From Actinomyces culturomici (GTDB lineage Bacteria; Actinomycetota; Actinomycetes; Actinomycetales; Actinomycetaceae), in NCBI RefSeq assembly GCF_900499005.1, contig NZ_LS991316.1:140579-204578 (forward strand): 64,000 nucleotides of DNA. The letters are read 5' to 3'. The notes under the pieces are model-generated. The model was not told where the DNA came from. It saw nothing but the letters and a program-made list of their open reading frames with translations, and ran no database searches. Both the position numbers and the translations under genes were made by a program. How positions within the stretch are numbered: position 1 is the stretch's first letter; every line of letters begins with the position of its first letter. Below are positions 1 through 64,000 of this stretch, piece after piece.

Positions 1-24
1 GTGGGGCCGAGAGGGGGTGTCGGG

Positions 25-53
25 GTGAACGAGCGCGCAAGGGCCGGTACGCT
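25..53 (+). promoter_or_regulatory. Probable promoter of the tRNA gene
   Basis: A -35-like GTGAAC (25-30) and a -10-like TACGCT (48-53) are separated by 17 nt. The -10 box ends 6 nt before G60, the first base of the mature tRNA, so transcription could begin at or next to the tRNA 5' end. The -35 overlaps one copy of a dispersed 15-mer (TGAACGAGCGCGCAA, 26-40). This is assigned by motif and spacing only. Confidence 0.45.
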
Positions 54-59
54 GTGGGC

Positions 60-136
60 GCCCCAATAGCTCAGTCGGTCAGAGCAGCGGACTCATAATC
101 CGTCGGTCGTCGGTTCAAGCCCGACTTGGGGCACCA
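60..136 (+). tRNA. tRNA-Met (anticodon CAT)
   Basis: The gene folds as a complete cloverleaf of 77 nt with an encoded CCA end. The acceptor stem pairs GCCCCAA with TTGGGGC. The anticodon stem GCGGA/TCCGT carries the loop CTCATAA. The T-stem GTCGG/CCGAC carries the loop TTCAAGC. The anticodon is CAT. An elongator tRNA-Met is the most likely reading, but a tRNA-Ile2, whose C34 is modified to lysidine, has the same anticodon and a very similar loop. An initiator tRNA is unlikely because the acceptor closes with a G-C pair. It lies upstream of rpoB. Confidence 0.9.
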
Positions 137-308
137 GGCGGCGAACGAGCGTCCAAGAATCGGTCGGTGGACAAGCGCGCAAAGTGGAGACGGTGAACAA
201 GCGCGCGATCATGAAGCGGTGAACAAGCGCGCAAGGGGAGCGGGCGCGCGGGCGAAGTGAGCAGCATAGCCCCGACCTCGTGAATCGCAACACAAATGCC
301 CTGGTGTG
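137..308. repeat. Cluster of TGAACAAGCGCGCAA-type 15-mers before rpoB
   Basis: The tRNA-rpoB spacer holds no convincing gene. It carries related copies of a short repeat: GCGAACGAGCGTCCAAG (141-157), TGGACAAGCGCGCAAA (167-182), TGAACAAGCGCGCG (194-207) and TGAACAAGCGCGCAAG (220-235). A further copy lies upstream of the tRNA (26-40). The same word recurs at 10091 and 55516, and in reverse orientation after rpoC (7862-7939). Its function is unknown. Confidence 0.7.
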
Positions 309-337
309 TTGAGTGCTTCGGGGGGCGTGCCTAGGAT
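309..337 (+). promoter_or_regulatory. Probable rpoB promoter
   Basis: TTGAGT (309-314) and TAGGAT (332-337) are separated by 17 nt, a good match to the actinobacterial housekeeping sigma consensus. The predicted start near 344 gives a leader of about 125 nt before the rpoB TTG codon. No other promoter in the spacer fits as well. Confidence 0.6.
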
Positions 338-468
338 GACTAGTTGCGCCTTATCGTGCCCGAGGTGAACCGTACCCACCCGCTGGAAAGGCGCTGAGCG
401 GGTCTGGACGGTGTCAGATAATGGGCGAAGGCGTGTGCGCGCACCGAAAATGCAGGGAAGGATCCCCT

Positions 469-3400
469 TTGGCTGCCAGTAGCACTGCCACCCAGCCCAG
501 GAACCGCATCTCATTCGCCAAGCTCCGCGAACCGCTTCAGGCCCCGAACCTCCTCGGGCTCCAGGTGGAGAGCTTCGATTGGCTGCTGGGCAACGACGCG
601 TGGAAGGCCCGCGTCGACGCCGCGAAGGCGGAGGGGCGCACCGACGTCCCCGACGTCTCGGGCCTCGAGGAGATCTTCGAGGAGATCTCCCCGATCGAGG
701 ACATCGGCCAGACGATGTCCCTCTCCTTCCGCGACCACCGCCTCGAGCGTCCGAAGTACACGATCGAAGAGGCGAAGACCAAGGACTACACGTACTCGGC
801 CCCGATGTACGTCACCGCCGAGTTCATGAACTACGAGACCGGCGAGATCAAGGGCCAGACCGTGTTCATGGGCGACTTCCCGCTCATGACCCCCCGCGGC
901 ACCTTCATCATCAACGGCACCGAGCGCGTCGTCGTCTCCCAGCTCGTCCGCTCACCGGGCGTCTACTTCGAGCGCGTCTCCGACCGCTCCTCGGACCGCG
1001 AGACCTTCGGCGCGAAGGTCATCCCGAGCCGCGGCGCGTGGCTCGAGTTCGAGATCGACAAGCGCGACTCGGTCGGCGTGCGCATCGACCGCAAGCGCAA
1101 GCAGCCCGTCACCCACTTCCTCAAGGCGATCGGCCTCACCGAGTCTGAGATCCGCGAGAAGTTCGCCGACTACCCGGTGCTCCTCGAAACCCTCGAGAAG
1201 GACACGGTCCACACCCAGGAGGAGGCGCTCCTCGACATCTACCGCAAGCTCCGCCCCGGCGAGCCCGCGAACGTCGACTCCGCGCAGACCCTTCTCAACA
1301 ACTTCTACTTCGACGACAAGCGCTACGACCTCGCGAAGGTCGGCCGCTACAAGATCAACAAGAAGCTCGCCGTCGACGCCGATCCGAAGGCCTCGACCCT
1401 CTCGATCGAGGACGTCGTCGCGACGGTGAAGTACCTCCTCGCGCTCCACAAGGGCGAGAAGACCTTCGCGGGCTTCAGGAACGGCCAGGCCGTCGAGGTG
1501 CGCGTCGAGTCCGACGACATCGACCACTTCGGCAACCGCCGCATCCGCGCGGTGGGCGAGCTCATCCAGGCGCAGGTCCGCAACGGCCTCGCCCGCATGG
1601 AGCGCACCGTGCGCGAGCGCATGACGACGCAGGAGGCGGACTCGATCACGCCCCAGTCGCTCATCAACATCCGCCCTGTCGTCGCCGCGATCAAGGAGTT
1701 CTTCGGAACGTCCCAGCTGAGCCAGTTCATGGATCAGAACAACCCGCTCGCGGGCCTCACCCACAAGCGCCGCCTCTCGGCCCTCGGCCCCGGCGGCCTC
1801 TCGCGCGACCGCGCCGGCATGGAGGTCCGCGACGTCCACCCGTCGCACTACGGCCGCATGTGCCCGATCGAGTCCCCTGAAGGCCCGAACATCGGCCTCA
1901 TCGGTTCGCTCGCGACCTTCGCGCGCATCAACCCCTTCGGCTTCATCGAGACGCCGTACCGCGTCGTCCGCAACGGCACGGTGACCGACGAGGTCGAGTA
2001 CCTCACCGCCGACGACGAGATCGGCCACTTCATCGCGCAGGCCTCGTCCCCGCTCACCGAGGACGGCACCTTCGTCGAGGAGCACGTCCTCTGCCGCGTC
2101 GCCGGCGAGGATCCGACGCTGATCCTCCGCGATCGCGTCGACTACATGGACGTCTCCGCCCGCCAGATGGTGTCGGTCGCGGCCGCGTTCATCCCCTTCC
2201 TCGAGCACGACGACGCGAACCGAGCCCTCATGGGCGCGAACATGCAGCGTCAGGCGGTCCCGCTCCTCACGACCGAGGCGCCGCTCGTCGGCACCGGCAT
2301 GGAGCGCCGCGCCGCCCAGGACTCGGGCGAGATGATCATCGCCGCGAACTCCGGCGTCGTCTCCGAGGTCTCCGCCGACCTCATCGTCGTTTCGACTGAC
2401 GAGGGCGGGCGCGACACCTACCGACTGGAGAAGTTCGAGCGCTCGAACCCGGGCAACTGCACCAACCAGCGCGTGATCGTCGACGAGGGAGACCGCGTCG
2501 AGGTCGGGTCCGTCCTCGCCGACGGCCCCGCGACCGATCACGGCGAGGTCGCGCTCGGCAAGAACCTCCTCGTCGCCTACATGTCGTGGGAGGGCCTCAA
2601 CTACGAGGACGCGATTATCCTGTCGCGCCGCGTCGTCGAGGAGGACGTCCTCACCTCGATCCACATCGAGGAGTACGAGGTCGACGCCCGCGAGACGAAG
2701 CTCGGCGAGGAGGAGATCACCCGCGACATCCCGAACGTGTCCGAGGAGTCCCTCGCCGACCTCGACGAGCGCGGCATCATCCGCATCGGCGCCGAGGTCG
2801 TGGCCGGCGACGTCCTCGTCGGCAAGGTCACCCCGAAGGGCGAGACCGAGCTCACTTCCGAGGAGCGCCTCCTGCGCGCGATCTTCGGCGAGAAGGCCCG
2901 CGAGGTCCGCGACACGTCCCTGCGCGTGCCCCACGGCCAGGAGGGCATCGTCATCGGCGTCCGCGAGTTCAACGACGACGAGGACGACCTCAACCCGGGC
3001 GTCCGCCAGACCGTCCGCGTCTACGTCGCCCAGCGCCGCAAGATCACGATCGGCGACAAGATGGCCGGCCGTCACGGGAACAAGGGCGTCGTCTCGAAGA
3101 TCCTGCCCGTCGAGGACATGCCGTTCCTCGAGGACGGAACCCCGGTCGACATCATCCTCAACCCGCTCGGCGTCCCCGGTCGTATGAACGTCGGACAGGT
3201 GCTCGAGTACCACCTCGGGTGGCTCGCCCACCAGGGATGGGACGCCTCCAAGGCCGTCGAGGCCGGCGAGGCGTGGACCCGTCACCTCCCGACCGACGGC
3301 ATCACGACCGCGCCCGAGACGCTCGTCGCGACCCCCGTGTTCGACGGCCTCGAGGCCGACGAGCTCGCCGGCCTGCTGCGCAACGTCAACCCGAACCGCG

Positions 3401-3945
3401 ACGGCGACCGCCTGACGAACGAGCAGGGCAAGGCCCGCCTCTTCGACGGGCGCTCCGGCGAGCCGTTCCCGTACCCGATCGCGGTCGGCTACACCTACAT
3501 GCTCAAGCTCCACCACCTCGTCGACGACAAGATCCACGCGCGCTCGACGGGCCCGTACTCGATGATCACGCAGCAGCCCCTGGGCGGTAAGGCCCAGTTC
3601 GGCGGCCAGCGATTCGGCGAGATGGAGGTGTGGGCACTCGAGGCGTACGGCGCCGCCTACGCCCTCCAGGAGCTCCTCACGATCAAGTCGGACGACACGA
3701 CCGGCCGCGTGAAGGTGTACGAGGCGATCGTCAAGGGCGAGGACATCCCCGAGCCCGGTATCCCCGAGTCCTTCCGAGTGCTCATCCAGGAGATGCGCTC
3801 GCTGTGCCTCAACGTCGAAGCCCTCGACGCGGCCGGCAACGCCATCGACCTGCGCGACCAGGACGAGGACTTCAACGCGCGCGAGGAGCTCGGCATCACG
3901 CTGGATGCCCGCCCGAACGCCGCGGCGACCATCGACGCGATCTGA
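469..3945 (+). CDS. rpoB: DNA-directed RNA polymerase subunit beta
   Basis: This is the 1158-residue beta subunit of RNA polymerase. The start is taken as TTG at 469 because AGGGAAGG (454-461) lies 7 nt upstream and the protein then begins in the usual actinobacterial way ([20 protein letters not shown]). The in-frame ATG at 421 has no ribosome-binding site and would add 16 unrelated residues. The rifampicin region is wild type at the main resistance positions ([21 protein letters not shown]), but the residue matching E. coli Ser522 is Ala. The C-terminal [19 protein letters not shown] motif is intact. rpoC follows after 9 nt. Confidence 0.98.
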
Positions 3946-3954
3946 TAGGGAGAG

Positions 3955-7860
<3,906 letters not shown>

Positions 7861-7940
7861 CCCGCGCGTGTTGAAGGATCCGCTTCAAGCCTTCCGCGCT
7901 TGTTGACGCTCCTTCCTCGAGCAACCCGCGCTTGTTGAGC
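7861..7940. repeat. Three reverse-orientation 15-mer repeats after rpoC
   Basis: The segment between the rpoC stop and its terminator contains CCGCGCGTGTTGAA (7862-7875), TCCGCGCTTGTTGAC (7894-7907) and CCCGCGCTTGTTGAG (7925-7939). These are reverse complements of the TGAACAAGCGCGC word found upstream of rpoB, so the rpoBC operon is bracketed by the same short repeat in opposite orientations. No gene is visible here. Confidence 0.6.
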
Positions 7941-7944
7941 GCAC

Positions 7945-7976
7945 GGGGCCCGGCGACCATCCGGTCGCCGGGCCCC
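7945..7976 (+). terminator. rpoBC terminator hairpin
   Basis: A perfect 14-bp GC-only-rich stem (GGGGCCCGGCGACC / GGTCGCCGGGCCCC) closes a 4-nt loop, ATCC. No U-tract follows, which is common for high-GC intrinsic terminators. It lies 84 nt after the rpoC stop. Confidence 0.85.
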
Positions 7977-8055
7977 GGTGCATGCGCGTCGTTGTGCTGC
8001 GCCCCCTCGCGCGCCTGCCGGTGCCGTGTCACTGCCGGTCCGCATCCCTCCGCCT

Positions 8056-8210
8056 TACCTGGTTCGCCGTCTCGGCGGGGTTCGGGGGTGGGGGTGTGCG
8101 TCGAGTGTGCGATCTGGGGCGTCCGACGGGTGCTTGGCCCCGTCCTCGTGACCTGGTTCGCCGTCTCGGCGGGGTTCGGGGGTCGGGGTGTGCGTCGAGT
8201 GTGCGATTGA
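8056..8210. repeat. 94-bp repeat array A (about 1.7 units)
   Basis: Two copies of ACCTGGTTCGCCGTCTCGGC begin at 8057 and 8151, exactly 94 bp apart. Each is followed by a G-rich run and GTGCGTCGAGTGTGCGAT. The unit belongs to the same family as arrays B (9509-10050) and C (58985-59290). The period is not a multiple of three and no sustained reading frame with gene-like features is present. Confidence 0.85.
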
Positions 8211-8262
8211 GGGAGTCAGCAGCTCCCGCGGACATCGGCGCGGCAGTCCGCCGAGGCGCCGA

Positions 8263-9309
8263 TCATGCAGACTGCGGGAATCGGGCGCCGCGGTGAATTG
8301 CTCCGCCGCGCGATCGGACGACGGTGTCGATTCGCGAGAGGATCGACTGAGGATCGGAGAGGTCGTCCCAGGTGAATCGAATGAAGTGCCAGCCTCGGAT
8401 CTCGAGGTCCCTCTGCCGCGCCTCCTGAGCGCCCAATGCGTGAAGCTGCTCTTGCGCGGTGAGGCCGTATTTCACGCGCCCGTCCATTTCAATCGCGATC
8501 CTCAAATCGGGGAATCCGAAGTCGATGAAGTAGTGGACGTAGGTGTCCGCGACTTCGATCTGCACGTCGATTCCGCGGATCCCGGCGGACCGAAGGATCC
8601 ACAGAAGTCGCATCTCCGCAACCGACTCGCAGGCGCCTGAGGCATTCTCGACGATCCATCGCGCGCGTCGCCGATTGCGAGTGCCCGGTGGCAGCCTTTC
8701 GATCTCATCGAGCAGGATCTTCCGCACGGCCCGTTCGCGTCGTCGCCAGCCGGATCCGCGTCCCGCGTCCGAGCCAATGAGGAACTTCAACACCTGGCAC
8801 GCGAATCCGAAGGACTCCTCGCCCGGTGCGGCGACCAGGCACTGGAGCAGCACGCCGACGATGCCCTCACGATCGAGTGGCTCGAATGCCGGCTCCGACG
8901 GGATGAGGATTCGGTCGCGGTGGTGCACCGTCGTCGTCGACGGCGCGACGAACATGCCATTGCACGAGATTTCGGCGAAGGCGATTGCATGAGGCGAGGC
9001 CGTCGATCCGCCGGGGACGTGAAGGTGAATCGTCGGATCCTCGCCCATCGCCGAGAATCCGGCGAGCGAAGCGGCGGTGCGGCCGAAGGGACGGCAGCCC
9101 GGTTTCGCTCGGAGGGCCGCGATGGTGCGCGCGGCGATGACGGCATCGCGCCGGTCCCATGGCTTGCGAAGCGACGTGATGACCTCCACGGGGAGGTACG
9201 CCCCGCGGTGTATACGGATGAGGCCGGCGCGCTCGGTCTTGGGGAGCCTGCGGTGCGAGCCGGTGAGGATCATCTGATCTCGCACGGTCTCGAGCAGTTC
9301 TCTTCGCAT
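8263..9309 (-). CDS. AbiEi-like / DUF559 endonuclease-fold protein
   Basis: This is a 348-residue leftward gene starting at ATG 9309 with AGAGGAA about 8 nt upstream. Residues 1-110 resemble the winged-helix N-terminus of AbiEi-type antitoxin proteins (GLIRIHRGAYLPV). The last 140 residues look like the DUF559/Vsr-like nuclease fold, with a PD-(D/E)xK-type pattern: D in YFIDFGFP, E and K in IAIEMDGRVKYG, then a conserved R-x-L-E-I-R-G-W-H and a terminal FTWDDL. Actinobacterial genomes carry many such proteins and their role is not established. No partner toxin gene is adjacent. It is flanked by 94-bp repeat arrays in the same orientation and lies between rpoC and rpsL, which are commonly close neighbours. 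Confidence 0.75.
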   Translation of the reverse strand: MRRELLETVRDQMILTGSHRRLPKTERAGLIRIHRGAYLPVEVITSLRKPWDRRDAVIAARTIAALRAKPGCRPFGRTAASLAGFSAMGEDPTIHLHVPGGSTASPHAIAFAEISCNGMFVAPSTTTVHHRDRILIPSEPAFEPLDREGIVGVLLQCLVAAPGEESFGFACQVLKFLIGSDAGRGSGWRRRERAVRKILLDEIERLPPGTRNRRRARWIVENASGACESVAEMRLLWILRSAGIRGIDVQIEVADTYVHYFIDFGFPDLRIAIEMDGRVKYGLTAQEQLHALGAQEARQRDLEIRGWHFIRFTWDDLSDPQSILSRIDTVVRSRGGAIHRGARFPQSA

Positions 9310-9508
9310 GGTCGTCGTTCCTCTCGCGCGTCGTGCTGCGAGTCTTCCGGTCCAGCGTTCTCCCGCCAAGAGGCGGGCGCTGCCCTGTGGATGGATCTCG
9401 AGTGACGAGGACGCAGCGCCGACGTCGATCGAACGGGTGCAAGCGACTCTCACCGTGAGGGGCCGCCGGGGGAGAGGCTGGTGTGGACGGTCCTGGCCGC
9501 GCGCCCAT

Positions 9509-10050
9509 GACCTGGATCGCCGTCTCGGCGGGGTTCGGGGATCGGGGTGCGCGCCGAGTGTGCGTTCTGGGTGCTGTAGTGCCCGGATTCGGTGCGGTTC
9601 ACGACCTGGATCGCCGTCTCGGCGGGGGTTGTGGGTCGGGGTGCGCGTCGAGTGTGCGTTCTGGGTGCCGCAGCGCCCGGATTCGGTGCGCTTCATGACC
9701 TGGATCGCCGTCTCGGCGGGGTCAGGAGGTTGGGGTGCGCGTCGAGTGTGCGTTCTGGGTGCTGCCGTGCCCCGATTCGGTGCGGTTGGTGACCTGGATC
9801 GCCGTCTCGGCGGGGGTTGTGGGTCGGGGTGTGTGTCGAGTGTGCGTTCTGGGTGCTGCCGTGCCCCGATTCGGTGCGGTTGGTGACCTGGATCGCCGTC
9901 TCGGCGGGGTCTGGAGGTCGGGGTGTGTGTCGAGTGTGCGTTCTGGGTGCTGTAGTGCCCGGATTCGGTGCGGTTCACGACCTGGATCGCCGTCTCGGCG
10001 GGGTTCGGGGATCGGGGTGCACGCCGAGTGTGCGATCCGGGGCGTCTGAG
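9509..10050. repeat. 94-bp repeat array B (about 5.8 units)
   Basis: Copies of GACCTGGATCGCCGTCTCGG begin at 9509, 9603, 9697, 9791, 9885 and 9979, each step exactly 94 bp. Units differ by a few substitutions but no length change, and the last is cut off near 10050. Each contains CGCCGTCTCGGCG, a small hairpin, then a G-rich stretch, GTCGAGTGTGCG, and a GGATTCGGTGCG tail. The spacer 9310-9508 before it shows no gene. Confidence 0.92.
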
Positions 10051-10090
10051 CGGCGCCCTGCCGGGTCCTCGCCGCCCCGGATGCGGATGC

Positions 10091-10107
10091 TGAACAAGCG
10101 CGCAAGG
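10091..10107. repeat. TGAACAAGCGCGCAAGG repeat copy
   Basis: This is an exact member of the dispersed 15-mer family seen before rpoB and glmS. It lies immediately upstream of the palindrome that precedes the str promoter. Confidence 0.7.
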
Positions 10108-10132
10108 CGTCGCACGTCACGTGCGACGCCTT
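10104..10132 (+). terminator. Palindrome overlapping the str promoter
   Basis: AAGGCGTCGCAC (10104-10115) pairs perfectly with GTGCGACGCCTT (10121-10132) around the loop GTCAC. The right arm ends at the first T of the -35 hexamer TTGACC of the rpsL promoter. It could terminate rightward read-through from the repeat region or act as an operator. Sequence alone cannot separate these. Confidence 0.6.
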
Positions 10133-10161
10133 TGACCCGACTGGGCGGGCCCTCGTAGACT
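10132..10161 (+). promoter_or_regulatory. str operon promoter
   Basis: TTGACC (10132-10137) and TAGACT (10156-10161) are spaced by 18 nt. The same pair with the same spacing occurs before rplM. The predicted transcript has a leader of about 270 nt before rpsL. Confidence 0.7.
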
Positions 10162-10440
10162 CGAGGACGGTTCCCGTGCACTCGCGGGTTCTCTTCGTCG
10201 GCGCGAGCCGACAGCGGGCTCCGTCCGTCGGAGCTCCGGGCGTCATTCTCTGGCCCAGTCCGTTCGGGCTCCCGCAAGGGAGGATCGAGCGGCCCCCGCA
10301 AGGGGAGCGGCTATCATGGCGCGCCGGCCCCAGACGGACCGTCGTGCGTCCGGAGGGGATTCGTCGAGTCGCGGATGACTGACCACAAGGGCCCTGAGCC
10401 GAAGGCGAGGGGCCGCCGACGGAAAGAAACTGGAGACCCA

Positions 10441-10815
10441 GTGCCTACCATTCAGCAGCTCGTCCGCAAGGGACGCAGCTCGAAGCGCTCGAAGGTGAAG
10501 ACCCCGGCGCTCAAGGGCTCGCCCCAGCGTCGCGGCGTGTGCACCCGCGTGTACACCACGACCCCGAAGAAGCCGAACTCCGCCCTCCGTAAGGTCGCCC
10601 GCGTGCGCCTCTCCTCGGGCATCGAGGTCACGGCCTACATCCCCGGTGAGGGCCACAACCTGCAGGAGCACTCGATCGTGCTCGTCCGCGGCGGTCGTGT
10701 GAAGGACCTCCCGGGCGTGCGTTACCGCATCGTCCGCGGCTCCCTCGATACGCAGGGCGTCCGCAACCGCAAGCAGGCCCGTTCCCGCTACGGCGCGAAG
10801 AAGGAGAAGAAGTAA
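10441..10815 (+). CDS. rpsL: 30S ribosomal protein S12
   Basis: This is the 124-residue S12 of the decoding centre. The GTG start follows GGAG at a normal distance. Lys43 (in [10 protein letters not shown]) and Lys88 (in GGRVKDLPG), the classical streptomycin-resistance positions, are both wild type. The stop codon overlaps the rpsG start by one base (TAATG), indicating translational coupling. Confidence 0.98.
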
Positions 10816-11285
10816 TGCCTCGTAAGGGCCCCGCTCCCAAGCGCCCCCTGGTCGACGATCCGGTCTACGGCTCGAAGGTCGTCACCCAGCTCGTCAACCG
10901 CATCCTCCTCGACGGCAAGAAGACCGTCGCCGAGCGCATCGTCTACGGCGCTCTGGAGACCGTGCGCGAGCGCACCGAGCAGGAACCGGTCTCGGTTCTC
11001 AAGCGCGCTCTCGACAACATCCGTCCGGCCCTCGAGGTCCGCTCCCGCCGAGTCGGCGGCGCGACCTACCAGGTCCCGGTCGAGGTTCGCCCCGCGCGCG
11101 CCACGACCCTGGCCCTGCGCTGGCTGGTCGACTTCTCCCGTCAGCGTCGCGAGAAGACGATGACGGAGCGCCTCGCGAACGAGATCATGGACGCGTCCAA
11201 CGGTCTCGGCGCCGCTGTCAAGCGTCGCGAGGACATGCACAAGATGGCCGAGTCGAACCGCGCGTTCGCTCACTACCGCTGGTGA
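10815..11285 (+). CDS. rpsG: 30S ribosomal protein S7
   Basis: This is the 156-residue S7, the usual length, which nucleates assembly of the 30S head. The ATG overlaps the rpsL stop, and AAGGAGAAG just upstream inside rpsL is the ribosome-binding site. Conserved blocks include [21 protein letters not shown] and the C-terminal [14 protein letters not shown] stable hairpin follows before fusA. Confidence 0.98.
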
Positions 11286-11293
11286 TGCAGATT

Positions 11294-11321
11294 GACGAGG
11301 ACGACCCCGGTCGTCCTCGTC
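11294..11321 (+). terminator. rpsG-fusA intergenic hairpin
   Basis: GACGAGGACGAC pairs perfectly with GTCGTCCTCGTC over the loop CCCG. It is followed by GATCCG, so it carries the dispersed CCTCGTCGATC motif. It may act as a partial terminator or an RNA-processing site that sets rpsLG against fusA expression. Confidence 0.6.
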
Positions 11322-11376
11322 GATCCGCTTCCAACCCGCGCACTTCCTAATCACTCCGAGCGAAGGAATCGCACTC

Positions 11377-13500
11377 GTGGCACTTGAGGTGCTGACGGAT
11401 CTCAACAAGGTCCGCAACATTGGCATCATGGCTCACATCGATGCCGGCAAGACGACCGTGACGGAACGCATCCTGTTCTACACGGGCATCAACTACAAGA
11501 TCGGCGAGACGCACGACGGCGCCTCGACGACCGACTGGATGGAGCAGGAGAAGGAGCGCGGCATCACGATCACGTCCGCCGCGGTCACCTCCTTCTGGAA
11601 CGGCAACCAGATCAACATCATCGATACCCCCGGCCACGTGGACTTCACGGTCGAGGTCGAGCGCTCCCTGCGTGTGCTCGACGGCGCCGTCGCGGTCTTC
11701 GACGGCAAGGAGGGCGTTGAGCCCCAGTCCGAGACCGTGTGGCGTCAGGCTGACAAGTACGAGGTCCCCCGCATCTGCTTCATCAACAAGATGGACAAGA
11801 TGGGCGCCGACTTCTACTTCTCGGTCGGCACGATCCGCGATCGCCTCCACGCGACCCCGATCGTCATGCAGCTCCCGATCGGCGCGGAGAACGACTTCGA
11901 GGGTCAGGTCGACCTTCTCACCATGGAGTCGCTCCGCTACCCGGCGAAGGACGAGAAGGGCGAGCCGACGCTCGGCGCCCTCGTCGTCCGCGGCCCGATC
12001 CCCGAGGACCTCCAGGCGAAGGCCGAGGAGTACCGCGAGGCCATGGTCGAGGCCGCCGCCGAGGGCTCGGACGAGCTCACCGAGGCGTACCTCGAGAACG
12101 GCGAGCTCACGATCGAGCAGATCAAGGAGGGCATCCGCGCCCTCACGGTCGCCGGCAAGGCGTTCCCGGTCTACTGCGGCACCGCGCTGCGCAACATGGG
12201 CGTCCAGCCCGTGCTCGACGCGGTCGTCGACTTCCTCCCCTCCCCGCTCGACATCGAGTCGGTCCGCGGCTTCAAGCCCGGTTCGGACACGGAGGAGGAG
12301 ACCGAGTCCCGCAAGCCCGATGAGAACGAGCCCTTCTCGGCGCTCGCGTTCAAGATCGCGGCCCACCCGTTCTACGGCAAGCTCACCTTCGTCCGCGTGT
12401 ACTCCGGCAAGGTGGAGTCGGGCGCCCAGGTGCTCAACTCGACCAAGGGCAAGAAGGAGCGCATCGGCAAGATCTTCCAGATGCACTCCAACAAGGAGAA
12501 CCCGGTCGATCAGGCGCACGCCGGCCACATCTACGCGGTGATCGGCCTCAAGGACACGACGACGGGCGACACGCTCTGCGCGATCGACAAGCCGATCGTC
12601 CTCGAGTCGATGACCTTCCCGAAGCCGGTTATCCAGGTCGCCGTCGAGCCGAAGTCGAAGGCCGACCAGGAGAAGATGGGCGTCGCGATTCAGAAGCTCG
12701 CCGAAGAGGATCCGACCTTCACGGTCGAGCTCGATCCGGAGACGGGCCAGACGATCATCGGCGGCATGGGCGAGCTCCACCTCGACATCATCGTCGACCG
12801 CATGCGTCGCGAGTTCAAGGTCGAGGCGAACGTCGGCGCGCCGATGGTCGCGTACCGCGAGACCATCCGCAAGACGGTCGAGAAGTACGAGTACACGCAC
12901 AAGAAGCAGACCGGTGGTTCCGGCCAGTTCGCGCGCGTCATCATCGCCCTCGAGCCGCTCCCGGCCGATTCCGAGGAGGAGTACCAGTTCGAGGACAAGG
13001 TCACCGGTGGCCGCGTCCCGCGCGAGTACATCCCGTCGGTCAACGCGGGCATCCAGGACGCCATGCAGTCCGGCGTCCTCGCCGGCTACCCGATGGTCGA
13101 CATCAAGGCGACGCTCCTCGACGGCGCGTACCACGAGGTCGACTCGTCCGAAATGGCGTTCAAGGTCGCCGGTTCGATGGCCCTCAAGGAGGCCGCGAAG
13201 AAGGCGAACCCGGTCCTCCTCGAGCCGATCATGGCCGTCGAGGTCCGCACCCCCGAGGAGTACATGGGCGACGTCATCGGCGACCTCAACTCCCGTCGCG
13301 GTCAGATCTCCTCGATGGACGAGCAGCACGGCGTCCGCGTCGTCAAGGCTCAGGTCCCGCTCTCGGAGATGTTCGGGTACGTCGGCGACCTGCGTTCGAA
13401 GACGCAGGGCCGCGCGGTGTACTCGATGGAGTTCGACTCCTACGCGGAGGTTCCGCGCAATGTCGCCGACGAGATCGTCGGCAAGGCCCGGGGCAACTGA
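11377..13500 (+). CDS. fusA: Elongation factor G
   Basis: This is the 707-residue translocation GTPase. The P-loop AHIDAGKTT lies near residue 20, followed by the DxxG box DTPGHVDF and NKMDKMGAD of the G4 box. Domain IV carries SGGQFARV-like [12 protein letters not shown], and domain V ends with [15 protein letters not shown]. The start is GTG 11377 with GAAGGA 9 nt upstream. It is the third gene of the str block. Confidence 0.98.
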
Positions 13501-13518
13501 GCCCTTCCCGACGCCTGG

Positions 13519-13553
13519 CTGCGCCCTCGTAAATCCGCTTTTCGAGGGCGCAG
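13519..13553 (+). terminator. fusA-tuf intergenic hairpin
   Basis: CTGCGCCCTCG (13519-13529) pairs perfectly with CGAGGGCGCAG (13543-13553) over a 13-nt loop ending in four T. It would attenuate read-through from fusA into tuf, consistent with tuf having its own promoter. Confidence 0.65.
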
Positions 13554-13606
13554 CGAGGCGCCTCACACCGAAGAGAATCCCTGTAGGTTTCATGCGGGCT
13601 GGGTGT

Positions 13607-13632
13607 TAGAGTGACACCTAGCCAAAGGCTAG
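13607..13632 (+). promoter_or_regulatory. Putative tuf -10 box and leader stem-loop
   Basis: TAGAGT (13607-13612) fits an actinobacterial -10 box, but no clear -35 is seen. CTAGCC AAA GGCTAG (13618-13632) directly after it forms a small perfect stem-loop at the predicted 5' end of the tuf transcript. Confidence 0.35.
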
Positions 13633-13661
13633 AAAAACTACCCGAGTCCAGGAGGACACCA

Positions 13662-14849
13662 GTGGCGAAGGCCAAGTTCGAGCGCAGCAAGCCGCACGTC
13701 AACATCGGCACGATCGGTCACGTTGACCACGGCAAGACCACGCTCACCGCAGCGATCACCAAGGTCCTGCACGACAAGTACCCGGAGCTGAACGAGTTCA
13801 CGCCGTTCGACCAGGTCGACAACGCTCCTGAGGAGCGCGAGCGCGGCATCACGATCAACGTCTCCCACGTCGAGTACCAGACCGAGGCCCGTCACTACGC
13901 CCACGTCGACGCCCCCGGCCACGCGGACTACGTGAAGAACATGATCACCGGTGCGGCCCAGATGGACGGCGCGATCCTCGTCGTCGCGGCCACCGACGGC
14001 CCGATGGCGCAGACCCGCGAGCACGTTCTTCTCGCCCGCCAGGTCGGCGTTCCGACGATCCTCGTCGCCCTCAACAAGGCCGACATGGTCGACGATGAGG
14101 AGATGCTCGAGCTCGTCGAGGAGGAGTGCCGCGATCTTCTCGAGTCGCAGGGCTTCGACCGCGACGCCCCGATCATCCAGGTCTCCGCTCTCAAGGCCCT
14201 CGAGGGCGACCCGGAGTGGGTTGCCAAGGTCGAGGAGCTCATGGAGAAGGTCGACACCTACGTGCCGACCCCCGAGCGCGACATGGACAAGCCCTTCCTC
14301 ATGCCGATCGAGGACGTCTTCACGATCACCGGTCGTGGCACCGTCGTCACCGGTCGCGTCGAGCGCGGCAAGCTCCCGATCAACTCCGAGGTCGAGATCC
14401 TCGGCATCCGCGAGCCCCAGAAGACCACGGTCACGGGCATCGAGATGTTCCACAAGTCGATGGACGAGGCCTGGGCCGGCGAGAACTGCGGCCTCCTCCT
14501 CCGCGGCACCAAGCGCGACGAGGTCGAGCGCGGCCAGGTCGTGGCCATCCCCGGCTCGATCACGCCTCACACGAACTTCAAGGGCCAGGTCTACATCCTC
14601 AAGAAGGAGGAGGGCGGCCGTCACAACCCGTTCTTCTCGAACTACCGCCCGCAGTTCTACTTCCGCACCACGGACGTGACCGGCGTCATCACCCTCCCCG
14701 AGGGCACCGACATGGTCATGCCGGGCGACACCACCGAGATCACCGTCGAGCTCATCCAGCCGATCGCCATGGAGCCGGGCCTCGGCTTCGCGATCCGCGA
14801 GGGCGGCCGCACGGTCGGTTCCGGCCGCGTCACCGAGATCATCAAGTGA
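13662..14849 (+). CDS. tuf: Elongation factor Tu
   Basis: This is the 395-residue factor that delivers aminoacyl-tRNA to the ribosome. GTG 13662 is chosen because AGGAGG lies about 7 nt upstream and the product starts with the family sequence [15 protein letters not shown]-boxes are [16 protein letters not shown] and NKADMVDD. The effector segment [12 protein letters not shown] is intact. A strong terminator follows, closing the str block. Confidence 0.98.
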
Positions 14850-14918
14850 TCCCTTCCGGCCGACTGAACCGCTCGCGGATCGGTCGGACCGGATGATCGC
14901 CTGAGGTCAAGCGACCTG

Positions 14919-14966
14919 AGAGGGCCGCCATCCCCGAAAAGGGGGTGGCGGCCCTCTTCGTTCTTC
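14919..14966 (+). terminator. tuf terminator
   Basis: A 17-bp stem with one G-T pair (14919-14935 with 14941-14957) closes the loop GAAAA. It is followed by TCGTTCTT, a partial U-tract. A smaller hairpin (AGGTC/GACCT, about 14904-14917) precedes it. Confidence 0.9.
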
Positions 14967-15031
14967 CGGGTACGCATATCGTGGATCGTTGTGTGCGGGG
15001 CGTATGGCCTCAAGTCCAGGAGACTCGCCGC

Positions 15032-15061
15032 TTGTGTCGAGCGTGCTCATTCTGCGACAAT
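15032..15061 (+). promoter_or_regulatory. Putative leaderless promoter of the CnaB adhesin
   Basis: TTGTGT (15032-15037), an 18-nt spacer and GACAAT (15056-15061) end 6 nt before the GTG at 15068. This would place the transcript start at or beside the start codon and explains why that codon lacks a ribosome-binding site. Confidence 0.4.
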
Positions 15062-15067
15062 TACCGA

Positions 15068-18000
15068 GTGATCTCTGTCAGTCTTGCACGGCGCGGTTTC
15101 GTGCCATCGGTTGTGGCTCTACTTCTATCTCTGAGTTTGCTCCTGTCGGGAGCGCTTTCGACTGCCGCAGTCGCCGCAGGCGGACTCAAACTCGACCTAT
15201 TCTTGGGAACTTACGATGGGCTCAAGGCCTATGCGAGCGGTGACCCGAATCCAACGCAGAAGTTGGACTACTGGTCTGGTGAGTCAGTCCCGGCGGTCGC
15301 CCAGATCGCGGCATCGGGAGAGGACTCGGCCACCGCGCAAGACGTCGCACTCACCCTCACGGTTCCCAAGGTGCGCGACGCGGAGGGCAAGCTACTGATT
15401 TCGACCCCGGCGTTCGTGGATTCCGAGCTTGCTGTGCAGGCCGGGGGCGGCACGGCCCGCTCGGAAACAGAGGATGCGTGGATCCTGACGTACACGTTCC
15501 CGAGCATGAAGGGCGGTCAGTTCAGCCAGCTGCCCTTCAATTTCTCCTTCCTTGATGGCATCACGCCGAATGGGACAACTGTAACGCCGACGATCGAGCT
15601 GAAGGTCGGCGAGGTCACGACAGATACGAAGTCGATCACGTTTACCGCGAAGTCGAGTGACGCCAATCAGGTCCGCCAGCTCTTCCGCGCCATGGGGGAA
15701 TACCTTCAGGACAACAACGTGGATGTCCTTGATGAGAACAATCAGAAGATTGGGGTCACCAAGTTTTACAGTGAGACTCAGACCGACCACACGCCAGCGG
15801 CGGGTCTCACCACGTACTTCGGCGTGTGCACGCACTCATCAAAGGCCGCGTCAACGGACGCAAATCATGGCAATTACCAGTACCATACGATGACGTACGA
15901 TGTCACCCTCCCCGAGGGGGCTGACGTCAGTGCAACGCTACCTGTGGGAGCGACGCTCAACCAAGGGTGGGCGTGGGTGGATGACACGCATCGGGTCATA
16001 CGCCTTATTCGCTCGTACGATAGTAACTGGTGGGTGTGCGAGAAGAATAATGATCATTGGGACTACGAGCTGATCTATAGGAACGCACCCACCGTCGACG
16101 CTGATGGCAGTGCTCATCGTTACACACCTGTCGTTCATGCCACGGCCGACATGGGACTGGCGACGGAGAAGGACGCCGGTACCGCGCAGCTGAGCCACAT
16201 CTTCGTCGAACAGGTCGTCCCCTTCAACGGGACATCCAGCGTTCTTCAAAGTAAGGCGCTTTTTGGGCATAGCTACGAGAACTGGCACTACGACAATGCC
16301 TCAGACGGCCATCTGACGATTGATGGCGACACTATCGACTACACTTGGGGCGGCAGGTTGCTCACGCGGATGTCCAAGGTGACGGGTGTCGCGCCCGGAG
16401 TCATGGCCTCCGATGAGTATCCTGAAGATCTCCCGGGCTTTCGCTGGGCACTCGACGTCCGCCAGTCCAATAATGGTACCGGCTACGCGGATAAGACCGG
16501 AGGAACGCACCACTTCGTCCACGAGGTCGTCGACACGGACCTCGACCCGCGTCTGTATTACCAGCAGTTCGATTTCTTTAGCACGCGTCAAGATGCTAGG
16601 AATATCTTGTATTGCGGCGAATCCGCGCTGACCGTGGATGAAATCAAAGCCCGGATCAATGCCACCAGCAACCACCTCTACGGCGTCAAACGGGACGGCA
16701 CCGAGGTGGAGATCGCAAAGGACCTCGACTACGGCGACCGCGTCGCGATCAATGACACCGCCCGCGAGTACGCCAAGCTCCGACTGGTCTTCGATACCCC
16801 GCTCGAACTGGACAACTATCGCGCCTTTTTCTACGTCAGGGCGTTCCCAACGGATGCGGAGCTGGCGAAGTGGAACAGCGGCTACTACACCGAGAAGCAA
16901 CTGTACGCGAATGACATGTCGTCGACCGTCACACAGGGGAGCGCCGACGGTCAGGTCGTGCAGTCCCTGAAAGACGGCGCCGAAATGTGGGACAGTCAGA
17001 AGTCGGACAACAACGCCGTCGTGTGGCCGCTCACGCCCAAAGTCGGCACTACGCTTAGGACGCCTGCGCGTGCGGACGTCAATCCGCCCAGCAACGGGGA
17101 CCCCGATTGGTGGAGCGGCCCGTGGTGGACGACGGATGATGGAGAGGCGACGTATTCGCGCTGCAACGGCGTGGCAGCCGACAACCTCACCCCGAAGACA
17201 TGCTCTCGACTGAAGAATCTTCAGATTTCCAGTTATCCGAAGCCAGACTGGGGAAGCGTGACGCGCACTCTGAAGAATGTTCGCCAAGTCCTTCTCCTTC
17301 CCCCCGGAGTCAACTACGTCCGCACTGACAGCACCCAGATCGCGCGCGATCTGGACGCGACCGCGCGAACACCGAAGATCGTGAAGGATTACAAGGGCAC
17401 GGGTCGGACGGCGCTCATCTACTCCTACGGCGACATCGACTACACGCAGCCCGACTACGGGCTCGCGAACAGCGTGGCGACCTTCGTCACCGTCGATATG
17501 ACCCTCTATGCGAACTTCGGTGTCAACACCTTCGACGCATACACGGTGTGGGACGGACCAGAGTCCGTTCAACCGACGGCCGACACGGCTCTCATCGATT
17601 CCCGTGATTTCGATGACGACGGTGCGACCGATGACAAGGTATCGCACACGACGTACGGAGTACGGCTCATCGCGCCGTCGGAGATCATCGGCAAGATGGA
17701 GACCTCTCTCAACGGAGAATCGGACTGGACGCTGTCGGCGCCGGCACAGGATCTGGGTTCGCCCGTTTACTACCGGCTGAGCGTCATGAACAACTCGTTG
17801 ACGCCAACTTCGACGGTGAGCTTGCTCTCCGTCCTGCCCAGTACGACAGACCACAAGATCGTTTCCGACAGGGACGGCACATATGCTCACCGCGACTGGG
17901 AGTCGACGGCGACCGACGGCGAGACGGCGCTGAGCGGACATTCCTCCGCGTTCCGCACGCCGCTGACAGGTCCTGCCTCTAAGGTCCTCGTCGAAAGCGG

Positions 18001-20686
18001 GACGGTCACGAAAGACGCTTCCGACCGGGTGACTGTTCTGTATTCGGTGACAGAGCAGGGGACTGACCTTGCTTCGGTCGTCAATGCTCAGTGGTACACC
18101 GCTGAGGAGATCCCCGAGCACGGAGGATGGACTGCGGTGACCGCGGTGAAGGCGGACCTGAAGCCGGGGGAGGCGCTCGACTCCAAGGAGACGCTGCGGG
18201 TCATCCTGCCGGCTCGGATTCCGGTCCAACCTGCGACCACGCTCAACTCGAACTTCAAGGACGGAAAGTTGGCTGTGGCCTCCGTCGCCCTCGCGGGTTC
18301 AGGCGCCTCATATCTGGAGGCGAACGAGGTCACCGTCTCGACGGATCGCTACAGTGCGCGCGGTGCCGTGTTCCGTGACCTCAACGCGAACGGCGTGAAG
18401 GACGCTGGCGAGCGCTTCCTCCCGGACCAGTCCTGGACCTTGGTCAAGGACGACGGTTCCGAGGCGTCCAATCCCGGACGCGAAGCCAAGGAAGCGCCGA
18501 ACACGACCGTTGACGTCGCCGCGCCGGTGACTATCGTCGGATCACACACCTCCACAGACCCGACCCTGCAACTCGCCGATCCGGAACTGTCTTCATCGCC
18601 GGTGTACCCGCGTGGCAGCTATGCCCTCGCGTTCACCAAGCCCGACGCGATGAGCTGGTCGCCGAAGCCGACCTCACCGGGTGACGCAACGGTCGTCAAC
18701 TCGGCGGACGAGAACGGACGCACGGACCTCTTCGATCTCAACCCCGTGACCCGCACGGCAACGAGATACGCCGGAGTTGTTGGCACGCGTGATCTTGAGA
18801 TCACGAAGACAGCACAAGACACAGGGCAGGCCCAAGAGGGCGTCGCCTTCACTCTGACATTCAAAGACTGGTTGGATTCAGAGGCGCCGACGCAGACCGT
18901 TAACCCGGCTCAGACACAGTGGACGGGAACAACCGACGCGAACGGCGCGCTCACATTCGCAAACCTGCCGTACGGCACGTACACCCTCCACGAAGGCGAA
19001 CCGCTCACGGGCTATGCGCGGGTGGCGGATCAGACCGTCACTATTGACGCGGAGGGAGCCACCATTACCGGAGGCGTTGTTTCTCCCATCGCACTTGCCA
19101 TTGCCGATCCTCGCGCCGAGGGGACGGTGACGGTGAAGAAGACCGACGACTACCAGCAGTCGCTCGCAGGAGTCGTTTTCGGCCTCTTCCCCGTTGACGC
19201 GAACGGTACTACCGCATCGACTCCGGCGTTCAACGCAACAACAGGTGACGATGGTCGAGTCCAGTTCACCAACGTTCCGTGGGCGAAGTACGTCCTTCGG
19301 GAGCTTTCCGGAAAGGATGGATACGTCAAGGCCGAAGGCGATCTCAAGACGTTCGAGCTTGGAGGCCCCAGCTTTGACGCCGGTACGGTCGTCAACAAAC
19401 GGATCGACGGTACGGTGTCGGTAAAGAAGGTCGACGAAACCGGTGATGCTCTCGCAGGGGCGACCTTCGGTCTGTTCCCGGTTGATACGTCCGGCGTCGC
19501 TGCGTCGGTGCCGGTCATGAGTGCCACAAGCGGATCCGATGGGGTCGCGACCTTCACGAACGTCCACTGGGGCGTATATCAGGTCAAGGAGACGTCCGCG
19601 CCGGAAGGCTACACGCTGTCTGATACGGCGCTGACCGTGACGGTTGACGCCCAACACCTGACGGTCGCAGCGGGTACCGTCACCGACCGACCGATCACAG
19701 GCAAGGTCATCCTCACCAAGACCTCAGACGACGGCACGCCACTTGCAGACGTCGAGTTCGCCCTCTACCCGGTGACCAAGGGACCCGACGGTTCAACGAC
19801 GGTCGCAGACGTTCCCGCGATGCGGGCTCTGTCCGACGCCAACGGCCTTGTCTCCTTTGATTCCGTGCGCTACGGAATGTACGAACTACGTGAGACAAAG
19901 GGCCTGCCCGGGTACCTGACGATGGAAAAGCCTCTTGGCGTCGTCGTCACCGCAGATGGAGCGACGATTGACCTCGGCCAGGTTGTCAACACCGCCGAGC
20001 GTGGTGCGATCCGGCTTCTCAAGACCGATGCGAAGACTGGCGATCCGCTTGCGGGTGCGACCTTCGCGATCTATCGAGTCGAAGAGGACGGAACCGTGGC
20101 CGAAGAACCGAACGATACGCAGGTCAGCGGTGCAGACGGCATCGTCTCGTTTGAAAACCTCACCGTCGGCGATTATGAAATCCGTGAAACGAACGCACCC
20201 ACCGGCTGGCTGGTATCCACCGACACCATCTCGGCAAAGGTCAGTGCAGACGGGCAAGTCGTTGACGCGGGGCGCGTGAACAACGAACGTATTCGCGCTG
20301 ACATCATCGCCCATAAGGTCGATTCTCAAACGCACGCGGGTCTCGCCGGAGCAACGTTTGCTCTTGAACGTGAAGGTCAGCAGATCGCGACGGCGACCTC
20401 CGACGCCGACGGACTCGTTACCTTCAAAGACGTCGAATACGGAACCTACACGATTCGCGAGGAGCGAGCGCCTCGCGGATACGCACTCTCTGAAACCCGA
20501 CTCACGGCTGTGGTCTCGCAAAACGGCGTGTTTGTCGATGCGGGGACGATTGAGAATCAGTTCGTCGTCGACCAGTCCGCCTTGGCGCGAACCGGAATGG
20601 ACGCCGAAGTTGTGAGATTGGCAGGTCTTGTGGGCGCGATCGGAGTAGGTATTCTGCTCGGTGTCAGACGCAGGCGAGTTTCGTAA
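15068..20686 (+). CDS. Large SpaA/CnaB-domain cell-wall-anchored surface protein
   Basis: This is a 1872-residue secreted protein. Residues 1-38 form a signal peptide (LARRGF, a leucine-rich core, then STAAVAA). Residues 40 to about 1090 are a large unrecognised adhesin-like region. About 1097-1235 resembles an SdrD-B domain (FRDLNANGVKDAGE). From about 1240 to 1835 there are six SpaA/CnaB-type domains, each with a K-x-D/T start, a GxTF-type core and a Y-x-[LIV]-x-E strand of the kind that forms Lys-Asn isopeptide bonds. The sortase signal LARTG is at 1839-1843, followed by a hydrophobic helix and RRRR. No pilin YPK motif or adjacent sortase gene is seen, so it is more likely a surface adhesin than a pilus shaft. 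GTG 15068 is preferred. TTG 15032 follows AGGAGA at 8 nt but would put odd cysteines before the signal peptide. Confidence 0.85.
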   Translation: MISVSLARRGFVPSVVALLLSLSLLLSGALSTAAVAAGGLKLDLFLGTYDGLKAYASGDPNPTQKLDYWSGESVPAVAQIAASGEDSATAQDVALTLTVPKVRDAEGKLLISTPAFVDSELAVQAGGGTARSETEDAWILTYTFPSMKGGQFSQLPFNFSFLDGITPNGTTVTPTIELKVGEVTTDTKSITFTAKSSDANQVRQLFRAMGEYLQDNNVDVLDENNQKIGVTKFYSETQTDHTPAAGLTTYFGVCTHSSKAASTDANHGNYQYHTMTYDVTLPEGADVSATLPVGATLNQGWAWVDDTHRVIRLIRSYDSNWWVCEKNNDHWDYELIYRNAPTVDADGSAHRYTPVVHATADMGLATEKDAGTAQLSHIFVEQVVPFNGTSSVLQSKALFGHSYENWHYDNASDGHLTIDGDTIDYTWGGRLLTRMSKVTGVAPGVMASDEYPEDLPGFRWALDVRQSNNGTGYADKTGGTHHFVHEVVDTDLDPRLYYQQFDFFSTRQDARNILYCGESALTVDEIKARINATSNHLYGVKRDGTEVEIAKDLDYGDRVAINDTAREYAKLRLVFDTPLELDNYRAFFYVRAFPTDAELAKWNSGYYTEKQLYANDMSSTVTQGSADGQVVQSLKDGAEMWDSQKSDNNAVVWPLTPKVGTTLRTPARADVNPPSNGDPDWWSGPWWTTDDGEATYSRCNGVAADNLTPKTCSRLKNLQISSYPKPDWGSVTRTLKNVRQVLLLPPGVNYVRTDSTQIARDLDATARTPKIVKDYKGTGRTALIYSYGDIDYTQPDYGLANSVATFVTVDMTLYANFGVNTFDAYTVWDGPESVQPTADTALIDSRDFDDDGATDDKVSHTTYGVRLIAPSEIIGKMETSLNGESDWTLSAPAQDLGSPVYYRLSVMNNSLTPTSTVSLLSVLPSTTDHKIVSDRDGTYAHRDWESTATDGETALSGHSSAFRTPLTGPASKVLVESGTVTKDASDRVTVLYSVTEQGTDLASVVNAQWYTAEEIPEHGGWTAVTAVKADLKPGEALDSKETLRVILPARIPVQPATTLNSNFKDGKLAVASVALAGSGASYLEANEVTVSTDRYSARGAVFRDLNANGVKDAGERFLPDQSWTLVKDDGSEASNPGREAKEAPNTTVDVAAPVTIVGSHTSTDPTLQLADPELSSSPVYPRGSYALAFTKPDAMSWSPKPTSPGDATVVNSADENGRTDLFDLNPVTRTATRYAGVVGTRDLEITKTAQDTGQAQEGVAFTLTFKDWLDSEAPTQTVNPAQTQWTGTTDANGALTFANLPYGTYTLHEGEPLTGYARVADQTVTIDAEGATITGGVVSPIALAIADPRAEGTVTVKKTDDYQQSLAGVVFGLFPVDANGTTASTPAFNATTGDDGRVQFTNVPWAKYVLRELSGKDGYVKAEGDLKTFELGGPSFDAGTVVNKRIDGTVSVKKVDETGDALAGATFGLFPVDTSGVAASVPVMSATSGSDGVATFTNVHWGVYQVKETSAPEGYTLSDTALTVTVDAQHLTVAAGTVTDRPITGKVILTKTSDDGTPLADVEFALYPVTKGPDGSTTVADVPAMRALSDANGLVSFDSVRYGMYELRETKGLPGYLTMEKPLGVVVTADGATIDLGQVVNTAERGAIRLLKTDAKTGDPLAGATFAIYRVEEDGTVAEEPNDTQVSGADGIVSFENLTVGDYEIRETNAPTGWLVSTDTISAKVSADGQVVDAGRVNNERIRADIIAHKVDSQTHAGLAGATFALEREGQQIATATSDADGLVTFKDVEYGTYTIREERAPRGYALSETRLTAVVSQNGVFVDAGTIENQFVVDQSALARTGMDAEVVRLAGLVGAIGVGILLGVRRRRVS

Positions 20687-20693
20687 TCACCGC

Positions 20694-20739
20694 TCGGAGG
20701 GCATGCGGAGTACCCAGCACGGTGGCGCGTGCCCTCCGA
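20694..20739 (+). terminator. Terminator between the two surface-protein genes
   Basis: TCGGAGGGCATGCG (20694-20707) pairs with CGCGTGCCCTCCGA (20726-20739) with one G-T pair and an 18-nt loop. The two surface-protein genes are therefore probably separate transcripts. A TACAGT at 20752-20757 is a possible -10 box for the second. Confidence 0.65.
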
Positions 20740-20838
20740 CACAGTCATCAATACAGTGCGGGAAGCCCTTGGGCGTGCTTTCGCCGAGTAGCGCAATCCG
20801 CCAGCCATAGACCGCAGGAACATCAACGAGGAGAAATC

Positions 20839-23826
20839 ATGAACATCACAAAACCCGCCTGGCGGCGGCGAGTGGCGATGGCGTGCGTCGGTGCGCTTGC
20901 TGCGCTCGGCTGGACGACGGTAGGAGATGCCGCGCACGCTGCAACCGATCTGCCGGCCGCGCAGTTCGCATCGGTATCGGGTTCGGGTGCGTGCGCAGCA
21001 AACGAGCAGGCCCCGGCGACGTACACCGGCACGTTCGCCGCGAAGCTTCAAATGACCGAGCTGCTCAAGCCCTTCGAAACCCAGGTGAAGAGCGAGGCAG
21101 ATGCCGGTCGCTTCCCGTGGGACAAGGAGACGGTGTCGACGAGTGCCTCGTTCTACTACACCGTGACCTTCCCGCAGGGAACGACGGTTCAGGCCGCGAG
21201 TGCCTCGGAGTCCTCGTCGATGATCGCGTCGGTGACTGAATCTGCGGTGAGCTCCGACTCCCTTACCCACACATTCAAGATCAAGCTCAACGACGTAAAT
21301 TGGGCCGAGATCTACGCGGCCTACGAGCAGGATACGTCCAACCCGTCGGCTCACACGGTCGACGTGACGATTCCCTACTCCATCGCCGCCAATTCGGCCG
21401 ATGAAGCCAAAGCAATCGCTGCGAGGAATGTCACCGCCACTGGCTCCGTCTCATTCTACCCGTCCCGCACCTATGGACTGTTGGGCATGGGCCTGCAGAC
21501 CTTCAGCATGGACGCGTTCAGCGCGCCGGTTGCTTCCGACATGAGCGCTCTCCCGTGCTTGACACCCGCGGCCCCGGTCGGGCCGACCACTGTGTCGCAG
21601 GCGGGGACGTTGCCTGTGGATTTGTTGGGTGCTGTTGATTCGGGTGCTGTTGATACTGAGCATGATGCTGTGGCGGTGGCTGCGGGTCAGTCGTCGCCTG
21701 TGTCGTTGACGGGTGCGTTGTACACGGATCCGATCAAGGATCAGATGGCGGCAGTTGAGACGCAGTATTCGCAGACGAATCCTGATTTCGCGAATATTGC
21801 CTTGTCGAATGTGGATTTCGGTTTCGAGGCTGTGCTGACGTTGCCGGAGGGTATGGCGTACACGGATGCGTCGAAGTCTGCGACGCTGTCGGGGTCGGAT
21901 GACTTCAAGGTGTCGAGTGTCGTGGTGTCGGGTCAGACGGCGACTGTGAAGTTCGCGCTGACTGATGCGGCGAAGGCGAAGGTGAGGACGTATGCGGATC
22001 TGAAGGCGCTCGTTGATGCGGTGGCGTCTCCGTTGCAGGTGACGGTTGCTGGTGTGGTGTTCACGTCGGCGTCGTCGGCGGATACGGAGTACACCGTGAA
22101 GGGTTCGGTGTCGGGTTCGTTTGCTGCGTTGGCGTCGAAGTCGGCTGCGACGGGTGGTCGTGAGATTCAGTTCAACTTCACGTGGACTGGTGAGCAGAAG
22201 ACTGGGCTTGGGGATGCGAAGACTCAGCCGGGTATCACGTACACCGTGAAGTACAAGGCCGCCCCGGTCGGGCCGACCACTGTGTCGCAGGCGGGGACGT
22301 TGCCTGTGGATTTGTTGGGTGCTGTTGATTCGGGTGCTGTTGATACTGAGCATGATGCTGTGGCGGTGGCTGCGGGTCAGTCGTCGCCTGTGTCGTTGAC
22401 GGGTGCGTTGTACACGGATCCGATCAAGGATCAGATGGCGGCAGTTGAGACGCAGTATTCGCAGACGAATCCTGATTTCGCGAATATTGCCTTGTCGAAT
22501 GTGGATTTCGGTTTCGAGGCTGTGCTGACGTTGCCGGAGGGTATGGCGTACACGGATGCGTCGAAGTCTGCGACGCTGTCGGGGTCGGATGACTTCAAGG
22601 TGTCGAGTGTCGTGGTGTCGGGTCAGACGGCGACTGTGAAGTTCGCGCTGACTGATGCGGCGAAGGCGAAGGTGAGGACGTATGCGGATCTGAAGGCGCT
22701 CGTTGATGCGGTGGCGTCTCCGTTGCAGGTGACGGTTGCTGGTGTGGTGTTCACGTCGGCGTCGTCGGCGGATACGGAGTACACCGTGAAGGGTTCGGTG
22801 TCGGGTTCGTTTGCTGCGTTGGCGTCGAAGTCGGCTGCGACGGGTGGTCGTGAGATTCAGTTCAACTTCACGTGGACTGGTGAGCAGAAGACTGGGCTTG
22901 GGGATGCGAAGACTCAGCCGGGTATCACGTACACCGTGAAGTACAAGGCCGCCCCGGTCGGGCCGACCACTGTGTCGCAGGCGGGGACGTTGCCTGTGGA
23001 TTTGTTGGGTGCTGTTGATTCGGGTGCTGTTGATACTGAGCATGATGCTGTGGCGGTGGCTGCGGGTCAGTCGTCGCCTGTGTCGTTGACGGGTGCGTTG
23101 TACACGGATCCGATCAAGGATCAGATGGCGGCAGTTGAGACGCAGTATTCGCAGACGAATCCTGATTTCGCGAATATTGCCTTGTCGAATGTGGATTTCG
23201 GTTTCGAGGCTGTGCTGACGTTGCCGGAGGGTATGGCGTACACGGATGCGTCGAAGTCTGCGACGCTGTCGGGGTCGGATGACTTCAAGGTGTCGAGTGT
23301 CGTGGTGTCGGGTCAGACGGCGACTGTGAAGTTCGCGCTGACTGATGCGGCGAAGGCGAAGGTGAGGACGTATGCGGATCTGAAGGCGCTCGTTGATGCG
23401 GTGGCGTCTCCGTTGCAGGTGACGGTTGCTGGTGTGGTGTTCACGTCGGCGTCGTCGGCGGATACGGAGTACACCGTGAAGGGTTCGGTGTCGGGTTCGT
23501 TTGCTGCGTTGGCGTCGAAGTCGGCTGCGACGGGTGGTCGTGAGATTCAGTTCAACTTCACGTGGACTGGTGAGCAGAAGACTGGGCTTGGGGATGCGAA
23601 GACTCAGCCGGGTATCACGTACACCGTGAAGTACAAGGCCGCCCCGGTCGGGCCGACCAAGCCGGTCGAGCCGACCACGCCGACTGAACCCACGAAGAAC
23701 ACGACGAAGACGCCTTCGACGCCGCGAACGCTCGCTAAGACCGGCTTTAGCGGCGCACTCGTCGGTGGACTCGGGCTGCTCTTGGCTGCAGCTGGCGCAG
23801 TTGCGGTTCGCCAGAAGCGCGACTGA
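20839..23826 (+). CDS. Repeat-containing cell-wall-anchored surface protein
   Basis: This is a 995-residue secreted protein starting at ATG 20839 with GAGGAG upstream. A signal peptide (PAWRRR, hydrophobic core, AHA) ends near residue 35. Residues 36-244 form a unique N-terminal domain. Three identical 230-residue units follow (residues 245-934), then a Pro/Thr-rich wall-spanning stretch, LAKTG at 965-969, a hydrophobic helix and RQKRD. The N-terminal domain looks like a diverged copy of the repeat, sharing the order of a TG start, an acidic helix, an LPEG/FPQG loop and an SVSGSF/SVSFYP end. I do not recognise the repeat family. Its codons favour G or T in the third position, unlike its neighbours. 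Confidence 0.85.
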   Translation: MNITKPAWRRRVAMACVGALAALGWTTVGDAAHAATDLPAAQFASVSGSGACAANEQAPATYTGTFAAKLQMTELLKPFETQVKSEADAGRFPWDKETVSTSASFYYTVTFPQGTTVQAASASESSSMIASVTESAVSSDSLTHTFKIKLNDVNWAEIYAAYEQDTSNPSAHTVDVTIPYSIAANSADEAKAIAARNVTATGSVSFYPSRTYGLLGMGLQTFSMDAFSAPVASDMSALPCLTPAAPVGPTTVSQAGTLPVDLLGAVDSGAVDTEHDAVAVAAGQSSPVSLTGALYTDPIKDQMAAVETQYSQTNPDFANIALSNVDFGFEAVLTLPEGMAYTDASKSATLSGSDDFKVSSVVVSGQTATVKFALTDAAKAKVRTYADLKALVDAVASPLQVTVAGVVFTSASSADTEYTVKGSVSGSFAALASKSAATGGREIQFNFTWTGEQKTGLGDAKTQPGITYTVKYKAAPVGPTTVSQAGTLPVDLLGAVDSGAVDTEHDAVAVAAGQSSPVSLTGALYTDPIKDQMAAVETQYSQTNPDFANIALSNVDFGFEAVLTLPEGMAYTDASKSATLSGSDDFKVSSVVVSGQTATVKFALTDAAKAKVRTYADLKALVDAVASPLQVTVAGVVFTSASSADTEYTVKGSVSGSFAALASKSAATGGREIQFNFTWTGEQKTGLGDAKTQPGITYTVKYKAAPVGPTTVSQAGTLPVDLLGAVDSGAVDTEHDAVAVAAGQSSPVSLTGALYTDPIKDQMAAVETQYSQTNPDFANIALSNVDFGFEAVLTLPEGMAYTDASKSATLSGSDDFKVSSVVVSGQTATVKFALTDAAKAKVRTYADLKALVDAVASPLQVTVAGVVFTSASSADTEYTVKGSVSGSFAALASKSAATGGREIQFNFTWTGEQKTGLGDAKTQPGITYTVKYKAAPVGPTKPVEPTTPTEPTKNTTKTPSTPRTLAKTGFSGALVGGLGLLLAAAGAVAVRQKRD
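21571..23640 (+). repeat. Three identical 690-bp tandem repeats inside the surface-protein gene
   Basis: Units begin at 21571, 22261 and 22951 with GCCCCGGTCGGGCCGACCA, and a fourth unit starts at 23641 but breaks off after 19 bases. Line-by-line reading shows no difference between the three copies. Each unit is 230 codons, so copy-number changes keep the frame. Identity at synonymous sites implies recent duplication or ongoing homogenisation. Confidence 0.95.
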
Positions 23827-23859
23827 GGCACTCTGCGTCTCTGTTGAACGCTCACGCGC

Positions 23860-23893
23860 GTGTGGGGCATCGACCTGAGTCGGTGCCCCACAC
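23860..23893 (+). terminator. Terminator of the repeat surface-protein gene
   Basis: GTGTGGGGCATCGAC pairs with GTCGGTGCCCCACAC with one G-T pair over the loop CTGA. It lies 33 nt after the stop codon. Confidence 0.85.
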
Positions 23894-23919
23894 GTACTTC
23901 ACGCTCTCACATGCCCGTC

Positions 23920-23949
23920 TTGGACGACACGCCCGAGTGCGGGTACACT
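23920..23949 (+). promoter_or_regulatory. S10 operon promoter
   Basis: TTGGAC (23920-23925) and TACACT (23944-23949) are spaced by 18 nt. This is the only good match upstream of rpsJ and fits a strong housekeeping promoter. Confidence 0.6.
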
Positions 23950-23955
23950 CGTCAC

Positions 23956-24293
23956 CCGGTGCCGCTCCCGCTCGGCACGCGCGAGGCCCCGGCCTCGTCA
24001 ATCGGAACGGGAGCGACGAACGATCATCCGGACGATGTCGGAGGATTCACACGCCCGCGGCGGGCGACGAACTTGCCGCGGCTCGCGCGAATCTGCCAGA
24101 CTGGAACGGTTGCCCCGCGACCCCGCGGGGCGGTTCCGCAGGACTTCTGCGGACCGGGCTTCACGCCCGTGATCTTTGGACAAGACAACGGTCCGCCTCC
24201 GCCAGAGGGGGAACCGCGCAAGACTGCCGCCGAAAAGGCGACACGCCCGAGCGCGGGGACCGGTCGAATCTGTACGAGAAGAGGTAAGACGGC
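23956..24293 (+). other. Long S10 operon leader
   Basis: About 340 nt separate the predicted transcript start from rpsJ. The stretch has no convincing gene. It contains a copy of the dispersed GCCCCGGCCTCGTCAATCGG motif (23986-24006) and several GC-rich self-complementary segments such as CCCCGCGGGG. A ribosomal-protein autoregulatory leader is possible but no known leader motif is recognised. Confidence 0.4.
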
Positions 24294-24602
24294 ATGGCGG
24301 GACAGAAGATCCGCATCCGGCTGAAGTCGTATGACCACGAGGTCATCGACAGCTCCGCGCGCAAGATCGTGGACACCGTGCAGCGAGCGGGCGCCACCGT
24401 GGTGGGCCCGGTGCCGCTGCCGACCGAGAAGAACGTGTTCGTCGTCATTCGGTCGCCCCACAAGTACAAGGACAGCCGCGAGCACTTCGAGATGCGCACT
24501 CACAAGCGGCTCATCGACATCATCGACCCGACTCCGAAGGCCGTCGACTCGCTCATGCGCCTCGATCTGCCCGCGGACGTCAACATCGAGATCAAGCTCT
24601 GA
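24294..24602 (+). CDS. rpsJ: 30S ribosomal protein S10
   Basis: This is the 102-residue S10, the first gene of the S10 block and also the NusE antitermination partner. The family sequence is clear from [15 protein letters not shown] to [10 protein letters not shown]. The start has AGAAGAGG upstream. rplC follows after 11 nt. Confidence 0.98.
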
Positions 24603-24613
24603 GGACATCTGCA

Positions 24614-25276
24614 ATGACTACTGACAACACGCAGCACGCGCCCGTCAAGGCGCTGCTCGGCCGCAAGCTCGGCATGACCCAGGTCTGGGATGCCGACGGC
24701 CGCCTCGTGCCCCTCACCGTCGTGCAGGTCGGCACCAACGTCGTCACCCAGGTCCGCACCGAGGACGTCGACGGCTACACCGCCGTCCAGATCGGCTTCG
24801 GCGAGATCCCGGCCCGCAAGGTCACCAAGCCCCTCGCCGGCCACTTCGCCAAGGCTGGCGTCGAGCCGCGCCGCCACCTCACCGAGATCCGCACCTCGGA
24901 GGCCGACTCCTTCGAGCTCGGCCAGGAGCTCGCCGCCGACACCTTCGAGGCCGGCGCCTCGGTCGACGTCTCCGGCAACACCAAGGGCAAGGGCTTCGCC
25001 GGCGTCATGAAGCGTCACGGCTTCGCTGGCGTCTCCGCCTCCCACGGCGCGCACCGCAACCACCGCAAGCCCGGCTCGATCGGCGCCTGCGCCACCCCCG
25101 GACGCATCTTCAAGGGCCTCCGCATGGCCGGCCACATGGGTGGCGTCCGTCGTACCGTCCAGAACCTCAAGGTTCAGGCCGTCGACACCGAGAAGGGCCT
25201 GCTGCTCATCAGCGGCGCCATCCCGGGTCCGAAGAACGGCGTGGTCCTGGTTCGCTCCTCCGTGAAGGGTGCGTGA
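24614..25276 (+). CDS. rplC: 50S ribosomal protein L3
   Basis: This is the 220-residue L3, an early 50S assembly protein reaching toward the peptidyl-transferase centre. The family blocks [10 protein letters not shown] and [15 protein letters not shown], with a glycine- and histidine-rich loop [15 protein letters not shown], are present. rplD begins one base after its stop. Confidence 0.98.
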
Positions 25277-25277
25277 A

Positions 25278-25922
25278 ATGTCTGACGTCCAGACCCTCGA
25301 CGTCCTCGATCTCCAGGGCAAGAAGACCGCCACGGTCGACCTTCCCGCCGAGATCTTCGACGTCCCCACGAACATTCCGCTGATGCACCAGGTCGTCGTC
25401 GGCCAGCTGGCCGCCGCCCGACAGGGCACGCACGCCACCAAGACGCGCGGCATGGTCTCCGGCGGCGGCAAGAAGCCGTTCCGCCAGAAGGGCACCGGCA
25501 ACGCCCGCCAGGGCTCGATCCGCGCCCCGCACTTCACCGGCGGCGGCATCGTCCACGGCCCGCAGCCCCGTGACTACGACCAGCGGACCCCCAAGAAGAT
25601 GAAGCAGGGCGCTCTCCGCTCCGCTCTCTCCGACCGCGCCCGCGCCGGCCGCATCCACGTCGTCACCGCCCTCATCGAGGGCGAGACCCCGAAGACGAAG
25701 ATCGCCCTCAAGGCGCTGCGCGCCCTCGTCGAGGACCGCCAGGCCCTCGTCGTCCTCGACCGCGGGGACGAGCTCACCGCTCTCTCCCTGCGCAACGTCC
25801 CCGAGGTCCACGTCCTCTGGGCCGACCAGCTCAACACGTACGACGTCCTCGACGCCGACGACATCGTGTTCACGCAGGCCGCCCTCGAGTCCTTCCTCGG
25901 CACCAAGGAGGAGACCAAGTGA
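25278..25922 (+). CDS. rplD: 50S ribosomal protein L4
   Basis: This is the 214-residue L4, which lines the nascent-peptide exit tunnel. ATG 25278 is chosen over an in-frame GTG at 25269 that lies inside rplC. The tunnel-loop region [16 protein letters not shown] is intact. The stop overlaps the rplW GTG start by four bases. Confidence 0.97.
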
Positions 25923-26224
25923 GCACCCTCGAAGCGAGCAAGAACCCTCGCGACATCATCCTGAAGCCCGTCGTCACCGAGAAGTCCTCCATCCTCATGG
26001 ATGAGGGCAAGTACACCTTCGAGGTCGACCCGCGCGCCAACAAGACCGAGATCAAGGTCGCCATCGAGGCGATCTTCGGTGTCAAGGTCGGCCAGGTGGC
26101 CACTCAGAACCGTAAGGGCAAGACCTACCGGACCCGCACGGGTCAGGGCAAGCGCAAGGACGTCAAGCGAGCGATCGTGACCCTGCGCGAAGGCGCCATC
26201 GACATCTTCGGCGATCAGGCCTGA
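25919..26224 (+). CDS. rplW: 50S ribosomal protein L23
   Basis: This is the 101-residue L23 at the tunnel exit, the docking site for trigger factor and SRP. It starts at GTG 25919, which overlaps the rplD stop as GTGA. Conserved [11 protein letters not shown] and GKTYRTR elements are present. Confidence 0.97.
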
Positions 26225-26248
26225 AACCCGGAGAGGTAGAGGACAAAC

Positions 26249-27085
26249 ATGGGAATCCGCAAGTACAAGCCCACGACCCCGGGTCGTCGCGGCGCGTCGG
26301 TCTCCGATTTCGTCGAGATCACCCGCTCCGAGCCCGAGAAGTCGCTGGTCCGCCCCCTGCACAAGACCGGTGGTCGTAACTCGAACGGCCGCGTGACCTC
26401 CCGCCACCGCGGCGGCGGCCACAAGCGCCAGTACCGCGTCATCGACTTCCGTCGCCACGACAAGGACGGCGTGCCCGCGGTCGTCGCTCACATCGAGTAC
26501 GACCCCAACCGCACCGCCCGCATCGCCCTCCTCCACTACGCGGACGGCGAGAAGCGCTACATCCTCGCCCCGGCGAAGCTCAACCAGGGCGACCGCATCG
26601 AGGCCGGCGCCGGCGCCGACATCAAGCCCGGCAACAACCTCCCGCTCCGCAACATCCCCCTCGGCACCGTCGTGCACGCGGTCGAGCTCAAGCCCGGCGG
26701 CGGCGCCAAGATCGCCCGCTCGGCCGGCTCGTCCGTCCAGCTCGTCGCCAAGGAGGGCCGCTTCGCGCAGCTCCGCATGCCGTCCGGTGAGATCCGCAAC
26801 GTCGAGATCACCTGCCGGGCCACGGTCGGCGAGGTCGGCAACGCCGAGCAGTCGAACATCAACTGGGGCAAGGCCGGCCGCATGCGCTGGAAGGGCAAGC
26901 GCCCGCACGTCCGCGGCGTCGTCATGAACCCGGTCGACCACCCGCACGGCGGTGGCGAGGGCCGCACCTCCGGCGGCCGTCACCCGGTCAGCCCGTGGGG
27001 CAAGCCCGAGGGCCGCACCCGCCGTCCGAACAAGGACAGCGATCGCCTGATCGTTCGCCGTCGCAAGACCGGCAAGAACCGCTGA
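26249..27085 (+). CDS. rplB: 50S ribosomal protein L2
   Basis: This is the 278-residue L2, needed for subunit association and peptidyl transfer. The signature [12 protein letters not shown], with its conserved histidine, and the basic C-terminus RRRKTGKNR are present. GGAGAGGTAG-type sequence precedes the ATG. Confidence 0.98.
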
Positions 27086-27101
27086 GTAGGAGTCGATTAG
27101 C

Positions 27102-27383
27102 ATGCCGCGCAGTTTGAAGAAGGGCCCGTTCGTCGACGACCACCTGCTCAAGAAGGTCGACGCCGCGAACGAATCCGGCTCGAAGAACGTCATCAAGACC
27201 TGGTCGCGCCGCTCGGTCATCACCCCGGACTTCCTGGGTCTGACCTTCGCGGTCCACGACGGCCGCAAGCACGTCCCCGTCTTCGTCACCGAATCGATGG
27301 TGGGCCACAAGCTCGGCGAGTTCGCTCCCACGCGCACTTTCCGCAGCCACGACAAGGACGATCGAAAGGGACGCCGGCGCTGA
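27102..27383 (+). CDS. rpsS: 30S ribosomal protein S19
   Basis: This is the 93-residue S19 of the 30S head. [18 protein letters not shown] and [13 protein letters not shown] match the family at normal length. It lies 16 nt after rplB. Confidence 0.98.
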
Positions 27384-27412
27384 GCCGGTCCTGGGAAGAA
27401 GAGGCAGATTCA

Positions 27413-27784
27413 ATGGAAGCCAAGGCGCAGGCGCGTTATGTCCGCGTCACGCCCCAGAAGGCCCGCCGTGTCGTGAACGAGGTTCGTGGCAAGGCCGCCC
27501 TGGAGGCCGCCGATATCCTGCGGTTCGCTCCGCAGGCCGTCGCCGCCGATGTCCGCAAGGTGCTCCTCAGCGCCGTCGCCAACTCGAAGGTCAAGGCCGA
27601 ACTGGCCGGGGAGACCTTCAACGAGGGCGATCTTCAGGTCATCGAGGCCTACGTCGACGAGGGTCCGACCATGAAGCGGTTCCGCCCGCGTGCTCAGGGA
27701 CGCGCAGGCCGCATCCTCAAGCGCACGAGCCACATCACCGTCGTGGTCGGCACCAAGGAAGACAAGAAGAAGGGAGACCGCTGA
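27413..27784 (+). CDS. rplV: 50S ribosomal protein L22
   Basis: This is the 123-residue L22, whose beta-hairpin reaches the exit-tunnel constriction. The hairpin segment [20 protein letters not shown] is intact with no macrolide-type insertion or deletion visible. It ends in a basic tail KEDKKKGDR. rpsC starts one base after the stop. Confidence 0.97.
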
Positions 27785-27785
27785 C

Positions 27786-28586
27786 ATGGGCCAGAAGGTC
27801 AACCCCACCGGGTTCCGCCTGGGAATCACCACGGATCACCGCTCCCGCTGGTTCTCCGACTCGACGACCAAGGGACAGCGCTACTCGGACTACGTGGCCG
27901 AGGACGTCGCGATCCGCAAGAATCTCACCGACAACCTCGAGCGCGCTGGCATCTCGAAGGTCGACATCGAGCGCACCCGTGACCGCGTGCGCGTCGACCT
28001 CCACACCGCACGTCCGGGCATCGTCATCGGCCGCCGCGGCGCCGAGGCCGATCGCCTTCGCCAGAACCTCGAGAAGCTCACCGGCAAGCAGGTTCAGCTC
28101 AACATCCTCGAGGTGAAGAACCCCGACATGGATGCCCAGCTCGTCGCGCAGGGCATCGCCGAGCAGCTCGCGGCCCGCGTCTCCTTCCGCCGCGCCATGC
28201 GCAAGGGCATTCAGTCCGCGCAGCGCGCCGGCGCCAAGGGCATCCGCGTGCAGGTTTCGGGCCGCCTCGGCGGCGCCGAGATGAGCCGCTCCGAGTTCTA
28301 CCGCGAGGGCCGCGTTCCGCTTCACACCCTCCGCGCGAACATCGACTACGGATTCCACGAGGCCCGCACGACCTTCGGTCGCATCGGCGTCAAGGTGTGG
28401 ATCTACAAGGGCGACATCACCGAGCGCGAGTTCGCTCGTCAGCAGGCCGAGCAGGCCAACCGCGGCGGTCGCCGCGGAGATCGTCGCGGCCCGCGCCGCG
28501 GCGGACGCCCGAACCAGGAGACCGCTCAGCAGCAGGCGCCGGTCGAGGCCGCGCCCGCCGCTACTGAAACCGGAACGGAGGCCTGA
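27786..28586 (+). CDS. rpsC: 30S ribosomal protein S3
   Basis: This is the 266-residue S3 at the mRNA entry channel. The start [13 protein letters not shown] is canonical and the KH-domain motif [10 protein letters not shown] is present. The last 50 residues are an Arg/Gly/Gln/Ala-rich tail longer than in E. coli (233 residues), as in many actinobacteria. Confidence 0.97.
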
Positions 28587-28591
28587 GCCCG

Positions 28592-29011
28592 ATGCTCATT
28601 CCCCGTCGTACCAAGTGGCGCCGTCAGCACCGCCCGCACCGCACCGGTAACGCCTCCGGCGGCACCGAGCTGGCGTTCGGCGATTACGGCATCCAGGCGC
28701 TCACCGGCGCGTACGTGACCAACCGCCAGATCGAGGCGGCGCGTATCGCCATGACGCGTCACATCAAGCGCGGCGGCAAGGTGTGGATCAACATCTTCCC
28801 GGACCGCCCGCTCACCAAGAAGCCCGCCGAAACCCGAATGGGTTCCGGTAAGGGCGCCCCGGAGTGGTGGGTCGCCCCCGTCAAGCCGGGCCGAATCCTG
28901 TTCGAGCTGGGCGGCGTCGACGAGTCCCTCGCCCGCGAGGCCATGCGCCGCGCCCAGCACAAGCTTCCGATGAAGACCCGTTTCGTGGTCCGAGAGGGTG
29001 GTGACATCTGA
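28592..29011 (+). CDS. rplP: 50S ribosomal protein L16
   Basis: This is the 139-residue L16, which contacts A-site t[20 protein letters not shown] and the RMGSGKG block are conserved. Its TGA shares a base with the rpmC ATG. Confidence 0.98.
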
Positions 29012-29244
29012 TGGCGGAAAAGGGTCTGACCGCTTCCGACCTCGATGCCATGGACGACGCCCAGCTGTCCAAGGAACTCGAGAAGGCCAAGGCCGAGCTC
29101 TTCAACCTGCGTTTCGCGCAGGCCGTCGGCTCCCTCGAGGATCACGGCCGCATGAAGACCGTGCGCCGCGACATCGCCCGTATCTACACGATCGCGCGTG
29201 AGCGGGAGCTCGGCTACCGCACCGCCCCGAGCACCGAGGAGTGA
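29011..29244 (+). CDS. rpmC: 50S ribosomal protein L29
   Basis: This is a 77-residue L29 at the tunnel exit. The two-helix family core is visible: [20 protein letters not shown], then [11 protein letters not shown] and [14 protein letters not shown]. The start overlaps the rplP stop. Confidence 0.96.
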
Positions 29245-29249
29245 TCGAC

Positions 29250-29516
29250 ATGGCAGAATCCACCGCGCGCAACGACCGCAAGGTCCGTCGTGGCTACGTC
29301 GTTTCCGACAAGATGGACAAGACCGTCGTCGTCCAGATCGAGGACCGCGTGAAGCACGCCCTCTACGGCAAGGTCATGCGCAAGAACAAGAAGGTCAAGG
29401 TCCACGACGAGAACAACGAGTGCGGCGTTGGCGACCTCGTTCTCATCATGGAGACTCGTCCGCTCTCGGCGACCAAGCACTGGCGCGTCGTCGAGATCAT
29501 CGAGAAGGCCAAGTGA
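29250..29516 (+). CDS. rpsQ: 30S ribosomal protein S17
   Basis: This is the 88-residue S17, a primary 16S rRNA binder. ATG 29250 has GAGGAG 8 nt upstream and is preferred over GTG 29241. The motif [14 protein letters not shown] is clear. It is the last gene of the S10 block, and a T-rich terminator follows. Confidence 0.97.
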
Positions 29517-29549
29517 TCCTCGCGCTTCGGCGCGACTGATCGGCTGATC

Positions 29550-29590
29550 GGGCCCGGTTCCCCTTCTGGGGGCCGGGCCCTTTCGTTTTC
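29550..29590 (+). terminator. S10 operon terminator
   Basis: GGGCCCGG (29550-29557) pairs with CCGGGCCC (29573-29580), with an inner CCCC/GGGG helix around TTCT. TTTCGTTTT follows. This is a textbook intrinsic terminator, so rplN is not co-transcribed with rpsQ. Confidence 0.9.
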
Positions 29591-29630
29591 CCCTCGAAGT
29601 CGGCGCCCCGCCCCGTCCTCGTCCGTTGGC

Positions 29631-29699
29631 GGTACCTGGATCGCACACTCGGTGGGGGTTGGCGCTCGGGGAGTACGCCGAGACGGCGATCCAGGTAGT
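29631..29699. repeat. Single degenerate unit of the 94-bp repeat family (reverse)
   Basis: ACCTGGATCGCACACTCGG at the left and CGAGACGGCGATCCAGGT at the right match the reverse orientation of the 94-bp family with the middle shortened. No neighbouring copies are present. Confidence 0.6.
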
Positions 29700-29838
29700 A
29701 GCGGTGAACGTGGGCTCGGCGCTGCGCCATAAGAGGGAATAGGGAAGGGTGATTGCTCGGGAGAAGGCATAGGGACGGGCGATTGGTCGGGAGAGGGTGC
29801 GCGGCGCGGCTCTCTCGGCGCCGTCATCGGCGAACCGG

Positions 29839-29967
29839 AACACGCGTTTGGCGGGTTTGCCGGTGTTTGGCGGGTATGGCGGTGTTTGGCGGCTTTTCGA
29901 GTGTTTGGCGGCGCAAAATCGGCGATCCTGACCTGCCAAACGTCAGGAAAGCCGCCAAACGCGTGTT
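29839..29967. repeat. TTTGGCGG element, copy 1, with perfect terminal inverted repeats
   Basis: AACACGCGTTTGGCGG (29839-29854) is the exact reverse complement of CCGCCAAACGCGTGTT (29952-29967). Between them GTTTGGCGG or close variants recur in tandem. The central hairpin is imperfect here (TTTGGC/GCCAAA). Related elements lie at 37870, 38174 and 58877. No coding capacity is apparent. Confidence 0.8.
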
Positions 29968-30000
29968 GGGGGAGGGGACGGACGCAGCGGGGCGCCCTGT

Positions 30001-30160
30001 CGATGCGCGGTCGCAAGCTCTGCCGAGGCGGGCGCCCTGTCGATGCGCGGGCGCAAGCTCTGCCGAGGCGGGCGCCCTGTCAATGCGCGGTCGCAAGCTC
30101 TGCCGAGGCGGGCGCCCTGTCGATGCGCGGTCGCAAGCTCTGCCGAGGCGGGCGCCCTGT
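30001..30160. repeat. Four tandem 40-bp repeats
   Basis: Units start at 30001, 30041, 30081 and 30121, each beginning C[GA]ATGCGCGG and ending GGCGCCCTGT, with only two single-base differences among them. A partial unit precedes at 29991. There are no spacers, so this is not a CRISPR array. The rest of 29700-30225 shows no gene. Confidence 0.92.
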
Positions 30161-30201
30161 TTCGGTGCCCGGGAGCATGGGGGAGATCACCGGAATCGCG
30201 G

Positions 30202-30231
30202 TTTCGCGCACCTGCGCCGAGGCGGTAGGCT
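30202..30231 (+). promoter_or_regulatory. Possible spc operon promoter
   Basis: TTTCGC (30202-30207) and TAGGCT (30226-30231) are spaced by 18 nt, with a good -10 and a weak -35. Because a terminator ends the S10 block, a promoter for rplN must lie in this gap and this is the best candidate. It gives a leader of about 180 nt. Confidence 0.35.
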
Positions 30232-30415
30232 AGTCGGGTTGCGTGACGGCGGTGCACTGCATCCGTCGTCGATAGTGCGAGCGAGCAACATCACGACCTG
30301 TGGTGCGTTCGAACTGTTGTCGGCAACGATGCGCAATAGTCAATGCACGTTCGGCAAGGCTCGCGGGAAGTAATGCTCCCAAGAGAACCGGCTCGACGAC
30401 AGGAGTCAATAGAAA

Positions 30416-30784
30416 ATGATCCAGCAGGAGTCGCGACTGAAGGTCGCCGACAACACGGGGGCGAAGGAAATTCTCACCATCCGTGTGCTCGGCGGCTCCG
30501 CTCGCCGCTACGCGGGAATCGGCGACACCATCGTCGCCACCGTCAAGGACGCCATCCCCGGCGGCACCGTGAAGAAGGGCGACGTCGTCAAGGCCGTCGT
30601 CGTTCGCACGCGCAAGGAAACGCGCCGTCCCGACGGTTCCTACATCCGCTTCGACGAGAACGCGGCCGTCATCATCAACTCGAACGGCGAACCGCGCGGA
30701 ACCCGCATCTTCGGCCCCGTGGGCCGCGAGCTGCGCGACAAGAAGTTCATGCGAATCGTCTCGCTCGCCCCGGAGGTGATCTGA
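30416..30784 (+). CDS. rplN: 50S ribosomal protein L14
   Basis: This is the 122-residue L14 at the subunit interface. [18 protein letters not shown] and [20 protein letters not shown] are canonical. AGGAG lies 10 nt before the ATG. The stop shares a base with the rplX start. Confidence 0.98.
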
Positions 30785-31218
30785 TGGCAGCCAAGATCCG
30801 TAAGGGCGATCTCGTCGAGGTCGTGCGCGGCCGCTCGTCCGACGAGAAGAAGCTCGCCGAGCGCAACGCCCGTCGCGCCGCCGAGGGGCTCGAGCCCCTC
30901 AAGCCCGGCGACAAGGGCAAGCAGGGACGCGTCATCAAGGTCTTCTCCGCCGAGGGCAAGGTCCTCGTCGAGGGCATCAACCTCAAGACCCGTCACGTTC
31001 GTCAGGGCCAGACCCAGGGCCAGGCCGGCGGCATCGAGACCATCGAAGCCCCGATCTCCCTCGCCAAGGTCGCCCTCGTCGATCCCGACACCAAGAAGCG
31101 CGTGCGCGTCGGTTTCCGCGAGGACACCGTCGAGCGGGACGGCCGCACCCGCACGGTCCGCGTCCGCGTGACCCGCGGCGGCGCCAAGCGCGGCATCGAG
31201 CAGGGCAAGGAGATCTGA
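30784..31218 (+). CDS. rplX: 50S ribosomal protein L24 with an insertion in the KOW motif
   Basis: This is a 144-residue L24, an early 50S assembly initiator usually about 105 residues long. The KOW motif is split: [14 protein letters not shown] is followed by about 28 extra residues ([20 protein letters not shown] and more) before [12 protein letters not shown]. Downstream sequence [19 protein letters not shown] is standard. The extra segment is charged and probably helical, and it lengthens a loop on the rRNA-binding face. Start and stop are both coupled to neighbours. Confidence 0.95.
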
Positions 31219-31220
31219 GC

Positions 31221-31766
31221 ATGGCCCCGCGTCTCAAGGAAAAGTACGTCTCGGAGATCCGCGACGCCCTCCGCGCCGAGTTCAAGCACGAGAACATCAT
31301 GCAGGTCGGCGGCCTCACCAAGATCGTCGTCAACATGGGCGTCGGCGAGGCGGCTCGCGACTCGAAGGCTCTCGAGGGCGCCATCCGCGACCTCACCGCG
31401 ATCACCGGCCAGAAGCCCGTGACCACCAAGGCCAAGAAGTCCATCGCGCAGTTCAAGCTCCGCGAGGGCCAGGCCATCGGCGCTCACGTCACGCTCCGCG
31501 GCGACCGCATGTGGGAGTTCCTCGACCGCCTCCTCTCGACCGCGCTTCCGCGAATCCGCGACTTCCGCGGCCTCTCCGCCAAGCAGTTCGACGGACGCGG
31601 CAACTACACCTTCGGCCTCACGGAGCAGTCGATGTTCCACGAGATCGATCAGGACTCCATCGACCGCGTCCGCGGCATGGACATCACGGTCGTCACCTCG
31701 GCCGCCACCGACGACGAGGGCCGCGCCCTCCTCCGTCACCTCGGCTTCCCGTTCAAGGAGGACTGA
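31221..31766 (+). CDS. rplE: 50S ribosomal protein L5
   Basis: This is the 181-residue L5 that holds 5S rRNA in the central protuberance. [28 protein letters not shown] and [12 protein letters not shown] are family hallmarks. It starts 2 nt after rplX. Confidence 0.98.
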
Positions 31767-31769
31767 CAC

Positions 31770-31955
31770 ATGGCCAAGACGTCCCTGAAGATCAAGGCCG
31801 CCCGCGCCCCGAAGTTCGGCGTTCGCGGCTACACCCGGTGCAACCGCTGCGGCCGCCCCCGCTCCGTGTACCGCAAGTTCGGACTGTGCCGCGTGTGCCT
31901 GCGCGAACTCGCCCTCCGCGGCGAGCTCCCCGGCGTCACCAAGAGCAGCTGGTAA
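31770..31955 (+). CDS. rpsZ: 30S ribosomal protein S14, zinc-binding type
   Basis: This is the 61-residue short S14 with all four zinc ligands present: C24, C27, C40 and C43 (CNRCG and CRVC). The ending KSSW is canonical. Actinobacteria usually also carry a zinc-free long S14 elsewhere, which is not in this window. Confidence 0.98.
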
Positions 31956-32018
31956 GAATCTGACGTCGCAGGTCCCGGGAACCGGAGAAACCGCGACGAG
32001 GAAGGGGAGACTCCCCAA

Positions 32019-32417
32019 ATGACAATGACCGATCCCATCGCAGACATGCTCACGCGTCTGCGCAACGCGAACCACGCGCACCACGACACGGTCTCCATGC
32101 CGTACTCGAAGCTCAAGAACGCGATCGCGAACATGCTGGTCGAGGAGGGCTACATTGCCTCGACCTCCGTCGAGGACGCCCGAGTGGGCAAGACCCTCAC
32201 CCTGACCCTCAAGTACGGCTCGCACCGCGAGGCCGCCATCCAGGGTCTGCAGCGCGTCTCCAAGCCCGGTCTGCGCGTGTACGCCAAGTCCACCAACCTG
32301 CCTAAGGTCCGCGGCGGCCTCGGCGTGGCGATCCTCTCCACGTCCTCCGGCTTGCTCACCGACCGCCAGGCGGCCGACAAGGGTGTAGGCGGGGAAGTCC
32401 TCGCCTACATCTGGTGA
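32019..32417 (+). CDS. rpsH: 30S ribosomal protein S8
   Basis: This is the 132-residue S8, a central-domain assembly protein and, in E. coli, the spc translational repressor. [18 protein letters not shown] and [16 protein letters not shown] are conserved. Sixty-three nt separate it from rpsZ, with GGGGAG upstream of the start. Confidence 0.98.
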
Positions 32418-32432
32418 ACAGGAGGCTGAACA

Positions 32433-32969
32433 ATGTCGCGTATCGGTAGGAACCCCATCGCCATCCCGGCGGGCGTCGACGTCGTCATCGACGGCTCCAA
32501 CGTCACCGTGAAGGGCAAGAAGGGCGAGCTCACGCACGTCGTCGCCGCCCCGATCGAAGTCGCGGTCGAGGACGGCCAGATCGTCGTCACCCGTCCGGAC
32601 GACGAGCGCGCCTCGCGCTCGCTCCACGGCCTCACCCGCACGCTCATCGCGAACATGGTCGTCGGCGTGACCGAGGGCTACAAGAAGGAACTCGAGATCA
32701 CGGGCACCGGCTACCGCGTCGTCGCCAAGGGCAAGGACCTCGAGTTCTCCCTCGGCTTCTCGCACACCGTCCCCGTCGTGCCCCCCGAGGGCATCGAGTT
32801 CACCGTCGAGTCGCAGACCAAGTTCACGGTCCACGGCATCGACAAGCAGCTCGTCGGCGAGACGGCCGCTCGCATCCGCAAGCTGAAGAAGCCGGAGCCC
32901 TACAAGGGCAAGGGCATCCACTACGTGGGTGAAACGATCCGTCGCAAGGTCGGAAAGGCTGGTAAGTGA
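32433..32969 (+). CDS. rplF: 50S ribosomal protein L6
   Basis: This is the 178-residue L6 near the GTPase-associated centre. [15 protein letters not shown] and the C-terminal [14 protein letters not shown] motif are canonical. AGGAGG precedes the start. The stop overlaps the rplR ATG (TGATG). Confidence 0.98.
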
Positions 32970-33340
32970 TGGCTTACACCGTCAAGGGCAAGGGCAAGTT
33001 CGTCGCTCGCAAGCGTCGTCACCTCCGCCTGCGCAAGAAGGTCAACGGCACCGCCGAGCGCCCCCGCCTCGTCGTCACCCGGTCGAACCGCCACATGGTC
33101 GCCCAGGTCATCGACGACACCGTGGGTCACACGCTCGTCTCCGCGTCGGACATGGAGGCCGAGCTCGCGAACGCGGACGGCACCAAGACCGACAAGGCCC
33201 GCAAGGTCGGCGAGCTCATCGCCGAGCGCGCGAAGGCCGTCGGCATCACCGCGGTCGTCTTCGACCGCGGCGGCAACAAGTACTTCGGCCGCGTCGCGGC
33301 CGTCGCCGAAGCCGCCCGCGAGGCCGGCCTCGAGCTCTGA
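32969..33340 (+). CDS. rplR: 50S ribosomal protein L18
   Basis: This is the 123-residue 5S rRNA-binding protein L18. ATG 32969 overlaps the rplF stop. GTG 32966 is one codon upstream and cannot be excluded. [20 protein letters not shown] and [13 protein letters not shown] are typical. Confidence 0.96.
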
Positions 33341-33369
33341 CCGGGATCGAAGGAAAGAGAGATCAACTG

Positions 33370-34065
33370 ATGGCTGCACCGCAGCGAACCAGGAACGGTC
33401 AGGAAGGCTCTGAGCGTTCGGGCGACGGCGAGCGTCGCGACCGCCGCAACGGACGCGGCAACGACCGCGACAACCGTCGCGGCAATGAGAAGAACGAATA
33501 CATCGAGCGCGTCGTCACCATCAACCGCGTGTCCAAGGTCGTGAAGGGCGGACGTCGTTTCTCCTTCACCGCCCTGGTCGTCGTGGGCGACGGTGAGGGC
33601 ACCGTCGGCGTCGGCTACGGAAAGGCCAAGGAAGTTCCCCAGGCCATTTCCAAGGGCGTCGAGGAGGCGAAGAAGAACTTCATTCGCGTCCCGATGATCC
33701 GCCGCACGATCACGCACCTCGTGCAGGGCCGCGACGCCGCCGGCGTCGTCCTCCTGCGCCCGGCCGCCCCGGGAACCGGCGTTATCGCCGGCGGCCCGGT
33801 CCGCGCCGTCCTCGAGGCCGCGGGCGTGCACGACGTGCTCACGAAGTCCCTCGGCTCCGACAACGCGATCAACATCGTCCACGCGACGGTGGACGCGCTC
33901 AAGCAGCTCGAGCAGCCCGAGGCCGTCGCGGCCCGCCGCGGCCTCTCGCTCGAGCGCGTCGCCCCGGCCTCCATGCTCCGCGCCCGCGCGGAGGGCGAGG
34001 CCGAGAAGCGCGCCGCTGCCGAGCAGGCCGAGGCCGAGAAGGCCTCCGCGGGGGTGAATGAGTGA
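33370..34065 (+). CDS. rpsE: 30S ribosomal protein S5
   Basis: This is a 231-residue S5, a decoding-fidelity protein (E. coli has 166). The core ([20 protein letters not shown] through [13 protein letters not shown]) is intact. An N-terminal extension of about 40 residues is rich in Arg, Asp, Asn and Gly, and an Ala/Glu-rich tail extends the C-terminus. The stop shares a base with the rpmD ATG. Confidence 0.97.
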
Positions 34066-34247
34066 TGGCGAACCTCAAGATCACGCAGACCAAGTCGTCG
34101 ATCGGCGCCAAGCAGAACATGAAGGACACCCTGCGCACCCTCGGGCTGCGCAAGATCGGCCAGTCCGTCGTCCGCGAGGACAGCGACACCGTGCGTGGCG
34201 CCATCCTCACGGTGCGTCACCTGGTCACCGTTGAGGAGGTCGACTGA
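34065..34247 (+). CDS. rpmD: 50S ribosomal protein L30
   Basis: This is the 60-residue L30 with the family pattern [11 protein letters not shown] and [11 protein letters not shown]. The ATG overlaps the rpsE stop. rplO follows after 2 nt. Confidence 0.97.
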
Positions 34248-34249
34248 CC

Positions 34250-34726
34250 ATGGCGGACTCGAAGAACGCCGCCGGCGAGAAGGCGCAGATCGTCAAGCTG
34301 CACCATCTCCGCCCGGCTCCCGGGGCCAAGACGGCCAAGACCCGCGTCGGCCGAGGCGAGGGCTCGAAGGGTAAGACCGCTGGACGCGGCACCAAGGGCA
34401 CCAAGGCCCGCTACCAGGTTTCCGCAGGCTTCGAGGGCGGCCAGATGCCGATCCACATGCGCCTGCCGAAGCTCCGCGGCTTTAAGAACCCCTTCCGCGT
34501 CGAGTACCAGGTCGTCAACGTCGCCAAGCTCGGGGAGCTCTTCCCCGAGGGCGGCAAGGTGACGGTCGAGGACCTCGTCGCGAAGCACGCGGTTCGCGAC
34601 GGCGCGCCCGTTAAGGTGCTCGGCACCGGCGAGCTCACCGTCAAGCTCGAGGTCGAGGTCGACTCCTGGTCGGCCTCCGCCGCCGAGAAGATCGCCGCGG
34701 CCGGCGGAACCATCTCCGCCCGCTGA
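34250..34726 (+). CDS. rplO: 50S ribosomal protein L15
   Basis: This is the 158-residue L15, an assembly protein that bridges 23S rRNA domains. The glycine-rich [19 protein letters not shown] and [18 protein letters not shown] blocks are diagnostic. It is the last gene before a perfect terminator. Confidence 0.97.
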
Positions 34727-34733
34727 CACGATC

Positions 34734-34764
34734 GGGGGGTGGTCCGAAAATCGGACCACCCCCC
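34734..34764 (+). terminator. spc operon terminator
   Basis: GGGGGGTGGTCCGA pairs perfectly with TCGGACCACCCCCC over the loop AAA, 7 nt after the rplO stop. TTCGCG follows. Confidence 0.9.
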
Positions 34765-34869
34765 TTCGCGTCCCCACCACACCGGGGCCCATCCCCTCCG
34801 ACCAGCAGGAATGACGGCCCCGCCCTCGTCAATCGGAAGACCGCGCGCCGAGGCGCCCGAAGGTTCGGG

Positions 34870-34875
34870 TAGTCT
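34870..34875 (+). promoter_or_regulatory. Possible secY -10 box
   Basis: TAGTCT matches the TAnnnT pattern used elsewhere in the window and lies 55 nt before the secY TTG codon. No -35 hexamer is recognisable. It follows a copy of the CCGCCCTCGTCAATCGG motif (34819-34835). Confidence 0.35.
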
Positions 34876-34930
34876 GGCACGGTCGCAGGGGCTCGCGCCC
34901 CCGCATGCCCGTCACCAGTAGGAGGAAGTC

Positions 34931-36223
34931 TTGCTCAGTGCATTCGCCCAGGCGTTCCGTACGCCTGACCTGCGCCGCAAGCTGCTGTTCACGCTGTTCA
35001 TCATGGCGATGTTCCGACTCGGCTCGTACATCCCCACGCCCGGCGTCGACTCGAAGGCCATCCAGACCTGTCTCGCGCAGCAGTCAGAGGCGAATCTGCT
35101 CGACCTCGTCAACCTTTTCTCCGGCGGCGCGCTCCTCCAGCTCTCGATCTTCGCGCTCGGCATCATGCCCTACATCACCGCGTCGATCATCATCCAGCTC
35201 CTCCGCGTCGTCATCCCGCGCTTCGACGACCTCCACCAGGAGGGCCAGACCGGCCAGGCGAAGCTCACGCAGTACACGCGCTACCTCACGATCTTCCTTG
35301 GCGTCCTCCAGGCGACGACGACCCTCACGCTCGCGCGCTCGGGCCGCATGTTCTCCGGCTGCACCGCGAAGATCGTCGCCGACGACTCCTGGTGGATGTT
35401 CCTCATCATGATCGTCATCATGATGGCCGGCACCGGCGTCGTCATGTGGCTCGGCGAGCTCATCACCGAGCGCGGCATCGGCAACGGCATGTCCCTCCTC
35501 ATCTTCACGTCGATCGCCGCCCGCCTCCCCTCCCAGATGCTCGCCATCGGCCAGGCCGGCAAGTGGGGCTCCGTCCTCGCGATCCTCGTGCTCCTCCTCG
35601 CCGTCACGCTCGCCGTCGTCTACATCGAGCAGGCGCAGCGCCGCATCCCCGTCCAGTACGCGAAGCGCATGGTCGGCCGGCGCCAGTACGGCGGCACCAC
35701 GACGTACATCCCGCTGAAGATCAACATGTCGGGCGTCATCCCCGTCATCTTCGCGTCGTCGATCCTCGCGCTCCCCATGATGATCGCCCAGTTCGGCCAG
35801 ACGACCGACGGCTGGGTCCAGTGGATCTCCGGGCACTTCCACCAGGGCTCGTGGTTCTACCTCACCTGCTACGCGATCCTCATCCTCTTCTTCACGTTCT
35901 TCTACACGACGATCACCTTCAACCCCGAAGAGGTCGCCGACAACATGAAGCGCTACGGCGGATTCATCCCCGGGTACCGCGCCGGCCGTCCCACGGCCGA
36001 GTTCCTCACCTACGTGATCAACCGGATCACGACGGCCGGATCCCTCTACCTCGTCGTCATCGCCCTCCTGCCGTCGCTGCTCATCATCCCCCTCAAGCTG
36101 TCGTCCAATCAGATGCCGTTCGGCGGGACGACCCTCCTCATCATCGTGGGCGTCGGCCTGCAGACGGTGAAGGAGATCAACACGCAGCTGCAGCAGCACC
36201 ACTACGAAGGATTCCTGCGATGA
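34931..36223 (+). CDS. secY: Preprotein translocase subunit SecY
   Basis: This is the 430-residue channel subunit of the Sec translocon with about ten membrane helices. The plug region begins TPGVDSKAIQ and the cytosolic loops contain KRMVGRRQYGG and MKRYGGFIPGYRAGRPT. It uses a TTG start with AGGAGGAAG immediately upstream. It is coupled to adk by an ATGA overlap. Confidence 0.97.
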   Translation: MLSAFAQAFRTPDLRRKLLFTLFIMAMFRLGSYIPTPGVDSKAIQTCLAQQSEANLLDLVNLFSGGALLQLSIFALGIMPYITASIIIQLLRVVIPRFDDLHQEGQTGQAKLTQYTRYLTIFLGVLQATTTLTLARSGRMFSGCTAKIVADDSWWMFLIMIVIMMAGTGVVMWLGELITERGIGNGMSLLIFTSIAARLPSQMLAIGQAGKWGSVLAILVLLLAVTLAVVYIEQAQRRIPVQYAKRMVGRRQYGGTTTYIPLKINMSGVIPVIFASSILALPMMIAQFGQTTDGWVQWISGHFHQGSWFYLTCYAILILFFTFFYTTITFNPEEVADNMKRYGGFIPGYRAGRPTAEFLTYVINRITTAGSLYLVVIALLPSLLIIPLKLSSNQMPFGGTTLLIIVGVGLQTVKEINTQLQQHHYEGFLR

Positions 36224-36819
36224 CAGTCATCGTTCTTCTCGGCCCTCCCGGAGCGGGCAAGGGCACCCAGGCCACTCGGATCGCCGCTCGACTGGGAATC
36301 CCGGCGATCTCCACCGGCGAGATCTTCCGGACCAACATGGCCGAGGGCACCGAGATCGGCAAGCAGGCCCGCGCCTACATGGACCGCGGCGAGTTCGTCC
36401 CCGACTCGGTGACGAACGCGATGGTGAAGGCCCGCCTCTCCGCGCCCGACGCGCAGGGCGGCTTCCTCCTCGACGGCTACCCGCGCACGGTCGAGCAGGC
36501 CCACGAGCTCGCGCACTTCTGCGAGGACCTCGGCACGCAGGTCGACCTCGTGCTCGAGATCGAGGTCGATGAGGACGAGGTCGTCGACCGCATGCTCAAG
36601 CGCGCCCAGGAGCAGCACCGCACCGACGACACCGAGCCCGTCATGCGCCACCGCCTCGAGGTCTACCACGCCCAGACCGAACCGGTCGCCGCCTACTACG
36701 CCGACACCGACCTCCTCGAGGTCGTCGACGGCAACGGATCGATCGACGAGGTCACGGAGCGGATCTTCGCGGTCCTCGACGCGCTTGCTGGCGCGGCCGC
36801 CTCGTCCGCCGAGCGCTGA
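36220..36819 (+). CDS. adk: Adenylate kinase
   Basis: This is a 199-residue enzyme that interconverts ATP + AMP and 2 ADP. The P-loop GPPGAGKGTQ is at residues 8-17. STGEIFR binds AMP and GFLLDGYPRT is the lid-hinge motif. The LID is the short form (no zinc cysteines), as in mycobacterial Adk. The start overlaps the secY stop and map follows after one base. Confidence 0.97.
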   Translation: MTVIVLLGPPGAGKGTQATRIAARLGIPAISTGEIFRTNMAEGTEIGKQARAYMDRGEFVPDSVTNAMVKARLSAPDAQGGFLLDGYPRTVEQAHELAHFCEDLGTQVDLVLEIEVDEDEVVDRMLKRAQEQHRTDDTEPVMRHRLEVYHAQTEPVAAYYADTDLLEVVDGNGSIDEVTERIFAVLDALAGAAASSAER

Positions 36820-36820
36820 C

Positions 36821-37732
36821 ATGGCCCGCATCGAACTCAAGAGCGTCGAGCAGATGCGGTGGATGCGCCGCGCCGGCCTCGTCGTCGCCGATATCCACGC
36901 CTCACTGCGCGCCACCGTCCGCCCGGGCATCACGACGAAGGAGCTCGACGAGGTATCCGCGGACGCCATCGCGCGCGGGGGCGCCCACTCGAACTTCCTC
37001 CACTACAACGGCTACCCGGCGACGGTGTGCATCTCCGTCAACGACGTCGTCGTCCACGGCATCCCGGACTCGAGGCCCCTCGAGCCCGGCGACCTCGTGA
37101 GCTTCGACTGCGGCGCCTGGATCCCGCAGGGCGGCCGCCAGTGGCACGGCGATGCCGCGTTCTCCGTCGTCGTCGGCGACGAGTTCGTCTCCGACGCGGA
37201 CTTCGCCGCGGGGGTCCGGGGGATCGGACGCACCCCGGACGGCGTCTCGGATGCCGCGATGCGGCGCCGCCGCGAGCTCGACGCCGTCACCCGCGAATCC
37301 CTGTGGGCGGCGCTCGCCGCTCTGTCGGGCGCACGGCGCGTTTCGGCCGTCGGCTGCGCCGTCGAAGACGTCGTCGCCGCTCGCGCCGAGGAGTACGGCT
37401 GGGAGGCTGGCATCATCGAGGAGTACACCGGCCACGGCATCGGCACCGCCATGCACCAGGACCCCGAGGTGCTGAACTTCAACGCCCGCGGGATCTCCGC
37501 CAAGCTCAAGCCGGGCATGGTCCTCGCCGTCGAGCCGATGCTCACCGCCGGCGGCATCGACACCCTCACCGAGGTGGACGACTGGACCGTCCGCACCATC
37601 GACGGATCCGATGCCGCCCACTGGGAGCACACCATCGCGATCCTTCCCGACGGGATCTCCGTCCTCACGGCGCCCGACTCCGGCGCCGCGGGCCTCGCTC
37701 CCTACGGCATCACGCCGATCAGCCTCGACTGA
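36821..37732 (+). CDS. map: Methionine aminopeptidase, type I
   Basis: This is a 303-residue enzyme that removes N-terminal Met from new proteins. The five metal ligands are all present: D96, D111, H205, E238 and E269. The motif GHGIGTAMHQDPEV surrounds the histidine. No SH3-like N-terminal zinc domain is present. It has almost no ribosome-binding site and probably depends on translation of adk. Confidence 0.96.
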   Translation: MARIELKSVEQMRWMRRAGLVVADIHASLRATVRPGITTKELDEVSADAIARGGAHSNFLHYNGYPATVCISVNDVVVHGIPDSRPLEPGDLVSFDCGAWIPQGGRQWHGDAAFSVVVGDEFVSDADFAAGVRGIGRTPDGVSDAAMRRRRELDAVTRESLWAALAALSGARRVSAVGCAVEDVVAARAEEYGWEAGIIEEYTGHGIGTAMHQDPEVLNFNARGISAKLKPGMVLAVEPMLTAGGIDTLTEVDDWTVRTIDGSDAAHWEHTIAILPDGISVLTAPDSGAAGLAPYGITPISLD

Positions 37733-37744
37733 CGACACTCCACC

Positions 37745-37776
37745 GCCCCGTCCTCGTTCATCGACGAGGGCGGGGC
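37745..37776 (+). terminator. secY-adk-map terminator
   Basis: GCCCCGTCCTCGT pairs with ACGAGGGCGGGGC (one G-T pair) over a 6-nt loop TCATCG. This is a palindromic version of the dispersed CCTCGTCGATC motif. Confidence 0.8.
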
Positions 37777-37869
37777 AGCGCGCTGTTCAGGCGGAGGGGA
37801 CGGGCCGGCGGATCCGGTGGGGGAGGCCCGCCCACCTCCCTCGATCGGACTCCCGGCCGCGGCCTCGTG

Positions 37870-37979
37870 AACACGCATGTGGCGGCGTTGTTGGTGTTTG
37901 GCGGCGTTGTTGGTGTTTGGCGGCGATATTTGGGCCTATTTGCGCCGCCAAATGTCGGGAAACACGCCAAACGCGTGTT
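37870..37979. repeat. TTTGGCGG element, copy 2
   Basis: AACACGCATGTGGCGG (left) and ACGCCAAACGCGTGTT (right) are imperfect inverted ends. Inside, TTTGGCGGCG (37916-37925) pairs perfectly with CGCCGCCAAA (37943-37952) over a 17-nt loop. Copy 3 has the same stem and loop length. Confidence 0.8.
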
Positions 37980-38049
37980 GGACGGGATGTCGGGGCGGAT
38001 GGGTGGGCCCGGTGCCTGGTGGAGGGGTTGGCGACAAGAGGAGGGGGTG

Positions 38050-38165
38050 TAGGTCCTCCACGTGTCGCGAACTCCTCCACTCGGTAAGTGTGGAGCGGGA
38101 ATGGGTGGGGGTGAGGCCGGTGAGGTCCTCCACGTGTCGCGAACTCCTCCACTGGGGAAGTGTGG
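38050..38165. repeat. Two copies of a CTCCACGTGTCGCGAACTCC repeat
   Basis: GTCCTCCACGTGTCGCGAAC occurs at 38051 and again at 38132, each followed by TCCTCCACT and AAGTGTGG. The motif is a variant of the 19-bp unit tandemly repeated at 62370-62464. The remainder of 37980-38170 shows no gene. Confidence 0.7.
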
Positions 38166-38173
38166 TGCTCTGT

Positions 38174-38261
38174 CCGTGTTTGGCGGCTTTGTGGGTGTTT
38201 GGCGGCGATATTTGGGCCTATCTGCGCCGCCAAACGTCAGGAAACCCGCCAAACGCGTGTT
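38174..38261. repeat. TTTGGCGG element, copy 3
   Basis: The hairpin TTTGGCGGCG (38198-38207) / CGCCGCCAAA (38225-38234) with a 17-nt loop is nearly identical to copy 2, and the right end CCGCCAAACGCGTGTT (38246-38261) equals that of copy 1. The left inverted end is missing. From here to 38520 no gene is visible apart from a GGCCCCGGCCTCGTCGATCC motif near 38430. Confidence 0.8.
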
Positions 38262-38636
38262 GGACGGGATGCCAGGGCGGTGTGCGGTTCGGGCGCGGTC
38301 TCAGGGCGCAGGAGGGCGAGCTCGACACGGCGTCCTGTTCGGGCGGCGTTTTCCAGGCGAAGTGGGCGAGGCTCGGACGGCCTGCTGTTGAGGCGCAGGG
38401 ACGAGTCGCTTCCCTCGAGTGGACGCCCGGCCCCGGCCTCGTCGATCCGCGAACGACGCACGAACGAGCCGAAGGTGAGGCAGTCGACAGCCCCTTCGAC
38501 TACCACGTCGGGGGCGCTTTCCCGTAAGGTTGATCCTCGGGCGTGTCGCCGCCGGGCTTCACCGTACGCCGACGAGCGCCCCGCGCCCCTCATGGGACGC
38601 GCATCATCCGATGAACGTAGAGGACAGACGGAGGAT

Positions 38637-38858
38637 ATGGCGAAGAAGGACGGCGTCATCGAAATGGAAGGCACGGTCGTCGAGGCCCTGCCCAATGCGA
38701 TGTTCCGCGTGGAGCTGAACAACGGGCACGTTGTTCTCGGCCACATCGCGGGGAAGATGCGACAGCACTACATCCGGATCCTCCCCGAGGACCGGGTCGT
38801 CGTCGAGCTCAGCCCCTACGACCTCTCCCGAGGCCGTATCGTCTACCGCTACAAGTAA
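38637..38858 (+). CDS. infA: Translation initiation factor IF-1
   Basis: This is the 73-residue OB-fold factor that blocks the A site during initiation. The full family sequence from [20 protein letters not shown] to [12 protein letters not shown] is present. GGAGG lies only 2 nt before the ATG. The reading frame stays open far upstream but that part has no gene character. TAAGGT at 38525 is a possible -10 box. Confidence 0.98.
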
Positions 38859-38899
38859 GAAACCGACACTGACCGCCCTCGGGCGGTGGAGGAACCACC

Positions 38900-39013
38900 A
38901 TGAAGGTCAAGCCGAGTGTCAAGAAGATCTGTGACAAGTGCAAGGTGATTCGTCGCCACGGCAACGTCATGGTCATCTGCGACAACCCCAGGCACAAGCA
39001 GCGTCAGGGCTGA
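38900..39013 (+). CDS. rpmJ: 50S ribosomal protein L36
   Basis: This is the 37-residue L36, easily missed because of its size. The zinc ribbon C11, C14, C27 and H32 is complete and the start [19 protein letters not shown] is canonical. GGAGG precedes it. It lies 41 nt after infA, the usual arrangement. Confidence 0.97.
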
Positions 39014-39161
39014 GCCCCGCGCGCTGGCGACCCACGGGCCCATAGCCCGACAGCATCACGTCGACCGCCGCAAGGCGACCCCCGGTTCGGAGGCCGGGGC
39101 CGGGTGGCTCACCCGGAAGACGCGATGACGACCTCCGAGGAACAACTGGAGCACCAACAAC

Positions 39162-39536
39162 ATGGCACGTATTGCCGGTGTCGACCTCCCTCGTGAAAAG
39201 CGACTGGAGATCGCGCTTACCTACATCTACGGAGTCGGCCGCACCCGCGCCGCCGAGACCCTCGCCGCCACGGGCGTCAGCCCGGACGTCCGCGTCAAGG
39301 ACGCGACCGAAGAGGATCTCGTCAAGCTCCGCGAATACATCGAAGCGAACTTCAAGGTCGAGGGCGACCTCCGCCGCGAGGTTCAGGCCGATATTCGCCG
39401 CAAGATCGAAATCGGCTCCTACCAGGGCCTCCGTCACCGTCGTGGCCTGCCGGTCCACGGTCAGCGCACCAAGACCAACGCCCGCACCCGCAAGGGCCCG
39501 AAGCGCACCGTCGCAGGCAAGAAGAAGGCCAAGTAA
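39162..39536 (+). CDS. rpsM: 30S ribosomal protein S13
   Basis: This is the 124-residue S13 of the 30S head. [21 protein letters not shown] and the basic C-terminus [20 protein letters not shown] are conserved. GGAG precedes the ATG. Confidence 0.98.
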
Positions 39537-39597
39537 GGCCTCGGGGCCCGTCCCCCGACGGGCCCGAACACGACTGAAGAAGGAACTGTAAAGCAAC

Positions 39598-40008
39598 ATG
39601 GCAGCTGCAAAGACCTCGCGCTCCGGTGCCGCTCGCAAGCCGCGCCGGAAGATCTCGAAGAACGTCACCCACGGGCACGCCTACATCAAGTCGACGTTCA
39701 ACAACACCATCGTGTCCCTCACCGACACGACCGGCGCCGTCATCGCCTGGGCCTCCTCCGGCCAGGTCGGTTTCAAGGGCTCCCGTAAGTCCACCCCCTT
39801 CGCCGCGCAGCTCGCGGCCGAGGCGGCGGCTCGTCGCGCCCAGGAGCACGGCATGAAGAAGGTCGACGTCTTCGTCAAGGGCCCCGGCTCCGGCCGTGAG
39901 ACTGCGATCCGCTCCCTCCAGGCCGCCGGCCTCGAGGTCGGCTCGATCCAGGACGTCACGCCCCAGGCCCACAACGGCGCCCGCCCCCCGAAGCGCCGCC
40001 GCGTCTGA
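39598..40008 (+). CDS. rpsK: 30S ribosomal protein S11
   Basis: This is the 136-residue S11 of the platform. [20 protein letters not shown] and the ending [11 protein letters not shown] are diagnostic. The next gene is rpoA after 189 nt. rpsD, often found here, is absent. Confidence 0.98.
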
Positions 40009-40197
40009 TCCGTCGCATCGGGCAGGCTGCTTCGCCCTCGACGCCCAGGGGCATCCGCGAGGAGCCCACGGGCAGCCGGGTGAACGCCCGCCCCACGTCC
40101 GAGTCGGCCGATCGGCAGGCTCGCACCCCCTGTCCCGCGAAGGCGGGAACGACTGTCCGGCGTCATATGGCGGGCGCCGGGAAGAAAGGACCACGAC

Positions 40198-41196
40198 GTG
40201 CTCATTGCAGAGCGACCCATCCTCACTGAGGAGAAGGTCAGCGAATTCCGCTCGCGCTTCACGCTCGAGCCCCTCGAGCCCGGATTCGGCTACACCCTGG
40301 GCAACTCCCTTCGTCGCACCCTCCTGTCGTCGATCCCCGGCGCGGCGGTCACCTCGATCCGCATCGACGGCGTCGCGCACGAGTTCCGCACGATCGAAGG
40401 CGTGAAGGAGGATGTCGCTGAGATCATCCTCAACATCAAGCAGATCGTCCTCTCCTCGGAGATGGACGAGCCTGTCGTGATGTACCTGCGCAAGGCGGGT
40501 CCCGGCGAGGTTCTCGCCGGCGACATCCAGCCCCCGGCCGGCGTGGAGATCCACAACCCGGAGCTCCACCTCGCCACCCTGAACGACAAGGGCCGAATCG
40601 AGATCGAACTGACCGTCGAGCGCGGACGCGGCTACGTGTCCGCCGCTCAGAACAAGGACCCGCAGGCCGAGCTCTCGCGGATCCCGATCGACTCGATCTA
40701 CTCGCCCGTCGTCAAGGTGACCTACAAGGTCGAGGCGACCCGCGTCGAGCAGCGCACCGACTTCGATCGCCTCGTCATCGACGTGGAGACGAAGCCGGCG
40801 ATCACGCCGCGCGACGCCCTCGCTTCCGCGGGCAAGACCCTCGTCGAGCTCTTCGGCCTCATGCGCGAGCTCAACGAGGAAGCCGAAGGCATCGAGGTCG
40901 GACCGTCCACGACGGATGCGACCCTCGCCGCGGACCTCGCCCTGCCGATCGAGAGCCTCAACCTGCAGTCGCGCTCGTACAACGCGCTGCGCCGTCGTGG
41001 CATCCTCACCGTGGGCGAGCTCGTCGCCCACTCCGAGGCCGATCTTCTCGACATCCGCAACTTCGGAACGAAGTCGATCGAAGAGATCAAGGACGCGCTC
41101 GCCGCGCTCGGCATGACCCTCAAGGACTCCGTCATGCCGTCGTACGGGGAGCCCGACTCCGGCTCGATCACGTTCAGCGACGAACAGTCCATCTGA
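40198..41196 (+). CDS. rpoA: DNA-directed RNA polymerase subunit alpha
   Basis: This is the 332-residue alpha subunit that nucleates RNA polymerase assembly and contacts UP elements and activators. The N-terminal domain has [18 protein letters not shown] flexible linker near residues 235-250 leads to the C-terminal domain with [15 protein letters not shown] and the DNA-contact motif [12 protein letters not shown]. It starts with GTG, with AAAGGA upstream. Confidence 0.98.
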
Positions 41197-41238
41197 CCCC
41201 GAGCGTCCGATGGACGCGAATAATCCGTAGGAGACACA

Positions 41239-41748
41239 ATGCCCACTCCCAAGAAGGGCGCCCGCCTGGGCGGCAGCCCGGCGCACCAGAAGCTGATCCT
41301 CGCGAACCTCGCGACCCAGCTCATCGAGCACCGCGCGATCACCACGACCGAGGCCAAGGCCAAGCTTCTCCAGCCCTACTTCGAGAAGCTCGTCACCAAG
41401 GCCAAGCGCGGCGACATGCACGCCCGCCGCACGGTCGCCAAGAAGATTACGTCGAAGGAAGCCGTTTACCTGCTCTTCGACGAGATCGCTCCGGCGATCG
41501 ACTCCGAGCGTCAGGGCGGCTACACCCGTCTGATCCGCGTCGGCAACCGCAAGGGCGACAACGCCCCTCTCATGCGCATCGAGATCGTCCTCGAGAAGCT
41601 TGAGAAGAAGGCCGTCGTGAAGGCCGCTGAGACCACCGCCGCCAAGGCCGCGGAGAAGGTCGAAGAGGCTCCGGTCGAGGAAGCGGCCGAGGCTCCCGCC
41701 GAGGAGACCGCTGCCGAGGAGACGACCGAGGCTGAGAAGGCCGAGTGA
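41239..41748 (+). CDS. rplQ: 50S ribosomal protein L17
   Basis: This is a 169-residue L17 with the family core [18 protein letters not shown] to [21 protein letters not shown]. The last 45 residues are a low-complexity Ala/Glu tail absent from E. coli L17 (127 residues). It is the last gene of the alpha block and is followed by a terminator rather than truA. Confidence 0.97.
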
Positions 41749-41818
41749 TCGACCCGCGTCCGGCTCGGCGCACATAACCGGACGCGATGATCCGCTGATC
41801 GCCCCCTGAGGGCGGACG

Positions 41819-41853
41819 AGGGCGGGGAGGGAATGTTCCCTCCCCGCCCTTTC
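41819..41853 (+). terminator. rplQ terminator
   Basis: AGGGCGGGGAGGGAA pairs perfectly with TTCCCTCCCCGCCCT over TG, followed by TTC. It separates the alpha block from the sugar cluster. Confidence 0.9.
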
Positions 41854-41918
41854 GTCGTGCCCTGCGGGAGGGGTTGTTGTTCGGATCCGAATCTCCCCGC
41901 ATGAATCTTCGTTCCCTC

Positions 41919-41955
41919 TTGACCTGGAGTGCACAAGATGATTAAATCGATCCAG
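41919..41955 (+). promoter_or_regulatory. Alpha-glucan cluster promoter with possible LacI site
   Basis: TTGACC (41919-41924) and TTAAAT (41942-41947) are spaced by 17 nt. TTAAATCGATCCAG overlaps the -10 and has the AT-CG-AT centre typical of LacI-family operators, so binding of the regulator encoded at 48257 would block initiation. The operator part is inferred. A leader of about 145 nt without a gene follows. Confidence 0.45.
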
Positions 41956-42099
41956 TAGACATTCGAGCTCCTGATCGTCAGCGAAGACGGGAGGGTGGCG
42001 CGTCGCAGAGCCGCGCGCGACTCCTGAAGGATTGCAGTCCCGCTTCGCATGAGGAAGTGCGGAGCGAAGGAAGGAAATCGTGAAGGAACGGGTGCGGCG

Positions 42100-43773
42100 A
42101 TGATGGCTCGGACGATCGAGACCTCGACAGGAGTCGACTGGTGGCGCAACGCCTGTGTCTACCAGGTATATCTGCGCTCCTTCAAGGACACAGACGGGGA
42201 CGGGAATGGGGATATCAATGGGCTCCGGGAAGGGCTCGGGCATATCGCGGCTCTGGGGTGCGATGCGATATGGCTCAACCCCATTTTCCGTTCCCCCCAG
42301 CGCGACCATGGATACGACATCGCCGACTACCGCGACATCGATCCGATGTACGGAACCCTCGAAGACTTCGACCGTCTCCTCGAAGATGCGCACTCCCTGG
42401 GGCTGAAGGTCCTCATGGACATCGTTCCGAACCACTGCTCGGATCAGCACCGCTGGTTCCAGGAAGCGATTCGAGCGGAGGCCGGATCGCCTGCGCGACG
42501 CCGTTTTCACTTCGAATCCGGTCGCGGCGCAAGAGGCGAAGGAGCGCCGAACAGCTGGCAGTCCGTTTTCGGAGGCCCCGCATGGAGCCGTGTCCCCGGA
42601 AGCGCCGACGGGGAGTGGTACCTCCACGCCTTCGACTCCTCGCAACCGGACTTCAACTGGCGGAACGAGGAAGTCCGAGAGGAATTCAACTCGGTCCTCA
42701 AATGGTGGTTCGACCGCGGTGTCGATGGCTTCCGCATCGACGTCGCGCACGGACTCGTCAAAGCCGATCCGATTCCACGGGGCGAAGTCTCGAGCTCGGG
42801 AACGGCGGAAGGGCTGTGGAATCAACCCGAAGTGCACGAGGTCTACCGGCGCTGGAGGGGGATCGCGAATGCTTACGAGCCCAAGCGATACCTGATCGGC
42901 GAAGTGTGGGTGGCGGATCCCCGCTCCTTCCGGCACTACACCGCTGAGGATGAACTGCATCAGGCCTTCGCCTTCGATTTCCTCGTTCAACCCTGGATCG
43001 CCGGCAGACTGCGCCGCGCCATCGACAAGGGCATCGGACTCGCATCCGAAGTCGAAGGACCCGCATGGACCCTGGCGAATCACGATGTGCACCGAGCAGT
43101 CACCCGCTACGGGCAGGAGCAAGTCAATGAGGAACCCGTTCCCGATGACATGCTCGCCTCGGCCCGCAAAACCGGACCCGTCGACCTCACCCTCGGAACG
43201 AAGCGCGCCGGAGCGGCCCTGGCGCTCATGGCCGCCCTGCCGGGGACCATCTACGTCTACCAGGGCGAAGAGCTCGGATTGACCGAGCACCTCGAGCTCG
43301 CGCCGAACGAACGACAAGACCCGATCTGGTACCGGACCGGCGGCATGCAGATCGGGCGCGACGGATGCCGGATCCCCATGCCCTGGAAGCGCGGCGCGCC
43401 CTCGCTCGGATTCTCCGAGCAGGCGAGGAAGCATCCCTGGCTGCCCCAGCCCAAGACCTACGAAGGAATGACGAGGGATGAGGAGGCCCTGAACCCCCAC
43501 TCAATGCTCGCCCTCTACCGGCGCTTCCTGCGGGCGCGGAACGAACACCGTCACAGCATCACCCATCTCGAATGGCTTCCCCTCGAGCAGACGGATGCTC
43601 TCGCATTCGACAACGGGGCCTTCGTCTGCGTGACGAACACCGGCTCCACGCCGATCCCCTTCGAGCGGATCGGCGGACTCGGAGGCGTGATCGCCCGAAG
43701 CGACGACTCCGAGCGCGACCTCGTCGAAGGCGACTCGACCGTCTGGTTCGAACGCCTCCCCGCCGAGAGCTGA
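42100..43773 (+). CDS. Alpha-glucosidase, glycoside hydrolase family 13
   Basis: This is a 557-residue cytoplasmic enzyme (no signal peptide) of the actinobacterial alpha-glucosidase type (GH13 subfamily 30-like). The N-terminus DWWRNACVYQVYLRSFKDT and HGYDIADYRDIDP are typical. The catalytic triad is D214 (GFRIDVAHG), E268 (IGEVWV) and D329 (LANHDVH). It would release glucose from short alpha-glucosides delivered by the downstream transporter. Maltose, isomaltose or sucrose cannot be told apart here. ATG 42100 is chosen from AAGGAACG upstream. ATG 42049 and 42103 are alternatives. Confidence 0.88.
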   Translation: MMARTIETSTGVDWWRNACVYQVYLRSFKDTDGDGNGDINGLREGLGHIAALGCDAIWLNPIFRSPQRDHGYDIADYRDIDPMYGTLEDFDRLLEDAHSLGLKVLMDIVPNHCSDQHRWFQEAIRAEAGSPARRRFHFESGRGARGEGAPNSWQSVFGGPAWSRVPGSADGEWYLHAFDSSQPDFNWRNEEVREEFNSVLKWWFDRGVDGFRIDVAHGLVKADPIPRGEVSSSGTAEGLWNQPEVHEVYRRWRGIANAYEPKRYLIGEVWVADPRSFRHYTAEDELHQAFAFDFLVQPWIAGRLRRAIDKGIGLASEVEGPAWTLANHDVHRAVTRYGQEQVNEEPVPDDMLASARKTGPVDLTLGTKRAGAALALMAALPGTIYVYQGEELGLTEHLELAPNERQDPIWYRTGGMQIGRDGCRIPMPWKRGAPSLGFSEQARKHPWLPQPKTYEGMTRDEEALNPHSMLALYRRFLRARNEHRHSITHLEWLPLEQTDALAFDNGAFVCVTNTGSTPIPFERIGGLGGVIARSDDSERDLVEGDSTVWFERLPAES

Positions 43774-43857
43774 TCCGCCTGCTTATCGACGACCACCGCA
43801 GTCGATCCTCATGATCGGCGCATCTCCCACACATTCACGACAAGAAAGATGAGCACC

Positions 43858-45141
43858 ATGAAACGCATGATTCCAGCCATCGCGGGAACGGCGGCCCTTC
43901 TCGCCCTCGCGACGGGCTGCACCACGACCAGCGGCACGGCGCAGTCAACGTCGACTGCCGACGGCGCTCCCGTGGAGGTGACGGTCTGGCACTACTGGGA
44001 CGGCGCGAACGCCGACGCCTTCGACGCGCTCGTCCAGAAGTACAACGACTCCCAGGACGCAGTTCGAGTGACGACCTCCAACGTGCCCAACGCCGACTTC
44101 CTCACGAAGCTGAAGACCTCGGCCTCCTCGAATTCCCTGCCCGACATCGCCATCGGCGATCTCGTGTGGATCCCCCAGATGGCCCAGATCGGCGAACTCG
44201 CAGACCTCGCCCCCCTCGTCGATTCCGCGGTGATCGACGACGTGAACCCCGCCCTGCGCGAATACGGCAGCATCGAGGGCAAACAGGTGTCGCTGCCCGT
44301 TTCCGCCAACAATCTCGCCTACATGTACAACCGGGACGTCTTCACCCGGGCGGGCCTCGATCCTGATGATCCGCCGACGACCTGGGAGGAGCTCGCGAAG
44401 CAAGGAGCCGTCATCGCCGAGAAGACGGGACTGCCGGGCTACGACCTCTTGACGGAGGCCGGTGACAACGGTGAGGGCCTCACCTGGAACTTCCAGGTCA
44501 GCCTGTGGCAGGCCGGAGGAGAATTCCTCACGAAGGACAACTCCGCCGCTGCCTTCAACACCGCGGAGGGCTTGAAAGCCGTCGAATTCTGGAAGTCGCT
44601 CATCGATTCCGGAGTGAGCCGCTACGCGGGGTGGGGAGAATTCGAGAAGGGAGCAGGAGGCTCCGCCCAGGAAGGCTCCTGGATGGTCGGAATCTGGGCG
44701 CCCGATCCGCCCTTCGCCTTCGACGTCGCTCCGCTGCCCATTCCCGAGGGCGGCGTCCAGGCGACGAACCTCGGAGGCGAACAGGCGGTCGTCTTCAACA
44801 ACTCGGCGGACAAGGCGAAAGGAGCAGCGGCATTCCTCGAGTGGTTCCTGCAGGACGAACAGGTCATGAACTGGAGCACGACGACCGGCATGCTCCCCGT
44901 CACCCAGTCGATGGCCTCCAGCGACGACTACCTCTCATGGGTCAAGGAGAACGAGCCCCGACTCATGCCCTACGTCGAGCAGATGGAGTACGCGCGGACG
45001 CGCCCGAACACGCCCCTGTACCCGAAGATCTCCTACGCCTTCGCGAAGGAGATGGAGAAGGCCTTCGCCGGAGAAGCGACTCCGCAGGAGGCCCTCGATA
45101 ACGCCGAGCGCGCAGTCAACGACGTGATCGCGAACGGCTGA
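43858..45141 (+). CDS. ABC transporter sugar-binding lipoprotein
   Basis: This is a 427-residue family-1 solute-binding protein. The signal peptide ends in the lipobox LATGC, with Cys21 expected to be lipid-modified. The mature part starts EVTVWHYWDGANADAF and has the usual LPDIAIGDL and LPVSANNLAYMYN motifs of oligosaccharide binders. ATG 43858 has AAGAAAG 9 nt upstream. ATG 43849, three codons earlier, is the alternative. It belongs with the two permeases downstream. Confidence 0.9.
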   Translation: MKRMIPAIAGTAALLALATGCTTTSGTAQSTSTADGAPVEVTVWHYWDGANADAFDALVQKYNDSQDAVRVTTSNVPNADFLTKLKTSASSNSLPDIAIGDLVWIPQMAQIGELADLAPLVDSAVIDDVNPALREYGSIEGKQVSLPVSANNLAYMYNRDVFTRAGLDPDDPPTTWEELAKQGAVIAEKTGLPGYDLLTEAGDNGEGLTWNFQVSLWQAGGEFLTKDNSAAAFNTAEGLKAVEFWKSLIDSGVSRYAGWGEFEKGAGGSAQEGSWMVGIWAPDPPFAFDVAPLPIPEGGVQATNLGGEQAVVFNNSADKAKGAAAFLEWFLQDEQVMNWSTTTGMLPVTQSMASSDDYLSWVKENEPRLMPYVEQMEYARTRPNTPLYPKISYAFAKEMEKAFAGEATPQEALDNAERAVNDVIANG

Positions 45142-45170
45142 ATCCGAAGCCGGCTGAGAGGAGGAACGAA

Positions 45171-46055
45171 ATGAAAGCTCGCCACGACGCATTTCGGCGG
45201 GACGAAGCGGTGACCGCAGCGGGTCTGCTCACACCAGCGACCATCATTCTCGCGATATTCACCCTCTATCCGATCCTCTCAGCCGGCTACCTCAGCCTGA
45301 CCTCCTGGAACGGGCTCACGCCGTCGAAGGAATTCATCGGCCTGGGCAACTACACCAGGCTCGCCGCAGACCCGGAATTCCAGAACAGTCTTCTCGTCAC
45401 CATCGTTTACGCCTTCGGCGTCTGCATCCTCAGCATCATCTCCGGCCTGACGGTCGCGGCGCTCCTGGACGCCCCGATTCGAGGACGAGCGATCTACCGG
45501 ACGATCTTCTTCCTCCCGGTCGTCACCTCATCGGCTGCGGCGGCGATCGTCTGGAAGTACATGTTCGACGACGCCGGACTGGTCAACAAACTCCTCGACG
45601 CAGTCGGAGTCGGAGGGGTCGACTGGCTGCAGAACCGCTGGCTCGCCCTGCTTCTCCTCACGATTCTCACAGTCTGGAAGAACATCGGATTCAACGCGAT
45701 CCTCTACCTGACGGCGATGCAGGCCCTCCCCGTATCCGTATATGAAGCCGCTCAACTCGACGGGGCCTCGGCATGGCAGAGCTTCACGCGGATCACAGTT
45801 CCGCTCCTGCGGCCCATGACATTCTTCGTCTCGATCCAGTCCCTCATCACCGCCTTCCAGTCCTTCGACCTGGCGTATGTATTCACCGAGGGCGGCCCCA
45901 GAGGCGGGACCGATGTGCTCGGCATGCTGATGTACCGACAAGCATTCCGCCTCGATGGCTTCGGGTACGGAGCGGCGATCTCCTTCGTCTCCCTCGCCCT
46001 CGTGCTCGCGGTCACCGCGATCCAATGGCGGGTCACCTCGAAGGAGGAACGATGA
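45171..46055 (+). CDS. ABC transporter permease, MalF type
   Basis: This is a 294-residue inner-membrane subunit with six predicted helices. The EAA loop (YEAAQLDGASAWQSFTRITV) contacts the ATPase. AGGAGGAA precedes the ATG. It is coupled to the next permease by an ATGA overlap. No ATPase gene is present in the cluster, so a shared MsmK/MalK-type ATPase elsewhere is needed. Confidence 0.93.
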   Translation: MKARHDAFRRDEAVTAAGLLTPATIILAIFTLYPILSAGYLSLTSWNGLTPSKEFIGLGNYTRLAADPEFQNSLLVTIVYAFGVCILSIISGLTVAALLDAPIRGRAIYRTIFFLPVVTSSAAAAIVWKYMFDDAGLVNKLLDAVGVGGVDWLQNRWLALLLLTILTVWKNIGFNAILYLTAMQALPVSVYEAAQLDGASAWQSFTRITVPLLRPMTFFVSIQSLITAFQSFDLAYVFTEGGPRGGTDVLGMLMYRQAFRLDGFGYGAAISFVSLALVLAVTAIQWRVTSKEER

Positions 46056-46888
46056 GCGTCGATAGCTCCAAGAAACCGATCCTCGGGCGCCTCGCCCGCC
46101 ACGCCGCGCTCATCCTCGGTTCGGCAACGGTCCTCGTGCCGTTCCTCTGGATGTTCACAACCTCGTTGCAGACCCGAGCCGAGACCTACACGAATGCCTC
46201 GATCCTTCCGACCTCGTGGCACTGGGAGAACTATGCGAAGGCGTGGGATGCCGCTCCATTCGCGCAGTACTACCTCAACTCCGCGCTGATGGCGCTCGGC
46301 ATCGTCATCGGCCACTTGGCCTTCGACTCGATGGCCGCCTACGCCTTCGCGCGCCTTCGCTTCCCGGCGAAGGATGCGATCTTCGTCGGATTCCTCGCCC
46401 TTCTCATGGTCCCGAGCTTCGTCACGGTGATCCCCCTGTACTCGCTCGTGGCGAATCTCGGCTGGATCGATACGATGACGGCGCTCGTCGTCCCGCGCCT
46501 CGCAGACGTCTTCGGGATCATCCTTCTGAGGCAGTTCTTCACCTCGATACCCGTTGAGCTGGAGGAAGCCGCGCGCATCGACGGATGCAGCCGCCTGTCC
46601 GTCTTCTGCCGGATCATCATCCCGCTGTCCCGTCCGGCGCTCGCGACCCTCGCGATCTTCAGCTTCCTCTTCGCCTGGAACGACTTCCTCTGGCCCCTCC
46701 TCGTCACGAATACGGACGAGCACCGGACGATCCAGATCGGCTTGCAAGCATTCGTCGGGCGGTACGGAACCTCGTGGAACTACCTCATGGCCGGGACTCT
46801 CACCGCTACGCTCCCGACAGTGATCGTCTTCCTCTTCTTCCAAAAAGCACTCATCCGCGGCATCGCCGCCTCAGGAATGAAGGAGTGA
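46052..46888 (+). CDS. ABC transporter permease, MalG type
   Basis: This is a 278-residue partner permease with six predicted helices and the EAA loop EEAARIDGCSRLSVFCRIII. It ends GIAASGMKE, as MalG-family proteins do. AGGAGGAA lies 4 nt before the ATG, which overlaps the previous stop. It forms the translocation pore with the preceding gene product. Confidence 0.93.
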   Translation: MSVDSSKKPILGRLARHAALILGSATVLVPFLWMFTTSLQTRAETYTNASILPTSWHWENYAKAWDAAPFAQYYLNSALMALGIVIGHLAFDSMAAYAFARLRFPAKDAIFVGFLALLMVPSFVTVIPLYSLVANLGWIDTMTALVVPRLADVFGIILLRQFFTSIPVELEEAARIDGCSRLSVFCRIIIPLSRPALATLAIFSFLFAWNDFLWPLLVTNTDEHRTIQIGLQAFVGRYGTSWNYLMAGTLTATLPTVIVFLFFQKALIRGIAASGMKE

Positions 46889-46889
46889 C

Positions 46890-48260
46890 ATGAGCGCCCC
46901 CGATTGGCTTCATGATGCAGTCTTCTATCAGATCTTCCCGGAACGATTCGCCAACGGCGATCCCTCCATCGACCCGCGAGGAGTCGTCCCCTGGGACAGC
47001 GAACCGACCCCGGACAACTTCTTCGGAGGAGACCTCGCGGGTATCACCCGCAAGCTCGATCATCTCAGCGAGCTCGGGGTCAACGCCCTCTACCTCACGC
47101 CGATCTTCAAGGCCCGCACCAACCACCGCTACGACGCCGAGGACTACTTCTCCATCGATCCCGCTCTCGGGGGCGAAGCCGCCTTCACCTCCCTCATCGA
47201 GGCGGCCCACCGACGGGGGATCCGCGTCGTTCTCGATGCCGTCCTCAATCACTGCGGGAAGACGCACCCCTATTTCCTAGACGCCGTCGAGCGCGAAGCC
47301 GACTCGGAGTACGTCGATTGGTACTACATCGAGGACTTCCCCGTCGTGAACGCGCCGACACCGAATTATCGGACCTGCTCGGGATGCGAATACCTGCCGA
47401 AGTGGAATGTCCATCATCCCGATGTGCGGCGGCATCACCTCTCCGTCGCCGAGTACTGGATCGACAGGGGGATCGACGGGTGGCGCCTCGACGTCCCCTA
47501 CTTCATCAACATGAACTTCTGGCGCCGCTTCCGTCAGACCGTGAAGGCGAAGTGCGACGACCTGTACATCGTCGCCGAGGAATGGCGCGAGCCCGAACCC
47601 TGGCTCGCCGGTGACACCGCCGACGGGACGATGAATTACACCCTGCGCGACCTGGTCCTCGGCTTCACCGCGGATCGGAGCGTCGACGCCTTCGCCCTCG
47701 CGAAGGGGCTCAATGAATTGCGCGATCGGATCCCCGAGGGATTCCATCACGGAATGCTCAACCTCTTGGGCAGCCACGACACGGAGCGCCTCCTCACCCG
47801 GCACGGCCTCGATGCCGACTCCGAACTGATCGCCTACGACATCATGTACGCCTGCCAGGGCGCGCCGATGCTCTACTACGGCGACGAAGTGGGGATGCTC
47901 GGAGCGAACGACCCCGGATGCCGAGGAGGAATGGTCTGGGACATCGCTCAGTGGAACACGAAGATCCTCGATCATGTGCGTTTCCTGGGGCGCATGAGAG
48001 GACGCAGCATCGCTCTGCGCCGGGGCGAACAGGGTCTCCATGCGATCGATGCCGATACCCTTGTCATCATGAGGCGCCATGCGGAGGAAGATTTCGCTGT
48101 TCTGGTCCATCGCGGGCACGGCACGCGCGTGGATCTCCGAGAATTGCCCAGTGCCGATTCGGGGCCCTGGACGGATGAAGACTCGGGCGAGCTGCACGAG
48201 GGCGGCGTCACCTTCCAAGGAGCGGGATCTCGATTCCTCAAACGGGGGAGGGCGCGATGA
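46890..48260 (+). CDS. Cyclomaltodextrinase/neopullulanase-like GH13 enzyme
   Basis: This is a 456-residue cytoplasmic amylase-family enzyme. VFYQIFPERFANGDPSI, FFGGDLAGITRKLDHL and LYLTPIFKA are the signature of GH13 subfamily 20 (neopullulanase, cyclomaltodextrinase, maltogenic amylase). The triad is D201 (WRLDVPYF), E230 (VAEEWRE) and D297 (GSHDTE). The N-terminal starch-binding domain (CBM34) common in that subfamily is missing, so the enzyme is a short form. It begins one base after the permease stop and overlaps the LacI gene by four bases. Confidence 0.87.
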   Translation: MSAPDWLHDAVFYQIFPERFANGDPSIDPRGVVPWDSEPTPDNFFGGDLAGITRKLDHLSELGVNALYLTPIFKARTNHRYDAEDYFSIDPALGGEAAFTSLIEAAHRRGIRVVLDAVLNHCGKTHPYFLDAVEREADSEYVDWYYIEDFPVVNAPTPNYRTCSGCEYLPKWNVHHPDVRRHHLSVAEYWIDRGIDGWRLDVPYFINMNFWRRFRQTVKAKCDDLYIVAEEWREPEPWLAGDTADGTMNYTLRDLVLGFTADRSVDAFALAKGLNELRDRIPEGFHHGMLNLLGSHDTERLLTRHGLDADSELIAYDIMYACQGAPMLYYGDEVGMLGANDPGCRGGMVWDIAQWNTKILDHVRFLGRMRGRSIALRRGEQGLHAIDADTLVIMRRHAEEDFAVLVHRGHGTRVDLRELPSADSGPWTDEDSGELHEGGVTFQGAGSRFLKRGRAR

Positions 48261-49303
48261 GACGGACTCAGAAACGCCCGACCTACAAGGACATCGCCGA
48301 CCGCGTCGGAGTCTCGAAGTCGACGGTCTCCCTCGCCTTCAGGGATTCCAAACAGCTCTCGGAGAGCACCGTGGAACGCGTGATGGAGGCCGCCCGCGAG
48401 CTGGGGTACTCCCAGGATCCCGCCGCACGGATGCTGCGGACCCGTCGCACGGACTCCTTCGGCGTCCTCCTGCCGCAGCAGATCGACCGCGCCCTCGAGA
48501 ACCCCTATTACGCGATGTTCCTCCAGGGAGTGGGGACGATCTGCCAGCGTGAAGGCCGTACGCTGCTCCTTGTTCCGCCGCTGAAGGGATCGATGCTCAA
48601 GGCGATTCCCTATGCTGCAGTGGACGGGTTCATCGTTTGCGGTCTTGAGGAGGATCGCGGCGAGGTGCAGGCCCTCCGGCAGAGGGGGATCCCGACCGTC
48701 ATGGTGGATGGGGAGGATCACGAGGGATTCCCGTCGATCGGCGTCGATGAGGAATCGGGCACCCGCCAGCTGATGGAGCACCTCCTCCGCCTCGGGCACC
48801 GGCGTTTCGCATTCCTCGTCATCGACACCGATCGGGGAGACGATGAATCGCGATGGCGGGGCGCCGTGAAGAAGAGGATCGACGCGATCGCCGATGTGCT
48901 CCGCAGTGAAGGGATGGGGCTGCGCTCCCCAGGCATTTCGGTTCTGCAAGTCCCCTCGACTCGCGAAGGCGGCGTCCGAGCCTTCGAGAGAATACGGAAC
49001 GGCACCGATCGCCCCACGGCGATCGTCGCCTTCAGCGACATCATCGCCCTCGGAGTCCTCGACGCGGCGCACCGCGCGGGAGTCGACGTGCCCGGACAGG
49101 TGTCGGTTTCCGGATTCGATGACATCGGGGAAGCACTGACGGTCCGGCCAGGACTGACGACCGTGCATCAGGCGATCATCACCAAGGGGCGCCTCGCCGC
49201 GGAGTTCCTCGTTGAGGAGATGTCCCGGGAAGAGGGAAGATCCCGTCGAGAGGTCCTTGAAACGACCCTTCTGGTGAGGGACTCGACCGGACCTGCCGCC
49301 TGA
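48257..49303 (+). CDS. LacI-family transcriptional regulator
   Basis: This is a 348-residue repressor. The N-terminal helix-turn-helix is TYKDIADRVGVSKSTVSLAF (residues 9-28), with the hinge helix LGYSQDPAARMLRTRRT following. The rest is a periplasmic-binding-like sugar-sensing domain with the family motif VSVSGFDDIGEALTVRPGLTTV. It is co-translated with the GH13 gene (ATGA overlap), which points to autoregulation of the alpha-glucan cluster. Confidence 0.93.
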   Translation: MRRTQKRPTYKDIADRVGVSKSTVSLAFRDSKQLSESTVERVMEAARELGYSQDPAARMLRTRRTDSFGVLLPQQIDRALENPYYAMFLQGVGTICQREGRTLLLVPPLKGSMLKAIPYAAVDGFIVCGLEEDRGEVQALRQRGIPTVMVDGEDHEGFPSIGVDEESGTRQLMEHLLRLGHRRFAFLVIDTDRGDDESRWRGAVKKRIDAIADVLRSEGMGLRSPGISVLQVPSTREGGVRAFERIRNGTDRPTAIVAFSDIIALGVLDAAHRAGVDVPGQVSVSGFDDIGEALTVRPGLTTVHQAIITKGRLAAEFLVEEMSREEGRSRREVLETTLLVRDSTGPAA

Positions 49304-49370
49304 GAACCCGAGGTGCGGCGAGCGGACGCTGAAGCGCAAAGGAAAAGGAGGGGATCGGCGCGCACGCCGA

Positions 49371-49376
49371 TAGCAT
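49371..49376 (+). promoter_or_regulatory. -10 box of the ROK kinase gene (leaderless type)
   Basis: TAGCAT ends 6 nt before ATG 49383. No -35 hexamer is clear. The GGGGG in between could also act as a weak ribosome-binding site. Confidence 0.45.
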
Positions 49377-49382
49377 GGGGGC

Positions 49383-50132
49383 ATGTCCGAACCCATGACC
49401 CTCGCCATCGATTGCGGCGGAGGCGGCATCAAGGGATCCGTCCTCGATCCGCGCGGGACGATGGTCGCCAAGCCCCTCAGAGTGCCGACCCCGTATCCGC
49501 TGCCGCCGTCGCTGCTCGTCGACACCGTCCGCGGGCTAGCCGAGCGCCTGCCCGCCGCGGACCGCGTGACGATGGGCATGCCGGGAATGATCCGGCACGG
49601 CATCGTCATCGCGACGCCCCACTACATCACGAGATCCGGCCCGCGCTCCAAGGTCGTGCCCGAACTCGTCGAGGAGTGGAAGAACTTCGACATGGGGAGG
49701 GCGATCGGCCGCAGCCTCGGCCTGCCGACGAAGGTATGGAACGACGCGGAGGTCGCCGGTGCGGGCGTCATCACCGGCACCGGCCTGGAAATGATCATCA
49801 CCCTGGGCACGGGGCTGGGCAACGCCGTCTTCGACGCGGGCGCCCTCGCCCCGCACGTCGAGGTCTCCCAGGGTTTCGTCCGTTGGGGCCTCACCTACGA
49901 CGACTACATCGGCGAGCATGAGCGCCTCCGGCTCGGCGACGCCCACTGGTCGCGGCGCGTGCGTCGCATCGTCGACGGTCTGCGCCCGATGTACATGTGG
50001 GACCGCCTTTACATCGGCGGCGGCAATTCGAAGCGCATCACCGCCGCGAACCGGGCGAGGCTGGGCGACGACGTCGTCATCGTCCCGAACGACGCGGGGA
50101 TCATCGGGGGAGTGCGCGCATGGGAGAAGTGA
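49383..50132 (+). CDS. ROK-family sugar kinase, polyphosphate glucokinase-like
   Basis: This is a 249-residue ROK kinase. The phosphate-binding motif IDCGGGGIKGSVLD and the following TPYPLPPSLLVDTV resemble actinobacterial polyphosphate/ATP glucokinase (PpgK). WNDAEVAGAG carries the catalytic Asp, and LGTGLGNAVF is the second phosphate motif. The zinc motif of classical ROK repressors and kinases (CxCGxxGC) is absent, as in PpgK. It could phosphorylate glucose released by the upstream GH13 enzymes. Its 3' end overlaps truA by 13 nt. Confidence 0.8.
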   Translation: MSEPMTLAIDCGGGGIKGSVLDPRGTMVAKPLRVPTPYPLPPSLLVDTVRGLAERLPAADRVTMGMPGMIRHGIVIATPHYITRSGPRSKVVPELVEEWKNFDMGRAIGRSLGLPTKVWNDAEVAGAGVITGTGLEMIITLGTGLGNAVFDAGALAPHVEVSQGFVRWGLTYDDYIGEHERLRLGDAHWSRRVRRIVDGLRPMYMWDRLYIGGGNSKRITAANRARLGDDVVIVPNDAGIIGGVRAWEK

Positions 50133-51097
50133 CGGTCACGGCGATCCCGGGGGACGAGGGCGGGACTCCGTTCGGCCAAGGGGAGGGGACGAGCCTGCGC
50201 GTCCGCCTCGACCTCGCCTATGACGGCACGGACTTCCACGGATGGGCCGCACAACCCGGGCTCCGTACAGTTCAAGGAGAACTCGAAGCCGCCCTCGCCC
50301 TCGTTCTTCGTGGGCCCGTCGCTTTGACGGTGGCGGGGCGCACCGACGCGGGCGTTCACGCCCGGCACCAGGTCGCGCACATGGACCTCCCGGTGGAGGC
50401 GTGGCGCGCCCTCGTGCCGCGCCGGGCTCAGCCGGGCGACGGGGCTGCGATCGGCGAGGGCCTGGTGCGAAGGCTCAACGTTCTGCTGGGGCAGGCGCGC
50501 GCCCGCTGGGCGCGCGCGCACGGCCTGCGTGAGCCTCACGGATCCTCGGATGCGGTGATCGTGAGCGCGACCCCGGTCAGCGCCGCCTTCGACGCGCGCT
50601 TCTCCGCCCTCGGCAGGCGCTACTGCTACCGGCTGGCCGACGGGGCGCCCGATCCTCAGCGGCGCCGCAATGTGCTGAGCGCGCCCGGGGGGCTGGACAC
50701 GGCGGCGATGAACGCCGGCGCGCGCCTTCTGCTCGGCGAGCACGACTTCCTCTCCTACTGCCGCCCCCGTGAGGGCGCGACGACGATCCGGACCCTCACG
50801 CGCTTCGAGTTCACGCGCACGGAGCGCATCATCGAATGCCGCGTCGAGGCGGACGCCTTCTGCCACTCGATGGTCCGTTCGCTCGTCGGGGCGGCCCTCG
50901 AAGTCGGGCGCGGCAGGCGCGCCCCCGAGTGGATGGGGGAGCTCCTGGCGGGCTGCTCCCGGATCTCGGCGGCGCCGATCGCGCCCGCGCACGGACTGAG
51001 CCTCGAGGGCGTCGACTATCCGCCCGAGGCGGAATGGGCGGCGAGGGCGCTCCGTGCGCGCGCCCGCAGGGATGAAGTCGGAGGCTGTTGCGGCTGA
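50120..51097 (+). CDS. truA: tRNA pseudouridine synthase A
   Basis: This is a 325-residue enzyme that makes pseudouridine at positions 38-40 of tRNA anticodon stems. The catalytic D76 lies in AGRTDAGVHARHQVAH. RLDLAYDGTDFHGWAAQP and the RYCYRL strand are typical. GGGGGAG precedes the ATG. In many actinobacteria truA follows rplQ directly; here more than 8 kb separates them. The C-terminus is rich in Arg and ends GGCCG. Confidence 0.92.
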   Translation: MGEVTVTAIPGDEGGTPFGQGEGTSLRVRLDLAYDGTDFHGWAAQPGLRTVQGELEAALALVLRGPVALTVAGRTDAGVHARHQVAHMDLPVEAWRALVPRRAQPGDGAAIGEGLVRRLNVLLGQARARWARAHGLREPHGSSDAVIVSATPVSAAFDARFSALGRRYCYRLADGAPDPQRRRNVLSAPGGLDTAAMNAGARLLLGEHDFLSYCRPREGATTIRTLTRFEFTRTERIIECRVEADAFCHSMVRSLVGAALEVGRGRRAPEWMGELLAGCSRISAAPIAPAHGLSLEGVDYPPEAEWAARALRARARRDEVGGCCG

Positions 51098-51196
51098 TCC
51101 GCGCGTCCGCGTCGGCGCGCGGCGGTCATGCGGCTCCGCGCCCCGCCATCGTCCCCGAAGCGCCTCTGAGTGATCCGACACAGTGCCCACGGCGCT

Positions 51197-51226
51197 TTGA
51201 CCGGCCGGGCGCGCCCCGGATAGACT
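51197..51226 (+). promoter_or_regulatory. rplM-rpsI promoter
   Basis: TTGACC (51197-51202) and TAGACT (51221-51226) are spaced by 18 nt, identical in boxes and spacing to the str promoter. A leader of about 140 nt precedes rplM. Confidence 0.7.
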
Positions 51227-51373
51227 GATTGACGCTGTGCGTCAGCAGCTCCTTCGGTGTCTCCCACTCGCCGTCGAGCAGCGGCCGACGCCTCGCGCGA
51301 ACCGTTTCATCGTGAGCGCGGATCGAACATCAGGTCCGCAGCTCCATGACCGAAAGAATTGAAGGTTACGCCC

Positions 51374-51817
51374 GTGCGCACCTATTCACCCAAGCCCGGG
51401 GACGCGGACAAGAAGTGGTACGTCATCGACGCCACCGATGTCGTCCTCGGCCGCCTGGCGGCCCAGGTTGCCGCCATTCTCCGTGGGAAGCACAAGCCGA
51501 CGTTCGCCCCTCACATGGACATGGGCGACAACGTCATCATCATCAATGCGGACAAGGTCGTTCTGACCGGTAAGAAGCTCGAGCAGAAGATGGCGTACCG
51601 CCACTCCGGGCGTCCCGGCGGTCTGACCGCGACCTCCTACCGCGACCTCATGGCCAAGGCGCCTGAGCGCGCGGTCGAGAAGGCCGTCCGCGGCATGCTT
51701 CCCCACAACAGCCTCGGCCGCGCGCAGTTCAAGAAGCTGCACGTCTACGTCGGCGCTGAGCACCCGCACGCCGGCCAGTCGCCGGTTCCCTACGAGATCA
51801 CCCAGGTGGCCCAGTGA
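51374..51817 (+). CDS. rplM: 50S ribosomal protein L13
   Basis: This is the 147-residue L13, an early 50S assembly protein. GTG 51374 gives the usual actinobacterial N-terminus [10 protein letters not shown] and has GAAGG 8 nt upstream. That GAAGG overlaps the competing in-frame TTG at 51359, which is rejected. The core [20 protein letters not shown] and [15 protein letters not shown] are conserved. Confidence 0.97.
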
Positions 51818-51861
51818 GCGCCTCGCGCCGCTGAGCACCGACATAAGCACTGAGGAGAACC

Positions 51862-52353
51862 GTGGCTGAGACCACCGAAATCGTCGAGCTGGATGAGGAG
51901 AACGCCCCCAGCTCGTACACGACCGAGACCGAGACGGCGCCCGTCGGCGCCGGCCAGTCCATCACCGCGCCCGGCGCGGGCCTGGGCCGCCGCAAGGAGG
52001 CCGTCGCCCGCGTTCGCCTGGTTCCCGGAACCGGCGAGTGGAAGATCAACGGACGCACCCTCGAGGACTACTTCCCGAACAAGCTCCACCAGCAGCTCGT
52101 GAAGTCGCCCTTCGTCCTTCTCGACCTCGAAGGCCGCTTCGACGTCATCGCCCGCATCAACGGCGGCGGCATTTCCGGCCAGGCGGGCGCCCTGCGCCTC
52201 GGCATCTCGCGCGCTCTCAACGAGATCGACCGCGACGCCAACCGCCCCGCGCTCAAGAAGGCGGGCTTCCTGACCCGCGACGCGCGCGCCATCGAGCGCA
52301 AGAAGGCCGGCCTCAAGAAGGCCCGCAAGGCCCCGCAGTACTCGAAGCGCTGA
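51862..52353 (+). CDS. rpsI: 30S ribosomal protein S9
   Basis: This is a 163-residue S9 whose C-terminal KAPQYSKR reaches the P-site tRNA. About 37 N-terminal residues are an acidic, disordered extension before [19 protein letters not shown]. It starts with GTG, with GAGGAGAA upstream. It is co-transcribed with rplM. Confidence 0.97.
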
Positions 52354-52375
52354 TCGGCGCCCGATTCCTGCACCT

Positions 52376-52412
52376 GCGGCCCCGCTCCTCGGATTCACGA
52401 GGGCGGGGCCGC
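52376..52412 (+). terminator. rpsI terminator
   Basis: GCGGCCCCGCTCCTC pairs with GAGGGCGGGGCCGC with a 1-nt bulge over the loop GGATTCAC. CTGTTT follows. The right arm again carries the ACGAGGGCGGGGC motif. Confidence 0.8.
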
Positions 52413-52433
52413 GGTCTGTTTCCGTGGGAAAGG

Positions 52434-52515
52434 TGATGCTCTCGACGGGGCAAGGTGATGCTTTCGACGGGGCAAGGTGATGCTCTCGGCGGTCTTCGCC
52501 GAGAGCATCACCTTG
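52434..52515. repeat. GGTGATGC repeat cluster with a perfect 19-bp hairpin
   Basis: Three copies of AAGGTGATGCTYTCG(A/G)CG lie in tandem (52434, 52453, 52474). The last faces an inverted copy: CAAGGTGATGCTCTCGGCG (52473-52491) pairs perfectly with 52497-52515 over GTCTT. The same word occurs at 54244, 58772, 59330-59514 and 61548-61590. The rest of 52354-52716 shows no gene. TAGGCT at 52640-52645 is a possible glmM -10 box. Confidence 0.85.
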
Positions 52516-52716
52516 CTCGATCGAGGGGACGTGTTCTCCCCTCCTGCAACACACCGCCCCGGCCTCGTCGATCGTCGATGAGGAGCGCGACGGCGGAGGA
52601 CGCCCGTCGACCAACGGGCCGATCGCCGGGCCGGGCGGGTAGGCTGGGCGCAGTGCCCGGCGCGGGCTTCGGGGCCCGGCCGTCGGCGACTGACCAGTCA
52701 CGAGTAAGGACGACAT

Positions 52717-54078
52717 ATGGCTCGAATGTTCGGCACCGACGGCGTGCGCGGACTCGCGAACGACCTCCTCACCCCCGCGCTCGCGGTCCAGCTGGGACAG
52801 GCGGCGGCGCGCGTCCTCACGCGCGACGTGCCCGCGGGCAAGCGCTCGCGCTCCGGGCGGCCGCGCGCCATCGTCGGCCGCGACACCCGCGCGAGCGGCG
52901 AGTTCCTCGACCACGCGATCTCGGCGGGCCTCGCCTCCTCCGGCGTCGACGTCACCCGCGTCGGCGTCCTGCCGACCCCCGCCATCGCGCACCTCACCGC
53001 GACGCAGGACATCGACCTCGGCGTCGTCATCTCGGCGTCGCACAACCCCTTCCAGGACAACGGCATCAAGTTCTTCGCGCGCGGCGGCTATAAGCTCGAC
53101 GACGCGCTCGAGGACGAGATCGAGGCGCTCCTCGGCACAGTCGACGACCTCCCGACCGGTGCCGGCGTCGGCCGTGTCATCAAGGGCGAGACCGTCGCCG
53201 ACCAGAACTACATCAACCACCTCGTCGACTCGGTCGCCACCGACCTGTCGGGACTGCGCATCGTCGTCGACGCCTCGAACGGCGCCGCGTCCTCCGTGGG
53301 CCCGGCGGCCCTGCGCGCCGCCGGCGCCGAGGTCATCGTCATCAACGCCTCCCCGGACGGCCTCAACATCAACGCCGACTGCGGCTCGACCCACCCCGAG
53401 CAGCTCCAGAACTACGTCGTCTCCGTCCACGCGGACATGGGCGTCGCCTACGACGGCGACGCCGACCGGTGCCTCGCGGTCGACGCCGAGGGCAACCTCG
53501 TCGACGGCGACCAGATCATGGGCCTCCTCGCGCTCGGCATGAAGGAGGACGGCACGCTCGGCTCCGACACGCTCGTCGTCACCGTCATGTCGAACCTCGG
53601 CCTCATCCTCGCGATGAAGGAGCACGGCATCCGCACCGTCCAGACCGGCGTCGGCGACCGCTACGTCCTCGAGAAGATGCTTCAGGGCGGCTACACGCTC
53701 GGCGGCGAGCAGTCCGGCCACGTCATCGATTCGCTCCATGCGACGACTGGCGACGGCGTCCTCACCTCGCTGCGCGTCGCGGCCCGCATGAAGCGGACCG
53801 GCAAGTCGCTCGCCGAACTCGCCTCGATCGTCACCCGTCTCCCGCAGACGCTCATCAACGTCAAGGGCGTCGACAAGGCCGCCGCCGGAACGAACTCCGC
53901 CGTTCAGTCGGCGGTCGCCGCCGCCGAAGCGGAGCTCGGCGAGACCGGCCGCGTCCTCCTGCGCCCCTCGGGCACCGAGCCCCTCGTCCGCGTCATGGTC
54001 GAGGCCGCCACCCAGGAGCAGGCCGACGGCGTCGCCCAGCGCCTCGCGGACGTCGTCAAGGAGAACCTCTCCCTCTGA
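52717..54078 (+). CDS. glmM: Phosphoglucosamine mutase
   Basis: This is a 453-residue enzyme that converts glucosamine-6-phosphate to glucosamine-1-phosphate for peptidoglycan synthesis. The phosphoserine loop is [16 protein letters not shown] with S108 as the phosphorylated residue. The magnesium loop is [12 protein letters not shown], the sugar-binding loop [10 protein letters not shown], and the phosphate-binding end [20 protein letters not shown] precedes the ATG. glmS, the preceding step of the pathway, lies 1.5 kb downstream. Confidence 0.97.
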
Positions 54079-54095
54079 GATCCGACCCCCGGTTC

Positions 54096-54135
54096 GCGGC
54101 GTCGCCCTGCGGGGCGGCGCCGCTTCCGTTTTCCC
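54096..54135 (+). terminator. glmM terminator
   Basis: GCGGCGTCGCC (54096-54106) pairs with GGCGGCGCCGC (54113-54123) with one G-T pair. TTCCGTTTTCCC follows. Confidence 0.85.
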
Positions 54136-54167
54136 ATCGACGAGGGCGGGGCCGCGTCCTCGTCGAT
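54136..54167. terminator. Bidirectional hairpin between glmM and coaA
   Basis: ATCGACGAGG (54136-54145) pairs perfectly with CCTCGTCGAT (54158-54167) over a 12-nt loop. It is symmetric and lies between convergent genes, so it could stop transcripts from both sides. It is built from two facing copies of the CCTCGTCGATC motif. Confidence 0.6.
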
Positions 54168-54242
54168 CGGGAGCGGACGTGGGAAGGCGCCGGGCGGGCG
54201 TCGCGTGCGCTGAGGGCGGGCGCCGCATCCCCTCGACGGAGC

Positions 54243-54281
54243 AAGGTGATGCTTTCGGCGCGCGAAAGTAATGCTCTCGGC
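54243..54281. repeat. GGTGATGC repeat, two copies
   Basis: CAAGGTGATGCTTTCGGCGC (54243) and GAAAGTAATGCTCTCGGCG (54263) are tandem members of the family seen upstream of glmM. Confidence 0.75.
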
Positions 54282-54331
54282 GAGGGGAGGGGACGGAGTA
54301 GGGCGAGGCGAGGGGGACGGCGAAGGGGAGG

Positions 54332-55288
54332 TCAGTCCTTGCGGAGGAGCAGCGACTCGACCCGGTGGGAGCGGTCCTTCTTGAAGATCATCGTCGCGCG
54401 CTCGCGCGTCGGCGCGATGTTCTCGCGCAGGTTCGGCAGGTTGATCGCCGACCACACCATGCGGGCGGTCGTCTCCGCCTCCTCGTCCGTGAGGCCCGCG
54501 TAGGTGCGGAAGAACGAGTCCTCGCGCGAGAATGCCGTGCGGCGCAACTCGAGGAAGCGGTCGACGTACCACTGCTCGATGTCCGGCTCCTCGGCGTCCA
54601 CGTAGATCGAGAAGTCGAAGTAGTCCGACACCGCGACGCCGCGCGCCCCCGGGTGGACGCGCGGCGGCTGGAGGACGTTGAGGCCCTCGACGATGAGGAT
54701 GTCGGGGGACTGGATCTTCAGCGTCTCGCCCTCGACGATGTCGTAGACGACGTGGGAGTAGACCGGGACCTCGAGCTCCGGCGCTCCTGACTTCACGGCC
54801 GCGAGGAACTCGAGGAGCGCGGGGCGGTCGTAGGACTCGGGGAAGCCCTTCCGCGCGAGGATGCCCTTCGACTCGAGGACCGCATTCGGGTAGAGAAAAC
54901 CGTCCGTCGTCACGAGGTCGACGCGCGGCGTGTGCGCCCAGCGCTGGAGGAGCAGCTGGAGGAGGCGCGCGACCGTCGACTTGCCGACCGCGACCGAACC
55001 CGCGATCCCGATGACGAAGGGCGTGTCGACCGCGCGGTCCTCGCCGAGGAAGTCGCGGCGCTCGCGGGCCGTGCGGCGGCGGCCATCGACGTAGAGCTGG
55101 AGGAGCGCCGACAGCGGACGGTAGATCGCGTCGACCTCCGACATGTCGATCGGGTCGCCGAGCGAGGCGATCCGGTCGATGTCCGCCTGCGTGAGCGGCA
55201 GGGGAGTGCGATCGGCGAGGCGGTCCCACTCCGCGCGTTCGAAGCGGGCGAAGGGGCTGATGGCGCGAAGGTCCGTACGGGAGGTCAC
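54332..55288 (-). CDS. coaA: Pantothenate kinase, type I
   Basis: This is a 318-residue enzyme that performs the first step of coenzyme A synthesis. The P-loop is GIAGSVAVGKST. VDLVTTDGFLYPN, RKGFPESYD and PVYSHVVYDI are family signatures. The start is taken as GTG 55288: CACAAT on the coding strand ends 6 nt upstream, the leaderless geometry seen elsewhere in this window, and the protein then matches the usual length. An in-frame ATG at 55324 lacks a ribosome-binding site and would add twelve basic residues. Confidence 0.94.
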   Translation of the reverse strand: MTSRTDLRAISPFARFERAEWDRLADRTPLPLTQADIDRIASLGDPIDMSEVDAIYRPLSALLQLYVDGRRRTARERRDFLGEDRAVDTPFVIGIAGSVAVGKSTVARLLQLLLQRWAHTPRVDLVTTDGFLYPNAVLESKGILARKGFPESYDRPALLEFLAAVKSGAPELEVPVYSHVVYDIVEGETLKIQSPDILIVEGLNVLQPPRVHPGARGVAVSDYFDFSIYVDAEEPDIEQWYVDRFLELRRTAFSREDSFFRTYAGLTDEEAETTARMVWSAINLPNLRENIAPTRERATMIFKKDRSHRVESLLLRKD

Positions 55289-55382
55289 TGCCGCATTGTG
55301 CCGCACTCGGCGTCGTTCTCGCATCGAACCGGGCCCTCGCGGGCGCCCGAGCCCCGGCCCTCCCGTCGCCGACCCGCAGAAA

Positions 55383-55485
55383 CGCACACAGTTTCTTGAC
55401 CGTTGCCCGCATCGAAACCCTGTGACCAGGACTTTTGGTGCGAGGCCCTGCTCGTCGGGCGTCGGCAGCGCCGAAACTGTGTGCG
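55383..55485. repeat. 13-bp inverted repeat pair between coaA and glmS
   Basis: CGCACACAGTTTC (55383-55395) and GAAACTGTGTGCG (55473-55485) are perfect inverted copies 77 bp apart in the divergent coaA-glmS spacer. They could be paired operator sites or the ends of a remnant element. Confidence 0.6.
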
Positions 55486-55515
55486 GAATTGCGGGGAGTG
55501 TGGATCCGTCGAGCG

Positions 55516-55530
55516 TGAACAAGCGCGCAA
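55516..55530. repeat. TGAACAAGCGCGCAA repeat copy
   Basis: This is an exact copy of the dispersed 15-mer, upstream of glmS. The rest of the 303-bp spacer has no gene. TGGAAT at 55579-55584, 7 nt before the glmS ATG, is a possible leaderless -10 box. Confidence 0.65.
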
Positions 55531-55591
55531 AGTCGGGGAGAAGGGGCCGTGGGACGGGCGGCGGAGGCGCGCGTGTGGTGGAATTGGCGCC

Positions 55592-57505
<1,914 letters not shown>

Positions 57506-57523
57506 CGGCCTCGATCGGTTGAG

Positions 57524-57562
57524 AGGCGCCCGCCCCGGGGAACGGGGCGGGCGCCTTCTCGT
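57524..57562 (+). terminator. glmS terminator
   Basis: AGGCGCCCGCCCCG pairs perfectly with CGGGGCGGGCGCCT over GGGAA. TCTCG follows. It lies 18 nt after the stop. Confidence 0.88.
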
Positions 57563-57592
57563 CGAACCCGCGGGCCCGTCCCTTCTCCTCGC

Positions 57593-57725
57593 GGCGAGCG
57601 CCCCGCCCCGGCCTCGTCGGTCGACGAGCGCGCATCGACTCCTCCCGGTGAGCGCCCCGCCCCGGCCTCGTCGGTCGACGAGCGCGCATCGACTCCTCGC
57701 GGCGAGCGCCCCGCCCCGGCCTCGT
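57593..57725. repeat. 54-bp tandem repeat (about 2.4 copies)
   Basis: CCCCGCCCCGGCCTCGT starts at 57601, 57655 and 57709, 54 bp apart. The first two units also share CGGTCGACGAGCGCGCATCG. The unit contains the GCCCCGGCCTCGTCG motif dispersed through the window. Confidence 0.9.
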
Positions 57726-57781
57726 GCGCGAACTCACCGCGGGCGCGACGACCGGATGCGGGGGAGCCCCGCCCGCGCCGC

Positions 57782-57787
57782 TACGCT
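57782..57787 (+). promoter_or_regulatory. -10 box of the sugar transporter gene (leaderless type)
   Basis: TACGCT ends 6 nt before GTG 57794, which has no ribosome-binding site. Confidence 0.45.
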
Positions 57788-57793
57788 TTCCCC

Positions 57794-58693
57794 GTGGCCG
57801 ACCTCCTCCTCGCTCTGAGCTCCTCACTCGTCTTCGGGACGATGTCCGTCCTGCTCGTCGTCCTCGGCGGCGACGACCGGCAGCGGATTCTCGGGCTCAT
57901 GGCCGGCGGGTTCGTCACCGCCCTCATCGCGACGCCCTTCCTCCACGTCCACTGGACGCCCCAGTCGGTCGTCGTCGCCTACCTCTCCGGCCTGCTCCTC
58001 GGGTGGGGCCTGTTCGACCAGACGATCTGCCTGCGCGTCCTCGGAGTCTCGCGGACGATGCCGACCTCGACGGGCATGCAGCTCGTCGCGATGTCGCTCG
58101 GCGGGGTCCTCCTCTTCGGCGAGTGGCGCCGCGGCGCGTCCCCGCTCTACGGCGGTGCGGCGATCCTCGCGCTGGTCCTCGGCGTGTGGCTCGTCTCCCG
58201 CCACGAGGCCCGCTCCGCCGAGGACGCCCTCGACCTCGACTGGGGGCGCGGGCTTCGACTGCTCCTCACGTCGACCTTCGGGCTCGTCGTCTACCTCCTC
58301 TTCGTCCGCTGGTTCGGCGTCGACGGCCAGACCGCGCTGCTTCCGCAGGCGCTGGGGTACATGACGGTCGCGCTCGTCCTCACCTCGCCGCGCTTCACCC
58401 CGTGGGACGGGCCGGCGGATACTCGATGGTCGAGGACGACTCTGCGTCAGCTGCTCCCCGGCATGATGTGGGGCGGCGCCGTCCTCATCCTCCAGGTCTC
58501 CGCGGGGCGCGTCGGCGTGGCGACCGGGTTCACGCTCTCGCAGCTCGGCATCCTCATCTCGACTCCGGCGGGGATCCTCCTGCTCGGCGAGCACCGCACG
58601 AAACGCGAGCTGCGCTGGACGGCGATGGGCGTCGCGCTCGTCATCCTCGGCGCGTTCCTCGCGGGCGCGGCGAAGGCGATCGACGCCGCCTGA
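57794..58693 (+). CDS. GRP-family sugar transporter (GlcU/RbsU-like)
   Basis: This is a 299-residue membrane protein with about ten hydrophobic helices in two halves. TLSQLGILISTPAGILLLGEHRTKREL near the end closely resembles the glucose/ribose uptake family (GlcU, RbsU), and a matching half-motif occurs earlier (STGMQLVAMSLGGVLLFGEW). It probably brings in a monosaccharide by proton symport. The substrate is unknown. The gene stands alone with its own leaderless-type promoter. Confidence 0.8.
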   Translation: MADLLLALSSSLVFGTMSVLLVVLGGDDRQRILGLMAGGFVTALIATPFLHVHWTPQSVVVAYLSGLLLGWGLFDQTICLRVLGVSRTMPTSTGMQLVAMSLGGVLLFGEWRRGASPLYGGAAILALVLGVWLVSRHEARSAEDALDLDWGRGLRLLLTSTFGLVVYLLFVRWFGVDGQTALLPQALGYMTVALVLTSPRFTPWDGPADTRWSRTTLRQLLPGMMWGGAVLILQVSAGRVGVATGFTLSQLGILISTPAGILLLGEHRTKRELRWTAMGVALVILGAFLAGAAKAIDAA

Positions 58694-58771
58694 GTTTCCG
58701 CTCCTTCTCCCGATCGACGAGGTCGGGGCGGCGCGCCGGATCGAGGGGGGAGATCCCGTCGGCGGGGGTCG

Positions 58772-58787
58772 GGTAATGCGGCTCTTC
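58772..58787. repeat. GGTAATGC repeat copy
   Basis: GTCGGCGGGGGTCGGGTAATGC (58758-58779) is a member of the family that is tandem at 59431-59514. A gene-free stretch of about 870 bp starts at 58694. Confidence 0.55.
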
Positions 58788-58870
58788 ACGATCTGGGGGT
58801 GTGGTCGGGTGAGGCGGCGGTCTGGAGCCTCCCGGTGCTGCGGTCCTTCTCGGCGCGTGTGGTGGCTTTC

Positions 58871-58950
58871 CTCATGTTCGGCGGCGATACGAGGCGCCGG
58901 GATTTCGCCGCCGAACGGCGCCGAACGCCATCAAACGTCGTGAAAGCCGC
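58871..58950. repeat. TTTGGCGG element, copy 4 (compensatory variant)
   Basis: TTCGGCGGCG (58877-58886) pairs perfectly with CGCCGCCGAA (58906-58915) over a 19-nt loop. Compared with copies 2 and 3, the third pair has changed from T-A to C-G on both strands. Downstream ATCAAACGTCGTGAAAGCCG resembles the tail of the other copies. Confidence 0.7.
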
Positions 58951-58984
58951 CGAGCACTCCGACGGAAGCCCACCGAAGCAGGTC

Positions 58985-59290
58985 GAGACGGCGATGCAGG
59001 TCATGCGGGCCACCGATCCCGTGCGCAGAGCGACTTGGATCGCACACTCGACGCCCCTCCCCGCCCACCATCCACGCCGAGACGGCGATGCAGGTCGTGC
59101 GGGCCATTGATTCCGGGCGTGCGGCGACGTGGATCGCACACTCGACGCCCCACCCCACCCACCACGCGCGCCGAGACGGCGATGCAGGTCGTGCGGGCCA
59201 CCGCTCCCGGGCGTGCGGCGACGTGGATCGCACACTCGACGCCCCTCCCCACCCACCACGCGCGCCGAGACGGCGATGCAGGTCGTGTAG
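58985..59290. repeat. 94-bp repeat array C (about 3.2 units, reverse orientation)
   Basis: GCGATGCAGG begins at 58991, 59085, 59179 and 59273, again exactly 94 bp apart. Each unit contains TGGATCGCACACTCGACGCC and CCGAGACGGCGATGCAGGTC, the reverse complement of the array B core. The units differ from array B mainly in the G-rich middle. Confidence 0.9.
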
Positions 59291-59329
59291 GGCACTGACA
59301 ACCGGCTACACCCCCGACTGCGAAGAGCC

Positions 59330-59514
59330 GGTAATGCTCTCGGTGCTGGTCGGGTAATGCCTTCGGCAAATGAGGGGCGGGCGGCGCCCCCGTCGCTCGT
59401 GTCAGCAAAGAGATCCCCTCGGCGCGCGAAGGTGATGCTCTCGGCGGGGCCGGGTAATGCCGTCGGCGGGAACCGGGTAATGCCGTCGGCGGGGGTCGGG
59501 TAATGCTCTCGGCG
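59330..59514. repeat. GGTAATGC repeat array
   Basis: GGTAATGCTCTCGG (59330) and GGTAATGCCTTCGGC (59353) are followed by four tandem units starting at 59431, 59453, 59476 and 59499 (periods 22-23 bp), each GGTRATGC followed by CGTCGGCG or TCTCGGCG. No gene is seen. Confidence 0.85.
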
Positions 59515-59556
59515 AATGGGGGGCGGACGCAGGACGGAAGCGCCCACGGGGCGGAC

Positions 59557-59562
59557 TAGAGT
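59557..59562 (+). promoter_or_regulatory. -10 box of the TSUP gene (leaderless type)
   Basis: TAGAGT ends 6 nt before GTG 59569, which has no ribosome-binding site. Confidence 0.5.
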
Positions 59563-59568
59563 CTCATC

Positions 59569-60408
59569 GTGCCGTTCGACCCCGCCGCCCTCATCGATTC
59601 GATCGAGCGCATCGCCGTCGAGACGGTGCCGACGCTCGGCTCGCTCGGCGTCGCCCCGCACCTCCTCGTCCTTCTGGGCGCCGCCTTCCTCGCCGGCGCC
59701 GTCGACGCCGTCGTCGGCGGCGGCGGACTCATCCAGCTTCCGGCCGTCCTCCTCGTCCCGGGCATCGCACCGGTCACCGCGCTCGCGACGAACAAGCTCG
59801 CGAGCTTCGCCGGAACCGGCACGGCCGCCGTCGCCTACTCGCGGAGGATCGGCTCCGACCTGCGCATCGCCGCCCCGACCGCGCTCCTCGCGTTCCTCGC
59901 CGCGTCCGGGGGCGCGGGCCTCGCCTCGAGGATCCCGAAGAACTCCTTCACCCCGCTCGTCATCGGCGCGCTCCTCGTCGTCCTCGTCCTCACGATCGCG
60001 AAGCCGCAGCTCTTCGCCTCGAAGCGCTCCGGACTGCCGATCGGCGCCCTGATCGCGCGCACCGTCCCATTCGGAGGAATCGTCGGCCTCTACGACGGGC
60101 TCCTCGGGCCGGGGACGGGCTCGTTCCTCCTCATGGCGTTCATCGGCGCCGCCCAGATGGACGTCCTGCGCGCGACCGCGCTGACGAAGATCGTCAATTC
60201 CGCGACGAACCTCGGCGCGCTCCTCTTCTTCGGCGCGCACGGCGCGATCGACTGGCCGCTCGGGCTCGCGATGGCCGCCGCGAACATGGCGGGCGGCTAC
60301 ACCGGCGCCCGCTGGGCGACCCGCCTCGGAGCCCGCTTCATCCGCCGCGTCCTCGTCATCGTCGTCCTCGCGCTCCTCGTCAAGCTCGCCTCGCAGCTCG
60401 TCGCCTAG
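59569..60408 (+). CDS. TSUP (TauE/SafE) family membrane transporter
   Basis: This is a 279-residue membrane protein with about eight helices. The two half-repeats of the TSUP family are visible: GAVDAVVGGGGLIQLPAVLL with TNKLASFAGT in the first, and GLYDGLLGPGTGSF with ALTKIVNSATNLG in the second. Family members export sulfite, sulfoacetate or related organic anions. The substrate is not predictable here. It begins with GTG and no ribosome-binding site. Nothing adjacent is related. Confidence 0.88.
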   Translation: MPFDPAALIDSIERIAVETVPTLGSLGVAPHLLVLLGAAFLAGAVDAVVGGGGLIQLPAVLLVPGIAPVTALATNKLASFAGTGTAAVAYSRRIGSDLRIAAPTALLAFLAASGGAGLASRIPKNSFTPLVIGALLVVLVLTIAKPQLFASKRSGLPIGALIARTVPFGGIVGLYDGLLGPGTGSFLLMAFIGAAQMDVLRATALTKIVNSATNLGALLFFGAHGAIDWPLGLAMAAANMAGGYTGARWATRLGARFIRRVLVIVVLALLVKLASQLVA

Positions 60409-60490
60409 GCGCACGAGGCCGGAGCCGCTCCCCGAGAAGGACGACCGATGAGCCGCCGCCCCGCGGACCGAACTCCCCATCGCCCACGAC

Positions 60491-60521
60491 TTGACCCTCA
60501 CGCGACGTCAGGGCGCACGAT
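60491..60521 (+). promoter_or_regulatory. MerR-type promoter and operator of the TipA-like gene
   Basis: TTGACC (60491-60496) and CACGAT (60516-60521) are separated by 19 nt, the long spacer typical of MerR-activated promoters. The near-perfect dyad CCCTCACGCGACGTCAGGG (60495-60513; arms CCCTxACG/CGTxAGGG) sits between the boxes. The -10 ends 6 nt before ATG 60528. Together these suggest autoactivation with DNA distortion. Confidence 0.6.
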
Positions 60522-60527
60522 GATCCC

Positions 60528-61397
60528 ATGAACGCCGGACGAAGCGAGGACGAGACGACGCAGCGGACCGGGAGCCCGGACGTCCCCCGACCGATCGGGG
60601 CCGGAGCCCCGGCCTCGTCGCTCTACACCATCGGCGAGGTCGCGGACCTCGTCGGTGTCACCGTGCGCACGCTCCACCACTGGGAGCGCGAGCGCGTGGT
60701 CGTCCCGTCGCGGCGCTCGCCCGCGGGCTACCGCCTCTACTCCGCCGAGGACGTCGCGCGCCTCCAGCGCGCGCTCGTCTATCGGGAGACGGGGATGGGG
60801 CTCGCGGACATCGCCGAGGCGCTCGACTCGCTCGACGCCCCGGCGCAGCATCTGCGCAGGCAGCGCGCGCTCCTCGTCGAACGCATCGCCCGGCTCGAGG
60901 CGATGGTCGGCTCCGTGGACGCGCTCATCGACAAGGAGGAGAAGGACATGACCATGAGCCCCGAAGAACGATCGACGATCCTCGGCCGCGACTGGACCGA
61001 GGACCCGTACTACGAGGAGGCGAAGGACCGCTACGGCGAGACCGACGACTGGGCGGAGTCTCAGCGTCGCCGCTCCGCCAGGGGTCCCGAGGGCGAGGCC
61101 GCGGCCGCGAAGCGCCTCGAGGAGGTCGAGGCCCGCATCGCCGACGCCATGCGCGCCGGCGTCGAGCCCGGCACCGAGAAGGCCAACGCGCTCGCCGACG
61201 CGCACCGCGCGGCCCTCGACTGGTTCGAGGTGACGCCCGGCAAGCATGCGATCCTCGCGCGCATGTACGTATCGGATCCGCGATTCCACGCCCGCTACGA
61301 GGCGGTCGCGCCCGGACTCGCGGAGTACCTCAAGGCGATCATCGACGCGAACGCGCTCGCCCACGGCGTCGACCCCGAGACGGCCGCCTGGGCCTGA
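60528..61397 (+). CDS. TipA-like MerR-family regulator with TipAS domain
   Basis: This is a 289-residue regulator. Residues 1-30 are a disordered lead. Residues 31-100 are the MerR winged helix (SLYTIGEVADLVGVTVRTLH, HWERERVV, RRSPAGYRLYSAEDVARLQ). A dimerisation coiled coil follows to about 140. Residues 150-289 form a TipAS-like ligand domain (WTEDPYYEEAKDRYGETDDW; HRAALDWFE). There is no cysteine in the protein, so covalent thiopeptide capture through Cys as in Streptomyces TipAL is not possible. Ligands are more likely bound non-covalently. The promoter architecture suggests it activates its own gene. Confidence 0.88.
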   Translation: MNAGRSEDETTQRTGSPDVPRPIGAGAPASSLYTIGEVADLVGVTVRTLHHWERERVVVPSRRSPAGYRLYSAEDVARLQRALVYRETGMGLADIAEALDSLDAPAQHLRRQRALLVERIARLEAMVGSVDALIDKEEKDMTMSPEERSTILGRDWTEDPYYEEAKDRYGETDDWAESQRRRSARGPEGEAAAAKRLEEVEARIADAMRAGVEPGTEKANALADAHRAALDWFEVTPGKHAILARMYVSDPRFHARYEAVAPGLAEYLKAIIDANALAHGVDPETAAWA

Positions 61398-61422
61398 GCC
61401 GCCGGGCGGCCAGCCCTGCGGG

Positions 61423-61519
61423 TGCTGGCAGTCCGGGTACTGGCAGTCCGAGTGCTGGCAGTCCGGGTACTGGCAGTCCGAGTGCTGGCAGTCCGAGTGC
61501 TGGCAGTCCGAGTGCTGGC
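61423..61519. repeat. 15-bp tandem repeat (6.5 copies)
   Basis: Units TGCTGGCAGTCCGAG, with variants TACTGGC and CCGGG, begin every 15 bp from 61423. It starts 26 nt after the stop of the MerR gene. The period keeps a frame open on both strands, but there is no start signal. Confidence 0.95.
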
Positions 61520-61547
61520 CGCCTCTCGTTGAGTCCCCCCTCACCGA

Positions 61548-61592
61548 AAGCATTACCTTTCCTCATCGAAAGCATCACCTTCGCCCGCCGAG
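61548..61592. repeat. GGTAATGC repeat, two reverse copies
   Basis: CGAAAGCATTACCTTTC and CGAAAGCATCACCTTCG are reverse-oriented members of the family at 59330-59514. The remaining spacer to 61710 shows no gene. Confidence 0.75.
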
Positions 61593-61712
61593 GGGATCTC
61601 AGCGCATGACGTCGCGTCGGGACTCGTATGATTTCGCGGCCCACGGCGCGTGACCTCGCCGCGCGAGGCGCATGACTGCGCGCGGAAGGTCGCCCGATCG
61701 GATGCCCGCGCC

Positions 61713-61718
61713 TAGCAT
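61713..61718 (+). promoter_or_regulatory. -10 box of the S4-domain gene (leaderless type)
   Basis: TAGCAT ends 7 nt before ATG 61726. It decides the start: the two ATG codons further upstream in the frame (61672, 61702) would precede this box. Confidence 0.5.
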
Positions 61719-61725
61719 CTACCCC

Positions 61726-62280
61726 ATGACCGACTCCACCGCCCCGACCTCGTCCATCCCCCTACCGACGAGCGCGGAAGCCGACGGCGGAACGCCCGCG
61801 GCGGGTGGCCTCGCGCACCCGGGCGAGCCGGAGCCCGAGATCCCGCGCGGGGCGCTCGCCGACTCGGACTCGGTGCGCGTCGACACCTGGCTGTGGGCGA
61901 TCAGGCGGACGAAGTCACGGTCGCAGGCGACCTCGGCCGCGCGCGCCGGGCACGTCAAGATCAACGGCGACACGGTCAAGGCGGCGCAGAAGGTGCGAGT
62001 CGGCGACGAGGTCAGGCTCCGCGTCGGGGGATTCGACCAGGTGCTCGTCGTTCGGCGGCTCCTCGTCAAGCGGGTCGGGGCCCCACAGGCGCGCGTCTGC
62101 TACGAGGACCTCACTCCCGAGCGGCCCCGCGTCGTCATCCCCGTCGCGCAGCGCGAACGCGGGACGGGCCGCCCTTCGAAGAAGGAGCGGCGAGAACTCG
62201 ACCGCCTGCGCGGACGCGACTCCCACGACCACGCGCGCCTCGATCGGGCGGGCGATCTCGGGTTCGACTTCGAGGAGTGA
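61726..62280 (+). CDS. RNA-binding S4-domain protein (Hsp15/HslR-like)
   Basis: This is a 184-residue protein. Residues 1-45 are an acidic, Pro- and Thr-rich lead. Residues 48-110 form an S4 RNA-binding domain (VRVDTWLWAIRRTKSRSQAT, ARAGHVKINGDTVKA, RVGDEVRLRV). The basic C-terminus contains GRPSKKERRELDRLRGR, typical of the Hsp15 family, which rescues stalled 50S subunits with tRNA-linked nascent chains. ATG 61726 is chosen from the adjacent -10 box. Longer starts lack support. The lead partly overlaps a CCCCGACCTCGTCCATCC repeat motif. Confidence 0.85.
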   Translation: MTDSTAPTSSIPLPTSAEADGGTPAAGGLAHPGEPEPEIPRGALADSDSVRVDTWLWAIRRTKSRSQATSAARAGHVKINGDTVKAAQKVRVGDEVRLRVGGFDQVLVVRRLLVKRVGAPQARVCYEDLTPERPRVVIPVAQRERGTGRPSKKERRELDRLRGRDSHDHARLDRAGDLGFDFEE

Positions 62281-62369
62281 TCCGCGCGCCGGGATCGGGA
62301 GGGGCGTCGCGCGGCTGGGTCCCGGTTCGTCATTGGAGTGGTTGACGACAATCGGAGGGGGTATGGGCC

Positions 62370-62464
62370 CTCCACTTGACGCGAACCCCTCCACTTGACG
62401 CGAACCCCTCCACTTGACGCGAACCCCTCCACTTGACGCGAACCCCTCCACTTGTCGCGAACGC
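62370..62464. repeat. 19-bp tandem repeat (5 copies)
   Basis: CTCCACTTGACGCGAACCC repeats at 62370, 62389, 62408, 62427 and 62446 (the last with TTGTCGCG). Variants occur as paired copies at 38051 and 38132. It lies between the convergent S4-domain gene and the ABC permease remnant. Confidence 0.95.
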
Positions 62465-62539
62465 GGCGTGAACGCGGCGGACGCCCCGCCCGGCGCCCCG
62501 TCCGACGACCGGCGCCCCGTCCGACGACCGGCGCCTCGC

Positions 62540-64000
62540 TCAGAGCACCCGTTCCCGCTTCGCCGCACCCCGCGGGGTCACCGCGCGTGCGACGACGACG
62601 GCGACGAGCGGCGCGCCGACGAGGACGAGCACGAGTTCGGCCCAGGGGATCACCGGGGACAGGCCGACGAGTTCGGGGAAGGCGCCCGAACGGGCGATCG
62701 CGACGACGGCGAGCACTCCCGCGAAGAGACCGGACAGCACGGAGACCGGGACGCACGCGACCGCGAGCCCGATGCCCTGGTAGGCGCTCACGCGCGAGCG
62801 CAGCTCGGAGGTCGCGCCCATGGCCTCGAGGGTCTCGAAGTCGGGGCGCATGTCGGTCGCGGAGAGGACGACGACGAGAGCGACCGTGCCCGCGGCGGCG
62901 ATGAGGGCGACGAAGGCCGCGATGCGCGGAATGAGCAGGGCCGACCGGCTGCTGGATGACGCGGGCCGTCGTGCCCGGCACCGCCTTCGCGACGCGGGCC
63001 GAGAGGGCCTGGGCGCTGAAGGCGCTCACGGGGCGGTCGAGGACGAGGAGCTCCCCGATCGGCTTCGCGGGAAGGCTGAGGGCGGCCGCGGCCTTCGGCG
63101 AGAGGACGATGACGTCGACCTCCGACCGCGCGGTCGCGGGCACGCGCGTCGTCGCGGTGATCGTCGGGTCGGGGGCGTCGGGATCCCCGTTCGACTCGGC
63201 GGCGAGCGCGTCGGTCATGTCGTGGGCGCGCAGCTCGGCGGTCCCGTCGGAGTCGATGTACCTCTCGTCGGGGAGGATCGCCCCGCCGGCGGTCAGCGTC
63301 GTCACCGCGCGCACCATCGCGTCGTCGGAGAGGATCCCCGAGGTCGCGAGGAAGGTGCCGTCGTCGACGATGTAGGCGAGGTCCATCTCGGCGATCGCCG
63401 GGTTCGCGACGTTGAGCGAGAGCGATTCACCGCCGTTGGGCGACACGGCCTCGACGACGAGGGCGGGGCCGTTGCTCGTACTCGACGCCCACGGCATGCC
63501 CCTGAGCGTCGCCGAGTCCTTGACGCTCCGTTCGTCGGCGACCGCGGCGGCCGCCGCGTTCTGCTTCGCGCGCGCCTGCACGGTCGAGTCCGAGGCGTCC
63601 GCGTCGGATACGAGGACGGAGCCGCGCGGGCCGAGGTGGGCCTCGGCGTTCCAGGCGGCCTCGTTCGCGGAGGTGAGGGTGATGAGGAGTCCCGCGGCGA
63701 TGAAGGTCGTCGTCATGAGGGACGCCATCGCGGGCAGGGTGCGGTGCCCGTTGCGGACGGCGTCGCGCAGGGCGAGGCGCACGCCGATCGGAGTCGCGTC
63801 CCTCACCCGCCAGCGCTTCGAGATCGCGTACGGGGCCGACCCGATGAGGCCGGCCTCGAGAAGCCCGACGCCGAGGGCGAGGAGGATGAGCGAGCCGATG
63901 ATCGCGGCGGCGATCGTCGTCGGCACGGCGAGGAGGAGGGCGATCGGGTAGACGGGCGTGCGGCGGACGAGCTTCGAGGGCGCTCGCGCCTTCCCCATGA
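62540..64000 (-). pseudogene. Frameshifted FtsX-type ABC transporter permease (5' end outside window)
   Basis: Coding sequence enters leftward from the right edge. The first part, from about 63998 down to 62950, encodes helices (PVYPIALLLAVPTTIAAAII; ASLMTTTFIAAGLLITL) and an extracellular domain of about 220 residues. The frame then shifts: the expected helix RSALLIPRIAAFVALIAAAG and the rest of the FtsX domain (MRPDFETLEAMGA, GIGLAVACVPVSVLSGL, ending PRGAAKRERVL) read in another frame to the stop at 62540. One extra base near 62944-62956, within CCGACCGGCTG, would explain it. The two parts together look like the second half of a MacB/FtsX-type permease. The defect may be a real mutation or a sequencing error. 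Confidence 0.75.

Follow-up and report, generated by a model that had tools for sequence, protein, structure and literature searches.

A length-conserved 94-base minisatellite of Actinomyces culturomici, probably carried in about half of its loci by an ISL3-type miniature element

Results

Repeat arrays in the window

The window, i.e. the whole stretch of 64,000 nucleotides analysed in this work, corresponds to positions 140579-204578 of contig 17 in the 2.56 Mb genome of Actinomyces culturomici. A gene encoding a DUF559 domain (E 1.1e-4; window positions 8266-9309, minus strand) lies there between rpoC and rpsL, flanked on both sides by direct arrays of a 94-base repeat; rpsL begins about 400 bases past the end of the second of these arrays, whose right flank resembles, by eye, the spacer of the first. 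A single copy of the repeat and a third array, the latter inside a probable miniature element, are found further on. The repeat contains two conserved cores, A (ACCTGGATCGCCGTCTCGGCG) and B (which read backwards is ACCTGGATCGCACACTCGRCG), and the features of the window are as follows:

8057..8212, plus strand: array 1, two A-B units with a period of 94, terminal inverted repeat not found (A at 8058-8077 and 8152-8171; B at 8102-8114 and 8196-8208)
9510..10041, plus strand: array 2, six A-B units, terminal inverted repeat not found (A starting at 9511, 9605, 9699, 9793, 9887 and 9981)
29634..29696, minus strand: one complete A-B unit, the ends of which are near-palindromic (ACCTGGATCGC ... GCGATCCAGGT)
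58772..58779: first copy of the target-site duplication, GGTAATGC
58780..59329, minus strand: probable whole ISL3-type miniature element of 550 bases, with leader, array 3, trailer and inverted ends
58780..58803, plus strand: right terminal inverted repeat, in plus orientation GGCTCTTCACGATCTGGGGGTGTG, diverged (8 mismatches, ungapped)
58804..58980, minus strand: type 1 trailer, rich in GTTYGGCGGC and its complement
58981..59283, minus strand: array 3, inside the miniature element, A-B-A-B-A-B-A (four A, three B; A at 59263-59282, 59169-59188, 59075-59094 and 58981-59000)
59306..59329, minus strand: left terminal inverted repeat GGCTCTTCGCAGTCGGGGGTGTAG with 2 mismatches; the first A follows at a distance of 47 bases from its start
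59330..59337: second copy of the target-site duplication, GGTAATGC, which here belongs to a dispersed family of 22/23-base repeats

All three arrays reported by the initial annotation are present, and so is the single copy at 29631; each of the nine start-to-start steps in the window measures 94 bases. Tandem Repeats Finder likewise gives a period of 94 with 0% indels for 9506-10041 (5.7 copies) and 58984-59287 (3.2 copies). The single copy had been described as degenerate; however, it carries an exact A (29676-29695, minus strand) and an exact B (29639-29651, minus strand).

Genome-wide census and anatomy of the unit

A motif search of the whole genome returned 100 matches to A at up to three mismatches, compared to 2 for the backwards pattern, and 87 matches to B at up to one mismatch, compared to 1 for the backwards pattern; some of the three-mismatch A matches are B sites on the opposite strand. 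From 27 stretches we tabulated 29 arrays, each with one to six A sites (87 in total, 77 of them with B). Positions of A were assigned manually in this tabulation; matches in two stretches (L094 and L095) and scattered three-mismatch matches were excluded as chance, and the unit C17:545249-545333, scored in a later profile search, lies outside these counts. The A site at position 130400 has a B-type triplet on either side. The family is real and occurs at several loci, as had been claimed, but the number of loci is about 29 rather than four. Its non-coding character was correctly recognized, none of the 29 arrays overlapping a gene predicted by our gene model.

The distance from one A to the next is 94 bases in 56 of 58 cases and 95 in the other two, hence the period proposed to be invariant is so in the window but not throughout the genome. 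From A to B the spacing is 44 bases in 74 of 77 units, 45 in two and 43 in one, while from B to the next A it is 50 in all 58. A lone A without B terminates 10 of the 29 arrays. The off-length A-B intervals are found in the first unit of L086 and of L087 and in the last unit of L092, a position at the array edges that is no evidence on its own, since 53 of all 77 intervals occupy such a position anyway. MAFFT placed no gaps among 18 units from 14 arrays, all of which had been chosen at 94 bases.

A and reversed B are variants of a single site; they face each other in opposite orientation and contain the triplet CGT or ACA. Between arrays, A diverges by 9.7% and B by 4.2%, compared to 42.5% for the A-B spacer and 40.3% for the B-A spacer. 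Identity of whole units is 0.896 within arrays versus 0.715 between arrays, and units from L078, L081, L088 and L092 intermingle on the unit tree. The start of L084 (C18:1) coincides with the contig start and L074 (C17:222189) with an apparent join, both inside near-identical arrays, so that the assembly may cap the number of copies at these two places.

Ends, leader, trailers and target duplications

Many arrays are preceded by GGCTCTTCACAGTTGGGGGTGTAG, whose first 21 bases, i.e. the inverted end, occur in 19 copies in the genome at up to three mismatches (0 for the backwards pattern). For the analysis of ends we used 28 arrays, leaving out the one cut by the start of contig 18. A left end at up to six mismatches was found in 14 of them, in all 14 exactly 47 bases ahead of the first A; in the same stretches, equally good left ends were found at 8 of 2000 random spots, real ends included. 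The leader length of 47 is thus half of 94 in each of these 14 arrays, and the last leader bases resemble, by eye, the B-A spacer (e.g. window 59283-59329).

Nine of the 28 arrays were counted as two-ended, in elements of 430-910 bases. Seven qualified by a right end at up to four mismatches, and the window element and L085, whose right ends have eight mismatches each (the left end of L085 being also shortened), were admitted for their identical 8-base flanks. At random spots, real ends included, right ends at up to four mismatches were found in 27 of 500 cases and at up to eight in 46 of 500. Among the nine elements, the 8-base flanks are identical in five, differ by one mismatch in two and are unlike in two. 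Because right ends with eight mismatches also arise by chance, the stricter count is that of the seven elements without the two admitted by flanks: three identical, two with one mismatch and two unlike. GCATTACC accounts for four of the five identical flanks; as part of a dispersed repeat it is weaker evidence of duplication. The fifth flank, AGTAGTCC, is a different target.

The elements thus combine features of MITEs: terminal inverted repeats and target duplications (in some arrays), no transposase of their own, and ends that match those found beside transposase pieces.

Candidate ISL3 transposase partner

The ISL3 transposase family (PF01610) has matches at seven places in the genome, some of them fragments. 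On contig C19, a transposase piece (DDE_Tnp_ISL3, 1.9e-50) starts at the contig end; the inverted end and GCATTACC come after it. On contig C4, the opposite end lies at GCATTACC, together with a 131-codon frame that has no Pfam match of its own and shares 66% identity over 119 residues with the N-terminus of the ISL3 transposase of a relative. The matching ends beside these pieces are located at C4:3115 and C19:1041. This sequence arrangement suggests that the two pieces are one ISL3 copy, broken by the assembly or by another insertion; we counted it against the mobile-element reading that the candidate autonomous copy is split in two pieces at contig ends.

The inverted end was also found in 22 of 34 other genomes of the genus, where it bounds elements of 1.44 kb. 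Of the end pairs that relatives show in 15 stretches, seven enclose 1436-1447 bases and four 1023-2429; the longest open frames in the former seven comprise 222-458 codons, with at least 444 in four of them. Two full frames of relatives match DDE_Tnp_ISL3 (4e-49 and 7e-55) and Zn_ribbon_ISL3. The 8-base flanks in relatives are identical at L202, L203, L204, L206 and L213, with a simple 1436-base element at L213 only, and differ at L205, L212 and L214. Tandem Repeats Finder reported no tandem array with a score of at least 60 in 16 stretches from relatives, in the same run that recovered the window array. Among the 12 of 186 matches listed, plasmid relatives are about 63% identical and annotated as ISL3 or ISPfr2-like; an ISPfr2-like element located on a Rhodococcus plasmid contains similar sequences at two sites, one about 100 bases ahead of the transposase gene and one at the end of this gene.

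Arrays without recognisable ends

No end could be recognised for seven arrays, which include array 1, array 2 and the copy at 29634-29696 and which all lie on C17 between 111 and 171 kb. Five of them begin with an A and finish with a B, the one at 130400 shows B-type sites to its left and right, and the remaining one ends on a lone A; inspection by eye revealed nothing clear in the way of target duplications around them. Worn left ends are seen at L069, L077, L080, L082 and L083, and L088 has a trailer and lacks the ends. On the unit tree the end-less arrays occupy mostly long branches and form no single group, which fits their age. On the other hand, their adjacency on contig 17 (7 contiguous of 19, P 0.0003, with labels set once the data had been inspected) agrees with a local origin and is not the pattern expected if scattered insertions had decayed. 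These arrays may be insertions so old that their ends have worn away, or they may represent the ancestral form, later captured by an ISL3 element.

Other repeats near the arrays

A dispersed motif, GGTRATGCTCTCGGCG, is found at up to two mismatches at window positions 52432-52512, 54245-54282, 59330-59514 and others. It has 62 copies in the 28 array-centred stretches, 61 of them outside predicted genes (two stretches were not gene-called); the copies are often 22 bases apart, and the motif contains the commonest target of the ISL3-type element and has CTCGGCG in common with A. A second family, GTTTGGCGG, is present at 29846-29961 (in 19-base steps), 37896-37972 and 38178-38254, with an inverted copy 64 bases further on at all three places. 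A third, GAACAAGCGCGCA, is found at 165-243 (in 26-base steps), 10092 and 55517. At 55383-55485 there is an inverted pair of CGCACACAGTTTC, a repeat that is nested in type 2 trailers and resembles the matches in relative G152. Further tandem arrays with 91-98% matches lie at 29990-30160, 57585-57725, 61422-61519 and 62368-62462 (periods 40, 54, 15 and 19, respectively).

Distribution in relatives

The exact pattern was found in only one of 213 genomes of the family, that of A. culturomici itself. A sequence profile of the unit has 94 matches in this genome; in 10 of 34 relatives it has one match each (E 7.4e-4 to 0.0096), which we took as chance. A DNA search of 35 genomes of the genus gave strong matches in the own genome only and weak ones in seven relatives (best E 5.6e-6 to 0.006). 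The best of the latter (G152, 5.6e-6) is to the nested GCACACAGTTTC repeat, present in 13 places, and that in G143 (6.5e-5) falls in a stretch judged by eye to be coding. None of the matches to the 94-base family in the 34 relatives is convincing. Upstream of rpsL in 29 relatives (1.5 kb at most, and less at two loci), a single A-like match with five mismatches (L191) was found. Two single matches in public contigs (Tropicimonas and Mycobacterium records) were taken as chance, and viral contigs gave no match. Judging by the exact-pattern and profile searches, the family seems to be restricted to this species or to the strains closest to it.

Conservation of unit length

In a parsimony count with one unit per array (26 arrays, including the one cut on contig 18), the units show 318 substitutions and 1 indel, in accord with the earlier claim that substitutions are tolerated and length is nearly fixed. 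For the two types of trailers, the ratios of substitutions to indels are 149 to 7 (in 7 copies, excluding L069) and 92 to 2 (in 6 copies), i.e. 241 to 9 in sum. The difference between units and trailers is significant (Fisher P 0.006; P 0.002 for all 57 units, with 445 to 2). Unit length is better kept than the length of the flanking trailers. Pairwise counts, in which pairs below 62% identity were dropped, agree in direction, the contrast being smaller (0.06-0.08 versus 0.12-0.155).

Among equal-length pairs of units from different arrays, gapped alignment beats ungapped alignment in 623 of 1432, a number for which no null was computed. Adjacent units in three arrays seem to be related by an insertion that a deletion makes up for, and the first unit of L086, 95 bases long, resembles an intermediate of such compensation. 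Shuffled sequences match the scores of the compensated alignments in 37-100 of 5000 trials, and at L088 the gapped score is better by only one; compensated indels are therefore suggestive only.

Discussion

Taken together, the inverted ends, the duplications in some copies and the presence in the genome of an ISL3-family transposase whose ends match argue for ISL3-type miniature elements that carry a minisatellite. We consider it probable that the arrays are an intergenic 94-base minisatellite, which in about half of its loci is a passenger of a non-autonomous MITE of the ISL3 family. Such an element would comprise a 47-base leader opening with GGCTCTTCACAGTTGGGGGTGTAG, between one and six units, a trailer belonging to either of two types and a second inverted repeat, with an 8-base target duplication on its flanks. 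It could have been moved in trans by the ISL3 transposase of the C19/C4 type or by a lost relative. The number of units may have been altered through slippage or unequal recombination, and units may have been exchanged among arrays by recombination. Most likely, something would also act against changes of length, be it a recombination process that requires the register to be kept or a protein bound to phased sites. An amplification mechanism had been among the options of the initial annotation, and it is partly borne out by the carriage of many arrays by an ISL3-type mobile element, but the inverted ends, target duplications and transposase had been missed.

It is possible, if doubtful, that the units form a phased protein-binding lattice under selection, with a nucleoid protein, a regulator or the transposase bound to the putative sites A and B. 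The 94 bases correspond to about nine helical turns, with all A sites facing one way, and the mobile element would merely spread the lattice. The contrast between the well-kept cores and spacers that diverge by 40-43% and yet keep their length speaks for such a lattice; the apparent balanced insertions and deletions and the leader of half a period point the same way. However, common descent together with register-dependent recombination could also preserve length, the trailer control is small and alignment-dependent with a weaker pairwise contrast, and the edge position of the three off-length intervals says little. Moreover, units of 84 or 104 bases, which helical phasing alone would permit, are absent. 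It is tempting to go further and speculate that the captured minisatellite became a length-locked mobile array of putative phased protein sites, in which spacer indels are lost or compensated and the sequence is free to drift, but we regard this scenario as rather unlikely.

Plain slippage of a satellite, with nothing special in its length, is unlikely, even if it would account for the high identity within arrays and would have company in the tandem families with 19-, 22- and 26-base steps in the same stretches. A family spread over about 29 loci, with inverted ends at many of these and target duplications at some, needs a means of dispersal beyond slippage; in addition, close spacings in the 22-base family vary (22 in 15 cases, 23 in 4), whereas the 94-base family deviates in 2 of 58. 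The initial annotation would have settled for ordinary slippage on finding either frequent variation of unit length or absence of the family from relatives: convincing matches in relatives were indeed not found, but variation of unit length is rare.

A family of the REP/BIME type moved by a RAYT (Y1) transposase would share the alternating inverted related sites, the tandem units and the intergenic location, but the ends are of the ISL3 type and PF01797 has no match in the genome (the control being positive in 5 of 14 known genomes), and we rejected this very improbable reading.

The structured RNA suggested in the initial annotation, i.e. a transcribed unit folding on the A/B inverted repeat, is the least credible reading: the consensus arms can pair over 11 positions (86.9% of paired cells versus 16-44% when slid, as expected from the consensus) and RNAalifold predicts 13 pairs, but in 18 distinct 94-base units of our selection compensatory changes are absent from both the A/B stem and the RNAalifold fold (paired cells 86.9% versus 87.3% in shuffled data, covariation score 0.109 versus 0.116, covariation term of the predicted consensus fold -0.04), the orientation of arrays relative to neighbouring genes is mixed, and nothing but a tRNA reached the gathering score in Rfam.

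With about 29 loci and 87 sites in one genome, the family represents a natural experiment on why the length of a repeat holds while its sequence drifts, and the length constraint is the part worth following.

Comparison with known systems

BOX elements of Streptococcus pneumoniae consist of a repeated middle module between two end modules; they differ from the present family in sequence and host. Like the arrays described here, which have other repeat families nearby, they are bunched with other intergenic repeats, according to the available text of a review (PMC10969869), the main text of which mentions neither ISL3 nor the word tandem. In BIMEs, REPs are regularly spaced in alternating orientation (available text of PMC2817692), which resembles our regular arrays of alternating inverted sites, the difference being that a RAYT gene was not found in this genome. 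Insertion sequences of the ISL3 family (ISPfr2-like) share with our elements similar ends, the DDE_Tnp_ISL3 transposase and 8-base duplications. However, the two-ended elements of A. culturomici carry arrays within their 430-910 bases, and no array with a score of at least 60 was found in the 16 stretches from relatives.

A tandem repeat that drifts in sequence at a nearly constant unit length is uncommon, yet the family has close parallels in print. One of them is the 187-bp MITE of Microcystis aeruginosa, whose ends start with GGCTCTTCG and which is flanked by 8-nt direct repeats and ascribed to ISL3-family transposases (PMC11448079, as far as its main text goes). The 8-base duplications and the presence in the genome of ISL3-family transposases with matching ends are common to both systems. 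On the other hand, the Microcystis element has over thirty identical copies, some also within genes, and no tandem repeat is described in the main text of that article, from which the word tandem is absent.

The other parallel is BrickBuilt of Porphyromonas gingivalis, described in the available text of PMC4596501 as a MITE that trapped a direct repeat, with a leader and a tail bearing terminal inverted repeats. It is strictly intergenic, and its unit number varies among strains. Of the 19 copies present in one strain, 11 have parts of both leader and tail, 3 only the leader, 2 only the tail and 3 neither. BrickBuilt is also reported to have promoter activity. The family of A. culturomici resembles it as an intergenic minisatellite inside a MITE with leader and tail. 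The two are set apart by unit length and type of insertion sequence: the BrickBuilt unit, in the same text, has 23 nt and no spacer, compared to 94 bases with two inverted related sites and a nearly fixed length here, and its ends resemble ISPg1/ISPg9 of the IS5 family rather than ISL3. In the largely open-licence literature we found no paper on the 94-base family, and in the open-licence literature none that combines a minisatellite with an ISL3-type MITE. The minisatellite within a MITE and the ISL3-type MITE are each in print, and it is their combination that is the new part.
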